Shown here: positions 1 to 43,685 of the stretch, piece by piece
Layout: each line of letters begins with the position of its first letter
Position numbering within the stretch: position 1 is the first letter of the stretch
Source of the DNA: a virus
Reading direction: 5' to 3' (one strand)
Length of the DNA stretch: 43,685 bases
Virus record (IMG/VR): IMGVR_UViG_3300020202_000117
Coordinates: 1-43,685 of that record
The notes under the pieces: generated by a model
What the model was told of the DNA's origin: nothing
The model's database searches: none
What the model saw: only the letters and a program-made list of their open reading frames with translations
Translations under genes and position numbers: made by a program

Positions 1-127
1 AGGCAGTCTCAATGTCTCGTCTTCGTATTTCTGAGCCATGGGAAGTTTAGGTACGGGGAACGGATAATTGTTCTTCATAGTCTCCACCCCGACTTCTTTT
101 AAGTAGTCGTAGAGCATGTCCCTTTTC
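1..127. repeat. Terminal direct repeat, copy 1 (circular closure)
   Basis: These 127 bases are identical to the last 127 bases of the window. An exact end overlap of this size is what an assembler leaves when a circular or terminally redundant molecule closes on itself. The overlap lies inside one open reading frame that continues across the join, which supports circularity over a chance repeat. The unique genome length is 43,558 bp. Confidence 0.95.
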
Positions 128-966
128 TCTGTCCGGACGATGTAATCCTGCCAAACCCGACCGTCAGTATGTCTTGGAAGCTCCAACCCTGAAATACCAC
201 CTAATTCAGTGGTGTATTTTTCCGCTATCTGCTTTCGCCTCTCTAGTGTTTCGCCTAATTTCCTAAACTTGATATTCAAATAAGCGGCCTGTAAATTATC
301 TAATCTTGAATTAACACCCCAATCCCGAGCATCAGTCTTGAAGTGGTTGCGGGCATCTTTGACGTAGTTGTACATTTTCTCATCATTGGTAACGAGCGCT
401 CCAGCATCCCCATAAGCGCCTAAGATTTTGGCTGGGTAAAAGGAGAAACAGCCAGCTATTCCAAATGAACCGGCTTTCTTGCTGTTATGGACTGCGCCTA
501 GTGCTTGAGCCGCATCCTCGATTACATGCCAACCGTACTTCTCGGCAATTTTTAAAATGTGGTCAAAGTGGGTATCAAACGCACCTTCGATATGAACCGG
601 GATAATCGCCTTAATGTTCCGGATTTCGTCTATCGGCAAGGCTCCGTCTAAATCATAAAAGATAGGTTCTGCCCCGACTTGCTTGATTACCTGAACTGAA
701 GCGACAAAAGTCCGGGAGGGAACCAAGACAAAATCCCCTGGTCCAATCCCTAGTCCCCGAAGGGCTAGATAAAGGGCATCAGTACAGGAGTTAAGCCCGA
801 TTGCGTATTTAGTCCCGCAAAAATCCGCTAGATGTTTTTCAAACTTTTCTGTATCTTCCCGCAAGATAAGGTCGCCATTAGTAAGCACCCTGTCGGTTGC
901 CCCTAAGACTTCCTTCCTTATTTGTGAATAGCCCAGCCCTGGGTTAAAGAACCTAATTGATGACAT
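1..966 (-). CDS. DegT/DnrJ/EryC1 aminotransferase, N-terminal 322 codons (continues at 43558)
   Basis: PLP-dependent aminotransferase of the DegT/DnrJ/EryC1 family, which moves an amino group from glutamate to a keto group on a nucleotide-linked sugar. The frame starts at the ATG at 966 (MSSIRFFNPG), runs open to base 1, and resumes at 43558 to stop at 43487, giving 345 aa, normal for the family. Visible motifs are IEDAAQALGA, then FYPAKILGAYGDAGA with the PLP-binding Lys near residue 178, and VNSRLDNLQAAYL near residue 230. The start overlaps the end of the SDR gene by 14 nt, and the stop overlaps the oxidoreductase start by 11 nt, so it sits mid-operon. WbpE-like (3-amino) and PglE/PseC-like (4-amino) roles are both possible; the sequence alone does not decide. 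Confidence 0.93.
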   Translation of the reverse strand, partial: MSSIRFFNPGLGYSQIRKEVLGATDRVLTNGDLILREDTEKFEKHLADFCGTKYAIGLNSCTDALYLALRGLGIGPGDFVLVPSRTFVASVQVIKQVGAEPIFYDLDGALPIDEIRNIKAIIPVHIEGAFDTHFDHILKIAEKYGWHVIEDAAQALGAVHNSKKAGSFGIAGCFSFYPAKILGAYGDAGALVTNDEKMYNYVKDARNHFKTDARDWGVNSRLDNLQAAYLNIKFRKLGETLERRKQIAEKYTTELGGISGLELPRHTDGRVWQDYIVRTEKRDMLYDYLKEVGVETMKNNYPFPVPKLPMAQKYEDETLRLP

Positions 967-1786
967 AAAATTTTCCTTGTTTAATTGCTATTTTTTCTTC
1001 ATCTAAAGTCATAAGCTTCTCATCCAAAGTCTCCCCCGGACGGGTGCCGATGATTTTAATTGGATAGTCTTCCCCATAAATCTCATTTTTCAAATCAATA
1101 ATCCTTTTTGGCTTGCCCATATCTAAAATCCACAACTGGCCGTTATTGCCCAATTCTCCAGCTTCAAGCACAAGCTCACACGCCTCTGGAATAGACATCA
1201 TATAGCGGGTCATTTCCGGGTCAGTAATGGTCAAAGGTTCGCCGGCCTCATACTGGCGCTTCCAAATCTGAAGGACACTTCCCCGGGAATGAGCGACATT
1301 GCCAAACCTGACAGCCACAAACCTGTTGCCACGGTTTCGGACAATGCTTTCGGCCGCAAGTTTGGTGATGCCCATAATACACTTGGCATTTACTACCTTG
1401 TCGGTTGAGACAAAGATAAATTTTTCCAGACATTCCCATCTCTGGGCTTCCCTGATTAAGTTAAGAGTGCCGTTAATGTTGGTTGCCACTGCTTCTTCCG
1501 GGTACTCTTCACAAGGTGTGACGTGCTTTAGAGCGGCGGCGTGGATGACTATCTCCGGCTTAAAATCCGAGAAGACATCAAATAAAGTATCCTGATTCCT
1601 GATGTCCCCATTACGGGAGGCAACCCACAAGCCTTTTTCCCGAAGCTCTGTCCGGAGGTCGAAAGCCCGGGTCTCATCTATATCGAGAATAAAGATAAAG
1701 TTTTTCTGGGCGGCCAGTTGCCTTACAAGTTCGCTTCCCACACTTCCTGCCCCGCCAGTAACTAATACACGTTTGTTTGTAATCAT
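953..1786 (-). CDS. CapD/FlaA1-type SDR, probable UDP-GlcNAc dehydratase or epimerase
   Basis: Short-chain dehydrogenase of the polysaccharide biosynthesis CapD family, 277 aa. The Rossmann motif TGGAGSVG is at residues 10-17. The catalytic region STDKVVNAKCIMGITK has Met-x3-Lys in place of the usual Tyr-x3-Lys, a hallmark of the FlaA1/WbpM/PglF dehydratases. GTRPGETLDEKL near the C terminus matches the family GxRPGEKLxE element. It is soluble and shorter than FlaA1 (about 330 aa), with no membrane segment like that of WbpM. The likely reaction is 4,6-dehydration (with or without C5 inversion) of UDP-GlcNAc to a 4-keto-6-deoxy sugar, which the DegT enzyme encoded next could aminate. Its ATG overlaps the transketolase stop (TAATG). 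The family is clear; the exact product is inferred. Confidence 0.9.
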   Translation of the reverse strand: MITNKRVLVTGGAGSVGSELVRQLAAQKNFIFILDIDETRAFDLRTELREKGLWVASRNGDIRNQDTLFDVFSDFKPEIVIHAAALKHVTPCEEYPEEAVATNINGTLNLIREAQRWECLEKFIFVSTDKVVNAKCIMGITKLAAESIVRNRGNRFVAVRFGNVAHSRGSVLQIWKRQYEAGEPLTITDPEMTRYMMSIPEACELVLEAGELGNNGQLWILDMGKPKRIIDLKNEIYGEDYPIKIIGTRPGETLDEKLMTLDEEKIAIKQGKFYVIN

Positions 1787-2277
1787 TAGAGTCTGATGTA
1801 ATTAGGGTTTTTAGAATGGTATGAATATAAAACCGCTTCTTTGACTTCCTCTAAACTCTTGGGGTTGTGCCACATCAGGCCGATATTGTCGCAAAAATCA
1901 AAGTCTTCCTTTTCATGCAGGAGATTGTGAGAAAACCCAAGAAACTTGTAAGAAGAACTACCCTTTACCCCTAAAAGGGTTACCGGGGCGTTATGGCAAA
2001 CAAGCGCATTCCTGACCATCTCCCCTGGCCGAAAGAGCGAGAAGTTAATCATGGTGTAGTAAAAAACCTTGAATCCAGAGAGGGCGAGAGTGGCAGCGAT
2101 AATCATCGCACTTTGTTCAGTGACCCCAAGGTTTAGGACTTTAAACTTATTCTTTGGGTCGTCTAAATACATGAAGCCAACATCAGGGATAATGACCACG
2201 ATATTCGGGTCGTTTAATTCGTTGAGCGTATTGATAAACTGCCTTCGGTTATCTAAGTTCTTTACAAGCTTGCCCAT
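1786..2277 (-). CDS. Minimal transketolase pyrimidine-binding (Pyr) subunit
   Basis: Second half of a split transketolase, 163 aa. It has only the TPP Pyr domain: the catalytic glutamate motif LGVTEQS is near residue 52, followed by GFKVFYYTMINF and a terminal NPNYIRL that matches the end of the Pyr domain. Split C-terminal subunits are usually about 300 aa and carry a Transketolase_C domain, which is absent here. The frame looks intact, since the stop overlaps the next ATG as TAATG. It overlaps the N-terminal subunit gene by 29 nt, so the two are probably translated together and form a heterodimer or heterotetramer. In sugar loci such pairs transfer a two-carbon ketol unit; the substrate here is unknown. 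Confidence 0.9.
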   Translation of the reverse strand: MGKLVKNLDNRRQFINTLNELNDPNIVVIIPDVGFMYLDDPKNKFKVLNLGVTEQSAMIIAATLALSGFKVFYYTMINFSLFRPGEMVRNALVCHNAPVTLLGVKGSSSYKFLGFSHNLLHEKEDFDFCDNIGLMWHNPKSLEEVKEAVLYSYHSKNPNYIRL

Positions 2278-3022
2278 ATTCTTTTTCGTCTAATTGTTTA
2301 TAGTGGTACAAATTATTGTCCTCAAAAATTGAAACGCCTTTACCTTTGGTAGTCTTGGCGATAATTACCTTCGGTTGCTCCACGCCTTCGCAGTAATCAA
2401 GGGCTGTTTCGATTTGTTTAAAGTCATGCCCGTCCACGTCTATCACATCAAAGTTAAAAGCATCCCATTTAGAACCCAGGCAATCCATATCCAAAACCGT
2501 CTCAGTCTTACCCATGGCCTGATGGCCGTTTCTGTCGACAATTACCACCAAGTTATCTAAACCATGATGACTAGCTAAAGCGGCTGCTTCCCAAGTCGTA
2601 CCGATGGCTTGTTCCCCGTCTGACATCAGGACATAAACTGTTCCCTTTTCGCCCCGAAGCTTCTTTCCAAGAGCGTAACCGACTCCGGCTGGTAGGCCAT
2701 AGCCCATGCTCCCGCCGGCAAATTCACAGCCCCAATATCCAAGGGGTTCAACTAGACCGATATATTTAGACTTGCCGTCACAGTAAGTTTCGATTGCTTC
2801 TTTTGGCATTAATCCGTGCTTAACTCCCAGTGCATAGATGGTCGCCGCCACCCAACCTTTTGAAACCACCAGCTTATCTTTTTTAAAATCAGCCTTGTCG
2901 TAAAGGACAGTCAGCAAATCTACGCAGGAAAAATTAGACCCGATGTGCGAAGTCTGGGCTTTGAAAAGCATCTCTAAGACTGTCTTTCTAATTTGTTTTG
3001 CTGTTTTCTCGTAGTTTTTCAT
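2249..3022 (-). CDS. Transketolase N-terminal (TPP PP-domain) subunit
   Basis: First half of a split transketolase, 257 aa, matching the TPP-binding PP domain. The motif MSDGEQAIGTTWEAA followed by IVDRNGHQ reproduces the GDG-x(about 26)-N element that binds magnesium and the diphosphate. HIGSNFSCVDLLTVLY near residues 26-41 matches the conserved N-terminal sugar-phosphate region (family form HxGSxLSxxD), and GGSMGYGLPAGVGYALG is also typical. It starts at ATG 3022, overlapping the nuclease stop as ATGA, and is followed by the Pyr subunit. Phages sometimes carry transaldolase for carbon metabolism, but this pair sits among sugar-nucleotide genes, which points to glycan synthesis rather than the pentose phosphate pathway. 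Confidence 0.92.
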   Translation of the reverse strand: MKNYEKTAKQIRKTVLEMLFKAQTSHIGSNFSCVDLLTVLYDKADFKKDKLVVSKGWVAATIYALGVKHGLMPKEAIETYCDGKSKYIGLVEPLGYWGCEFAGGSMGYGLPAGVGYALGKKLRGEKGTVYVLMSDGEQAIGTTWEAAALASHHGLDNLVVIVDRNGHQAMGKTETVLDMDCLGSKWDAFNFDVIDVDGHDFKQIETALDYCEGVEQPKVIIAKTTKGKGVSIFEDNNLYHYKQLDEKEYGQACKELR

Positions 3023-3390
3023 TTCTTTATTCGTGAAAAATAATTTGATTTAGCGGTAATGACGACATAGGTTATTTCCGGGTAGTTGTCTTCAAAGAGT
3101 TTCCTTTTAAGTCTCCAGATTTCAGTGGCAAAACCTTTCGCCTCCCACGCTTCTTGATGACCATCGGTAAAGGTAAGAAGGAAATCAACCCTATGACCAC
3201 AGATTTTTGAGCCTCCACGACCGTAAAGAGTAAAGGTTTTCTGGGGTTCAACCTTATTAATCGTTCCAGTTCTTTTAAGTAAAACAATCTCTTGGGCAAC
3301 AGCCGATTCCAGTTGACTATCATATTTTCGTCCTTCAAAGACTGTTTTTTTGTTGCCATATTTATTAGCTTTTCTTTGATACCAAACCAT
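3019..3390 (-). CDS. DUF1064-type endonuclease (Holliday junction resolvase-like)
   Basis: 123-aa protein matching the phage DUF1064 family, a small nuclease with a PD-(D/E)XK-like core. The sequence begins YGNKKTVFEGRKYDSQLES, typical of the family (conserved YDS and a following Glu). CGHRVDFLLTF supplies the central Asp, and EAWEAKGF followed by WRLKRKLFEDNYPE matches the family's KGF..WRLK.KLF.YP block. A role in resolving branched DNA before packaging, or in recombination, is the usual expectation. Its start overlaps the 59-aa zinc-finger gene by 26 nt and its stop overlaps the transketolase start, so it is the first recognisable enzyme of this long co-transcribed block. Confidence 0.82.
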   Translation of the reverse strand: MVWYQRKANKYGNKKTVFEGRKYDSQLESAVAQEIVLLKRTGTINKVEPQKTFTLYGRGGSKICGHRVDFLLTFTDGHQEAWEAKGFATEIWRLKRKLFEDNYPEITYVVITAKSNYFSRIKK

Positions 3391-3544
3391 TCATTCTTTG
3401 TTTATGATTTTGATAAAAAAGTATCTCTAACTGCTTATCCTGGAGTTCGTTTACCAGCCTTGAGGCAAATTCCCGGCAGTCTTCTGAGCAGTATTTGTAT
3501 TTGGCAGGCTTATTACAGACCACACATTTCTTTTGTTTTTCCAT
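3365..3544 (-). CDS. 59-aa zinc-finger-like protein
   Basis: Small reading frame starting MEKQKKCVVCNK. It has CVVC near residues 7-10 and CSEDC near residues 19-23, a four-cysteine arrangement (CxxC...CxxxC) that suggests one bound zinc. The remainder is a charged helix. Similar stand-alone phage and bacterial zinc-finger peptides resemble the conserved cysteine-rich region of DNA-binding or RNA-binding proteins, but no function can be assigned. It overlaps the nuclease start by 26 nt in another frame, and AGAAGAAGAA upstream is a weak ribosome site. Translation is supported by the conserved cysteine spacing and by the coupling with its neighbour. Confidence 0.7.
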   Translation of the reverse strand: MEKQKKCVVCNKPAKYKYCSEDCREFASRLVNELQDKQLEILFYQNHKQRMNGLVSKKS

Positions 3545-3576
3545 TTCTTCTTCTATGTAAGTTAATTAAAGGGGGT

Positions 3577-3669
3577 TTAATCTCTGTTTAAGTTCCACAT
3601 AAGAAAAGCGAAACTCCCAAAAATGATTAGTATAGTCAAGACTCCTGCAAGATTTTCTCCAATTTCCAT
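3577..3669 (-). CDS. 30-aa single-span membrane peptide (predicted)
   Basis: Short frame reading MEIGENLAGVLTILIIFGSF followed by AFLMWNLNRD. A hydrophobic stretch of about 19 residues sits between an acidic start and a charged end, as expected for a one-pass membrane peptide. It lies in the gap between the 148-aa gene and the 59-aa zinc-finger gene. The ribosome site (AAAGAGAAT) is weak. A frame this short can arise by chance, so the call rests on the clean membrane-peptide composition. Confidence 0.45.
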   Translation of the reverse strand: MEIGENLAGVLTILIIFGSFAFLMWNLNRD

Positions 3670-3694
3670 ATTTTTATTCTCTTTATTTAAGTAA

Positions 3695-3806
3695 TGGGTT
3701 GGGGAGAAGAGTAAAATCACGGAAGTCTGAAATTAGGCCTTTTGAGCGTACTGCCTTATTCGTTGTATTCGGCAGAACCCCACGATTTTACCCTCACTTC
3801 AACCCA
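3695..3806 (-). ncRNA. Nested stem structure A (candidate structured RNA or mRNA 3' element)
   Basis: Three nested stems are perfect by eye: TGGGTTG (3695-3701) with CAACCCA (3800-3806), GTAAAATC (3711-3718) with GATTTTAC (3784-3791), and CTGCC (3751-3755) with GGCAG (3771-3775). The element ends at the stop codon of the 148-aa gene (3807) and precedes the 30-aa peptide. No promoter was found for it, so it may be a 3' structure on the mRNA rather than a free RNA. The strand is inferred from the neighbouring genes. Confidence 0.55.
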
Positions 3807-4253
3807 CTACTTTTGGTGATTAACTGATTGTTTAAATTCTTTTAACCGACCCATAATCTCTTTTTTAGTCTCTTTGGCTTGAGTTTCATTACCATAAAAA
3901 GTAATTTCCCAAATAAAGTGAGCAACAATTTCTTCAAACATATAGTGGTCTAAAGTATCTTGGCTTATGGGGAGATTTGCTAGTTCCGACCATTTTCTAA
4001 AAGACAACGAATATTTATCTGTGGCTATTGCATATCCCCTGTTATCAACTGCCTCCCCTAAAGGCTCATCCACCAACCAACCGTAAACCTTAATCTGCAA
4101 CTTTTCATCACTAGCTTTTCTTTTCCTAACTTTTTGCAAGTATTCAAAAACGCTTTTATAACGATTTTTGTCTGTCGGATAAAAATATCTAATAGCTCGT
4201 TCTACCTCCTCCCATTTCACAACTTTTACTAAATCCCTAATTGTTATATTCAT
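3807..4253 (-). CDS. Hypothetical protein, 148 aa
   Basis: No firm family recognised. It starts MNITIRDLVKVVKWEEVERA and has the look of a small alpha/beta protein with acidic and aromatic residues. The opening, a short helix followed by W-E-E-V and a tyrosine-rich segment, recalls a widespread bacterial family of unknown function (I think DUF6557), but I cannot confirm this. There is no signal peptide or membrane segment. It follows the 42-aa zinc-finger gene with 32 nt between them and has only a weak ribosome site (AAAGGTTAAAAGCC). Confidence 0.75.
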   Translation of the reverse strand: MNITIRDLVKVVKWEEVERAIRYFYPTDKNRYKSVFEYLQKVRKRKASDEKLQIKVYGWLVDEPLGEAVDNRGYAIATDKYSLSFRKWSELANLPISQDTLDHYMFEEIVAHFIWEITFYGNETQAKETKKEIMGRLKEFKQSVNHQK

Positions 4254-4280
4254 TGGCTTTTAACCTTTAATTTTTGAGAT

Positions 4281-4299
4281 AGCCCTTATGACAAGGGCT
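4281..4299 (-). promoter_or_regulatory. Stem-loop holding the stop codon of the 42-aa gene
   Basis: AGCCCTT (4281-4287) and AAGGGCT (4293-4299) form a perfect 7-bp stem with a 5-nt loop. On the minus strand the TAA stop of the upstream 42-aa gene straddles the loop and the base of the 3' arm. It could act as a weak terminator or control coupling to the 148-aa gene, but no T-run follows. Confidence 0.5.
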
Positions 4300-4414
4300 T
4301 GACCGCCATCAGTCTCTCTAAAAGAGTTTCGATACAGATAGAGCAGATTTGAAACTTTGACTGGAACTTACAATCAGGCGTGAACTCCTTTTTGCAGTAG
4401 CGGCAGTGTTCCAT
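4286..4414 (-). CDS. 42-aa double-CxxC zinc-finger peptide
   Basis: Short frame starting MEHCRYCKKEFTPDC and containing ICSICIE. The two CxxC pairs (residues 4-7 and 24-27) fit a small zinc ribbon, and a further Cys is at residue 15. The ribosome site is excellent (AAGGAGG, four bases before the ATG), which is why I believe this very short gene. A potential RNA switch overlaps this site (4419-4494). Phage zinc ribbons often bind DNA, RNA or host RNA polymerase, but nothing here assigns a target. Confidence 0.75.
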   Translation of the reverse strand: MEHCRYCKKEFTPDCKFQSKFQICSICIETLLERLMAVKPLS

Positions 4415-4418
4415 TGAG

Positions 4419-4494
4419 CCTCCTTATCCTATGTGTGTATATCCTGTGGATAACTCCCAATTTAACTACTCTTTTATCCCTCATATGGGAGTTA
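4419..4494 (-). promoter_or_regulatory. Candidate RNA switch with alternative pairing over a ribosome site
   Basis: On the minus strand a 9-bp stem TAACTCCCA (4494-4486) / TGGGAGTTA (4459-4451) is interleaved with GGATAA (4479-4474) / TTATCC (4453-4448), an H-type pseudoknot sharing three bases. The same TTATCC is also complementary to GGATAA at 4429-4424, which abuts and overlaps the AAGGAGG ribosome site of the 42-aa gene. The two pairings exclude each other, so the element could open or close translation. This is by-eye pairing only. Confidence 0.45.
4445..4453 (-). promoter_or_regulatory. DnaA box, perfect consensus
   Basis: TGTGGATAA on the plus strand is TTATCCACA on the minus strand, the strong DnaA-binding consensus. 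A second perfect copy lies at 6986-6994. Two copies 2.5 kb apart do not define an origin, and this one also takes part in the RNA pairing described at 4419-4494. Confidence 0.5.
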
Positions 4495-4598
4495 AAAAAG
4501 TTCTTAATTAATCAATAAATTGGGCAAAATTTTGGTAAACAGTCAGGTTAGCCTGCCTAGAGCCTGAATTTTTGTCTGGTTCCAAAATCGCCAAGTTT

Positions 4599-4671
4599 CT
4601 TTAATGAACAAGTGAGGTCTCCCGTTGCCGAGTAGTCAGGCAGAGCGGGAAATGTCGTCTGTTCACTAAAG
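4599..4671 (-). ncRNA. Nested stem structure B (candidate structured RNA)
   Basis: The outer 12-bp stem joins 4599-4610 (CTTTAATGAACA) and 4660-4671 (TGTTCACTAAAG). Its single imperfect position is a G-U pair only when read as minus-strand RNA and an A-C mismatch on the plus strand. Inside are TCCCG (4620-4624) / CGGGA (4646-4650) and TGCC (4626-4629) / GGCA (4639-4642). It lies between the 109-aa gene and the 42-aa gene. The upstream promoter is not convincing. Confidence 0.6.
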
Positions 4672-4742
4672 GGGTCAGTCCAAGTTTTTTAGGAGATGCA
4701 CTGATAGCTCCTATTTATTGAATTGTCGTAAATGCTGAAATA

Positions 4743-5072
4743 CTAGTAGGTCAAATCTGCGGTCTGCCAATACCGGCGGGGAAGAAAAATTTGGGCTTTG
4801 TGGTCTTCCTCTTTTTTAAAGTGATAATATTGGCCGTTTTTATCTATCTGTTCGGCAGTGGTGATGTAAATGCGGTTGTCCTCGGTATCGTGGACGTGGA
4901 TGGTGTAGTTATTGGGAAGTAAGACATCTCGAAAATACCGGCCGTCTATTCCCCAAGCGTCCAATTTCCGGAAAAGGTGAAAACTCTTTTTTACTTTCTT
5001 TTTAAATGTGTTTCCGACAAGTTCCCCGATAACTCTTTCATTAGGGGTGTTTTCGTTTATTTTGATAAGCAT
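4743..5072 (-). CDS. Hypothetical protein, 109 aa
   Basis: Unrecognised. It starts MLIKINENTPNERVIGEL and is basic in the middle (FKKKVKKSFHLFRK), with alternating hydrophobic residues after that (YTIHVHDTEDNRIYITTAEQ). This suggests a small beta-rich protein. It has no signal peptide, membrane segment or cysteine motif. It is flanked on both sides by structured non-coding stretches rather than coupled to other genes, and lies in the early-type small-gene region near the ssDNA-binding-like protein. Confidence 0.7.
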   Translation of the reverse strand: MLIKINENTPNERVIGELVGNTFKKKVKKSFHLFRKLDAWGIDGRYFRDVLLPNNYTIHVHDTEDNRIYITTAEQIDKNGQYYHFKKEEDHKAQIFLPRRYWQTADLTY

Positions 5073-5102
5073 TTAGGCGAAAAGATTATTTTGCTCTAAA
5101 GA

Positions 5103-5162
5103 TTGGTCCGGTTTTGCTGATAAGGGATTGCCTAAAAACCTTATAGCTACCTATCGGACCAA
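5103..5162 (-). ncRNA. Nested stem structure C (candidate structured RNA)
   Basis: TTGGTCCG (5103-5110) pairs perfectly with CGGACCAA (5155-5162), and inside it ATAAGG (5120-5125) pairs with CCTTAT (5139-5144). It sits about 30 nt upstream of the 109-aa gene. It may be part of that gene's leader or, with structure D, part of one longer RNA. Confidence 0.55.
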
Positions 5163-5186
5163 ACCTTAAAACAAAATTTTTATTAC

Positions 5187-5224
5187 CCCCGATTAAGAGC
5201 TAAGGAAGTCCTCTCAATCAGGGG
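5187..5224 (-). ncRNA. Stem-loop D
   Basis: CCCCGATTAAGAG (5187-5199) pairs with CTCTCAATCAGGGG (5211-5224), about 12 bp with one bulge. The internal mismatch becomes G-U on the minus strand and stays A-C on the plus strand, favouring a minus-strand RNA. It lies 24 nt from structure C in the 252-nt gap between the 86-aa and 109-aa genes. Confidence 0.55.
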
Positions 5225-5246
5225 AATAAACAATGGGTAATTTACG

Positions 5247-5272
5247 AAAAAACCCAGACCATTTAACTGGTC
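5247..5272 (-). terminator. Possible intrinsic terminator after the 86-aa gene
   Basis: On the minus strand GACCA (5272-5268) pairs with TGGTC (5261-5257), and TGGG then TTTTTT follow. The stem is only 5 bp and the T-run starts four bases after it, so termination is likely partial. A perfect anti-16S sequence GGAGGTGA lies just upstream (5281-5274). Confidence 0.4.
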
Positions 5273-5324
5273 GTCACCTCCTCCCATATGCCAGTGGCTA
5301 TGAGAGAAGGAAACACTAGCTAAA

Positions 5325-5585
5325 CTATCGAACTCTCTTTACTACCCACCCTGAATCATCAGCTAGGGTTCGAGTGACATAATTCTTTCGGGAACCGTTT
5401 AACTTCTGGTACATCGCAGTTGAAACCGTCACTCTATAAGGCCATTCACTTTTCTCAATTACTACTGCTTCATCTAAAGCCAGCGACTTGATGGCTACTT
5501 CAAACGGAGCAAATCTGTTGGCCTTGTCACCAAACCTGTTTTTGAAGTTAAGGCTTTCGTACTCTTTTTTTCCAATTACTTTCAT
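5325..5585 (-). CDS. Hypothetical protein, 86 aa
   Basis: No family recognised. It starts MKVIGKKEYESLNFKN and contains EVAIKSLALDEAVVIEKSEW, then a run of basic residues to the end (VTRTLADDSGWVVKRVR). The pattern fits a small alpha/beta nucleic-acid-binding fold, but this is only an impression. It follows the ssDNA-binding-like gene with 27 nt between them and is probably co-transcribed with it. Confidence 0.7.
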   Translation of the reverse strand: MKVIGKKEYESLNFKNRFGDKANRFAPFEVAIKSLALDEAVVIEKSEWPYRVTVSTAMYQKLNGSRKNYVTRTLADDSGWVVKRVR

Positions 5586-5612
5586 ATCTTTTCCTTTTTT
5601 AATTGCGACCTT

Positions 5613-6074
5613 TTAAAAATTAATATCATCTGCCGTTATTACATCCATATCTCCGAAAGGCGGCTCATTGCTTGAATCATGCTTGTTGGCAATCCACTTA
5701 TGGAACCTATCGGCGACTTTCAACAGCTTTTCACTGTCTATACTTTCTCCGCCCTGTACTTTCGCTACCGCAAAATTAGTGGCACAAATTAAAGCCTGCT
5801 GTCTCTCAATCGAAGTCCTGTCTTCCGGGGTAGTTCTACTAAACCCGTTGCCAGTTTTTAACTTCTTAAACTGCAAAACTTTCTTCCCGGCAAATTCCTT
5901 CTCTATCACATCACCCTCGTAGGTCTGTCCGACATCTACTTTGGCAAAGGTTTCCATTATCTGCGGGGCTTGGTTATCAACCGTTCCCATAAAGACCACT
6001 TTAGTTAAGTTCTTGCCGTCTTTGGTGGTGATGTTTTCGCTCGTTACTATGCTTTGTATTAGTACTTTGCTCAT
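5613..6074 (-). CDS. Probable ssDNA-binding / OB-fold-like protein
   Basis: 153 aa. The first 75 residues alternate hydrophobic residues in an OB-fold-like way (SKVLIQSIVTSENITTKDGK through FAGKKVLQFKKLK). A helical segment follows (RTSIERQQALICATNFAVAK). The C terminus is acidic and ends ITADDINF, close to the DDIPF-type tip by which bacterial SSBs recruit partner proteins. Known: such tips bind repair and replication proteins. Inferred: this is the phage ssDNA-binding protein, possibly acting with the DUF1064 nuclease. It is translationally coupled to the 56-aa gene before it (ATGA overlap). Confidence 0.65.
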   Translation of the reverse strand: MSKVLIQSIVTSENITTKDGKNLTKVVFMGTVDNQAPQIMETFAKVDVGQTYEGDVIEKEFAGKKVLQFKKLKTGNGFSRTTPEDRTSIERQQALICATNFAVAKVQGGESIDSEKLLKVADRFHKWIANKHDSSNEPPFGDMDVITADDINF

Positions 6075-6241
6075 ACTGTTTTACTTAAAATTTTATTAAC
6101 CGCTTCTTCTGCATAATCAAGACCTTTAGACTCTCCCATCTGATGCGCCAGGTTACAAAAATTTTTTATCAATCTCTTGTCGTCTTCCTTCCAAAAAGGA
6201 ATTTCATCAATACGTGTTTTTAAATCTTCTAAATTTTTCAT
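6071..6241 (-). CDS. 56-aa acidic helical protein
   Basis: Small frame starting MKNLEDLKTRIDEIPFWKED and ending VNKILSKTV. It is predicted helical, with no cysteine or membrane motif and no recognised function. Its stop overlaps the ATG of the ssDNA-binding-like gene as ATGA, and its own ATG overlaps the stop of the 49-aa gene as ATGA. This double coupling is the main reason to accept it as real. Confidence 0.7.
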   Translation of the reverse strand: MKNLEDLKTRIDEIPFWKEDDKRLIKNFCNLAHQMGESKGLDYAEEAVNKILSKTV

Positions 6242-6387
6242 GCTTTTACCTTCCGGTTAATTTCGACTTTGAAATCCCTTATCTCTATTTGGGCGCAGAT
6301 ACAGAACGGGTAATCTGAATCCTCACATTCCTGATAATGTTCCGACTCCAATTTGTCGTACCAAACCTCCGGGTCAAACTCTGGCAT
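6238..6387 (-). CDS. 49-aa acidic protein with a CxC pair
   Basis: Small frame starting MPEFDPEVWYDKLESEHYQE and containing CEDSDYPFCIC. The acidic first half and three cysteines suggest a possible metal site, but no family is recognised. The ATG overlaps the stop of the 69-aa gene (TAATG), and the stop overlaps the next ATG (ATGA). It belongs to a four-gene coupled string that ends in the ssDNA-binding-like protein. Confidence 0.65.
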   Translation of the reverse strand: MPEFDPEVWYDKLESEHYQECEDSDYPFCICAQIEIRDFKVEINRKVKA

Positions 6388-6596
6388 TAGAATGGCATCT
6401 CCTCGTAGAGCTTAATCATTTCATCGGCCTTTTCTAATTGCTTTTGTAGCTCTTGAATCTTGATTGGGTTCAGGTGTCCCACTTTGGTCTGCTCAAGGAT
6501 TCGGGTCTTTTCCCGTTTCCATTCGGCTATCTTGGAAAGAAGATAGTCGCTTTTGATGGCAGTCTCTTGCGGACTGCGTTGTATAAATAGACTCAT
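6387..6596 (-). CDS. 69-aa coiled-coil protein
   Basis: Starts MSLFIQRSPQETAIKSDYLL and is followed by about 50 residues rich in Lys, Glu and Leu with heptad spacing (IQELQKQLEKADEMIKLYEE). It is probably a short coiled coil with no recognised function. It is the first gene after the terminator at 6611-6639, so it needs its own promoter or read-through. The region immediately upstream (TTTTCTTAATTAA side) is AT-rich, with no clear consensus promoter. Confidence 0.65.
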   Translation of the reverse strand: MSLFIQRSPQETAIKSDYLLSKIAEWKREKTRILEQTKVGHLNPIKIQELQKQLEKADEMIKLYEEMPF

Positions 6597-6607
6597 ATAT
6601 TTTCTTA

Positions 6608-6931
6608 ATTAAAAAACCCCGCTTTTTATAGCGAGGTTTCGTATCAGTGGTTTTAATAGCCCAGGTGCCTCTTCTTAAGGATAACACCCAGACTAATAGG
6701 ACCACTGATTTCGTAAGGTCTTTGTTTGAAGAACTACTCTAGTTGAGATTGTTCAAAAACAATGACAGACTTATTTCTCGCTTTAAATCGCAATAAGTTT
6801 TTAAAGAGGAGCTATCCAAAGGTCGTAAACCTTCACTACTCTCGGAATGTGCCATGCGTGATATTCACGGTTAGGCTAATCTAGAATCTTCCGACTAAGC
6901 CTTTGACGTAATCTCTGGCGACAGCTCCTAT
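6608..6931 (-). ncRNA. Candidate structured non-coding RNA E, about 320 nt, with promoter and terminator
   Basis: The RNA should start near 6931, seven bases after a consensus -10, and end at the terminator at 6611-6639. Reading 5' to 3' the stems are as follows. A 10-bp closing stem 6929-6920 / 6816-6807 encloses three hairpins (6902-6898/6877-6873, 6869-6865/6861-6857, 6833-6829/6823-6819). A 7+7-bp H-type pseudoknot follows (6806-6800/6787-6781 interleaved with 6798-6792/6775-6769). Next are hairpins 6763-6758/6753-6748 and 6744-6740/6736-6732, then a 9-bp stem 6709-6701/6651-6643 with an inner GGTG/CACC. No credible gene lies inside. The closing stem and terminator contain G-U pairs only on the minus strand. 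No known RNA family was recognised. Confidence 0.75.
6611..6639 (-). terminator. Intrinsic terminator of RNA E
   Basis: On the minus strand AAACCTCGCT (6639-6630) pairs with AGCGGGGTTT (6623-6614), 10 bp with one U-G pair, and continues into TTTTTT. A short loop separates the arms. It separates the RNA E unit from the 69-aa gene. Confidence 0.8.
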
Positions 6932-6937
6932 ATTTAT

Positions 6938-6966
6938 ATCTTACACCTACTAGCCTACACTGTCAA
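6938..6966 (-). promoter_or_regulatory. Sigma70-type promoter of RNA E
   Basis: TTGACA (6966-6961), a 17-base spacer and TAAGAT (6943-6938). The -35 is perfect and the -10 matches five of six bases. It overlaps the last codons of the HTH gene (GAC AGT GTA GGC TAG). The predicted start lies just before the 10-bp closing stem of the RNA. Confidence 0.75.
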
Positions 6967-7183
6967 GAGCCTGTTTTGATTTTCTTGTGGATAACTTGCC
7001 GACACGAACCAGATTCATTTCTTTAGCATATTTCCAGTAACGAGTCATGGTTTTTAAGTCTACTAGCTTGCCGGATGCGGTTTTCTTCATTCTACTCTGA
7101 GCTTGCCTATATGACAAACCCTGATGGTGGATAAGTTCCACCACCTCTAAAATTCGTTCTATATCTCTAGTCGGTTTTGGCAT
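6950..7183 (-). CDS. Small HTH protein, probable regulator
   Basis: 77 aa from the ATG at 7183 (MPKPTRDIERILEVVELIHH). GLSYRQAQSRMKK looks like the turn and recognition helix of a helix-turn-helix, and DLKTMTRYWKYAKEM may extend it; the C terminus is basic. An upstream GTG at 7201 is in frame, but the promoter at 7190-7217 would start transcription at the ATG itself, so I prefer 7183. It sits directly after the integrase, as small repressors or excisionases often do. It lacks the length of a CI-type repressor with a dimer domain, so an excisionase or a Cro-like role is also possible. Confidence 0.65.
   Translation of the reverse strand: MPKPTRDIERILEVVELIHHQGLSYRQAQSRMKKTASGKLVDLKTMTRYWKYAKEMNLVRVGKLSTRKSKQALDSVG
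6986..6994 (-). promoter_or_regulatory. DnaA box, perfect consensus (inside the HTH gene)
   Basis: TGTGGATAA on the plus strand is TTATCCACA on the minus strand. It abuts the left copy of the 12-base repeat ACTTGCCGACAC. Because it is also coding, it could be chance. Confidence 0.35.
6994..7005. repeat. 12-base repeat ACTTGCCGACAC, copy 1
   Basis: Identical to 7200-7211. This copy lies inside the HTH gene next to a DnaA box. The pair could be operator half-sites for a regulator that loops DNA, though a chance repeat cannot be excluded. Confidence 0.4.
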
Positions 7184-7189
7184 ATCATT

Positions 7190-7217
7190 ATTGTACACCA
7201 CTTGCCGACACAGTCAA
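7190..7217 (-). promoter_or_regulatory. Promoter of the HTH gene, giving a leaderless message
   Basis: TTGACT (7217-7212), 16-base spacer, TACAAT (7195-7190). Seven bases separate the -10 from the A of the ATG at 7183, so the transcript should begin at or next to the start codon with no ribosome site, as in the lambda cI message from PRM. The spacer contains the second copy of ACTTGCCGACAC. Confidence 0.7.
7200..7211. repeat. 12-base repeat ACTTGCCGACAC, copy 2 (in promoter spacer)
   Basis: Occupies 12 of the 16 spacer bases of the HTH promoter. A protein bound here would block RNA polymerase, so it is a candidate operator for autoregulation. Confidence 0.45.
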
Positions 7218-7223
7218 TAGAGT

Positions 7224-8111
7224 TTATCCCCTAACCTTCGCCCATTCTTTCTTTAAATCAGTCCCTTCTAATGTGGTGTAAATCCTTGAGCTATTGATAT
7301 TAGAATGCCCCATTAAATCACTTATAACGCCATTGTTTACCCCTTTGCGAGCCAAAGCCCTGCCATAGGCATGGCGGTACATGTGACAGTGAATAAAAGG
7401 AAAGATACCTGCTTTTTTGGAATAAGCCCGTAGAGAGTGAGCCATGCCGGTTGGCGTGAATCTCCGTCCACAGAAACCCCCGGATGCGCCAATAAATAAA
7501 GCTTTCTCATCTTGCCCGTACTTTAATTTCTTTCTTCTTTGTAGCCACCTGTCTATTTCCCTTTGGGTATCCTTTGTCCAAAATATCTGTCTGATTGGTT
7601 TGAATCCCCTGCTCTTTTTAGTCTTGATAATGGCCTGCCTGTTTTTTAAGTCGTCTATATCCAAATCTAATATCTCGCCTATGCGACATCCCGTGTCCCA
7701 TAAAAGCATCAGGATGGCCCTATTTTTAAGGTGCCTTGGGTCTTGGTTTTGAGGGATAACTGAGAGGATTTTGCAGTGTTCCTCTAGGGTAATTGTCCGG
7801 GGCATGACAAATACCTTGCGGGGTACTGGGATTAAATCCTCATGGAAGACTTTGTAATTTTGTAGTCTTAGGAATCTAAAGAACTTCCTAAAGCCATTAA
7901 CCTTAGTGACAAACGCCCGCCTATCCCAGCCTAATTTCTCAAGGGTCTCGAAGTAATCTGAAACGTCAGATGGCCTCACTTCTTCCACATCGCAGTTTTC
8001 CATATACATAGCAAAATACCGCAGGGTTGTGTCATGTCCCTTGTTGGTATAGGTGGTTATCTCATACCGGCGAAGCTTTGAAAACTCGTCAATGGCTTCT
8101 TTGAGGCGCAT
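7224..8111 (-). CDS. int: Tyrosine recombinase (phage integrase)
   Basis: 295 aa, with a SAM-like N-terminal core-binding domain (residues 1-95) and a complete catalytic domain. The active-site residues are visible: Arg143 in TGCRIGEI, Lys165/166 in KTKKSRGF, His243 and Arg246 in HCHMYRHAYG, His269 in LMGHSNI, and Tyr278 in SRIYTT. It lacks the AP2-type arm-binding N terminus seen in lambda integrase, so it resembles XerC/D-like phage enzymes. It probably integrates the phage into a host site or resolves multimers; no attachment site is evident. Upstream are a perfect promoter (8222-8249) and a terminator-like hairpin that ends just before the ATG, suggesting attenuation of integrase expression. 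Confidence 0.93.
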   Translation of the reverse strand: MRLKEAIDEFSKLRRYEITTYTNKGHDTTLRYFAMYMENCDVEEVRPSDVSDYFETLEKLGWDRRAFVTKVNGFRKFFRFLRLQNYKVFHEDLIPVPRKVFVMPRTITLEEHCKILSVIPQNQDPRHLKNRAILMLLWDTGCRIGEILDLDIDDLKNRQAIIKTKKSRGFKPIRQIFWTKDTQREIDRWLQRRKKLKYGQDEKALFIGASGGFCGRRFTPTGMAHSLRAYSKKAGIFPFIHCHMYRHAYGRALARKGVNNGVISDLMGHSNINSSRIYTTLEGTDLKKEWAKVRG

Positions 8112-8112
8112 A

Positions 8113-8150
8113 TTAAAAGGCCCGCCTCCAGTTACTACACTGAAGACGGG
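8113..8150 (-). terminator. Terminator-like hairpin directly before the integrase gene
   Basis: On the minus strand CCCG.CTTCAGT (8150-8139) pairs with ACTGGAG.CGGG (8132-8121), followed by CCTTTTAATATG. The T-run is short, so it may be an attenuator. The GGAGG inside the 3' arm is the only ribosome-site-like sequence for the integrase, 13 bases before its ATG, so the hairpin could also block translation. Confidence 0.5.
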
Positions 8151-8164
8151 TTACATAAATTATA

Positions 8165-8202
8165 AACCATCGGTAGTAAACCCCCTTTATAGGGCGATGG
8201 TT
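8165..8202 (-). promoter_or_regulatory. Leader hairpin downstream of the 8222-8249 promoter
   Basis: AACCATCG (8165-8172) pairs perfectly with CGATGGTT (8195-8202), with an inner CCC/GGG (8183-8185/8192-8194). The inner sequence CCCTTTATAGGG resembles the palindrome in the promoter spacer. Together with the hairpin at 8113-8150, the region would make a two-hairpin RNA of about 100 nt. Confidence 0.6.
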
Positions 8203-8221
8203 AATGATTAAATTGTACTGA

Positions 8222-8249
8222 ATTATACCCTATAAATAGGGATTGTCAA
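8222..8249 (-). promoter_or_regulatory. Perfect sigma70 promoter with palindrome in the spacer
   Basis: TTGACA (8249-8244), 16-base spacer, TATAAT (8227-8222): both hexamers match the consensus exactly. The spacer holds the inverted repeat CCCTAT-TT-ATAGGG (8241-8228), a likely repressor site. The promoter begins directly after the stop codon of the M23 gene and drives the integrase leader. Confidence 0.85.
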
Positions 8250-8251
8250 GA

Positions 8252-8899
8252 CTAGATTTCTGATGACGGTGGTAGGGTGATTTTAGACCAATCAGGTGTG
8301 CCATCTGTTTTAAGCGGTACATCCACACCTGTAATCTTACCCAAAGCCTTTAGTTCGCTTGGGTCACCTATATACATCCAAAACATCGCTGTCTTACCGT
8401 CTTTAGATAGTGCAAATCCTTTGTTCATAACTCTAAATACATCATTCCAAGGGTCAATGTAACCTCCATAGCCATTGTCCCTATTTAATACAAAACCGTT
8501 TTTATCAACCTTTCGAAGTCCATAGTGTAAATGCGGTCCAGTGGAGTTGCCGGTTGAACCCATTGTCCCGAGCAAGTCTCCCCGCTTAACCATATCTCCT
8601 GCCTTTACCTTTATCTCCTTTAAATGAAAGTAAGCCCGCTCATCAAAACCGGTGAGGGTTGGAGTGCGGGTATAGACAAAGTTCCCTGCCCCATTTACTT
8701 CATAGCCTGTAAATTCAACCCTTGCATCTTCGACTGAATAAATGGGCGTGCCTTCCTTAAAGGCAATATCTAAACCGTTGTGAGCGATTATTCCGTATTT
8801 AGAGTAATCTACAGCCTTGCCTGCAAACTTTTGAGTAACCACAGGATGTCCTGGTGTTTGTGGGTCTAATAAATTTGGTACTGGTATATTTGATTGCAT
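8252..8899 (-). CDS. M23-family peptidase, probable endolysin
   Basis: 215-aa zinc endopeptidase. Metal-binding and catalytic residues are in HNGLD (His40, Asp44), YFHLKE (His92) and GPHLHYG (His123, His125), as in LytM-type peptidases. GSTGNSTGPHLHYG is the family signature. M23 enzymes cut peptide cross-links of peptidoglycan. No signal peptide is present, so export would need a holin. The C-terminal 60 residues have no recognised binding domain. Its ribosome site (AAGGA) lies within an 11-bp hairpin (8908-8947), which may delay translation. M23 domains also occur in virion tail proteins, but this gene stands alone in the lysis and early area. Confidence 0.88.
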   Translation of the reverse strand: MQSNIPVPNLLDPQTPGHPVVTQKFAGKAVDYSKYGIIAHNGLDIAFKEGTPIYSVEDARVEFTGYEVNGAGNFVYTRTPTLTGFDERAYFHLKEIKVKAGDMVKRGDLLGTMGSTGNSTGPHLHYGLRKVDKNGFVLNRDNGYGGYIDPWNDVFRVMNKGFALSKDGKTAMFWMYIGDPSELKALGKITGVDVPLKTDGTPDWSKITLPPSSEI

Positions 8900-8907
8900 A
8901 ATTTTTT

Positions 8908-8947
8908 CCTTACTACAAAGTCCGATTTTTCAGGCTCTTTAGTAAGG
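8908..8947 (-). promoter_or_regulatory. Hairpin sequestering the M23 endolysin ribosome site
   Basis: CCTTACTA...AAG and CTT...TAGTAAGG (8908-8947) form an 11-bp stem with a two-base bulge. On the minus-strand message the 3' arm contains GTAAGG, the Shine-Dalgarno of the M23 gene, eight bases before its ATG. Such occlusion commonly limits translation until an upstream event opens the stem. Confidence 0.6.
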
Positions 8948-8950
8948 GGA

Positions 8951-8970
8951 GGAGTATCCTTAGATACTCC
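8951..8970 (-). promoter_or_regulatory. GC-rich hairpin upstream of the M23 gene
   Basis: GGAGTATC (8951-8958) pairs perfectly with GATACTCC (8963-8970) around CTTA, and flanking Cs and Gs extend it. No T-run follows on either strand. It lies just after the stop of the 102-aa gene and may protect or terminate that message, or compete with the hairpin at 8908-8947. Confidence 0.5.
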
Positions 8971-8983
8971 CCCGATTAGGTGT

Positions 8984-9292
8984 TCATAACGGCAGCTCCG
9001 TTTGTTCACCCTGTTTGGTCGTCCGAAAATCCTCTAGAGAACGGCGTTCCCTTTCATGCCAGACCCAATCACGAAGAGTGGGAATGTCAAAGAAAATCGG
9101 ACGGGTAGGATACTTGGTGGAAAAATACCCCTTGGTCACTACACAGACCCTATCTTTCTGCCAACCTGCGCCCAAAAAGAGCGCATCGCAGTGGTCTGGT
9201 TCTTCGGTTGTGCACTGTGCACCCATTTCCCAGATATATTTGGTATAAATGGGAACAAGGTCACGGTCGTTACAGGCCAGAAATATCCTCAT
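8984..9292 (-). CDS. Hypothetical protein, 102 aa (DUF4406-like Rossmann fold possible)
   Basis: Starts MRIFLACNDRDLVPIYTKYI. I chose the ATG at 9292 because GGAG lies five bases before it; a GTG at 9298 is also in frame. The pattern of an opening beta strand (RIFLAC), a helix, and then HCDALFLGAGWQKD recalls the DUF4406 / nucleoside deoxyribosyltransferase-like fold, where a xxDAVVxLPGWExS motif is found. The match is weak. It is the last gene of the higher-GC block that starts with the metallophosphoesterase. Confidence 0.6.
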   Translation of the reverse strand: MRIFLACNDRDLVPIYTKYIWEMGAQCTTEEPDHCDALFLGAGWQKDRVCVVTKGYFSTKYPTRPIFFDIPTLRDWVWHERERRSLEDFRTTKQGEQTELPL

Positions 9293-9294
9293 AA

Positions 9295-9630
9295 TCACTC
9301 CAGCTCATATGGTTTTTGACGGAACTTCTTGCGCCAGATATGGGCGAAATCAAAGCCTTCACACTTGGCGCAGTTGACGTAGAAAATCGGAACGACAGTG
9401 GTGGGGTTATCCCTTCTCATTGAGTAGAACAATCCCAGAGCCATCGCCATCGGGCAGTCGAGCAGGTGATATTCTTGCCCGTCTGTTTTCCAAACCACCC
9501 GAACGACATAGTACGAAACCTTCTTTTTCTTGTCTTTGCTTCTGAAGAAAACTCGGTCTTGGTCCTTGTGGTTCTTTTCGTTTGGACAAAGCCACAGTTC
9601 CAGACCTTCAGGCAGGATAATGTGGCCCAT
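9295..9630 (-). CDS. Hypothetical protein, 111 aa
   Basis: I place the start at ATG 9630 (MGHIILPEGLELWLCP) because AGGAGG lies four bases upstream; in-frame codons before it have no ribosome site. The protein has Cys in LWLCPNEK and a CAKC pair (VNCAKCEGFDF) near residue 90, so a zinc site is possible. The middle is beta-rich (VSYYVVRVVWKTDGQEYHLL). No family was recognised. It is followed by the 102-aa gene and belongs to the same strong-ribosome-site operon. Confidence 0.65.
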   Translation of the reverse strand: MGHIILPEGLELWLCPNEKNHKDQDRVFFRSKDKKKKVSYYVVRVVWKTDGQEYHLLDCPMAMALGLFYSMRRDNPTTVVPIFYVNCAKCEGFDFAHIWRKKFRQKPYELE

Positions 9631-9638
9631 AGAACCTC

Positions 9639-10250
9639 CTAGGATGTTCGACTTCGTGCCTTCTGGCAAATACGGGTGATGTAAGCTGTGACGGCTTCAG
9701 GGAGCATTGACCCGAAAAGGTCAGGTCGCTGAAGGGTAAAGGTAATCATCCAGGCCAGTTCTTCATTGAACTTCTCAATTGATAAGTTCTCAGAAGCAAC
9801 GGCTGCGCATTCAGCCTCGACTTCCATCCTGAAGCGAAATTCAGGGTCGGCTTTATAGCGGGCCATGAAAGCCGTGCAATCCCCGCCCGAAGCGTAGACT
9901 TGGCGGACATGGGTGCGTTCATGAACCATCAGCCTTGAATAATCGGGTTTGCCAACCTGGAACGAATCAACAAAGATTCGAGGCACATTGGCCGAATCAC
10001 AGCCTGTGGCTGCCCTGGGTACTTGGCCGTGGGGTATATTGGGAAAATAATCCCGCATATTGACCACATAAACAGGCACGTCAGGAACAACGGGTATAAC
10101 TTCACTTTCGGGAGTTGTTGCACAACCGACCATTAAGGCCGTCAGCAAACCCCACGCCAAATACCCAATCATAGATTTCCCGAATGTCTGCCAGAAGCGG
10201 TCATTGGGACGCTGGTTTGCCCGAATATCGGGCGAGCGGTCGTTTCTCAT
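9639..10250 (-). CDS. Zincin-like lipoprotein, 203 aa
   Basis: The N terminus has a positively charged start, a hydrophobic span (MIGYLAWGLLTALMVGC) and a lipobox-like MVGC, so it is a probable lipoprotein. In the middle LMVHERTHVRQVY carries an HExxH motif typical of gluzincin and metzincin metallopeptidases, and RMEVEAECAAVASE further on could supply the third zinc ligand (Glu). A membrane-anchored, outward-facing metalloprotease is the natural reading, but the substrate is unknown. Phage-encoded surface lipoproteins often block superinfection, which would also fit. It is followed by the 111-aa gene. Confidence 0.65.
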   Translation of the reverse strand: MRNDRSPDIRANQRPNDRFWQTFGKSMIGYLAWGLLTALMVGCATTPESEVIPVVPDVPVYVVNMRDYFPNIPHGQVPRAATGCDSANVPRIFVDSFQVGKPDYSRLMVHERTHVRQVYASGGDCTAFMARYKADPEFRFRMEVEAECAAVASENLSIEKFNEELAWMITFTLQRPDLFGSMLPEAVTAYITRICQKARSRTS

Positions 10251-10257
10251 CTTATCC

Positions 10258-10629
10258 TCACTTGCAGGGGTCAGTGTCCATTAGGTTGTTGGCGACTTTG
10301 GTGGTCAGGTCGAAATTTGAAATCGTCCATTTCCACGAACCGTAATCAACCCTGGGTGAAACTGTGATTGTCCCACCGATAACTGTGACTGCCACAAGCG
10401 AGAGGCGGTTATAGGAAGGAAGGTAGAAGCAACCTGTTTTTCCAGGTTCGACTTGTCCGAGCTTAAAGCCACGGGAGTAAATCTTGAGCTGGTCGAGAGT
10501 TTGATTCTCAACTAACACCGTGTCACCCTTGTCGGTATTCCGAGTAGGAATTGAGGCACAAGAGAGCACCAAGCCTGCCACGCAAGCGAGTGCTAAAAGT
10601 GCCAGCAAGACAATCATTCTTCGGTACAT
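10258..10629 (-). CDS. Probable lipoprotein, 123 aa
   Basis: Starts MYRRMIVLLALLALACVAGL and reaches a lipobox VLSC near residue 24, so it should be exported and lipid-anchored. The mature part is beta-rich (DTVLVENQTLDQLKIYSRGF), with KLGQVEPGKTGCFYL and VAVTVIGGTITVSP, resembling small envelope beta-sandwich domains. The ribosome site GGAGG is five bases from the ATG. It is translated between the two zincin-like genes, and the TAATG-type junction with the 118-aa gene suggests coupling. No function is assigned. Confidence 0.7.
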   Translation of the reverse strand: MYRRMIVLLALLALACVAGLVLSCASIPTRNTDKGDTVLVENQTLDQLKIYSRGFKLGQVEPGKTGCFYLPSYNRLSLVAVTVIGGTITVSPRVDYGSWKWTISNFDLTTKVANNLMDTDPCK

Positions 10630-10985
10630 TAGTCCCTCCAGGTGGTAATTTTTCCGACAATCGAATCTATAAGGTAAGCCCAGGCTTCTTCATTGGAATG
10701 AGAAATCGGGTAAAAGCCTGCGGACTTGGCGACACAAACTACCGCATGAAGGGCTTCGTGGGCGATAGTGGCGGGGTCTCTGGAATAGAGCCAGACAACC
10801 ACTAAATAACCTTTGGCGTTGCAACAGCCTCGGTTGCCAGTATCAGCCGCTTCCTTTTTCAGCTTCGGGATTTCGACTTCGTATCTTTTCTTAACGAAGT
10901 CGAAAAGTTCCTGTCCTGTTACCTTCCCTACGACCACGAACAGCGTTGCCGAATAGGGAGGTAAGGTAAATTCTTGCCAATACAT
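10629..10985 (-). CDS. Zincin-like protein with HEALH motif, 118 aa
   Basis: Starts MYWQEFTLPPYSATLFVVVG after an AGGGAG ribosome site eight bases upstream. IAHEALHAVVCVAK contains HExxH, and HSNEEAWAYLIDSIVG follows with a conserved Glu that could be the third zinc ligand. This arrangement occurs in small phage zincins of unknown substrate. The first 95 nt overlap the end of the 74-aa membrane gene in another frame. The coding strand and strong ribosome site make it credible. Confidence 0.7.
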   Translation of the reverse strand: MYWQEFTLPPYSATLFVVVGKVTGQELFDFVKKRYEVEIPKLKKEAADTGNRGCCNAKGYLVVVWLYSRDPATIAHEALHAVVCVAKSAGFYPISHSNEEAWAYLIDSIVGKITTWRD

Positions 10986-11115
10986 AACCCCATCTCCCTT
11001 TTATAGGTGGAAGGATGAGTGAGGGCAGCCACAAGGCCACCCCCACTGTGAGGAAAATTGTGCCAACTATTGCAAGTAGCACGGCGGGAATCCGAAGTAA
11101 GATTCGAAACCACAT
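10891..11115 (-). CDS. 74-aa membrane protein
   Basis: The ATG at 11115 overlaps the stop of the metallophosphoesterase gene (TAATG) and has GGAGG five bases upstream, so I start it there rather than at the ATG at 11127. MWFRILLRIPAVLLAIVGTI leads into a second hydrophobic stretch (FLTVGVALWLPSLIL), giving one long or two short membrane spans. The C terminus is basic (RGRREGNRTGTFRLR). It overlaps the following zincin gene by 95 nt, an unusually long overlap. Confidence 0.6.
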   Translation of the reverse strand: MWFRILLRIPAVLLAIVGTIFLTVGVALWLPSLILPPIKGRWGYVLARIYLTSLFGNAVRGRREGNRTGTFRLR

Positions 11116-12470
11116 TAGCCCCTCCATTCATCCTCGATGATATGGACAAGCTGGACTGAACCGTTGTCCCACAAAAGAGCGTGGGAGTGGGTCCAGGCCG
11201 AAGGGTAGCCTCGCATGTAAAACATGTTGCGCTTCAAAGAAGTGCCGACCGTATAGGTATTCCTTATCATCTGGGCTTTGTGAACATGCCCAGTAATGGA
11301 TTTACCCCAGTCGTCTTCCTTGCTCTGGAGGGAGCCGTAACCCCCGTCCAGTCCCTTGTCGCCGTGAGAGCCGAGTTGGTAGCCGCGAACCTTGTAATCT
11401 TCATCTTCCCGAAGGAATTTGATGTTACGCGGGATGCGGCCAAACTTCCTGAAGCCTGCATAAACCGGGTCGTTATAGTCCTTGTCGGACATGTAGCGAA
11501 CAAGTTCGGTCGCTGTTCGGAAGTTAGACAAGTCTTTATAGAACCTGCCTTCATCCAGATAGCGGTGCAGGAAAGCGTGGTGGTTGGAGAAAACAACAAT
11601 GATAGGTTTCCCTTTCATCAGTTCGTTAAACTCCATCAACTGGTCATACCCTTGTTTGAGTTCGACATCCAAGAGATGAAAGCCGTTGTCCACCATGTGA
11701 ATCAGTTTTTCCCTGATTAACTTCTTTTCGGTGTGATGGTTGACTGAGTGGCCGTCAAAAAAGTCATGCAACACCAAGCGTTGAGGGTTTAATTCCTTAA
11801 TCATTTGGTATGTGACTTTTCTGACAACATCATCAGTCTGGCCGTTGTGCCAGTCGCCTAAGACCATGGCCTCAAGCGCTGATTTCTTCTCACCATTTTC
11901 CGAGTAGCGGATGCCTAAATCCACGAAGTCGCCGTCCGTGTTGGCACGGATATGACGGAAATGAAACATCTCGTCATTAACGACTTCTACGATTAGAGCG
12001 CCAAACACATGGTCTCTGCGGGCAATGTCCCCGAGCCTTCTCCGTTCTGCCGAGGAGTCGTCCGAAGTGGCGTAGTTTGGCAGTGTCACCGCTCCCGTGG
12101 TGATGAGGAATTTCGGATATTTTTGATTTGAATGTGCGATTGGGCTTAGCCTCTGTTTTGGCGAGGCAAAGACCAAGGTGGTACCTCTTTGCGCGAAGCG
12201 CTTTAGAGAGGTAATTGGGTCCATTTGCTGTGGACGGACATGAAACTGCTCGATTTTGATGTTCGAGTTCAGCGTCCTTTTTCCGTACGAAACGTACTCC
12301 TTGAACGCTGGATGGATTAGTGTCCAATCTTCATCCGTCCCTTTCTTGCCAATCATCGGAAGGACGATAATTTCGGCCTTCATTTTCTTGGCGTAGCGCT
12401 TTAACCCATTCCAAAAGTGCAAATGAGGTAAAGCGCAGGCTTGTGCCGAGGTGATAACATAGCGCTTCAT
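11115..12470 (-). CDS. Calcineurin-like metallophosphoesterase, 451 aa
   Basis: All five metal-binding blocks of the calcineurin-like phosphoesterase fold are visible in order: GDWHNG (near residue 207), HDFFDGHSVNHH (near 235), FSNHHAFLHRY (near 295), GSHGDKG (near 367) and GHVHKAQ (near 396). The first 200 residues (YVITSAQACALPHLHFWNGL...) form a separate domain seen in phage proteins related, as far as I recall, to the A1 protein of phage T5. A1 acts early in host DNA degradation and transfer. The substrate here is unknown; a nuclease or phosphatase role is possible. It heads the high-GC block and has an AGGAG ribosome site. Confidence 0.85.
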   Translation of the reverse strand: MKRYVITSAQACALPHLHFWNGLKRYAKKMKAEIIVLPMIGKKGTDEDWTLIHPAFKEYVSYGKRTLNSNIKIEQFHVRPQQMDPITSLKRFAQRGTTLVFASPKQRLSPIAHSNQKYPKFLITTGAVTLPNYATSDDSSAERRRLGDIARRDHVFGALIVEVVNDEMFHFRHIRANTDGDFVDLGIRYSENGEKKSALEAMVLGDWHNGQTDDVVRKVTYQMIKELNPQRLVLHDFFDGHSVNHHTEKKLIREKLIHMVDNGFHLLDVELKQGYDQLMEFNELMKGKPIIVVFSNHHAFLHRYLDEGRFYKDLSNFRTATELVRYMSDKDYNDPVYAGFRKFGRIPRNIKFLREDEDYKVRGYQLGSHGDKGLDGGYGSLQSKEDDWGKSITGHVHKAQMIRNTYTVGTSLKRNMFYMRGYPSAWTHSHALLWDNGSVQLVHIIEDEWRG

Positions 12471-12504
12471 CCCCTGCTCCTTTCTAACGGGTTCCTCCTA
12501 CGAA

Positions 12505-12738
12505 TTATTTTGAAACAGTTGCCCGGGTGCCTGAGTACAGACCTGAGGCGGTAAGACCCCAAAGTAACCCTGTAACTAAAGCGTCCTGCCAACCGGTCAA
12601 AACCCAGATAAAAGCTGCGCCGATACCAAGTGCCAGAGAAAGAACAGGCGCAAAACGTGTAGGTAGTCCCAAAACTTTGGCTACCTCCACTAAAGCGATG
12701 ATTAAGCCCATCGCCACAGCATCGTCTATTAGCTGCAT
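12505..12738 (-). CDS. Holin-like membrane protein, 77 aa
   Basis: Two or three hydrophobic spans (AVAMGLIIALVEVAKVL, APVLSLALGIGAAFIWVL, ALVTGLLWGLTASGLY) with short loops and a small charged C terminus (SGTRATVSK). The size, span number and position between the transglycosylase and the rest of the lysis block fit a class I or II holin. Holins form pores that release endolysin or collapse the membrane potential. The identification rests on topology and neighbours rather than a sequence signature. Confidence 0.65.
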   Translation of the reverse strand: MQLIDDAVAMGLIIALVEVAKVLGLPTRFAPVLSLALGIGAAFIWVLTGWQDALVTGLLWGLTASGLYSGTRATVSK

Positions 12739-12786
12739 ACTAATTGATTAATATTATTTCTAAACCTAAAGTGTTTGTGGTTATCA

Positions 12787-13392
12787 TCAGTACCAGTTGT
12801 GTGAATAATGAAAGTTCAAGGCGTTGCAGGGGTTCCCATATCGGTAGTAGATGTAATCAAACATCCAAGCAAACTGCGTAGCGGGGTTGGTCATGTAATC
12901 TGCCCCATGGGTTGCCATCTTAGTTGCTGGAAGCGCTTGAGGGATGCCATAAGCACCGCTTCCTGCCCTGTTCCAGATAAGATGGTTATACCCGCTTTCT
13001 TTCATCACTAATTTGTCAAAGCAAGACCAGTATTCTCCCCAGCCGTAAGCATGGAGGAGCATGTAGCCTAGTTTTCTATTTTCGTCTGGCGTGTTTCGGC
13101 TTGTATCTTCTGCCAGATTCGGTTCTTGATTTCCCTCAGTTCTTCCTGGGTCTGGTGTTTGAGGAGTTTCCGGTCGTACATCCACATCAGCGCGTCCGTC
13201 CAGAATTGGAGTTGGTCGAATTTCTTTCTCATAAGTAGAGTTGGCTGTCCGGGCAAACAATAAGCTTAGCGTTACAACAATAAGTACCAGCCATAATTTT
13301 TTCTTAATAAAGCACCTTAATCTCGCTACCCGCCTCCTGTGCCTCCCGAGTTTTGAGCTTAATAAAAAAGAGCAGACTGCCCCGAAGGACAT
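12787..13392 (-). CDS. Membrane-anchored lytic transglycosylase; start codon unclear
   Basis: The C-terminal 85 residues match secreted lytic transglycosylases of actinobacterial type: WSCFDKLVMKESGYNHLIWN with a catalytic-type Glu, then GSGAYGIPQALPATKMA and NPATQFAWMFDYIYYRYG. The N terminus has a basic patch and one hydrophobic span (FIKKKLWLVLIVVTLSLLFA), then a Pro- and Asp-rich linker. The only in-frame ATG is at 13392, which lies inside the terminator hairpin of RNA F and has no ribosome site. The segment nearer the signal anchor has AAGGTG followed by an in-frame ATT near 13308, so initiation at a rare codon is possible. The domain call is firm; the start is not. Confidence 0.75.
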   Translation of the reverse strand: MSFGAVCSFLLSSKLGRHRRRVARLRCFIKKKLWLVLIVVTLSLLFARTANSTYEKEIRPTPILDGRADVDVRPETPQTPDPGRTEGNQEPNLAEDTSRNTPDENRKLGYMLLHAYGWGEYWSCFDKLVMKESGYNHLIWNRAGSGAYGIPQALPATKMATHGADYMTNPATQFAWMFDYIYYRYGNPCNALNFHYSHNWY

Positions 13393-13400
13393 GTCTGCTC
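13364..13400 (-). terminator. Strong intrinsic terminator
   Basis: GAGCAGAC (13400-13393, minus strand) pairs perfectly with GTCTGCTC (13377-13370) and runs directly into TTTTTT. It ends the RNA F unit and sits immediately upstream of the transglycosylase signal-anchor region. Confidence 0.88.
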
Positions 13401-13524
13401 ATTGTTTAAGTGAAGACTTTTTTATATTCAGTTGTTGGTAGCTAGCGGGGGTTTACCTCGTGGGTTTTCCCCGATTATTGCTTTCCTCAGCTTTCGCCTC
13501 GCGTACTTGCAGGCTAGTGGTACC
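13364..13524 (-). ncRNA. Candidate structured RNA F, about 160 nt
   Basis: Promoter TTTACT-17-TATAAT (13559-13531) should start the RNA near 13524, and the terminator at 13364-13400 ends it. A closing helix pairs GGTA and CTAGC (13437-13446) with GCTAG and TACC (13513-13524). Next to it GGGG (13447-13450) pairs with CCCC (13469-13472), and the intervening part (13474-13512) is G-rich with GAAA-loop-like segments. No gene of credible size lies inside. No known RNA family was recognised. Confidence 0.6.
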
Positions 13525-13530
13525 TCTATA

Positions 13531-13559
13531 ATTATACTCTCATCTAATGGGTGAGTAAA
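13531..13559 (-). promoter_or_regulatory. Promoter of RNA F
   Basis: TTTACT (13559-13554), 17-base spacer, TATAAT (13536-13531). The -10 is perfect and the -35 matches four of six. It overlaps the stop of the 80-aa gene. Confidence 0.65.
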
Positions 13560-13786
13560 TATTGAATCAACTCTACTCCCCCGGCAATTATCCCCCCAGA
13601 AGAAGCACCTATCACCGCTATCTTTACCCTTAAATTAGTGACTAATTCCTCAAGTCTGGCGGTTCGGCCATTGGCTTTGGTCACTTGTTCGTGGATGCCA
13701 TGAAGCAGACCCTTCATTTCACCGACATTAGTGTTTAAAGTGGTCCATTCGTTTAATTTAATATTTAGGATTGGTTCTTTAGGCAT
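13544..13786 (-). CDS. XhlA-like coiled-coil membrane protein, 80 aa
   Basis: I start at ATG 13786 (MPKEPILNIKLNEWTTLNTN); the in-frame TTG at 13795 is less likely. A coiled coil (VTKANGRTARLEELVTNLRV) is followed by one C-terminal membrane span (IAVIGASSGGIIAGGVELIQ). This architecture matches XhlA-type hemolysin/holin partners of phage lysis cassettes. Its neighbours (transglycosylase and holin-like gene) support a lysis role. The upstream region overlaps the divergent plus-strand promoter at 13789-13817. Confidence 0.6.
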   Translation of the reverse strand: MPKEPILNIKLNEWTTLNTNVGEMKGLLHGIHEQVTKANGRTARLEELVTNLRVKIAVIGASSGGIIAGGVELIQYLLTH

Positions 13787-13788
13787 AC

Positions 13789-13817
13789 TTGACAAGTTAG
13801 TGGATAAGTAGAATGAT
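13789..13817 (+). promoter_or_regulatory. Plus-strand promoter, leaderless configuration
   Basis: TTGACA (13789-13794), 17-base spacer, AATGAT (13812-13817). The -35 is perfect and the -10 matches four of six. The ATG at 13824 lies seven bases after the -10, so the transcript would begin at the start codon. The geometry matches that of the HTH gene promoter (7190-7217). Confidence 0.5.
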
Positions 13818-13823
13818 TAATAT

Positions 13824-13970
13824 ATGAATTGGATTAAAGAAAATTGGTTTAAATTAGCGATTATTCTGCTAGCAATATGGTTTTTATCTATCCTCTCTTT
13901 TGGTGTGGTTCAAGTTTGTGATGTAGTTTATGCCAATAGCCAGCTAATTGGTTGCAATCGAGCGCAATAA
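13824..13970 (+). CDS. 48-aa single-span membrane peptide (only plus-strand gene)
   Basis: Reads MNWIKENWFKLAIILLAIWF, then SILSFGVVQVCDVVYANSQ, ending GCNRAQ. A basic and aromatic start (IKENWFKL) precedes one membrane span, and two cysteines lie in the outer part. Peptides beginning with this motif are, as I recall, frequent in Patescibacteria and related genomes, so it may be host-derived. No ribosome site is visible, and a promoter at the right distance suggests leaderless translation. It abuts the giant ejection protein gene tail to tail. Function unknown; because of its position beside the lysis genes, a lysis inhibitor or exclusion peptide is conceivable. Confidence 0.6.
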   Translation: MNWIKENWFKLAIILLAIWFLSILSFGVVQVCDVVYANSQLIGCNRAQ

Positions 13971-16900
13971 TTACAATCTGCTCATTACTTCTCTGACATA
14001 TTGATTAATACTTGGCATCTTTACTTTCTTGCCATTAACCCAAGCATACTGCGGAGCATCTCCGGCTTTAGTATCCACTACGGCTGCACCCGCTCCTCCC
14101 CCGTAATAAGCGGCAGCAACTTTTCGAAGATTTCCTTTATATCTAGTAATAGATTCGTCTAAAATAATGCTGAATAATTGGTCTTGAAGCTTCGGGGTTT
14201 TTAAGAATTTCTGTTTATCTGCTTCAGAATTAGGGTTAAGCTTGATTTTATGAAACCAGAATTTCGGAATAATCTGATACTTACCCAGCGCCTTACCGTG
14301 TTTAGTATCTGCTCCTATGGCGCTGTAACGGCCTTTTGATTCTTGGGCAATAATTGAGCTTTTAAATTTACCAATCTTGTTGGGAACTACTCGCCCATCA
14401 ACTACTTCAAAATCACCCTTACCCTCACCCAATTTGTAAGACCGAATTTCTGCCGCACTGGCGGTTCTGGCTTTAAAAGGATTTAAACTAAAGCCTCCTC
14501 TTTTTGGTTGAACAGAAGAGGTTTTTTTATTTTTGGCTAAATATTTGATTTGTTCCCAAACTTCATCAGTAATTATCTTTTTCTTAACCAAGTCTTTAAG
14601 ATAGGCTTTCTTTTCTTCTCTGGATTCAAGTTTTTCAACTTCAGCCCATATAGTTTTAGCTCTGACACCGTTACCAATATTCATTTCAATTAACTGTCTA
14701 TCAGTTGGAGGTAAAGCGTTCTTTCTTCTCTGCTCTGTAACATCTTTAACCTTTCCGTATAACAAGGGGTCATTCTTGGCGATGTCTAAGAGTTGTTTCT
14801 TCTGTTCTTCTTTGGGAAGTGTTTTTAAATTGTCTAAAAAGCTTTCAGCTTCGTTTTTTTGTTCTTTACTATCTCTTTCCTGTTGCTCTAAAATTTCCTT
14901 ATATTGGTCTGACTTGCCTGTGCGATTAACTTCTTCTTCTGTTCTTTCCCTATAAAATCTTGATAAGAATGGATATTCATCTATCGGGACTGGCTGACCT
15001 GTGGCAAAACCAGTAATCGTATTTACGGTCTTGCTTATTGTTCGACCGGCTCCACCGATTGCCTGTTCAAACCCGTATTTCAAATCTGCTGGTGATATAG
15101 AAACTATACCCTTCTCTTGTAACATCTCAGTAATAGAAATAGTTGTTTGACCAAGTTTGGTTTCCTTTAAAGAATCAAAGTAACGGATGTCCTCAGGCAT
15201 GTTGGGGTCATATTTGGTTGGTTTTATCTGACTACCTGACCAGCTTTTGTTTCGTCCTATTTCTACTGGTATATCGAGGATTGTCGGGGTAATACCGGAA
15301 ATAAAATCCGTACCACCTACCGGATTATAAGCATCCCAAATGGCCGCAGTCGCATCTATTACCATTTTCTTAGGGTCAAATTCCTGTCCGGAAACTGCGT
15401 CATAGGCATAATCGGCCATAACTTTTATAGGCTTAATACCCCAGGATACTGGAATATTTATATACTTAACTCCCTGCCCATCAGGCGTGGGGATTAAAAC
15501 CGTCAAACTATTCAACCTGTCCCATTTAGAAACTTTAGTCCGCCATTCAGGGTCGAGATTATCATTCCATTCACTAACTGCTGCTACAGATGCCCCTACA
15601 GTTAAGACAGTCGCCCCTAAAACTTTGGGGTTCTTTAAAGAGCGAAGCATCTTGGTCGTGCCTTGGATAGAGGCATTGGAGAACATGTATAAAGCATTAA
15701 TCATCGGACCACCAGTTCCCATTCTGTTGAAGTTGATTGAGGCTTCTTTAGCCATCGCTGCTGCTCTTTCTTTGGTTAGTCCCTGCTCCAGGGCTTGTCT
15801 GTAAACAGAAAGCCTAGTTGAGTCCTCAAAAATTGTGTTCCAATTATCTACATATTCAATAAGGTTGTGTCCTAGTCGGCGGGTTTTGGAATTAGCCAAC
15901 TTTTCCATTTTTTTCAAATCCAAACCTACCCTCTTTTTGGTTGAGAGACTTAAACCGCCTGTCGTTCCCCCCAAATCCCTCATTTCCTTATAGAGCCTGG
16001 CACCCTCAGTATCAGCACCACGCAAATAATCTATTATCGCTAAGGTGTTTTGCTGTTTAATGTCTCTTAAAATAGCTTTGCTAGCACCCTTAAAACCCAT
16101 TTCCTTTTGAGCCGCTAGATAAACTGCGGTCTCCTGCAGGTCTCTAATTTTATTAGATAGGGCAAACTCAAGATTAAAACGGGTATGTAAACCAGCATAA
16201 AAGCGGGTAAAAAAACCAACAGCATCCATGATGGGATTACTCTTCCATCTGCCCACTCCGCGCAAAGCTACCGCTAAATGCTTATCAGCTATCTTTATCC
16301 AGACGGGCTTGCCGTTTTCAAACATCTGCAAGATAGTTGGGTCTTGGGTTTTTTGTAAGATTGGCTTGCCGTCAAAGGTCTGTCCAATAGCCTTGGGTTT
16401 TATAATCTGGAAAGTATCACCGAAAATTTTCTTATTATCTCTAACTAAAGCTAAGGTTGCCTGGTCTACAATATTTTTTTCAGCTCTTAAAACTGCCTGT
16501 TCGTAGTTGGTAACAATATTGGTTACAATATCATCCACTTCCCGCTCGCTACCAACTGCCTTTTTAATACCCGTAGAGCGGACATCAAAACCTCGACCAG
16601 ACAAAACTCCGCCTATATCTTCAGTCTCATCAAAGATTCTCTGCAAAGGAACATGGTTTTTATATTTCTTTCTTAAAGTATCAAAAAGCTCTTCTGAGAT
16701 AACCCCAGAATCACGCAATATTTCCAAACTCTCATTGTGGATTTTCTGTAATCTCTCAGCAAATTCTTTAACTTCAGGCTTTAAAGCTTTAAAGGCTTCT
16801 TCTGCTTCCTTGCTAGTGATACCAGCTGCCTTCTCGCCCAAGCTTAAATTTCTCTCCGGAGCATGGCGGTAATAAAGATAGTCAGAGATTTCCTTCCTGC

Positions 16901-19553
16901 TTACCTTGGCAGATTTAGCTTCTTTGAAAATGGCTTCTATCTGCTTTTTGGATTCTTCTATCTTGGTAGAAGCTCGGCCGTGGTAAAGGGTTGCTTTAAG
17001 ATAAGGGTCGGATTTATCGGTTATTTTCAAATCTTTTCGGGCAACCAATTTCCTTACCTTAACAGCCTCATCTTGGACAACCTTCAAAACTTTAGTATTT
17101 ACATTATCAATAAAACTAGATATTCTTTTAGCAACTGATGACTTATCTAAATCCCCAATACGAGAAGAAGGGCCTGTGGCACTACTTTTACTGGACAGTG
17201 GTGATTTTGGTGATTCTAACGGGTTTTGTGCTGTGGCTTTTGAACGGCTCCCCAGAAGAGAGGGTGCTGAATCTGCCTGACGGAGTCCAGCAGGAGCGTT
17301 AATTTTCCTACTTTTAAGAGCGCCTACCCCAGCCAATCCCAAAGCCGCCTTTTCAGGGTTAAAGGAAATATTTCCTTCTTCATCCATCTCAAAGCCGGCT
17401 ACTGCTCCAAACGCCTCGACAGGCTGTCCTGCGAGGTTTTTTGTTATATCAACTTCCCACCACTCCACCCCTTGAGCGTCCTTAATCCTTTTAGCTTGGT
17501 ACTTATTACTTAGATACTTACCGACTTCTTTTTCATAGAACCTATAAATAGGATTAGAGGTGTCTACTTTACCAGAGATGTCAAAGGTTTCAGTTGCCAT
17601 ATCAAGGTTGTGTTGGTCTATTGAATCAACCTTGAATTTATCAGGTCGAATATCATCCCAAGTTTTCTTCGGTACTGCCTTAAACTTCCCATCACCAAGA
17701 ACATCGGTGATTATCCAACCTTCATAAGGCCTACCTTCATCTACTATTTCAAGACCCACTTTTAAATTATCGGGAGTAATACGGCCAGCATTTGCTATCG
17801 GCGGTTGGCTTAATCTCCAAGAGGTATTTTCTCCCAACCCCTCTATCTTCATCGCTGTTTCACCTGTAGGGAATTGGAGTTTAGTCTTACCATCTATAGC
17901 TGCTTGTTTGATTTCTTCTCTGATTATTCTTTCGTGCCAAGTGTTGCGGTAGGGTTCGAGTTTTGGCAAGCCACCTTCTAATCGTGCTGATATTTTTGAG
18001 TAAAGTTCTGGAAACTTTTGCTTCATTTCTGCGAGACTAACCTTCTCTGTTGGAACAGTTCCGTAATACTTCTTACCCATGAATGTATACTCTTTATGAA
18101 ACCCATTTTTATACATTTTCTCTCTTGGTATTTGTGCTTGGAGTGTATAAGTATCATCGTTATTCACAACGACCTTCCAATCTGTTTTTCCAACCCTTAC
18201 AACCTCATCCTTAGCTTGAGATAAACTACTCTCTAACCTCCCCTTCTGGAAGAGGTCTGATTGGATTTCTATGACACGGCGGGTAGTACCAGTTTTACCC
18301 AATCTTTCATCTAAAGAAGCTGGTAAACCTTTTTGTCCAAAGGCTTCGCCTGTATAATTTGCTAAATCCTCTATACGGGTATGGGCGAAGTAGTTAGTTT
18401 CATCCTTGCCAAAATGAACACTGCCAGCCGAGGTCTGAATAGGACTGTCGTACATATGTTCTTGATAATTTGCCACTGACCCTCTTAAATCTTCAGGTAG
18501 TGAGATATTCTCATATCTAGCATCAGGTAAAGGTTCTCTTTTCAACGGCAACAACTCTGTCTTTACCTTATTAGCAAACTTAGGAATATCTACAGTCTCG
18601 CCTTCATCCTGTAAGGCACGCCTTATTAAATTCCTTTCTGCTTGTTTAAGGTCTGGAGAGTTAGTTAAATCTGAAATAAATTGTTTAGAGACTTGAGAGC
18701 GTCCTTTTAGCTTTTCTAGGACTTTAGTGGTGAGGTCGGGGAAACCCTTAAAGACTTGAGGATTAGTCGTAGTCCTTTGAAGCTCTTCCATTGTCTTAAT
18801 GGCTTTTTGGATAGCTTTCTCATCATCTAATTGAGCAAATGTTTTACTATAGGCTTCAGCAATATCATCCGCCACGCCCATTTGTTTAAGTATTAAAAAA
18901 GCCTCCCCCTCTGTCTTTATACCCTTCAACGCTTTAATTGCTCCCTTAGCACCGCCCAAACCAGTGAAGTCTAAGGCCGCTAAACTTGCAGTAGTAAAGA
19001 TAGCTCTTGGGGTAGATTGTCCGGATAGTTCTCTTTCAGCAATTTCCATAGATAAAGACTTAATTGGGTCTTTACCAAACAAAACATTAGCAATATCCTG
19101 TTCCCATTTCGGAGCAGTCGGGTCTACTAAGCTTTTTTCAAATATCTGATTCTTGGGATTTACGACATTATAAAAATCTAAACCAACTCGAGCCGGAGTT
19201 CTTATTAAAACTTCACGAACTACTTTAGGAAGGGTTGAATAGCTAAAACTACCATCGTCAAAAGGTGTGGTTGAACGAGCATTAAGCATATTTCCTGTGG
19301 CAAAACCAGTTTCATTTAAGACTTGTTTATGGGTTTCTTCCACTTTTTTCCAATAGCTTGCTTCAGATTTTGGAAGTTGGGGCGGTGGGTTATTAACCAC
19401 AGTCCTAACTCTTTGTAATTGAGCCTGTTTTCTAGTAGTTGATGTTGAAGTCTTATTTTGAGCCACAGGCAAAGTCGAGGGTTGGCTTTTAGTTGTACCT
19501 GCAAACCCGCTCGGTCCTTGTAATATTCGATTTGGGTCAAATAAATTAGCCAT
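13971..19553 (-). CDS. Giant polyvalent virion protein with C-terminal lytic transglycosylase, 1860 aa
   Basis: Largest gene of the window. The N-terminal 60 residues are Thr/Gln/Pro-rich and disordered. A region near residues 370-560 contains YFAHTRIEDLANYTGE, RRVIEIQSDLFQKGRL and YRNTWHERIIREEIKQ, which resemble large polyvalent protein-associated (LPD) domains. A long helical region (about 820-1450) includes NFNRMGTGGPMINALYMFSN, like LPD38. The end (about 1725-1860) has SIIAQESKGRYSAIG, GKALGKYQII and AAAYYGGGA, a goose-lysozyme/SLT-type transglycosylase with the Glu in QES. The inferred job is an internal protein ejected with the DNA that opens the cell wall, analogous in role to T7 gp16. 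It overlaps the 621-aa gene by 8 nt. Confidence 0.85.
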   Translation of the reverse strand: MANLFDPNRILQGPSGFAGTTKSQPSTLPVAQNKTSTSTTRKQAQLQRVRTVVNNPPPQLPKSEASYWKKVEETHKQVLNETGFATGNMLNARSTTPFDDGSFSYSTLPKVVREVLIRTPARVGLDFYNVVNPKNQIFEKSLVDPTAPKWEQDIANVLFGKDPIKSLSMEIAERELSGQSTPRAIFTTASLAALDFTGLGGAKGAIKALKGIKTEGEAFLILKQMGVADDIAEAYSKTFAQLDDEKAIQKAIKTMEELQRTTTNPQVFKGFPDLTTKVLEKLKGRSQVSKQFISDLTNSPDLKQAERNLIRRALQDEGETVDIPKFANKVKTELLPLKREPLPDARYENISLPEDLRGSVANYQEHMYDSPIQTSAGSVHFGKDETNYFAHTRIEDLANYTGEAFGQKGLPASLDERLGKTGTTRRVIEIQSDLFQKGRLESSLSQAKDEVVRVGKTDWKVVVNNDDTYTLQAQIPREKMYKNGFHKEYTFMGKKYYGTVPTEKVSLAEMKQKFPELYSKISARLEGGLPKLEPYRNTWHERIIREEIKQAAIDGKTKLQFPTGETAMKIEGLGENTSWRLSQPPIANAGRITPDNLKVGLEIVDEGRPYEGWIITDVLGDGKFKAVPKKTWDDIRPDKFKVDSIDQHNLDMATETFDISGKVDTSNPIYRFYEKEVGKYLSNKYQAKRIKDAQGVEWWEVDITKNLAGQPVEAFGAVAGFEMDEEGNISFNPEKAALGLAGVGALKSRKINAPAGLRQADSAPSLLGSRSKATAQNPLESPKSPLSSKSSATGPSSRIGDLDKSSVAKRISSFIDNVNTKVLKVVQDEAVKVRKLVARKDLKITDKSDPYLKATLYHGRASTKIEESKKQIEAIFKEAKSAKVSRKEISDYLYYRHAPERNLSLGEKAAGITSKEAEEAFKALKPEVKEFAERLQKIHNESLEILRDSGVISEELFDTLRKKYKNHVPLQRIFDETEDIGGVLSGRGFDVRSTGIKKAVGSEREVDDIVTNIVTNYEQAVLRAEKNIVDQATLALVRDNKKIFGDTFQIIKPKAIGQTFDGKPILQKTQDPTILQMFENGKPVWIKIADKHLAVALRGVGRWKSNPIMDAVGFFTRFYAGLHTRFNLEFALSNKIRDLQETAVYLAAQKEMGFKGASKAILRDIKQQNTLAIIDYLRGADTEGARLYKEMRDLGGTTGGLSLSTKKRVGLDLKKMEKLANSKTRRLGHNLIEYVDNWNTIFEDSTRLSVYRQALEQGLTKERAAAMAKEASINFNRMGTGGPMINALYMFSNASIQGTTKMLRSLKNPKVLGATVLTVGASVAAVSEWNDNLDPEWRTKVSKWDRLNSLTVLIPTPDGQGVKYINIPVSWGIKPIKVMADYAYDAVSGQEFDPKKMVIDATAAIWDAYNPVGGTDFISGITPTILDIPVEIGRNKSWSGSQIKPTKYDPNMPEDIRYFDSLKETKLGQTTISITEMLQEKGIVSISPADLKYGFEQAIGGAGRTISKTVNTITGFATGQPVPIDEYPFLSRFYRERTEEEVNRTGKSDQYKEILEQQERDSKEQKNEAESFLDNLKTLPKEEQKKQLLDIAKNDPLLYGKVKDVTEQRRKNALPPTDRQLIEMNIGNGVRAKTIWAEVEKLESREEKKAYLKDLVKKKIITDEVWEQIKYLAKNKKTSSVQPKRGGFSLNPFKARTASAAEIRSYKLGEGKGDFEVVDGRVVPNKIGKFKSSIIAQESKGRYSAIGADTKHGKALGKYQIIPKFWFHKIKLNPNSEADKQKFLKTPKLQDQLFSIILDESITRYKGNLRKVAAAYYGGGAGAAVVDTKAGDAPQYAWVNGKKVKMPSINQYVREVMSRL

Positions 19554-21411
19554 CGCCTAAAATAGCGTCAATTTCTGATTCAATACTATCGTCTGTAAAG
19601 TCTGAAGAAATACCACCCACTCTGCCACCTGTCGGAAAATTAATCTTATTGCCTTGATGGTCTGTGTAAAATGACACACCGGTGCGGGGATTAAATACTT
19701 GAAAACCTACCTGGTTACCATTGGCATCATATAAAGATGACCTCTGAAAACTTACTTTATCTTGGGCTGAACCATGGATTACTTCTCTGGTTTGTTTAGT
19801 TTGTTTGTTATACATCACACTCACCCTTTGGCCTGAAGCATTGGTGAAAGTATCAAGCTCTACTTCATCTCCACCACCACCTGCTAAAGCATCTAAATCA
19901 GTAACATTTGATTTAAAGTCACGAGCGCCACCATCTTTAAAGAATTCCTCTGGGGTTTTATAAAGCTTTCGGTCAGCCGTACGGTACATGGTATTGCCTA
20001 GTTTATAGAAAGGCTGGGTAACATTGTTATCTATAGCGAATTTAATGGCAGCATCCACCTTCTCTTCTGCCGTATCCATCGCTCTTAACATTAGGGTCTC
20101 GTCTAATTGCCACTGCTGGGAAGCGATAAATCGGGCATCTTCCCTACCCTCTGCGTACAAAGCTTCATCCAGTTTCTTTCGAGCTACAAATGATTCCTTT
20201 TTCTTTTCATATTCTTGTTCCTTGGAAGCCATCTTTTTTATTTTGGCGGCATTTGAAAGAAAAGGGTTATCATTTATCTCTCGCAACTCTTCGGCTTTCT
20301 TGTTGTCTATCTTTTCTATTTCCTTATTAGTCTCAAGGATTCGATTTTTAATATCCGTCAGACCCATGGAGGTAATTATCTCTTGGTATTTTTGGGAAAA
20401 AGAGTTTACCGGGCTTTGGGTCTGAGGGACCACTCCGCCAGCACCAGTAGAACCATTATTAGAAGCCGCAGTAGTTTGGGCCTGATTGGTTGAACCACTA
20501 CTTTGGCTATTTTGTGAGCCAGTTGAACCAGTAGAAGGTGGAGTGGCAAAGGAAGCAAGTTTCGGGTCTTGTTGTGAACCCCAGACTCTGGCCCAGTCAA
20601 CTAAGGTCGGGATACCGGCCACACGGGGGTCGTTAATGTCTCTCGCTGTTCCGTCTGGATTGTATAAAGCCTGTAAGTCTGGTCGGGCTGAGTAAGCTAA
20701 GCTCAGGTATTCCATATCCCCACCGCTAGTGTCTTGACCCATAGTTTGTACGCTATTAGTGGATTGTTGCTGGGCTTGCTGTTGCTCATAATTTCCGCCT
20801 TGTGGGTTTACAGTTACTGTGCCATCAGGTTTGACTTCAATGAATTTATTCGGGACATTGCCTTGCTGGTCCATCACGCCTTGTTGCTGTAGTCCTTGAG
20901 ATTGCTGGACTTGCTGTTCGACATAATTGGCATTAGGGTTGGCCTGGACTGGCTGGAAATTAGTATTGGCCGGCGGAGTGTTGGATGTTACTCGGCCTTG
21001 TCCTTCGGGGTAGGAATAAACATCAGGGGTGGCTTGTTTGGTTAAAGTCTTAAAAATAGAATAATCAGAAACTTTAGAATAGCCTTGATTATTTGTTCCC
21101 CTACCAAAAGCTTGAGTCAGGTCTGCCGAGTTATAGGATTTTAATCCTGAAAAATCCAAGCCTTGAGCTTGAGCAAGGTGCTGGATAACGGCATTAGTCC
21201 TTTGGTTGTTGTCTGAAAAGCCAGATAAATTAAACTTAGTGGCGTAATCTTCTGGGTCTAGGGCATAGACTTGGTTCCCCTGCCGATAAGCCAGGTTTCC
21301 TGAGTAACCCAAATCAGAGCGAAAGATTTCGCCTTCATCAGGGACTGGAAAGTTTACTTGTTGTTGTGGGACATTCCCGAAAGCGGGATTGTATAAGTTA
21401 TATTGGGCCAT
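19546..21411 (-). CDS. Virion protein, Gln/Ser-rich with coiled coil, 621 aa
   Basis: No known domain. It starts MAQYNLYNPAFGNVPQQQVN. Residues 130-340 are low complexity (Gln, Asn, Ser, Thr and Gly rich), and residues 345-430 form charged helices with coiled-coil character (LETNKEIEKIDNKKAEELRE). The last 120 residues hold repeated short beta patterns (MYNKQTKQTREVIHG, VGFQVFNPRTGVSFYT). Its position between the tail adaptor and the giant ejection protein suggests a second internal or tail protein, comparable in place to T7 gp14/gp15. The stop overlaps the next ATG. Confidence 0.7.
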   Translation of the reverse strand: MAQYNLYNPAFGNVPQQQVNFPVPDEGEIFRSDLGYSGNLAYRQGNQVYALDPEDYATKFNLSGFSDNNQRTNAVIQHLAQAQGLDFSGLKSYNSADLTQAFGRGTNNQGYSKVSDYSIFKTLTKQATPDVYSYPEGQGRVTSNTPPANTNFQPVQANPNANYVEQQVQQSQGLQQQGVMDQQGNVPNKFIEVKPDGTVTVNPQGGNYEQQQAQQQSTNSVQTMGQDTSGGDMEYLSLAYSARPDLQALYNPDGTARDINDPRVAGIPTLVDWARVWGSQQDPKLASFATPPSTGSTGSQNSQSSGSTNQAQTTAASNNGSTGAGGVVPQTQSPVNSFSQKYQEIITSMGLTDIKNRILETNKEIEKIDNKKAEELREINDNPFLSNAAKIKKMASKEQEYEKKKESFVARKKLDEALYAEGREDARFIASQQWQLDETLMLRAMDTAEEKVDAAIKFAIDNNVTQPFYKLGNTMYRTADRKLYKTPEEFFKDGGARDFKSNVTDLDALAGGGGDEVELDTFTNASGQRVSVMYNKQTKQTREVIHGSAQDKVSFQRSSLYDANGNQVGFQVFNPRTGVSFYTDHQGNKINFPTGGRVGGISSDFTDDSIESEIDAILGDG

Positions 21412-21413
21412 AT

Positions 21414-22130
21414 TTAAAATTGGTCTCTTTTAATTTGGTCTGAATAAGCGTTGCCATCTAAGACATCAAAGCGTTCCCACATCCCTGGGTCTCCGTCTGG
21501 TATCTGGTAGGCGTGCTGTTCGTCTAGGATTCTCTGCCAGGCTTCGTCTAGGATGCGGTTTGCTTCTTGGTTGTGCAATTGCATACCGGCTTTGTCTTTT
21601 TCACGCTTCTTGGCATAAGACATCATCTTTTCAACTATCGCTTCGTTAAGTTCTTCAACGGCGGCAAAGACTGTATTTGTAGTCGGGTCGGTGGCATCAA
21701 AGGTCCCTGGCGTATATTGTCCCCAAACCGTGACTGTGCCAGTGAGGTCTATCTGGGGGTTAATGAAATACTGGAGTCCGTAATCAGAAAATATTCTCTC
21801 ATCATCACCTGGGTTTTCCTCAATGAAGTCTAGGAATTTGTTAAATTCCTTTTTCTCCACATTCTTGCCATCTATACGAAGCTTCCTGATTGAATCAGGC
21901 TTCCAGCCTTCCGGATAAGCGCCGACTAAGAGTCCGTCTTCGTTTGTGGAAAGTGAAGCGTAGGTTGTACTGACCCGACCTTCAGTAAACGGCCACTTCT
22001 TGTAGCCGGCTGCCCACTTATGGGCTTGGTCTGCCCATTCTGTTAGATTGGAGTCAGTGTAAAAACCAGCAGTCGTTGAGGACTGGTTCCTGACTAAAAA
22101 TTCACTTATTAAATCGCCTAAATTTACCAT
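21414..22130 (-). CDS. Tail adaptor / head-completion protein, 238 aa
   Basis: Starts MVNLGDLISEFLVRNQSS, then NLTEWADQAHKWAAGYKKWP, a pattern shared by podovirus adaptor (T7 gp11-type, P22 gp4-type) and related proteins that begin with a helix bundle and continue into a beta barrel. The central part (VTVWGQYTPGTFDATDP) is beta-rich, and a C-terminal helix (AVEELNEAIVEKMMSYAKKR) follows. The identification is by position (directly before the spike, nozzle-like and ejection genes), size and general pattern. Such proteins join the portal to the tail. It overlaps the spike gene by 7 nt. Confidence 0.65.
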   Translation of the reverse strand: MVNLGDLISEFLVRNQSSTTAGFYTDSNLTEWADQAHKWAAGYKKWPFTEGRVSTTYASLSTNEDGLLVGAYPEGWKPDSIRKLRIDGKNVEKKEFNKFLDFIEENPGDDERIFSDYGLQYFINPQIDLTGTVTVWGQYTPGTFDATDPTTNTVFAAVEELNEAIVEKMMSYAKKREKDKAGMQLHNQEANRILDEAWQRILDEQHAYQIPDGDPGMWERFDVLDGNAYSDQIKRDQF

Positions 22131-24358
22131 ATATTTGTAATGTTTAATTCTGTTGATGAAACGGCTATCCCGACTTTACGGGTTACAGACCCGGCGGTTG
22201 TAGAGATAGCACCTGAAGTATTTGAAAGATAATATTGTCTACCCACGGAAAGCCCTGAAAGGCCAGTGGCAATTCCAGAGATAATCACCGGTGCTTGGTT
22301 TCCAGAAGTCGTGGTCGTTTGGACAAAACCCATAAACCCATTGGCTGTACTCGAAGCTGAAGCTGAAGTCTTGCGGGCTTCAATCGTACCGGTAGGTCCG
22401 TCTGTAAAGGGTAAAGTCGTTGAAAAAGAAGGTGAACCGTTATCGGTTAAGGTATAACCATTTGGTCCGGAATCTGTATAGGCGTTGTTTAGTTTCCAGT
22501 AAGCAATCAAGCCTGTTTCTGAGCCGGCCAGTTCAGTGTTCATATTGGCATCAATTTCTGCTTCAGTTCTGGCGACAGACCAAATACGCACATCATCAAT
22601 CAAGCCGTCAAAAAACCGAGTGGTCGCCAAGGCAGAGCGGCCGATATTCAACGCTGCCGTAGAAGTAGAGTGCCCGCCGTATGCCGTAGATAGTTCTTCG
22701 GTGCCGTTAAGAAAAACTTTAATAGTCGTGCCGTTGTAAGTGATGGCCACATGGTAATAAGTGCCTGTGGTTAAAACGGTTGTGCCTTGGTATCGAGTGG
22801 TGTCATTGGCTACCCAGTCAATACGGTCATTATCGCCACCGATACGCAAATTCCAGCCTGCCCCTGCACTTTCCTTAGCCATAATTGAAGGAGAATAACC
22901 CAAAACGGATGCTAGGGTCTCAAGCCTTATCCAACACTCGACAGTCCAATTATTGAGCAACCTTAAATCTGAAGAGTCAGTTCGTGACAGATATTGCGAG
23001 GAACCAGATTCCAAATCAATGGCATGGGTATTGGCGATACGAGAAATGTAAACCGCATCACCGGCTGTTAAGTTCTCACCAGCCTGAAAATTCATGACTG
23101 TGCGGGGTTTATTAATAGTCTCTGGCTGGTTGGCAGAAATTGTCGTATTGGTACCAGAATCAGAAATTGCCCCTGAGGTGTTGGAAGAAAAGATACTGCC
23201 CACTACAGCGTTATTGTCGCAAGTAGAAGCGGCAATATTTACCCCATATCCGCCGTTTGAAGAAATGGTGGAATTAGTCACCTTAGAATTGTCAGAAGTA
23301 GCCGTAAACTTGATGCCGTCAGAAGTGCAGGAATCTACCTTACAAAGGTCAATGAAAATATTGTCATTGCCAGAGACAAGCTCTATCCCCTGCCCTCCAG
23401 CCGAAATAATGGCACAAGTATCCAAAGCCATGTCCGCACAAGAAGTAAGGTTAAACCCGTCTGAGGCTGGATTTAGGATATAAACATTCCTGAAAACTGA
23501 ATTGGTAACTGTGTTAAGCACCGCTCCTGAACCGCCTAAGGAATCAATTAACCCGACAGTTAAGACTTCTGAGTAATGGACATTGTTCATCTCCAAGGAG
23601 TTGCCGATTTGGGCGGCAAACTGGCAGTTCCTAAGGGTAAGGTTGGCCGAGTCGTCTAAATCCAAACCTGCGCTAGAGCCGCTAGTGAGAGCGCAATTTT
23701 CAATATAAAAGTTCTTAAAGTACTGCCCGACAATCAAGTCTGAAGTAGATGATTGGATGGTTAAGTCCCGAATAGCGACATCATTGACTACAGATGCAAT
23801 TAAAGTAGCACCGCCGGAAATATCTGTGTCCCCGTAAGGGATAGCTAAAGTTAAGGAAGTGTCATTAGTAATGACCGCAATTGGATACCAAGCGCCGTTT
23901 AGCATTATCTGGTCTCCCACAGAGGCGGAAGTAAAGGAAGTGGATGAACCAGTGACAGATTGGGAATTGTTATTGACACTGATTGTGCCGGCTGAAGTTT
24001 TTAAAGTGCCTAGGACTTGGATGTTGGCCGAGGTGGAATTAAAATCCAAGATAGTGGAATTTAAGCCCGCTCCGGACAGCATGACTTTGGATGGGATTAT
24101 TAAGTTGTCTGAGAGCTTATAAGTGGCCGCTCCAAGCAAGATGTGTCCCCCGCCCTGAGAAGCCACCGCGTCTATCGCTTTTTGAATATCATCACCAGGG
24201 ACGACTTTGACTTCGTTTAAGCGAGGGTTAGCATAGTCTATGAAAGAAGCCCGGGAGGATTGGGCAAAGATTCTCGGAGACCTGAGGATTTGGTTTTCCT
24301 GGATTACAGGGATTGGTTCGTCTTTGATGACTTCGTTTTCTAAATTAGCCGTGGGCAT
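22124..24358 (-). CDS. Tail spike: right-handed beta-helix plus LamG-like domain, 744 aa
   Basis: Residues about 45-410 are pectate-lyase-like: the opening VVPGDDIQKAIDAVASQGGG with HILLGAATYKLSDNLIIPSK is the standard phage spike entry, followed by repeated Asn/Ser-rich coils (NLTLRNCQFAAQIG, FIENCALTSGSS type). Residues about 440-640 form a LamG/concanavalin domain (WTVECWIRLETLASV ... YYHVAITYNGTTIKVFLNG ... FFDGLIDDVRIWSVAR). The last 90 residues are a beta-rich tail resembling small phage fibre repeats (ISGIATGLSGLSVGRQYYL). Known: beta-helix spikes often cleave surface polysaccharide. Inferred: the phage recognises and degrades a host glycan. No catalytic residues can be named from sequence alone. 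Confidence 0.82.
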   Translation of the reverse strand: MPTANLENEVIKDEPIPVIQENQILRSPRIFAQSSRASFIDYANPRLNEVKVVPGDDIQKAIDAVASQGGGHILLGAATYKLSDNLIIPSKVMLSGAGLNSTILDFNSTSANIQVLGTLKTSAGTISVNNNSQSVTGSSTSFTSASVGDQIMLNGAWYPIAVITNDTSLTLAIPYGDTDISGGATLIASVVNDVAIRDLTIQSSTSDLIVGQYFKNFYIENCALTSGSSAGLDLDDSANLTLRNCQFAAQIGNSLEMNNVHYSEVLTVGLIDSLGGSGAVLNTVTNSVFRNVYILNPASDGFNLTSCADMALDTCAIISAGGQGIELVSGNDNIFIDLCKVDSCTSDGIKFTATSDNSKVTNSTISSNGGYGVNIAASTCDNNAVVGSIFSSNTSGAISDSGTNTTISANQPETINKPRTVMNFQAGENLTAGDAVYISRIANTHAIDLESGSSQYLSRTDSSDLRLLNNWTVECWIRLETLASVLGYSPSIMAKESAGAGWNLRIGGDNDRIDWVANDTTRYQGTTVLTTGTYYHVAITYNGTTIKVFLNGTEELSTAYGGHSTSTAALNIGRSALATTRFFDGLIDDVRIWSVARTEAEIDANMNTELAGSETGLIAYWKLNNAYTDSGPNGYTLTDNGSPSFSTTLPFTDGPTGTIEARKTSASASSTANGFMGFVQTTTTSGNQAPVIISGIATGLSGLSVGRQYYLSNTSGAISTTAGSVTRKVGIAVSSTELNITNIW

Positions 24359-25784
24359 TGGTTTCGGGTGCTAAATAAGTAACAATCGCTTGGATTTCCG
24401 GAGTGGAAGAACCTGAGGGGTTAAGCTCGGCTCCGACTTCATAAATCAAAGCGTCTGTGCCGATGGTAAAATGTGAATCAACTGAGTCTGCGGTTGAATG
24501 GGTAGTTGCACCAGAACCCGTGACAGCATAGCGCCAATTAGACTCCTTGTTGGTTTTGTATTTGATTGAATAAGAACAGCCTGAAGACAGAGGTGAAGTG
24601 ATGACATGGACGCTTCTAACAGTCTTTTTCTCATGGGGCTTGCCTCCGTCAAACTCCAGTCCTTCGTATTTAGCCGTTGCCCGAGTAGTAGATGAAACCA
24701 TATCAATCCCATAATCAGAAATTGACTCGTCAGTTGTTCCCCAAGAAGCAAGCGCCAAGCCGTTTACCACCGCCACTGCGCCGATAGTTGAAATAGCCGA
24801 ACCAGCCACGCTCTTGGCAAGCTTGTACTGCAAGTTAAAAGCATAAGGACGATTCCTCATCCTGCGGCCATAGGTGTAGAGTCCGGGATTAGTCCCGCCA
24901 TAGAATCCAAATAGGGCTAAATCGTTATCTATCGAGACTCCACCGGGAGAAACTTGTCCCCCGCCTGGAGCTTTATGAAGTGGTGTGATGTTTTGGAAAT
25001 CAGAGGAAAATATCTCACCCTCTGCCCCGCCTTGCAATAAATTAAGTTCAGTCTGGACTAGGGCATTTACACCTTTAACCGGGATTTTCTTTTTCTGCAC
25101 CCAGGAAAGCGCTGAGGTAAGCCAGGACCAGATATGTCCTTCCTCTGCCCTATCAGTCTTAGTTGAACCCAAAATGACATAATCATCTCTTTCCTCTAAG
25201 GCTTTGATGTTATTTCCGGGGATAATATCTAGGGCGGCTGGGTCAAAATCGCCGGAGTAATCTACTTCTGCTAAAAAGTTATTATTGGCAATTAATAAGG
25301 AGCCGGCGGCCGGTTTCATAGTGTGCCAATCAGCGTTATCTAAAGTGGTTTTCCAATCCGCCGTTACCCCAGACCAAGGAAGGTCTTTAGAACCATTCAT
25401 CAACACTCGAGCCACAGAAGTAGCAGTCGCCCATTTTATATAATTATTACCGTCTTCGTATTCCCATTCCCCTGCTCCTTTAATTGCTCCGTTCTCATCG
25501 TTATAAGCAAAAGAAACTACTGGGTCTGAAGCTTGTCCGGCAATAGCGTAAATTGAACCATTGGCCCCGAAAGCGTAAGTTGTGCCGTCTTTGGCGGTGA
25601 CAAAGAAGTTGATGATTTGATTGACTAGGGTTTCATCAATCGTTGCCACAGATGAGGCGCACTTGAGAACATCATCGGTATCATGGATGTCCAAGTTTTC
25701 TCCGAATTTAAAAGAACCAGCCACCCCTTTGTCGCTTTCAGAAGATAATCCTCCACGAAATGTTTTAATTAGATACGGAATCAT
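24345..25784 (-). CDS. Tail beta-propeller-like protein, 479 aa (nozzle or stabilisation protein)
   Basis: Starts MIPYLIKTFRGGLSSESDKG. Beta-strand repeats run through the protein (KDGTTYAFGANGSIYAIAG, LLIANNNFLAEVDYSGDF, DDYVILGSTKTDRAEEGHIW), as in podovirus nozzle or head-tail stabilisation proteins (T7 gp12-like, P22 gp10-like). The end contains a beta-sandwich (SGCSYSIKYKTNKESNWRYA). The assignment rests on position between the capsid and spike and on the propeller-like repeats. It overlaps the spike gene by 14 nt and the 260-aa gene by one base at TAATG. Confidence 0.6.
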   Translation of the reverse strand: MIPYLIKTFRGGLSSESDKGVAGSFKFGENLDIHDTDDVLKCASSVATIDETLVNQIINFFVTAKDGTTYAFGANGSIYAIAGQASDPVVSFAYNDENGAIKGAGEWEYEDGNNYIKWATATSVARVLMNGSKDLPWSGVTADWKTTLDNADWHTMKPAAGSLLIANNNFLAEVDYSGDFDPAALDIIPGNNIKALEERDDYVILGSTKTDRAEEGHIWSWLTSALSWVQKKKIPVKGVNALVQTELNLLQGGAEGEIFSSDFQNITPLHKAPGGGQVSPGGVSIDNDLALFGFYGGTNPGLYTYGRRMRNRPYAFNLQYKLAKSVAGSAISTIGAVAVVNGLALASWGTTDESISDYGIDMVSSTTRATAKYEGLEFDGGKPHEKKTVRSVHVITSPLSSGCSYSIKYKTNKESNWRYAVTGSGATTHSTADSVDSHFTIGTDALIYEVGAELNPSGSSTPEIQAIVTYLAPETNAHG

Positions 25785-26566
25785 TAGTAATCAATGTATT
25801 TGTAGTCCACTTTGAAATATTTGGCCCTAAAATGATATTTGTCACCCCGGGTAAGCTTTACCTTTTCCCAGTCAACTTCCCTGACAAATTCAGTAAACTG
25901 CCTGCGAATACTCTCATCTGAAAGAGCCAGTAAGAGAATGGTGCGCAACAGCTTGATTCTTTCCTTCATGTCAGAGATGACTTCAGCGTGTTCGAGCATC
26001 ATTAAAGCTTTTTCAAATAGTTTCACAGGGTCAAAGAGCCTCATGTACCACTTGTTTGGATTAAAGTATTCAACCAGCCACTGCACCCGGTTTCGATAAC
26101 TGTCGTCTTCCTGAAGGATAAAGCACAGATAGTCTCTTAACACCGCAGTCTGGGGCGAAACTTTAGTCCAAGCCCTGTGTATCTCCCGCACTGAGGGAGT
26201 CATGGCCGAGGGAGCGAGCATGTCGTATTTGGAAAGACGAGCCAAGGATGCGATTTCACCAAATAAACGGGACTTGATATGGGAGATTATCTCTTCATTG
26301 GAAACTCCTTTTTCAAGCATCTGCCAACTCTCATTAAATATTTGGTTTTTTATCTCATGCTTGAGCTTGGAGAGCGGTCCGAACAAAAGATAACCCCGAG
26401 GGTAAACAGCCAAGGGGTATTTTTCGCCTTCTAGTTTCATAATGGTTGAGCCGTCTTTAGCCTTGGTGATTTTGGCGGCCACTTGTTCTTGGGTTTTCCA
26501 ATACTTAACCATCTCGAAATCAAGAGGCGTTTTTTTAATGAGCTTGTAGAATAGTTTTTTGAGCAT
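25784..26566 (-). CDS. Helical virion-associated protein, 260 aa
   Basis: No family recognised. It starts MLKKLFYKLIKKTPLDFEMV and is strongly helical and charged, with long amphipathic stretches (IRRQFTEFVREVDWEKVKL) and a C terminus rich in Tyr and Lys (FRAKYFKVDYKYIDY). The position directly after the capsid gene suggests a head or connector-associated protein. It has no membrane or cysteine motif. The gap to the capsid gene holds a nested hairpin (26581-26639). Confidence 0.6.
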   Translation of the reverse strand: MLKKLFYKLIKKTPLDFEMVKYWKTQEQVAAKITKAKDGSTIMKLEGEKYPLAVYPRGYLLFGPLSKLKHEIKNQIFNESWQMLEKGVSNEEIISHIKSRLFGEIASLARLSKYDMLAPSAMTPSVREIHRAWTKVSPQTAVLRDYLCFILQEDDSYRNRVQWLVEYFNPNKWYMRLFDPVKLFEKALMMLEHAEVISDMKERIKLLRTILLLALSDESIRRQFTEFVREVDWEKVKLTRGDKYHFRAKYFKVDYKYIDY

Positions 26567-26580
26567 ACCTTGCGTTCCTT

Positions 26581-26639
26581 AGTTCACCTGCTTGCGTTGT
26601 GAGACAGTTTGCGCAAGCTTACTGCCCCACAGACGAACT
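26581..26639 (-). promoter_or_regulatory. Nested hairpin between capsid gene and 260-aa gene
   Basis: AGTTC (26581-26585) pairs with GAACT (26635-26639), and inside GCTTGCG (26590-26596) pairs with CGCAAGC (26612-26618). All are perfect by eye. No T-run follows, so it is more likely a message-stabilising or processing element that lowers downstream expression than a full terminator. Confidence 0.55.
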
Positions 26640-26645
26640 ATAAAG

Positions 26646-27965
26646 TTAGAAAGAACCGAAGAGCACAGCTCCGAATTTGCGTCTGGCACGTGGGACTTTC
26701 GCTCCGAAGAGCATCAAGCCTTGGTACTTTTTGGCAAACTGGTTTTCGGCATCAACGACTCTGGATTCTGACCACTTGTCCGCAAAGGTAATCATGCCTT
26801 TGTGGTTGGCGGCCAAAAGATAACCAGTCGAACCGGCAGTCAAAGATGCGTCTGCACCTTGACCGGTGGCGGTTGAATGACCAGCACGAGAGGAAACTCT
26901 TGCACCTGCGGCAGAGTGGACATCGAAGGCACCTACTCTCATCACACGTCCGTTAATGACGGTGCCGGTGTAGATTTCTGCGATACCAGTCGGCTGCATT
27001 TCTGAAGACTGTCGGAGTTGGGTGACGATTTCCGGAATGACGGTCAAGTGACGGTCAGATGGCGGAACTTCTTCACGGTCCAAAGCTTCAGCAAGCAAGG
27101 TAACCTGGTCGTAAATACTGGTAGAAGACACGGAAGTGGCAATCGCGGCCTGAATTTCCCAGCCAAGTCCGGACATGGTTAGCAATGAAGCATTACCATC
27201 ACCATACTTGGGGAAAGACTTGCCATCGCCACCGAACAAACCTCTTAGGGTAAAACCTTCTTCGAAGTCTGAACCGGAGGTTGCTTCATCCCATTCAGTC
27301 AAAGTAGCGACAACCGAGGAAGTGATTCCTGAGATGCGGTACCAAGGTGAGACAAAAGCAGCGGTGGAGCGAAGTCTGAAGCCTTTGTAAAGGTCAGAAG
27401 TTTCGAAACCACCCCAAGCAACAGTTCCATCAATTGGGTTTTCAACAGCGCCAAAGTTTGTGGCGTTATCGAAGTTACCGTTGATTGTGACAGTACCACC
27501 AGTGGTTGAAGTGACGATGGAGGCCATGGTCTGACCTGAACCGACAACAACCAAGTTAGTACCAATCCAGTTGCCGGCTTTGGTGTCAGTTCCGAATTTA
27601 TCCAAAACATAAGCGTCTTGGGTTCGGGCTAACACTTCAGAGGCATCATTGATGAGGTGAGAAGGAATATCGCCACCATAGGTGAACAAGTCTTCCAAGC
27701 GGTCGAGTGAGAAGTTGTAATACTTCCTTTTTTCCACGACCAACTGGTCTTCTGCATCGACAATCGTCTCAGAGGACATGTCGGAGCCGACCTGATAGTC
27801 AGACAGCAAGATGCTGTTTAGGAAGGAAAGGATGTTTACTCTATCACCCGGCTTTTTAATCTCGCCTTCATAATCACGGTTTACAATTCCGTTGTAGACG
27901 GCCGATTGATATGTCTTTTCCAGTACTTTGGAGGCAAACTGCTCTCCAAAATTTGTTAATAACAT
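26646..27965 (-). CDS. Major capsid protein, 439 aa
   Basis: Located directly after the scaffold gene, where the capsid gene is expected. It starts MLLTNFGEQFASKVLEKTYQ, followed by a helix with IVNRDYEGEIKKPGDRVNIL; such openings are typical of P22-type coat and related HK97-fold proteins. The middle is beta-rich and acidic (TTGGTVTINGNFDN), and the end has NQFAKKYQGLMLFGAKVPRA and RRKFGAVLFGSF. The length fits podovirus coats (about 430 aa). It assembles the T=7-like head with the scaffold. The identification combines order, length and general pattern. Confidence 0.85.
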   Translation of the reverse strand: MLLTNFGEQFASKVLEKTYQSAVYNGIVNRDYEGEIKKPGDRVNILSFLNSILLSDYQVGSDMSSETIVDAEDQLVVEKRKYYNFSLDRLEDLFTYGGDIPSHLINDASEVLARTQDAYVLDKFGTDTKAGNWIGTNLVVVGSGQTMASIVTSTTGGTVTINGNFDNATNFGAVENPIDGTVAWGGFETSDLYKGFRLRSTAAFVSPWYRISGITSSVVATLTEWDEATSGSDFEEGFTLRGLFGGDGKSFPKYGDGNASLLTMSGLGWEIQAAIATSVSSTSIYDQVTLLAEALDREEVPPSDRHLTVIPEIVTQLRQSSEMQPTGIAEIYTGTVINGRVMRVGAFDVHSAAGARVSSRAGHSTATGQGADASLTAGSTGYLLAANHKGMITFADKWSESRVVDAENQFAKKYQGLMLFGAKVPRARRKFGAVLFGSF

Positions 27966-28005
27966 TTATTTTTTACTTTCTAATGTATTGCCCTTCTGCG
28001 ACTTT

Positions 28006-28617
28006 TTAGGCAATCTTGATTTCGCCATTCATCAGGCGACGCTGGTACTCTTTGAAGTTTGTGCTTCTTAGAGTGGCGGCTTCATCAGCCGTGAGCGTGC
28101 CGTTTGAAGGGGCGGCTTTCGGACCGCCAGTGGGCTTCTCCAGACCTTTGCGGACTGGTTCGGCCAAACCTTTTTCAACACGAAAGAGCTTAGCGACATT
28201 TTCCAGCTTATGTCTCGGATAGTCTTTGCGAAATTCTTCGAACTCGCTCGCCATATCCTTAACGTCCGGAAAGACGCTGTAGACCTTAGAGAGTTCTTTT
28301 TCATCCTCTAGTTGGGCGAGTTTCGCCTCCAGGGTTGAAATTTGTCCCTTTAAGACCTTGCCTTCGTCTGAGTAGATTTCTTCTTCAGAAGGAGCAGGAG
28401 ATGTTACTTTTAATAATTGTTCCTCAAGCTCTCGCCTCTTTCGCCTCTCCTCTTGCAGGGATTCGAGTAAAAGGGCTGAGTCGGTTTTATCACCGGGCTG
28501 AGTCGCAGTTGCTACAACCTCTCCTGAAGATGTAGGTGTCTGCTCTTGGGTTTGTACGGGTTCACTCCCGGCCTGTTGGTCAGACGGCGGATTAACGACC
28601 AAATTGGAATTATCCAT
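28006..28617 (-). CDS. Scaffold protein, 203 aa
   Basis: Starts at ATG 28617 (MDNSNLVVNPPSDQQAGSEP); the in-frame GTG at 28629 is possible but less likely. The first 80 residues are acidic and Gln/Pro/Ser-rich, and the middle is a coiled coil with heptads (LLESLQEERRKRRELEEQLL). The end is a short region with Lys and Arg (NFKEYQRRLMNGEIKIA). This pattern, with the gene directly before the capsid gene, is standard for phage scaffolds such as P22 gp8. It guides capsid assembly and leaves before or during packaging. Confidence 0.85.
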   Translation of the reverse strand: MDNSNLVVNPPSDQQAGSEPVQTQEQTPTSSGEVVATATQPGDKTDSALLLESLQEERRKRRELEEQLLKVTSPAPSEEEIYSDEGKVLKGQISTLEAKLAQLEDEKELSKVYSVFPDVKDMASEFEEFRKDYPRHKLENVAKLFRVEKGLAEPVRKGLEKPTGGPKAAPSNGTLTADEAATLRSTNFKEYQRRLMNGEIKIA

Positions 28618-28659
28618 ATAATTTGTCACAGTTTAACGACTTGTCAGGGTCAAGTTAAT

Positions 28660-28821
28660 TTATGCTCTGGCGACTAGGTTCTCTAGGTCAGAGATTGAAC
28701 GAATATTTAAGCGATGAAGTTCCGATAAAAGGAAGAGAAGTTCTTCCTTAGACGTTTCATCAACCGGGCGAAGCGGCGCTTTTTCAATAACTGCTTCGGC
28801 TGCGTCTTTTTTTTTAGCCAT
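28660..28821 (-). CDS. 53-aa small head-region protein
   Basis: Starts MAKKKDAAEAVIEKAPLRPV and contains LLFLLSELHRLNIRSISDLE. It is a short basic-then-helical protein with no recognised family. The coding sequence follows the stop of the 114-aa gene by one base (TAG T ATG) and precedes the scaffold. The regular spacing suggests it is real and co-translated. Confidence 0.65.
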   Translation of the reverse strand: MAKKKDAAEAVIEKAPLRPVDETSKEELLFLLSELHRLNIRSISDLENLVARA

Positions 28822-28822
28822 A

Positions 28823-29167
28823 CTATTTGGTTAATTGTATTAATTGTCTTTCTAATATTTCCTTCTGAGTCTTTGGCGCATCCAAAGCCTGCAGGAGGAT
28901 TTTATAAACGGTGTGGTAAGGGATTAGTTCTGCCTTTTTACTCTGCTCAATGTTCAAGTCTGACCACTTACCCTCGATTACTGAGACCTGACCCTGCATA
29001 AACTGCCTAAAATCATCAATCGTCAGTTCTTCTTTGCTCAATATCTCCCTGTAATTCTCAAAAATCTGGAATTCGTTGGGCGAGCCGTCAGGCATCGGCG
29101 TTTTGTCCAGTTCTTCCGGTCCTTTAAAGCCTTTTTGGTTGAGCCACTTGTAGAGTAATTTGTGCAT
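28823..29167 (-). CDS. Hypothetical helical protein, 114 aa
   Basis: Starts MHKLLYKWLNQKGFKGPEEL and is mostly amphipathic helix. Contains QIFENYREILSKEELTIDDF. The family is not recognised; the position upstream of the scaffold gene suggests a head-assembly or regulatory role. The ATG follows directly after a terminator-like hairpin and its TTTTTT run (29171-29204), with no ribosome site visible, the same layout as at the portal gene. Confidence 0.6.
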   Translation of the reverse strand: MHKLLYKWLNQKGFKGPEELDKTPMPDGSPNEFQIFENYREILSKEELTIDDFRQFMQGQVSVIEGKWSDLNIEQSKKAELIPYHTVYKILLQALDAPKTQKEILERQLIQLTK

Positions 29168-29170
29168 AAA

Positions 29171-29204
29171 AAATAGCGAGCCAAGACGTAGTGTCTTGCT
29201 CGCT
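29171..29204 (-). terminator. Hairpin with T-run before the 114-aa gene
   Basis: On the minus strand AGCGAG (29204-29199) and CAAGAC (29198-29193) pair with GTCTTG (29187-29182) and CTCGCT (29180-29175), with one bulged base and loop ACTAC, followed by ATTTTTTATG. This looks like an intrinsic terminator, but the promoter at 29238 and the ATG at 29167 flank it, so it may act as an attenuator. Confidence 0.6.
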
Positions 29205-29221
29205 CTTTGTGTGAGTGTGAG
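29201..29221. repeat. 21-base repeat of the promoter-hairpin cassette, copy 1
   Basis: CGCTCTTTGTGTGAGTGTGAG matches 35804-35824 at 20 of 21 bases. In both places it lies between a TATAAT-containing promoter and a hairpin that ends at a start codon. Confidence 0.85.
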
Positions 29222-29237
29222 CTATTTAATTACTTGT

Positions 29238-29246
29238 ATTATAACA
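29238..29246 (-). promoter_or_regulatory. Extended -10 promoter before the 114-aa gene
   Basis: Minus-strand TGTTATAAT (29246-29238) matches the extended -10 TGnTATAAT exactly. A convincing -35 is not visible. It lies in the 81-bp gap between the fibre gene stop and the hairpin at 29171. Confidence 0.6.
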
Positions 29247-29248
29247 TA

Positions 29249-31219
29249 TTATCCAACACCTAAGGAAAGTAATTGCGGATTCCAGGTACCGGCAAAATCT
29301 ATACTAGGTGCCGATGCTGCCGCCGCCGCACTACCCATTGCCACATAAGGCACAAATGAAGCCGAAGGGTCAGCGTCATCCATCACGAAGGTAAAGCCGT
29401 CAGAATCAATAGAGACTATATCCATCAAACCTTCGACTGCCATCGTGGCCGAGTTGTCGATGTTGATGTACATTTCGTCATACTCAACCGCACCTGCGCA
29501 GTCTGTAGTCACGCCTGTTTTCATCCTTGAGCCTAAGGCCCAGCGAGAAGAAGCTGAAGTCACTGCTCCAATAGAGCGTTCATAAACTGTGGTACTGGTG
29601 TCTATCGTACTTTCTGCACGGTTAGCCGAAAGCATTAATAGTCCTTTAGGCTGAAAACCGACACCTGTCTCACTTTCATTGGTCGTGTCTGTTCGGGTTG
29701 AAATATTGCCGACATGCCACTGTCCGCCTTTGATACAAAGATAAGGATAGTCAGCGGTAGTGACGTTACGTTCTACTGCATTTAAGGTAAAGCCGTCAGC
29801 ATCGTGGGAGACAAAAGAAAATCTGGCTTCAACAGCAGAATTGGTTAAACGGGCTAAACATTCAGCATCGTTGATGTAAGACCAAGAAGCAGCGTTAGCG
29901 GTTACGCCTCTTTGCCTGCCTGCCAGGACACACTGTTCAGAAGAAGAAACGGCTGCACCTAGACACAAACCTACCTCTGAACCAGAAGAGCCAAAAGTGG
30001 CATTGATGACTGCGCTTTGGGAATGAGCAGAAAGGAAGAAAGTAACATCTGGTTGAAAACCGACACCTGTCTCTTGGAAGTTTCCTGTCGCCGCAGGTTC
30101 AGAAAAGTCCCCTGCAAAGACATTGGTAACATCAGGGCCGCCAATGGCGATATAGTGAACCCTGACAGCAGTTGCAAAAGCATCGTCTACAACTAGAGTA
30201 AAGCCATCGGCGTTAAACGACTGGAAATCAGCTAATCCATCAACGCTAATCGTCCCCGAAGAAGTGAAAGTACCAACACAAGCATCATTCCTGACCATAC
30301 AGTTAGCATCAGAAGTTGCCTGTCCTTGCTCTGAAGCGGTAAAAGCGCAATAACGCTGGGTAGTGGAAGCCACTATCCCGTAACCGTCATTAAGACTTGC
30401 TTCAGTGATGTTGTCGGTTGAGGAGTTGTTAGAATTCCAAAAAAGCAGTAAGGCTTTCGGCTGGAAAAACAAGCCTGTGACCGAATAAGTCGTGCCAACA
30501 ACGCCAGTATTAATCAGCAAGTTGCCGACTGCCACCTCCATGCCTGTAGTTGAGGATGGTTTAAATGCACCCGCTACCCCTGAAGCAACACGGGAAGAAC
30601 CGCCAGTCCAGGTAATTGTGTAAGAGCCTGTAGTGGTGGTTGGTTCATAAGAACAATACGCCCCGTTGTCAGATACTGAACCGTCATTAACAACCCTGAC
30701 TAAAGACGTTTGCCCTGCCCCGACATTCCAAACCGTATCGCCTGCGGTATGCTGGCCTTGGGTAAAGTCCAATATCAGGGAATTGGCAGTATTGGTGGTT
30801 ATGGAAATGCTTACTCTGGGGTCTGCGCCTGAACCTGTGGCTGTGGCATTGGCATCAAGCGGACTAGATTGGTCTACGCCCGTTAGGGTCAAAGCCCAGG
30901 CATAAATCAAATCACAAGTCCCGCCCATCGTAATCAAAACTGCGTGTGTCCCTGAAGTCGGGGCAGCACGGTATAACCCTGTAGCTCGTCCACCGAAAGA
31001 GCTGTCTACGGCATTAACGCTTGAAAAAGTCTCGCTCCCGTTCCAATTAGAGGAAGCAACGGTCACGGTTCTGTCAGCGGCGGTGTTGTCATCAGAAGCC
31101 ACACCGACGGCAAGCATCACGTCTGTCCCTGAAATAGTGTGGTTAAAGGAAACAGATGAAGCCGAGTTTACAACCCCTGAATTAGAAACGCCGTCTGTTG
31201 AGTTATATTCAACTGCCAT
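29249..31219 (-). CDS. Fibre/baseplate-like protein with three repeats, 656 aa
   Basis: The N-terminal 215 residues are an Ig-like beta domain (VSFNHTISGTDVMLAVGVAS). Residues from about 230 carry three tandem repeats of about 140 residues. Each begins with a GFQP-type element (LFFQPKALLLF, VGFQPDVTFFL, VGFQPKGLLML) and ends with a DGFT strand (FNADGFTLVV, HDADGFTLNA, IDSDGFTFVM) followed by VHYIAIGG, YPYLCIKGG or FVPYVAMGS. Similar repeats occur in phage tail fibre proteins. The protein is beta-rich and long enough to be a tail fibre or receptor-binding shaft. It overlaps its upstream neighbour by one base at TAATG. Confidence 0.72.
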   Translation of the reverse strand: MAVEYNSTDGVSNSGVVNSASSVSFNHTISGTDVMLAVGVASDDNTAADRTVTVASSNWNGSETFSSVNAVDSSFGGRATGLYRAAPTSGTHAVLITMGGTCDLIYAWALTLTGVDQSSPLDANATATGSGADPRVSISITTNTANSLILDFTQGQHTAGDTVWNVGAGQTSLVRVVNDGSVSDNGAYCSYEPTTTTGSYTITWTGGSSRVASGVAGAFKPSSTTGMEVAVGNLLINTGVVGTTYSVTGLFFQPKALLLFWNSNNSSTDNITEASLNDGYGIVASTTQRYCAFTASEQGQATSDANCMVRNDACVGTFTSSGTISVDGLADFQSFNADGFTLVVDDAFATAVRVHYIAIGGPDVTNVFAGDFSEPAATGNFQETGVGFQPDVTFFLSAHSQSAVINATFGSSGSEVGLCLGAAVSSSEQCVLAGRQRGVTANAASWSYINDAECLARLTNSAVEARFSFVSHDADGFTLNAVERNVTTADYPYLCIKGGQWHVGNISTRTDTTNESETGVGFQPKGLLMLSANRAESTIDTSTTVYERSIGAVTSASSRWALGSRMKTGVTTDCAGAVEYDEMYINIDNSATMAVEGLMDIVSIDSDGFTFVMDDADPSASFVPYVAMGSAAAAASAPSIDFAGTWNPQLLSLGVG

Positions 31220-31620
31220 TACTTAACTTCCTCCCATAACGCATCGTCAGCAGTAATTAATTCCAGTTCTAAATCAGTGACCGTTTTTGGCCGCCAAAAG
31301 TCATGGCTGTATTGCTGGTAATCTTGGGCGGTGATTTGTTCTCGATAAATCCGTCCTTGGGGTGTAAAGAATTCGCTGTAATAAGCCTTTTCAGGCAGGA
31401 TGTCTACCTTAACAAGGCCGAGTAATCGGGTAACGTCAAAGGCAGGTGTACCGTCCTCTTGTTCTTCCTTGTAGAAAACTGAGAATTGGTAGTTATTCTT
31501 AGGGTGAAGTCGGAGGTAGTATTTCTCGTCATCCTCGGCATACTGCAAAGCATCCAAATCGCCATCGAGCGTGTCGAATTTTAAAGTCTCGTATGATACT
31601 CGATGGGTTAAATCGGGCAT
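31219..31620 (-). CDS. Hypothetical structural protein, 133 aa
   Basis: Starts MPDLTHRVSYETLKFDTLDG and is acidic with alternating hydrophobic residues. Contains YSEFFTPQGRIYREQITAQD and a C-terminal Leu/Glu-rich segment. Not recognised. The single-base overlap at both ends with fibre-like genes suggests a fibre-associated or chaperone role. It has no membrane segment or cysteine motif. Confidence 0.65.
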   Translation of the reverse strand: MPDLTHRVSYETLKFDTLDGDLDALQYAEDDEKYYLRLHPKNNYQFSVFYKEEQEDGTPAFDVTRLLGLVKVDILPEKAYYSEFFTPQGRIYREQITAQDYQQYSHDFWRPKTVTDLELELITADDALWEEVK

Positions 31621-33077
31621 TAGACTTCTTTAGTGAATAAAGCTGTTATATCAACAGTTGTGCCGGTAATGTCTTCCAAATCAGCCGTCCAGTTGTTACC
31701 AGTGGCATCTTGAGGATAAGGCACGGCAAAAGTAACACCAGCCGTTGAACCTGCAGGGACAACAATCGAAGCGACAACATTACCGGCTGTAACAGAACGA
31801 ATATCTACCAAAGCCGCTACATTAGATTGGTTGGCGCACATTATTGAAATACAATCGTGAAAAACACCGGCTGAAGCTGCCAAAAGGGTTGTTTCTGTGC
31901 CGGTAGTGAGAGAAACATAAGCGGTGGCAATTAAGTCCCGAACCTGAACGGGTCTGACTAATTGCCGACCTAAATCGTCAAAAGTAGCTGAGACCATATC
32001 CCCGCCAGCAACAGCCGTGGGATTGGCCGTCCTGCCAATGCCGCCCATTTTAAGCGGGGCATCGCCGTTGGCGGCCACATCTGAAGCTATTGGACCAATT
32101 ACCACTACTGTTGAAGTTGCCCCAGCGACAGTTACTGGAACAGGGTTAGAGCCTGAATATTGGACACCAGATGAATCTATTAAAGACGCTTTGACTGAAG
32201 CGGTAATATCAGAAACCAAAACTGTGCCATCAACCGTGATACTATTGCCGCCGTCATCTATTGAAATGTTTCCGCCAGCATCAGAAATCGGCACTGGATT
32301 AGAACCAGAATAAGCCACCCCTGTAGAGTCTACGATATTGGCGGCGGTTGTCGCCGTAATTGAAGAAACTGTCACGGTGCCATCTATGGTCAAAGAAGAA
32401 CCACCGTCATCAACAGAAAGGGTTGAACCATTATCGTCCACAGAAATCGAACTGCCGCCATCACTGACAGTCACTGTATTGGTAACGGACACTGACCAGT
32501 TGGCACCAGAGACCTGATAAACCGAAACACTATCGGTGGCATTGGCTAAGTCCCGAATATCTAAATCAGTGGCAGTAACAGTCTGAGTACCAACCGACTC
32601 TGTTTTAACCCGATTATCAGCATTTAAAAGTTCAGCAAAAAACGAAGCAGCCGCACCAGTGGCATAAACAGAATCAATTGAGCCGGAAAGTTGTAAAACA
32701 TCTAAGTGGGCAGCTCTGAGTTCTGTATCAGTTAAACCAGAAGCACCAGAGGGAAGCTCCACTTTCAAGCGGCCATCGGGGTTAATGACATCAGCTCCAG
32801 CGGAAGCGAATATATCACTTACGGATACAGACCAATTAGCGCCAGATACCTGTTTAACATCGAGTGTATTTAAAAGCTTTGGGTCACGAACAACTATCCC
32901 GTAGGCGCTCGCTGAAGGGTCTGAAGATGTTAATTCAGCCGAAGCTGTGGAATTAGCACCGGTAATGAGTATCCGCTCTCGATGTACAGATTGGCCATCG
33001 TAACCAGTAAAAGTCTCGGTATCGAGCCTGCGATTGGTGGTCGTTGGGTCTTCAAATGGTAAATTATAGTCCGCCAT
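31620..33077 (-). CDS. Repetitive tail-fibre-like protein, 485 aa
   Basis: Beta-rich protein with internal repeats. A unit like SGANWSVSVSDIF/TNTV occurs twice (near residues 80 and 195), and a unit like DGGSSISVDD / DGGNSITVDGTV recurs from about residue 205 to 290. Another pair is YSGSNPVPISDAGG / YSGSNPVPVTVAGA. Such short repeats with VDG and SVDD turns form trimeric beta shafts in tail fibres. The N terminus (MADYNLPFEDPTTTNRRLDT) is unrelated. It overlaps the 46-aa gene by 14 nt. A fibre or baseplate role is inferred. Confidence 0.68.
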   Translation of the reverse strand: MADYNLPFEDPTTTNRRLDTETFTGYDGQSVHRERILITGANSTASAELTSSDPSASAYGIVVRDPKLLNTLDVKQVSGANWSVSVSDIFASAGADVINPDGRLKVELPSGASGLTDTELRAAHLDVLQLSGSIDSVYATGAAASFFAELLNADNRVKTESVGTQTVTATDLDIRDLANATDSVSVYQVSGANWSVSVTNTVTVSDGGSSISVDDNGSTLSVDDGGSSLTIDGTVTVSSITATTAANIVDSTGVAYSGSNPVPISDAGGNISIDDGGNSITVDGTVLVSDITASVKASLIDSSGVQYSGSNPVPVTVAGATSTVVVIGPIASDVAANGDAPLKMGGIGRTANPTAVAGGDMVSATFDDLGRQLVRPVQVRDLIATAYVSLTTGTETTLLAASAGVFHDCISIMCANQSNVAALVDIRSVTAGNVVASIVVPAGSTAGVTFAVPYPQDATGNNWTADLEDITGTTVDITALFTKEV

Positions 33078-33204
33078 TTAACATTAAAATTATGGTTATC
33101 GCCGGGCCGGTAAAGTGCATCATCCAGCGAATCACACCAGTAGCCGGAGGTTGTCCGCCCCCGCCCTTGATGATGTGTTGGTTATTGATTAAAGAAGCGT
33201 GCAT
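33064..33204 (-). CDS. 46-aa peptide with hydrophobic C terminus
   Basis: Starts MHASLINNQHIIKGGGGQPP and has a hydrophobic stretch at the end (FTGPAITIILMLNGGL). Its ATG overlaps the stop of the 284-aa gene (TAATG), and its frame runs 14 nt into the 485-aa gene. The function is unknown; a short fibre connector or membrane peptide is possible. The coupled start and stop support it, but a frame this small could be spurious. Confidence 0.5.
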   Translation of the reverse strand: MHASLINNQHIIKGGGGQPPATGVIRWMMHFTGPAITIILMLNGGL

Positions 33205-34058
33205 TAGGGTAATAAGAAGTAAGAGACAAAGCCGGTAACGCTTTGGGCATCTGATAAATTAAGTATCAAAGGCTTCCCAACACCTGTCGCAAAAAGGAAA
33301 GTCGGAGGGGTAGTAGTTGGTGAAGTGGCACCTTCACGGGCTTGAAATGAATAAGCGCCAGTTAAATCCTTGACCCCATCAGTCCACTTAGGAGAAGTTG
33401 TCCCCTGTCCTTGTAGCATCCAGCCAAACACACAAATCCTCATCCCGGATACAGCCGCCACAATCGTGTTATTACCTGCGGTTGAAACTGAGACTGGGGC
33501 TGATTCTGTACCGTAAGGCTTCATAGACACTTGCCTTGCTCCCCCGCCACCGCCAGCCACAATCGCTTGTGAACCTGAATTTAAATTAACCGGCTTATTG
33601 TTAGTATCAACAATTATCGCCCTCATAGTCTCTGGGAAAGTAACATGGACAACCGCTTCAGGAATATCAAACTTCGGAATCTTTATCTCCGGAATCTTGA
33701 CAGTCACTTCCGGTTTAGGAACAGTAATTTTTGGGATAGTGACTTTAGCTTCCGGAACCTTAATATCCGGGATAGTTACGTTTACTATCGGCTGTGGGAC
33801 TTTAATTGGCGGGATTTCAACCCTGACTTCTGCTTGAGGGACATCAACTTTGGGGACATTTATCTGAATGCCGGAAATGGCCGAAACTATCTCCTGTCTT
33901 GAGATACGAGAGTTAGTAGCAATCTCAGAAAGCATTGGAGTCAAAGCCTGAATAATAGCTGGGCCGATGGCCTGTATCATCTCTCGGCTTAACTGCTTTT
34001 GCTCTAAGGCTTTATCTAAGGCTGCTTTGGCCGTTTTTAAAGCTATATCCGGGGTCAT
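33204..34058 (-). CDS. Fibre protein with IPxI-type repeat shaft, 284 aa
   Basis: Residues about 70-145 contain ten or more units of an [IV]P-x-[IV]-x-[IV] type repeat (KVDVPQAEVRVEIPPIKVPQ, TIPKITVPKPEVTVKIPEIK). The alternation is like AHNAK or some phage shaft repeats. The N terminus is helical (ALDKALEQKQLSREMIQAIG), and the C-terminal 100 residues are beta-rich (GGGGGARQVSMKPYGTESAP). The gene follows the portal with an ATGA overlap. A short tail fibre or head fibre is the likeliest reading. The repeat is unmistakable; the biological role is inferred. Confidence 0.7.
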   Translation of the reverse strand: MTPDIALKTAKAALDKALEQKQLSREMIQAIGPAIIQALTPMLSEIATNSRISRQEIVSAISGIQINVPKVDVPQAEVRVEIPPIKVPQPIVNVTIPDIKVPEAKVTIPKITVPKPEVTVKIPEIKIPKFDIPEAVVHVTFPETMRAIIVDTNNKPVNLNSGSQAIVAGGGGGARQVSMKPYGTESAPVSVSTAGNNTIVAAVSGMRICVFGWMLQGQGTTSPKWTDGVKDLTGAYSFQAREGATSPTTTPPTFLFATGVGKPLILNLSDAQSVTGFVSYFLLP

Positions 34059-35773
34059 ATCTGGTTCATGGTGTTTTGCACCTGCATAAGTAAATTAGGG
34101 TCTACCTGAGGCTCTTGAATGGGGTTCTGTTGCATCTCAGCAAGCATTTGCATCTGCTTCTCGCCCTCTTCTACTTCCTTCAGTTCTTCAGAGGAAAGGT
34201 CTACGCTTTCAAGCATTCTCTTTTGGGCAATCTTACGAAGAGCCAAGTTATTCGGGAACTGGCCCAAGATAAACATGAACTTCTGAATACTCTTGATTGA
34301 CTCATTCTCCTGTTCTGAAGAGGATTTAACCATTGGCTCATAGCCAGATTCAGATACCCAATCAACCTTAAAGACATTTTTCTCATAAATCTTGCCGGAC
34401 TTTCCGACTTTACATAAAGTCATCTTCTTAGGAGCGTTAGCGTGCATCAATTTATCCCATTTCCAAGCCTTTTCATACCAGGCCATGCGATAAAACTTAG
34501 CCATAGCCGTGGCTCTTTCATTAGTTTTGCCAACCAATATCTCAACTTCACCCAAAGTCTGTGCGCCTTGTTCACCAACGCCTTTATCTATGGCGGTGGC
34601 ACCAGAGCCTCTTTCCACTATTTGAATCAATTGATTGATAGCGTCCCAATTCTGGGTTAAATCACCGACTTCAACCTGTTTTAAAACTTTAGAAATATCA
34701 TCTCCTGGAGGAGCAGGAAGCATTACCCCCGGTCCCGGAGTATAAGTCTGGGGAGTGTAGTTCTGGTTCGGCAAATACCAGTGCATATTAAAATTCTTGA
34801 GGGTCCTGTTCTCAATATCTTGCGAGAACCAGACATTTAGGACTTTATTCGGGGTTCTAACCAAATCAGCCACGGAATCAGGATAAACATCGTTGGTCTC
34901 TGGGTCTTCACACCATCTGACAAACGGCCAAAAATCAACACCGATAAGCTCTTCTAAAGTCTCATTTAAGAGTTCAATGCAGTTCTCAGCATAAACAACC
35001 ACCCTCTTTTCAAATTCCTTTTTCTTTGGGTTCCAGACTTTAGTGTAGTGTTCAGTGATATTTATCAGTCGGTCGCCGCCGGCAAAATAAGCAAAATCGC
35101 CATGGTCTATACCCATGGACTTCAAGCGCTCCATTTTCTTTTCAAATTCTTCCTTGTTGACCTCTGACTGGGTAATGCCTGGAGGAGAATCCACCCAAAC
35201 TTTAAGCTCTTCACGGCCTTCTTTGGTGTATCTTTCATCTGCTAGTATCTCTCGCACTGGCCTGAAGATGTTCTGGTGGATGATGTAACGGGCTGATTCC
35301 AAGTCCCAAGCGTTATAGGTCGGGTCAATGGCGATGTCATAAATGTCTAAAACAGCAAAATCCACGCCTTTTTCACTTGGGATAAGCTTGGTCGTAGATG
35401 CCCCGTAAAGCAGGACATTCTTCTTATCAAGCATGTCAATCAGCTCAATCTTGTTCCTGCGTCCCATCTCTTCCCACATCTCCTGGTAAAAGAGTTCTTT
35501 TTGTTCGTCTCCGCCCCGTTCCTTCCAATCTACCTCGGGCTTCTCGTCAATCTTGGAGAGGTTGGTCTTCAAAGTCTCCTTCATCAAGGGGATGTTGACG
35601 GCTTGTCGCTGTGTTAGGCGGTTGGTCTTTACCTTGTTTCGATAGAGTTCGTAGTTGTCGTTCCAGTCCTCGTGTTTGCGTTCCTGGAGCTTAACGGCTG
35701 CTTCCCGCTCAATTTTAAGACGCTCCATCTCTGGAGTGAGAGTCCAACTGTTTGTCGTTGTGTTATATGGCAT
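34055..35773 (-). CDS. Portal protein, 572 aa
   Basis: I start at ATG 35773 (MPYNTTTNSWTLTPEMERLK), just after the hairpin and T-run at 35776-35808; upstream in-frame codons fall inside the hairpin. The long helix at the start, the NRLTQRQAVNIPLMKETLKT segment, the DIAIDPTYNAWDLESARYII segment and the C-terminal helical, Gln/Met-rich tail (EVEEGEKQMQMLAEMQQNP) all fit a P22-type/podovirus portal. The gene order (terminase, a small gene, portal) supports it. Portals form the dodecameric ring through which DNA enters and leaves the head. Confidence 0.85.
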   Translation of the reverse strand: MPYNTTTNSWTLTPEMERLKIEREAAVKLQERKHEDWNDNYELYRNKVKTNRLTQRQAVNIPLMKETLKTNLSKIDEKPEVDWKERGGDEQKELFYQEMWEEMGRRNKIELIDMLDKKNVLLYGASTTKLIPSEKGVDFAVLDIYDIAIDPTYNAWDLESARYIIHQNIFRPVREILADERYTKEGREELKVWVDSPPGITQSEVNKEEFEKKMERLKSMGIDHGDFAYFAGGDRLINITEHYTKVWNPKKKEFEKRVVVYAENCIELLNETLEELIGVDFWPFVRWCEDPETNDVYPDSVADLVRTPNKVLNVWFSQDIENRTLKNFNMHWYLPNQNYTPQTYTPGPGVMLPAPPGDDISKVLKQVEVGDLTQNWDAINQLIQIVERGSGATAIDKGVGEQGAQTLGEVEILVGKTNERATAMAKFYRMAWYEKAWKWDKLMHANAPKKMTLCKVGKSGKIYEKNVFKVDWVSESGYEPMVKSSSEQENESIKSIQKFMFILGQFPNNLALRKIAQKRMLESVDLSSEELKEVEEGEKQMQMLAEMQQNPIQEPQVDPNLLMQVQNTMNQI

Positions 35774-35775
35774 TA

Positions 35776-35808
35776 AAATAAAACGAGCCGCATTTCTGCG
35801 ACCCGCTC
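35776..35808 (-). terminator. Hairpin with T-rich tail before the portal gene
   Basis: On the minus strand GAGC (35808-35805) and CGCA (35799-35796) pair with TGCG (35791-35788) and GCTC (35786-35783), with an internal loop, followed by GTTTTATTTTAATG. The stem is imperfect, so termination may be weak. It parallels the hairpin at 29171-29204. Confidence 0.45.
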
Positions 35809-35824
35809 TTGGTGTGAGTGTGAG
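35804..35824. repeat. 21-base repeat of the promoter-hairpin cassette, copy 2
   Basis: CGCTCTTGGTGTGAGTGTGAG, 20 of 21 identical to 29201-29221. The CTATTTA and ATTATA segments that follow are also shared. Confidence 0.85.
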
Positions 35825-35836
35825 TCTATTTACTAC

Positions 35837-35866
35837 ATTATACACCTTATATTACTTGGTAGTCAA
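35837..35866 (-). promoter_or_regulatory. Promoter before the portal gene
   Basis: TTGACT (35866-35861), 18-base spacer, TATAAT (35842-35837). The -10 is perfect and the -35 matches five of six. It overlaps the end of the 74-aa gene. Confidence 0.65.
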
Positions 35867-36076
35867 TTTCTTTTCTTCTTCTTTGATGCGTCTCCACGGC
35901 CAATAATTCTGAATCTCTATTCCTTGAAAGACTCCATTCCTGTCCATATGCAAAATAATGCCCACGTTCTTTATCTTCAAAGCTCCTGAGGCGGCTAACA
36001 CCGTAAATATCTCCTGGTACTTAACTGTTTCTTCGGGACTTATATTTTCGATGTTTATTTCTATTTTGCCTGACAT
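35852..36076 (-). CDS. Hypothetical protein, 74 aa
   Basis: Starts MSGKIEINIENISPEETVKY and contains FTVLAASGALKIKNVGIILH, a small alpha/beta protein. Not recognised. It lies between terminase and portal, four bases from the terminase stop. Its last codons contain the -35 element of the portal promoter. Confidence 0.65.
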   Translation of the reverse strand: MSGKIEINIENISPEETVKYQEIFTVLAASGALKIKNVGIILHMDRNGVFQGIEIQNYWPWRRIKEEEKKLTTK

Positions 36077-36079
36077 ATT

Positions 36080-37276
36080 TTAAAAAGGCACATCCCGGTC
36101 GGCGTAATAAGACGCAACCGGCGGTGTAGGTGGAGGAGTAATAATATTTGGTTTCTTGATAATTGAAGCCATCGCATACCGGCCAGCATCCATAGAATGA
36201 GACCAGGTATGTTCTGGGACATTGAGAATTTTGCCGTCCTTATCTGTCTCCCAAAGGTAGTTACGGTATTCCTTGATGATGTTTACCGAGCGCTTAGTAA
36301 CAGAGATTCTTTGGTCTTGGACTAATTGGATGCCGTTATTTACACTATCTTTCCCTTTTTCTGCGGCCACGATATTTACGCCATAGCTCTTGATTTCATC
36401 TATAGACTTTGGTTCGGCACTATCTGCAACCACTAAAGCTTTAGTCTCCTGGTTTAGGATAATGTCGGCGATTTGCTTGTTTGAAAGCCCTTTTTGATAA
36501 GCAATCTCGTCCCAAATATATCCCCCGTCATAGTAATAAACAGCCACGATGGCAGACGGGTCATTGGAATAACCAAAATCTAAGCCGATTCTCTCTAAAC
36601 GGGCATAATGGGAAATCTCGTCTATTATCTGCCAATCCCGATAAATCTTGCCTTCGACTTCACCCAGTTGCCCTTCGCCATAGACTTTCCACCAAGACTT
36701 CCTATCTCTGCGAGTCTCAATGGAATCAACAATCGCCTTATCTAAGGCTTCGTTGTCTTTGTAGGTTAGAGTGATATGGTCTAGGTCTTGTCGCTTGTTT
36801 AAGACTTCTTCATAAAACCAAAACTCATTAGTCGGGTTCCAGTCCAAAAATATAAATTCTTTAGTACGGACCTCAAGCTGGTCAAAAGCCTCATAAGGGA
36901 TATTGTTGGCTTCATTGATAAATAACCTATCACGTCTCGGGCCTCTGACTTTGCCTGGTTGGTCTACACTGAAAAATTCAATCTTTGAACCGTTAGAGAA
37001 GGTATAAGTGTAATCAGTCTTATTCCAAGCACTTGGCTCAAAGCCGTTATGGGCTTCAAGTATCATTAAAAAGTCCCGAATCACGCCCCTTTTTAAGTGA
37101 GGAAATGATTCCGAGACAATTGAAGTCAAAGTCGGGGTCTTATCATGCTGGGCTAGAACTATCAGCCACATGATAATTGAGACTGTCTTGGAAGCTGAAG
37201 TGCCGCCTTGAACGGCTCTAATTCTACTCTTCAGTTGTTTTATTCTCTTGTAGGCTGTTGTTTTCTTGTATGTCAT
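36080..37276 (-). CDS. terL: Terminase large subunit, PBSX type, 398 aa
   Basis: ATPase and nuclease that packages DNA. I start at ATG 37276 (MTYKKTTAYKRIKQLKSRIR); a TTG at 37279 is in frame. The Walker A motif QGGTSASKTVS is near residues 23-33, and the Walker B-like RRDRLFINEANNI is near residue 118. The coupling segment FIFLDWNPTNEFWF follows. The RNaseH-like nuclease is shown by LDFGYSNDPSAIVAVYYY (first Asp), VADSAEPKSIDEIKSY and SMDAGRYAMASI. The length and motifs match the PBSX family terminases, which usually use a headful or related packaging mode. It overlaps the small subunit by 53 nt. Confidence 0.93.
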   Translation of the reverse strand: MTYKKTTAYKRIKQLKSRIRAVQGGTSASKTVSIIMWLIVLAQHDKTPTLTSIVSESFPHLKRGVIRDFLMILEAHNGFEPSAWNKTDYTYTFSNGSKIEFFSVDQPGKVRGPRRDRLFINEANNIPYEAFDQLEVRTKEFIFLDWNPTNEFWFYEEVLNKRQDLDHITLTYKDNEALDKAIVDSIETRRDRKSWWKVYGEGQLGEVEGKIYRDWQIIDEISHYARLERIGLDFGYSNDPSAIVAVYYYDGGYIWDEIAYQKGLSNKQIADIILNQETKALVVADSAEPKSIDEIKSYGVNIVAAEKGKDSVNNGIQLVQDQRISVTKRSVNIIKEYRNYLWETDKDGKILNVPEHTWSHSMDAGRYAMASIIKKPNIITPPPTPPVASYYADRDVPF

Positions 37277-37589
37277 CAAATGGTACGGGGAATTTTATTT
37301 CATGTTCCTTAGTTTCCTTGGGCATACCTTCTAAATAGTTAAGGACGTGTTTGCGGGACTGGCCGTCATAATCTAGGGCATCTTGGAGGATGTTATCTAT
37401 CAAATGCTCTGCCATTGCTCTTTTGCCATCAGGTCCCATTTGCGCCAATTTATTTTTCATTAGTTGGATAAGTGAAACTGAACCCTGGGGCCTACCGCCT
37501 CCAGGATTACCCTTTACAAACTTACCTGTTACTGGGTCTGTATACGTTTTCTCTACGTTTTGTTCGTTTATTTCTTGACTATCTGTCAT
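37224..37589 (-). CDS. Probable terminase small subunit, 121 aa
   Basis: Starts MTDSQEINEQNVEKTYTDP. KGNPGGGRPQGSVSLIQLMK is the DUF5681-like element common to small proteins directly before terminase genes, and a helical part follows (KRAMAEHLIDNILQDALDYD). The end is acidic (FDDIQENNSLQENKTTEE). It overlaps the large subunit by 53 nt in another frame. Terminase small subunits choose the packaging site on the DNA; this one could bind DNA through the N-terminal GNPGGGRP arm. The role is inferred from position and the DUF5681-like motif. Confidence 0.72.
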   Translation of the reverse strand: MTDSQEINEQNVEKTYTDPVTGKFVKGNPGGGRPQGSVSLIQLMKNKLAQMGPDGKRAMAEHLIDNILQDALDYDGQSRKHVLNYLEGMPKETKEHEIKFPVPFDDIQENNSLQENKTTEE

Positions 37590-37591
37590 AG

Positions 37592-37747
37592 TTATTTCTT
37601 ATTTAATTCCATGTATTTATCTATAAAAGACTCAGCATCCCACATTTCGCCTGCATAGTCGTGTTCACCCTCTCCAACACCATCCCAAAATGCTCGATTT
37701 ACAAGTTCAATAACCTCATCTCTATTAAATATTTCTTTTATTGTCAT
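37592..37747 (-). CDS. 51-aa acidic hypothetical protein
   Basis: Starts MTIKEIFNRDEVIELVNRAF and ends WDAESFIDKYMELNKK. Highly acidic and helical with no recognised family. It lies between the acetyltransferase and the terminase small subunit with 2-15 nt spacing. No strong ribosome site is visible. A small head or packaging cofactor is possible. Confidence 0.6.
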   Translation of the reverse strand: MTIKEIFNRDEVIELVNRAFWDGVGEGEHDYAGEMWDAESFIDKYMELNKK

Positions 37748-37762
37748 AAAGAATTGGGTGGA

Positions 37763-38188
37763 TTAAGGCTCCACCCTAGCCTTTCTTGCTGGGTTACCGT
37801 ACCAAGTTTCACCATCAGGTACGTCTTTTGTGACGACTGAACCGGCACCAATTACCGCTCCTTCGCCGATGGTAATGCCGGGTAATATTGTACTGTTTGC
37901 GCCAATTACTGCTCGGTCTTTGACGAGTGTGTTTGCCCAATTCTTGCCTCCCGATGGTGGGTTCTTATCGTTAGTGAAACAGACATGAGGCCCAATGAAG
38001 ACTTTGTTGCCGATTGTGACCCCAGTTGGAATGAAAGCAAAAGCTTGAATCTTGCAGTCATCGCCAATTCTAACCTTCTCGCCTATCCAGACGTGGGAAT
38101 GGATTGTGCAGTAAGTGCCAATCACCGCCGTCTGAGCGATATTGGAAGTCTCGGGTCTGTACATCTTGGTCTCTGCGCCGGTAACCAT
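37763..38188 (-). CDS. Hexapeptide-repeat N-acetyltransferase (WbpD/PglD-type), 141 aa
   Basis: Left-handed beta-helix acyltransferase. AGGAGG three bases before ATG 38188 (MVTGAETKMYRPE) fixes the start; codons further upstream would have no ribosome site. Hexapeptide repeats are visible: VIGTYCTIHSHVWIGEKVRI, then NKVFIGPHVCFTND, and the C-terminal IGANSTILPGITIGEGAVIG with WYGNPARKA, typical of sugar acetyltransferases such as WbpD. It likely transfers acetyl from acetyl-CoA to the amine that the DegT enzyme adds. It is the last glycan gene before the structural operon. Confidence 0.88.
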   Translation of the reverse strand: MVTGAETKMYRPETSNIAQTAVIGTYCTIHSHVWIGEKVRIGDDCKIQAFAFIPTGVTIGNKVFIGPHVCFTNDKNPPSGGKNWANTLVKDRAVIGANSTILPGITIGEGAVIGAGSVVTKDVPDGETWYGNPARKARVEP

Positions 38189-38195
38189 AGTCCTC

Positions 38196-38405
38196 CTAAG
38201 TATTAATTGATATACAATTTCCCATACAATCCCTACAGCCTTTAAAGAGGACATCATCCTTTTCTACAAATCCTATGGCTTTTATAAGCATTGCCATTCT
38301 AAGCACAGCCATCTTATAACTTTCATGAATCAAATCGTAGTTTGTTGTTATACGAGAATAATTTGAAGGATTTAATTCAAAATACCAATGTGTATGCTTT
38401 TTCAT
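38196..38405 (-). CDS. 69-aa hypothetical protein with CxxCxGNC
   Basis: Starts MKKHTHWYFELNPSNYSRIT. The C terminus FKGCRDCMGNCISINT has three cysteines in a CxxCxxxC layout, so a metal-binding site is possible, perhaps an Fe-S or zinc site in a small helper protein. It lies between the coiled-coil gene and the acetyltransferase. The family is unknown. Confidence 0.6.
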   Translation of the reverse strand: MKKHTHWYFELNPSNYSRITTNYDLIHESYKMAVLRMAMLIKAIGFVEKDDVLFKGCRDCMGNCISINT

Positions 38406-38407
38406 CT

Positions 38408-38818
38408 CTATATAATTTTAATGTAATCGCTGAGCATTGTCTGTAATTCCCTGAAGGATTCTAGGTCTTGGTTGATGCCTTTAACGCCTTCTGGGTTTTC
38501 TTCGGTTGGTTCTGCCCCGTGAATCCTAGTGTCTAGTTCATCCATCTGGGCTTGGTGGCGCTTGGAATCTTCTTCTAGTCTTTTAACCGCCATTTCTGTC
38601 TCTTCTCTTTGTTTTTTTTCCATCGAAGGCTTATCACTATCTGATTCTAACTGCGCCTTTAAGATAGAAAGCTTGGCTTGGACGTTATCGTATTGCTTCC
38701 GAACCTCTTCCCTAATTTCGGCAGTCTTGAACCTATCGAATTCCAGGCTCCAGATTGCTTTTTGAATCCCCCTTATCTTTTGTTTGAAGTGTCTCTTTTG
38801 AGACCATTTTGTAATCAT
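38408..38818 (-). CDS. Coiled-coil protein, 136 aa
   Basis: Starts MITKWSQKRHFKQKIRGIQK and is nearly all charged coiled coil (KQYDNVQAKLSILKAQLESD, RLEEDSKRHQAQMDELDTRI). No domain recognised. It overlaps the methyltransferase stop by 4 nt (ATGA) and is part of the glycan operon string, where it may organise the glycosyltransferases, though it could equally be unrelated. Confidence 0.65.
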   Translation of the reverse strand: MITKWSQKRHFKQKIRGIQKAIWSLEFDRFKTAEIREEVRKQYDNVQAKLSILKAQLESDSDKPSMEKKQREETEMAVKRLEEDSKRHQAQMDELDTRIHGAEPTEENPEGVKGINQDLESFRELQTMLSDYIKII

Positions 38819-39462
38819 CTTTTTGGTACCTTACTAATTATTAAATAACCGAATGTTTTTTGCGGGTCTCCCCCGGGCCAAGCGCTTTCAGGTATCTTTA
38901 CCGTTGCCGTGTCATAGAAGCCATGTTTTTTAAGTAGTTTCTTGTAGTTATAGGCGTTGTAACCGGAATTAAACTTGAGCTTCAATCTGTTCCAGAGCGA
39001 TTCGGAGTGAAACTCACACAAGACCACATAAGCCCTCGCCAGTCTCTTAATCTCTTTAATGTGCCGGTCTATGTCTCGGGGTGAAACGTAAATGAGGCAC
39101 ATGTCAGATAACACCACGTCAGTTGATTTGTCAGACATCATAATGTCATCTGCGCTGCCGACTTTGAAATGCCCGCCTTGTAAGTATTGTCCGGCCATCT
39201 CGATTGCCTCAGGATTTACGTCTATCCCACCAAGCTGCCGTCTGGGAAACTCCTTGGCAATCCTGACTAAATTCGGACCTGAACCACAGCCTATTTCAAA
39301 GAGTGAGAACCAGTCTATTCTTCTCAAGATTTGGGTAATCATTCCCCGGTGGGGATGGTTCCAAGTATCTAGGTAAGAGGTCTTCCAGTCTATCTTCCGG
39401 TTAGCCCACCAGTTAATGTGGTTTTTGGTACCTCGGAATAATTTAGGAGCGGAGAAATTCAT
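38815..39462 (-). CDS. Class I SAM-dependent methyltransferase, 215 aa
   Basis: The SAM-binding motif LFEIGCGSGPNLVRIAKEFP (near residues 54-73) is followed by GGIDVNPEAIEMAGQYLQGG (motif II) and TDVVLSDMCLIYVSPRDIDR (motif IV). The C-terminal part has a tyrosine-rich segment (NSGYNAYNYKKLLKKHGFYD). Methylation of a sugar or capping of a glycan chain would fit its position beside two glycosyltransferases. It overlaps the 301-aa glycosyltransferase by 20 nt. The substrate is unknown. Confidence 0.85.
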   Translation of the reverse strand: MNFSAPKLFRGTKNHINWWANRKIDWKTSYLDTWNHPHRGMITQILRRIDWFSLFEIGCGSGPNLVRIAKEFPRRQLGGIDVNPEAIEMAGQYLQGGHFKVGSADDIMMSDKSTDVVLSDMCLIYVSPRDIDRHIKEIKRLARAYVVLCEFHSESLWNRLKLKFNSGYNAYNYKKLLKKHGFYDTATVKIPESAWPGGDPQKTFGYLIISKVPKR

Positions 39463-40348
39463 ATATCTTTTGCCAAAACCTTTCTCCCAAGTAATATCTT
39501 AATTTCCTTTGGATGCGGTGGGGCAGCATCCTGAGAATATATCTTCTAACTGATAGTCTGATTTTTAAAGGCTCAACACTTTCCAATCCAAAATCTTCTA
39601 AGATTCCTTCAACTCTTTGACCCTTGTACGGATGGTTAAAGACGGTTGAAATGTTTTCCCCATGCGTGCCTACTAGAAACCCCCGAGCTTCAATAGTTCC
39701 ATAAGATAAGTGGTCTGGAACATATTCATGGGATTTATAAGGACCGGTGTATTCAAGGTGCTTATAGGGATTAACAAAAGTCTCTCTCGGAAATTTGATG
39801 GTAAAGAATGGCGGGTTGGTTTTGGGGTTATACTCCGCAGTCTCTAGGGTCTGGTAGTTAATCATGTAGCCCCTTTTGAATCCGATAGCTTGAACTGGAA
39901 GTTTGGCAAACATCTCCTGAACATTCTTTACAAAATCCTTGTGGTAGCAATCATCTGAAGGCTGGATTGTCATTAAAACCGATTCTGCTTCACCGACTGT
40001 ATCAAACAACTCTCCCATGGAACCATGAAGTGCGGCCATTAATCTTCCTTTAGCAATCGGGTCTGGATACTTATCATCCCAGAAGCACACACCGTGCCAA
40101 GTATTAACCAGCCTTAATACCTGAGACATCTCCTTAATAAATTCTTTGACTATCGGATTGTTTTTTTCCTCAGGCCGCCAAGAAAACCACACTGTAAAAT
40201 TCTGGTTAGTCTGAGCCAGTAAGCTTGGCAAGACGAACTGCTTAAAGACCTTGATACGATTCTTGAGCCACCTGTTGCCCCGAAATCCTCCGTATAGCCC
40301 CAGTCCCGTCCAGGGGACATACATAAAATGAACTACTTTTTTGTCCAT
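39443..40348 (-). CDS. Glycosyltransferase, rhamnosyltransferase-2-like, 301 aa
   Basis: Starts MDKKVVHFMYVPWTGLGLYG. The N-terminal RFKNRIKVFKQFVLPSLLAQ-like segment followed by FTVWFSWRPEEKNNPIVKEF matches the putative rhamnosyltransferase (PF11316-type) family, where W-x-x-R and PSLxxQ are conserved. A DxD-like acidic segment (QPSDDCYHKDFV, near residue 130) may bind metal and nucleotide sugar. Product and acceptor are unknown. It overlaps the other glycosyltransferase by 16 nt. Confidence 0.78.
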   Translation of the reverse strand: MDKKVVHFMYVPWTGLGLYGGFRGNRWLKNRIKVFKQFVLPSLLAQTNQNFTVWFSWRPEEKNNPIVKEFIKEMSQVLRLVNTWHGVCFWDDKYPDPIAKGRLMAALHGSMGELFDTVGEAESVLMTIQPSDDCYHKDFVKNVQEMFAKLPVQAIGFKRGYMINYQTLETAEYNPKTNPPFFTIKFPRETFVNPYKHLEYTGPYKSHEYVPDHLSYGTIEARGFLVGTHGENISTVFNHPYKGQRVEGILEDFGLESVEPLKIRLSVRRYILRMLPHRIQRKLRYYLGERFWQKIYEFLRS

Positions 40349-41148
40349 GGAAATTGATTAATTGTTTTTAAGTAATGGTTTCGTCCTTCGATATTTGGTT
40401 CTTTTTTCTCAGTAATGGTTCCAAGTTCTTCTAAAGAAAGCATGTAAGGGTATTTGATTAACGAAACTGGGTACTGACCCATCAAAATACTTTTTGCCAA
40501 TATCTCTGAGAAGCCATCAAATTCTGTAAGCCTCAAGGCTCCCTGCATCTCTTTAATCTCAGTATTCATCTGCTCTTTGGGTACACGGCCATGAACAATA
40601 GTATTACTTGTTCCTATCCACGATGACTTACTATTACCGTATAAATGAAATTCAATATCTGGATTCTGTCTAGCCAATTCAGATATCTTATCCCACCCAT
40701 AGAGCCTGAAATTATCTCCACTGACTGAGGTATAAACTTTATTACCTGGTTTAAACGACACTTCAAACTGATTCACGTCCCCTAAAAATGAAGGACAAAC
40801 CTTGGATAATATTCCCAGTTCTTGTAATTTTTGGGCCTCAATATCGTTTTCAACCCAAGATGTACAATTAACTCTTATCCAGTGAGCAAGTTCATAAGGA
40901 GACACTCTTATCTCCCCGTTTTCATCTAACCAGTAACCGTTCCTGAAATGGGTTATATCAGTTCCTGCCCAGAGGATGTGCTTCTCACCTTTATGTCGCC
41001 AAAGAGCGTAGAAGTCAGGCAACCCATAAAGCCCAAAAAAGACTGTTGGTCGCTCATTATCCGTATAATCGTCTGTTCCCCAGACGTTTTGGTGGGTATC
41101 CTCGAGACTTCCTAGAGTCGGAGACCACCGGCACTGCCAGTTTTGCAT
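40333..41148 (-). CDS. Probable glycosyltransferase, 271 aa
   Basis: Starts at ATG 41148 (MQNWQCRWSPTLGSLEDTHQ), which overlaps the glutaminase stop by 37 nt; an earlier ATG would extend the overlap through the whole end of that gene. HILWAGTDITHF (near residue 65), IEFHLYGNSKSSW and LRLTEFDGFSEILAKSILMG are typical of GT4-like (GT-B fold) enzymes, the last being the nucleotide-binding region with an E-x-F-x-x-x-E motif. The protein lacks a full N-terminal Rossmann region, so it may be a short variant. Acceptor unknown. Confidence 0.7.
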   Translation of the reverse strand: MQNWQCRWSPTLGSLEDTHQNVWGTDDYTDNERPTVFFGLYGLPDFYALWRHKGEKHILWAGTDITHFRNGYWLDENGEIRVSPYELAHWIRVNCTSWVENDIEAQKLQELGILSKVCPSFLGDVNQFEVSFKPGNKVYTSVSGDNFRLYGWDKISELARQNPDIEFHLYGNSKSSWIGTSNTIVHGRVPKEQMNTEIKEMQGALRLTEFDGFSEILAKSILMGQYPVSLIKYPYMLSLEELGTITEKKEPNIEGRNHYLKTINQFPWTKK

Positions 41149-41687
41149 ACCTGTATAAATTGTTTTAATAATGGATGAGGATTGCCTTTCATACTTTGAT
41201 ATTCCGGATGATATTGGACTCCCAAGAAGAAGGGATGGCCGTGTAAAATTGCCATCTCCAAGATATTGCCTTCGTAATAAAGCTTCCATTCCTTTGAAAA
41301 TATCTCTTCATATTTATTGTTGAACATGTACTGATGCCAGTGGGTCTCGAGCTTGCCGTTTACTGGGAAAGCGCCGGTTCTTTTCTGGTTCATCTGGACA
41401 AATAAGGGATTCTTTTGGGTCGGGTTAATCTCTTGGGAGGTAACATCAAGTTGCAAGACATTCTGGGCATATTCAATCATCGCCAGTTGCATGCCCATAC
41501 AAATCCCTAGAAAAGGTATGCCGTTTTCCCGGGCATCGCGGATTCTGTCCATCTTCAAATCCACATCAGTCGGGTTATGGGAACCGTAGACCACCAGTCC
41601 TGGATAAGATTCCCATTTGGAATCAATCTCTTGGAAAGCCTTGCCGGGCGTGGTGTAAAAATCGCTGTATGTTTTTATTACTTCCAT
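41112..41687 (-). CDS. Class I glutamine amidotransferase domain (CTP-synthase-like), 191 aa
   Basis: The catalytic triad is present: Cys63 in LGICMGMQLAM, then His160 and Glu162 in GVQYHPEYQS. GICMGMQLAMIEYAQNVL resembles the glutaminase half of CTP synthase more than HisH. It should release ammonia from glutamine and pass it to the N-acetyl sugar amidotransferase encoded just upstream, since WbpG-type enzymes depend on an ammonia-supplying glutaminase. It overlaps that gene by 10 nt. Known pairs use HisH-like proteins; this one looks CTP-synthase-like, which is unusual. Confidence 0.85.
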   Translation of the reverse strand: MEVIKTYSDFYTTPGKAFQEIDSKWESYPGLVVYGSHNPTDVDLKMDRIRDARENGIPFLGICMGMQLAMIEYAQNVLQLDVTSQEINPTQKNPLFVQMNQKRTGAFPVNGKLETHWHQYMFNNKYEEIFSKEWKLYYEGNILEMAILHGHPFFLGVQYHPEYQSMKGNPHPLLKQFIQVCKTGSAGGLRL

Positions 41688-42724
41688 TTTCGAATCGTCC
41701 TAACTATCGAACCGATTAATTCGTAAAGCTTCATATTGGTCGGGAAATCAAAGTGAGACCTTTTCGGGTAACTCATAGCCCTTTTCTCCAAACCCAATAT
41801 CGGGAACACTGGCTTATCTGCCACCAAATCCACCGCCTCTTTGCGGGTCATCTGCCCTGAGTTAATCAAGGAAGAATAGTGAGCCTTGCGTTTATCAAAC
41901 CCAAATTTCTCAAACAAGTAGAAGTTCTGGAACCACCAGGTAAAGTAGGACTCGCAGTGCTTTTCGTGGTAGTCCTGGTAGCCGTATTCCTTCTGGAGCA
42001 TCTTGATGCTCTCGGCTCGGTTGTAATCTAAGAAATCAAGGAGGTAAAAGGTCTTAATCTTTTTAATCCACTTATAGTAATTAAATTTAAAGAGCGACAT
42101 TACCGGCAATCCTGTTAAGCGCTTGCCTGTCGCCCATTTGTAAATGGCCTTAATGTGCCTCAAGTCCCGGGCATGGTATCCCCAGGAAAAAGGCATGATG
42201 GATTCGGTCGCCACGTTCCCGCCTGAGAATATCCATTTAATACCGTACTTATCCGCCATTTCTGATAGAGTCGCACCCAATACATGGTCAGTCGGAATCT
42301 CGATATTAGGAACGCCTGCCTTAATGAAGGCCGACTGTAAGTCCCGGAATTTCTCAAGGTCTATGGTGTAGCGGTAAAAAGGGACTTTAAGGGTCTCAAC
42401 CATCTGATGAATATTCTCATCTGCCAAGGGGTTATTCCAGCCATTGTCTATGGAAAAACAAAGAGGCCGAAGTCCGAGTTTGACGGCATGATGCAGGACT
42501 GTGGAAGAATCCGCCCCGCCCGAGAGTCCGATAATGCAGTCATATTCCTTGCCTTCCCCGTCTTTTTTAACCTGCTCGATTATTAAGGGAAGCAAGTGTT
42601 GGTCTGCCTTAATTTCTGCCAACTGCTTCTGGGCTTGGTGGCAAAAGTTACAGACACCCTTCTCATCAAAAGTTATCTCTTCGGCCGACCCGTCCATAAT
42701 GCAATTTGAGCAGAACTTTAACAT
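41678..42724 (-). CDS. N-acetyl sugar amidotransferase (WbpG/PseA-like), 348 aa
   Basis: Zinc-binding cysteines open the protein (CSNCIMDGS at residues 5-13 and GVCNFC near 24-29). The PP-loop motif SGGADSSTVLHH (near residues 68-79) binds ATP for adenylation. GYHARDLRHIKAI follows as in WbpG-type enzymes. The known reaction turns an N-acetyl group into an acetamidino group using ammonia from glutamine. The overlap with the glutaminase gene (10 nt) supports a two-subunit enzyme. The likely substrates are UDP-linked diacetamido sugars or a nonulosonate; the sequence does not choose between them. Confidence 0.88.
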   Translation of the reverse strand: MLKFCSNCIMDGSAEEITFDEKGVCNFCHQAQKQLAEIKADQHLLPLIIEQVKKDGEGKEYDCIIGLSGGADSSTVLHHAVKLGLRPLCFSIDNGWNNPLADENIHQMVETLKVPFYRYTIDLEKFRDLQSAFIKAGVPNIEIPTDHVLGATLSEMADKYGIKWIFSGGNVATESIMPFSWGYHARDLRHIKAIYKWATGKRLTGLPVMSLFKFNYYKWIKKIKTFYLLDFLDYNRAESIKMLQKEYGYQDYHEKHCESYFTWWFQNFYLFEKFGFDKRKAHYSSLINSGQMTRKEAVDLVADKPVFPILGLEKRAMSYPKRSHFDFPTNMKLYELIGSIVRTIRKWK

Positions 42725-43497
42725 ATTGATTTAATCATTCTTAATATCTTTTCTTCCTCTTTGACGGTAATCCCTTGTCCCCACATAAAGTTTTCATAGA
42801 CCTTGATGTGAAGGTTTTCCTTCTGCACCAAGTCAAAGACCTTTTTCCCAATGGTTAGGCTTCTTTCATAATTTTCCTTCTCGTCAGTTAGGGCAAAAGA
42901 CCAATAGATGTTTTTATCTGGATAGATAAGCTGACCACAAGCTTCCGTTTCAGTATTAAGGAAGACTTTGGACTCAAAGCCCTTATAGCCAAATAAGTGG
43001 CCCAGGAGGTCGAAGTAGTGCGTGCCAATGTTAATCAGAAGCCCGCCTGATTTCTCCGGGTTCCCCTTCCAAGATTCGTAATATTTGGAAGAGCGCTTCA
43101 TCTCCACCCGCAGAGTCGCTTCTTGGCAATTCCTGGCTTCGTGCCTCATCTGGTTAATCTCAGGGAGGTAGCGAAGCTGGAATACGCCAAACAGATTCGG
43201 AACGCCTTTCATCAACTCAAGCTCTTCTAACTTAAAAGTAACCGGCTTCTCGCAAAGTATCTTCTTACCCCTGCGGGCAGCCTCTAGGGCGATTTCCGCA
43301 TGCAAATGGTTCGGGACACAGATAGCGACCGCTTCAGACTTATCAATAGCCTCTTTATAATCCGTGGTGAACGGGTAGTCTTGAGTTCGTTTGCCTTCGT
43401 CAATGTCGCAAACCATGACGACCTCCCCGCCGACCGTGTTGATGGCTTCAATGTGCTTTCTAGCAATAAAGCCGTTGCCGATAACGCTATACTTCAT
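42718..43497 (-). CDS. Gfo/Idh/MocA oxidoreductase (WbpB-like), 259 aa
   Basis: Starts at ATG 43497 (MKYSVIGNGFIARKHIEAIN), 11 nt inside the end of the DegT gene. GNGFIARKH is the NAD-binding Gly motif, CEKPVT (near residue 86) is the family EKP element with the catalytic Lys, and NIGTHYFDLLGHLFG holds the conserved His. It resembles WbpB, which oxidises the 3-hydroxyl of UDP-GlcNAcA so that the DegT enzyme (WbpE) can aminate it. It is somewhat shorter than WbpB (about 315 aa). In the order seen here it directly follows the DegT gene. Confidence 0.85.
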   Translation of the reverse strand: MKYSVIGNGFIARKHIEAINTVGGEVVMVCDIDEGKRTQDYPFTTDYKEAIDKSEAVAICVPNHLHAEIALEAARRGKKILCEKPVTFKLEELELMKGVPNLFGVFQLRYLPEINQMRHEARNCQEATLRVEMKRSSKYYESWKGNPEKSGGLLINIGTHYFDLLGHLFGYKGFESKVFLNTETEACGQLIYPDKNIYWSFALTDEKENYERSLTIGKKVFDLVQKENLHIKVYENFMWGQGITVKEEEKILRMIKSIC

Positions 43498-43685
43498 AAA
43501 AATTCCTAACCATCTTAATGACATAATCTACTTCTTCATCCGTAAGTAACTCATTGCAAGGCAGTCTCAATGTCTCGTCTTCGTATTTCTGAGCCATGGG
43601 AAGTTTAGGTACGGGGAACGGATAATTGTTCTTCATAGTCTCCACCCCGACTTCTTTTAAGTAGTCGTAGAGCATGTCCCTTTTC
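43487..43685 (-). CDS. DegT/DnrJ/EryC1 aminotransferase, C-terminal end
   Basis: The C-terminal part of the aminotransferase that begins at 966. The end of the window repeats the first 127 bases; the unique codons are 43487-43558 (23 residues plus stop), reading NELLTDEEVDYVIKMVRNFY before a stop at 43487-43489. The stop overlaps the oxidoreductase start by 11 nt. See the entry at 1-966 for motifs. Confidence 0.92.
   Translation of the reverse strand, partial: KRDMLYDYLKEVGVETMKNNYPFPVPKLPMAQKYEDETLRLPCNELLTDEEVDYVIKMVRNFYEV
43559..43685. repeat. Terminal direct repeat, copy 2
   Basis: Identical to bases 1-127. Position 43559 corresponds to base 1 on the closed circle. Confidence 0.95.

Follow-up and report, generated by a model that had tools for sequence, protein, structure and literature searches.

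An orphan candidate structured RNA element downstream of the integrase gene in an uncultured phage

INTRODUCTION

ROOL and GOLLD are elaborate non-coding RNAs of unknown function that are borne by phages and prophages, and ROOL contains pseudoknots (PMC12286853). STAXI, a candidate RNA motif built of pseudoknots, has been placed near DNA-manipulating genes, including those of integrases, and Lacto-int has been listed as a candidate structured RNA of Lactobacillales and phages (PMC2864571). The putRNA of HK022 is a phage RNA element located 3' of a phage promoter and ahead of terminators (PMC9378689).

Here we analyze IMGVR_UViG_3300020202_000117, a 43,685-base virus record from an uncultured phage, referred to below in its full length as the window. 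On its minus strand, at 6608..6931, lies a candidate structured RNA with a predicted transcript of about 320 nt. Our leading, if tentative, reading is that the region encodes a terminated, structured non-coding RNA of the phage, made from its own promoter where a temperate phage controls its integration. Nearly as likely is that the region forms a long structured 5' leader of the genes downstream, and the evidence bearing on these two and on other readings is set out below.

RESULTS

The first and last 127 bases of the record are identical (direct terminal repeat, 1-127 and 43559-43685), so it is probably a complete, circularly assembled phage genome. All genes recognized in it are on the minus strand, including those of the portal (weakly matching that of SU10), major head protein, terminase, tyrosine integrase, and M23 peptidase. 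Along that strand, the tyrosine integrase gene (PF00589; 7224..8111, ATG at 8111) and an ORF of 83 aa with no assigned function (6950..7201) precede the candidate RNA, which starts about 260-290 bp past the end of the integrase gene and is itself followed by a cluster of small ORFs from 6596 to 5613. The first ORF of this cluster (69 aa, 6387..6596, minus strand) gave no Pfam, PHROGs, or PADLOC family above the cut-offs. The single-sequence model of the 83-aa product was of low confidence (pLDDT 57), and AlphaFold single-sequence models of two neighbor proteins (pLDDT 55-57) were too poor for use. ARAGORN found no tRNA or tmRNA gene in the 43,685-base window. In the genome collection, the terminases nearest to that of the phage came from MAGs with very mixed labels and point to no single host. 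Elsewhere in the genome, the stretch 953-3022 (minus strand) holds a polysaccharide-biosynthesis gene of the epimerase type and an ORF of 257 aa that, judged from its sequence, may be a partial transketolase.

The preliminary description of this locus had proposed a sigma-70-type promoter, TTGACA-17-TAAGAT, and it is indeed present at 6966-6938 on the minus strand, matching the consensus at 10/12 positions and lying partly within the 3' end of the 83-aa ORF. The transcription start predicted from it, at about 6931, lies 2 nt ahead of the first stem, P1. Promoter-like sites were not commoner in the candidate region than in its shuffles (9 versus 12.0). Genome-wide, only six minus-strand sites scored 10/12 or better; four of these are located in 8249-6938, a clustering that is the pattern expected for a control region.

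The predicted structure, all of it on the minus strand, opens with P1, whose 5' strand AGGAGCUGUC (6920..6929) and 3' strand GAUAGCUCCU (6807..6816) form 10 bp including one G-U pair (6922-6814), with ensemble pair probabilities of 0.81-1.00, in agreement with the stem as first described. The junction of three hairpins that had been placed inside P1 held up in part: it is one of several near-isoenergetic interiors and is not uniquely determined. Pair probabilities were 0.84-0.90 for hairpin P3 (6873..6902; AGGC...GCCU, enclosing additional pairs), 0.53-0.59 for P2, 0.49-0.72 for P5 (GAAGGU/ACCUUU, 6818..6834), and 0.34-0.45 for P4 (CGUGAAUAUCACG, 6857..6869), with which other folds compete. 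An extra loop pairing of UCGGAA (6894-6889, on the loop side of P3) with UUCCGA (6847-6842) is possible from the complementarity of the two segments and would compete with P3 pairs.

Directly abutting P1 is an H-type pseudoknot (6769..6806) with two stems of 7 bp (S1, 6806-6800/6787-6781; S2, 6798-6792/6775-6769) and loops of 1, 4, and 5 nt, as had been claimed. It turned out to be the only perfect 7+7 H-type pseudoknot on either strand of the genome, with 0.13 expected per shuffled strand, and such a pseudoknot arose in 16 of 20,000 local shuffles. Both stems are rich in A/U, and S1 faces competition from nested alternatives. The 3' part was also found as it had been drawn: two more hairpin domains come next, and then a 9-bp stem and an intrinsic terminator. 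The 9-bp stem, AUCAGUGGU/ACCACUGAU (6643..6709; 6709-6701/6651-6643), encloses an inner hairpin and has pair probabilities of 0.88-1.00. The terminator, AAACCUCGCU-AUAAAA-AGCGGGGUUU plus a U run (6611..6639), has arms at 6639-6630/6623-6614, with one G-U pair (6634-6619), a run of six T, and pair probabilities mostly above 0.9.

For the whole unit the folding energy was -105.5 kcal/mol (z -5.67), and none of 100 shuffles folded as well. The z-score was -4.75 without the terminator and -3.33 for the 125-nt core alone; some coding windows of the phage genome reach about -5.6, as estimated from 20 shuffles only. Folding of the minus-strand sequence, the check suggested at the outset, thus showed structure beyond chance, with the reverse strand at z -3.97. 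Since the minus strand folds better and both P1 and the terminator hold G-U pairs, an RNA is favored over a DNA structure.

As the preliminary description had maintained, no convincing coding frame is present in the unit; the largest frames touching it are an ATG ORF of 38 aa and a GTG ORF of 70 aa that runs through the terminator. Nor was any known family recognized: Rfam 15 gave no match in the whole window at gathering cut-offs, and a relaxed scan returned only unrelated models far under theirs, the best being a microRNA model that scored 24.9 bits (cut-off, 94).

We then looked for relatives of the RNA. In INPHARED, blastn with the candidate RNA returned matches of 30-35 bp only, and in PLSDB the match was limited to the terminator. 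Four patterns of 15-18 bases, chosen along the length of the RNA, each had 0-18 hits in IMG/VR, all of them chance-like; the first pattern's hits were examined with blastn and nhmmer, and the hits of the last two patterns were read in context. The terminase as a query recovered 80 relatives in IMG/VR, with identities of up to 77%, while the integrase, the DNA-transfer protein, and the 1860-aa protein returned no IMG/VR relatives. In 48 longer terminase-related records the RNA was absent by DNA search and by a single-sequence covariance model, and the three best-looking DNA hits proved to be chance on reading. The same model, which was also run on the window, found no homologue in 97 loci.

Bacterial genomes were sampled as well. 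No homologue was detected among 380 genomes of the phylum to which a Woesebacteria MAG belongs (by DNA and model) or among 374 of its class (by DNA), nor in 199 genomes from the phylum of a MAG labeled Elusimicrobia. Two matches in the former phylum covered the terminator only, and one exact 23-nt match in the latter, inside a long bacterial coding frame, was judged to be chance. The sampling amounted to about 900 genomes. Because a covariance model built on one sequence has little power, absence is not proved by these negatives.

Other parts of the window are also structured on the minus strand. Upstream of the integrase (8112-8249), a perfect sigma-70 promoter, TTGACA-16-TATAAT (12/12, at 8249), is followed by about 100 nt of structured leader (z -4.34) and by a terminator (8150-8121) with GGAGG in its 3' arm; the arrangement resembles that of an integrase leader subject to attenuation or occlusion. 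With z -8.1, the gene-free interval 5050-5322 has the strongest fold observed in the window; it contains several long hairpins, a terminator-like site at 5272-5257, and no Rfam match. A further gene-free interval, 4484-4742 (z -4.1), holds TAAATAGGAGCTATC, a sequence similar, perhaps by chance, to that with which the candidate RNA begins (TATAGGAGCTGTC). On the same strand, a strong terminator at 13369 is located just inside the ORF 12787-13392, the true start of which may be downstream.

Structured gaps were also seen in the terminase relatives. In one of these (G015; L103, 7307-7667 and 8625-9025) no gene lies in either integrase flank, and both flanks show structure on the coding strand, with z-scores of -5.05 and -3.81, respectively. 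In the window and 11 terminase relatives, 11 of the 24 gene-free gaps of at least 200 nt had a z of -4 or lower on one strand, versus 37 of 197 in control loci (Fisher p = 0.0065; p = 0.0003 after removal of the window's own gaps and addition of four from close terminase loci). The comparison is a rough, post hoc one that covers only 12 records, most of them in overlapping pieces, with 20-25 shuffles per gap; host DNA and other taxa are among the controls, and terminators contribute to some of the gaps. The structured gaps of the relatives have no detectable sequence in common with each other or with the candidate RNA. We regard it as rather unlikely that they and the candidate RNA reflect a trait of the lineage, by which each genome would carry several large, fast-diverging structured RNAs, some of them flanking the integrase, that keep their architecture or position while their sequence turns over; were it so, homology searches would miss such a class of RNA for that very reason.

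DISCUSSION

The unit is framed by consensus sites for a promoter (6966-6938) and a terminator (6639-6611), the layout of a putative stand-alone RNA gene. On this reading, transcription would begin at the unit's own promoter, with the RNA start adjoining P1; the domain closed by P1 and the pseudoknot stacked on it would form a stable, compact 5' domain, and the 3' hairpins with the terminator would define where the RNA stops. Termination near 6611 would yield most of the transcripts, which would act in trans as RNA, probably via a protein or another RNA partner, and occasional read-through could supply the downstream small genes. Pairing of the exposed loops with phage gene starts reached -9.5 kcal/mol at best, weaker than the median best for shuffled sites (-10.9 kcal/mol), so no significant pairing was found.

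The folding excess of the minus strand, the genome-unique pseudoknot abutting P1, the predicted start immediately before P1, the strength of the terminator, and the clustering of promoters in 8249-6938 speak for a stand-alone RNA, as do the structured gene-free intervals on both integrase flanks of the terminase relative G015. Against it stand the lack of a detected homologue, a promoter score that is ordinary when compared with shuffles, the coding windows with nearly as great a folding excess, the lack of significant pairing between its loops and phage gene starts, and a terminator located just 5' of a gene start, as elsewhere in this genome, which suits a leader.

The preliminary description had called the unit a complete RNA gene by its layout; a promoter and a terminator do frame the structure, but the same layout fits an attenuated 5' leader equally well. 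According to this alternative, which is a serious possibility, the unit would be a long structured attenuator or antitermination element of the cluster 6596 to 5613, and its fold, or whatever binds it, would determine if polymerase reads through the terminator (6639-6611). The U run ends at 6611, and the first ATG of the cluster (6596) is only about 15 nt further. There is no other promoter of at least 9/12 on the minus strand between 6938 and that ATG, and the integrase has an equal order of promoter, leader, terminator, and ATG (8249, 8150-8121, 8111). Another strong minus-strand terminator, at 29173, is found 6 bases before the ATG at 29167; terminators beside ATGs may, however, merely reflect compact packing. 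The terminator of the candidate forms with a probability of about 0.97 in the ensemble, and the sole antiterminator-like complement seen is a 6-nt segment (AGCGAG, at about 6782-6777, versus CUCGCU), roughly what is expected by chance, both of which count against this reading. The leader and the stand-alone RNA are thus nearly balanced, and both can be true together if termination is incomplete.

It is unlikely that the unit is an incidental intergenic stretch, that is, untranslated sequence with a terminator and chance hairpins but no function as RNA. Such a view would agree with the lack of conservation in any of the searches and with the roughly 19% of gene-free gaps of at least 200 nt in control prophage loci that reach a z of -4 or lower on one strand, but the folding excess survives removal of the terminator, the 7+7 pseudoknot is rare among local shuffles, and phages rarely keep 350 bp unused. 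A DNA-level element, namely an attachment site or a recognition region for a recombinase or replication in which the inverted repeats are protein-binding sites, is improbable, since, although inverted repeats are present and attP is often near tyrosine integrase genes such as the one ending 260-290 bp away, the G-U pairs, the one-strand bias of the fold, its framing by promoter and terminator, and an interlocked pseudoknot with no obvious role in DNA point to RNA.

Taken together, the locus is best described as an orphan candidate phage RNA element, for which the term undescribed structured RNA element is fair, with its structure and function unproven. If it is transcribed, its size of about 320 nt is tractable for structure work. 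The hint of unrelated yet equally structured intervals in the relatives would raise a testable question, namely whether large RNAs of phages evolve too fast for covariation methods.

Among the known systems, type III toxin-antitoxin loci of the ToxI type have the order promoter, pseudoknot RNA, terminator, and gene, and so, by its predicted layout, does the candidate locus. ToxI, however, is a tandem repeat of short pseudoknots followed by a ToxN-type endoribonuclease, and no such enzyme is found here: the ORFs beside the candidate gave no PADLOC match and no Pfam match above the cut-off. HK022 put RNA is about 70 nt long, consists of two stem-loops, and acts on downstream terminators, whereas the candidate, with 320 nt, a pseudoknot, and a terminator of its own, has neither the size nor the fold of a put-type antitermination RNA. 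STAXI consists of two or three copies of a pseudoknot, and the candidate has a single one of the H type; no Rfam family, including STAXI and similar motifs as far as they are modeled, matched it. ROOL and GOLLD differ from the candidate in being much larger (many GOLLD RNAs exceed 800 nt), often near tRNA islands, and supported by covariation, so that the candidate, at its size, with no tRNA gene in the window and no Rfam match, is not of their type. Like them, it is phage-borne and appears to be structured and non-coding, and it shares with ROOL the presence of a (here predicted) pseudoknot; if it is transcribed, this compact pseudoknotted RNA would join the short list of structured phage RNAs.
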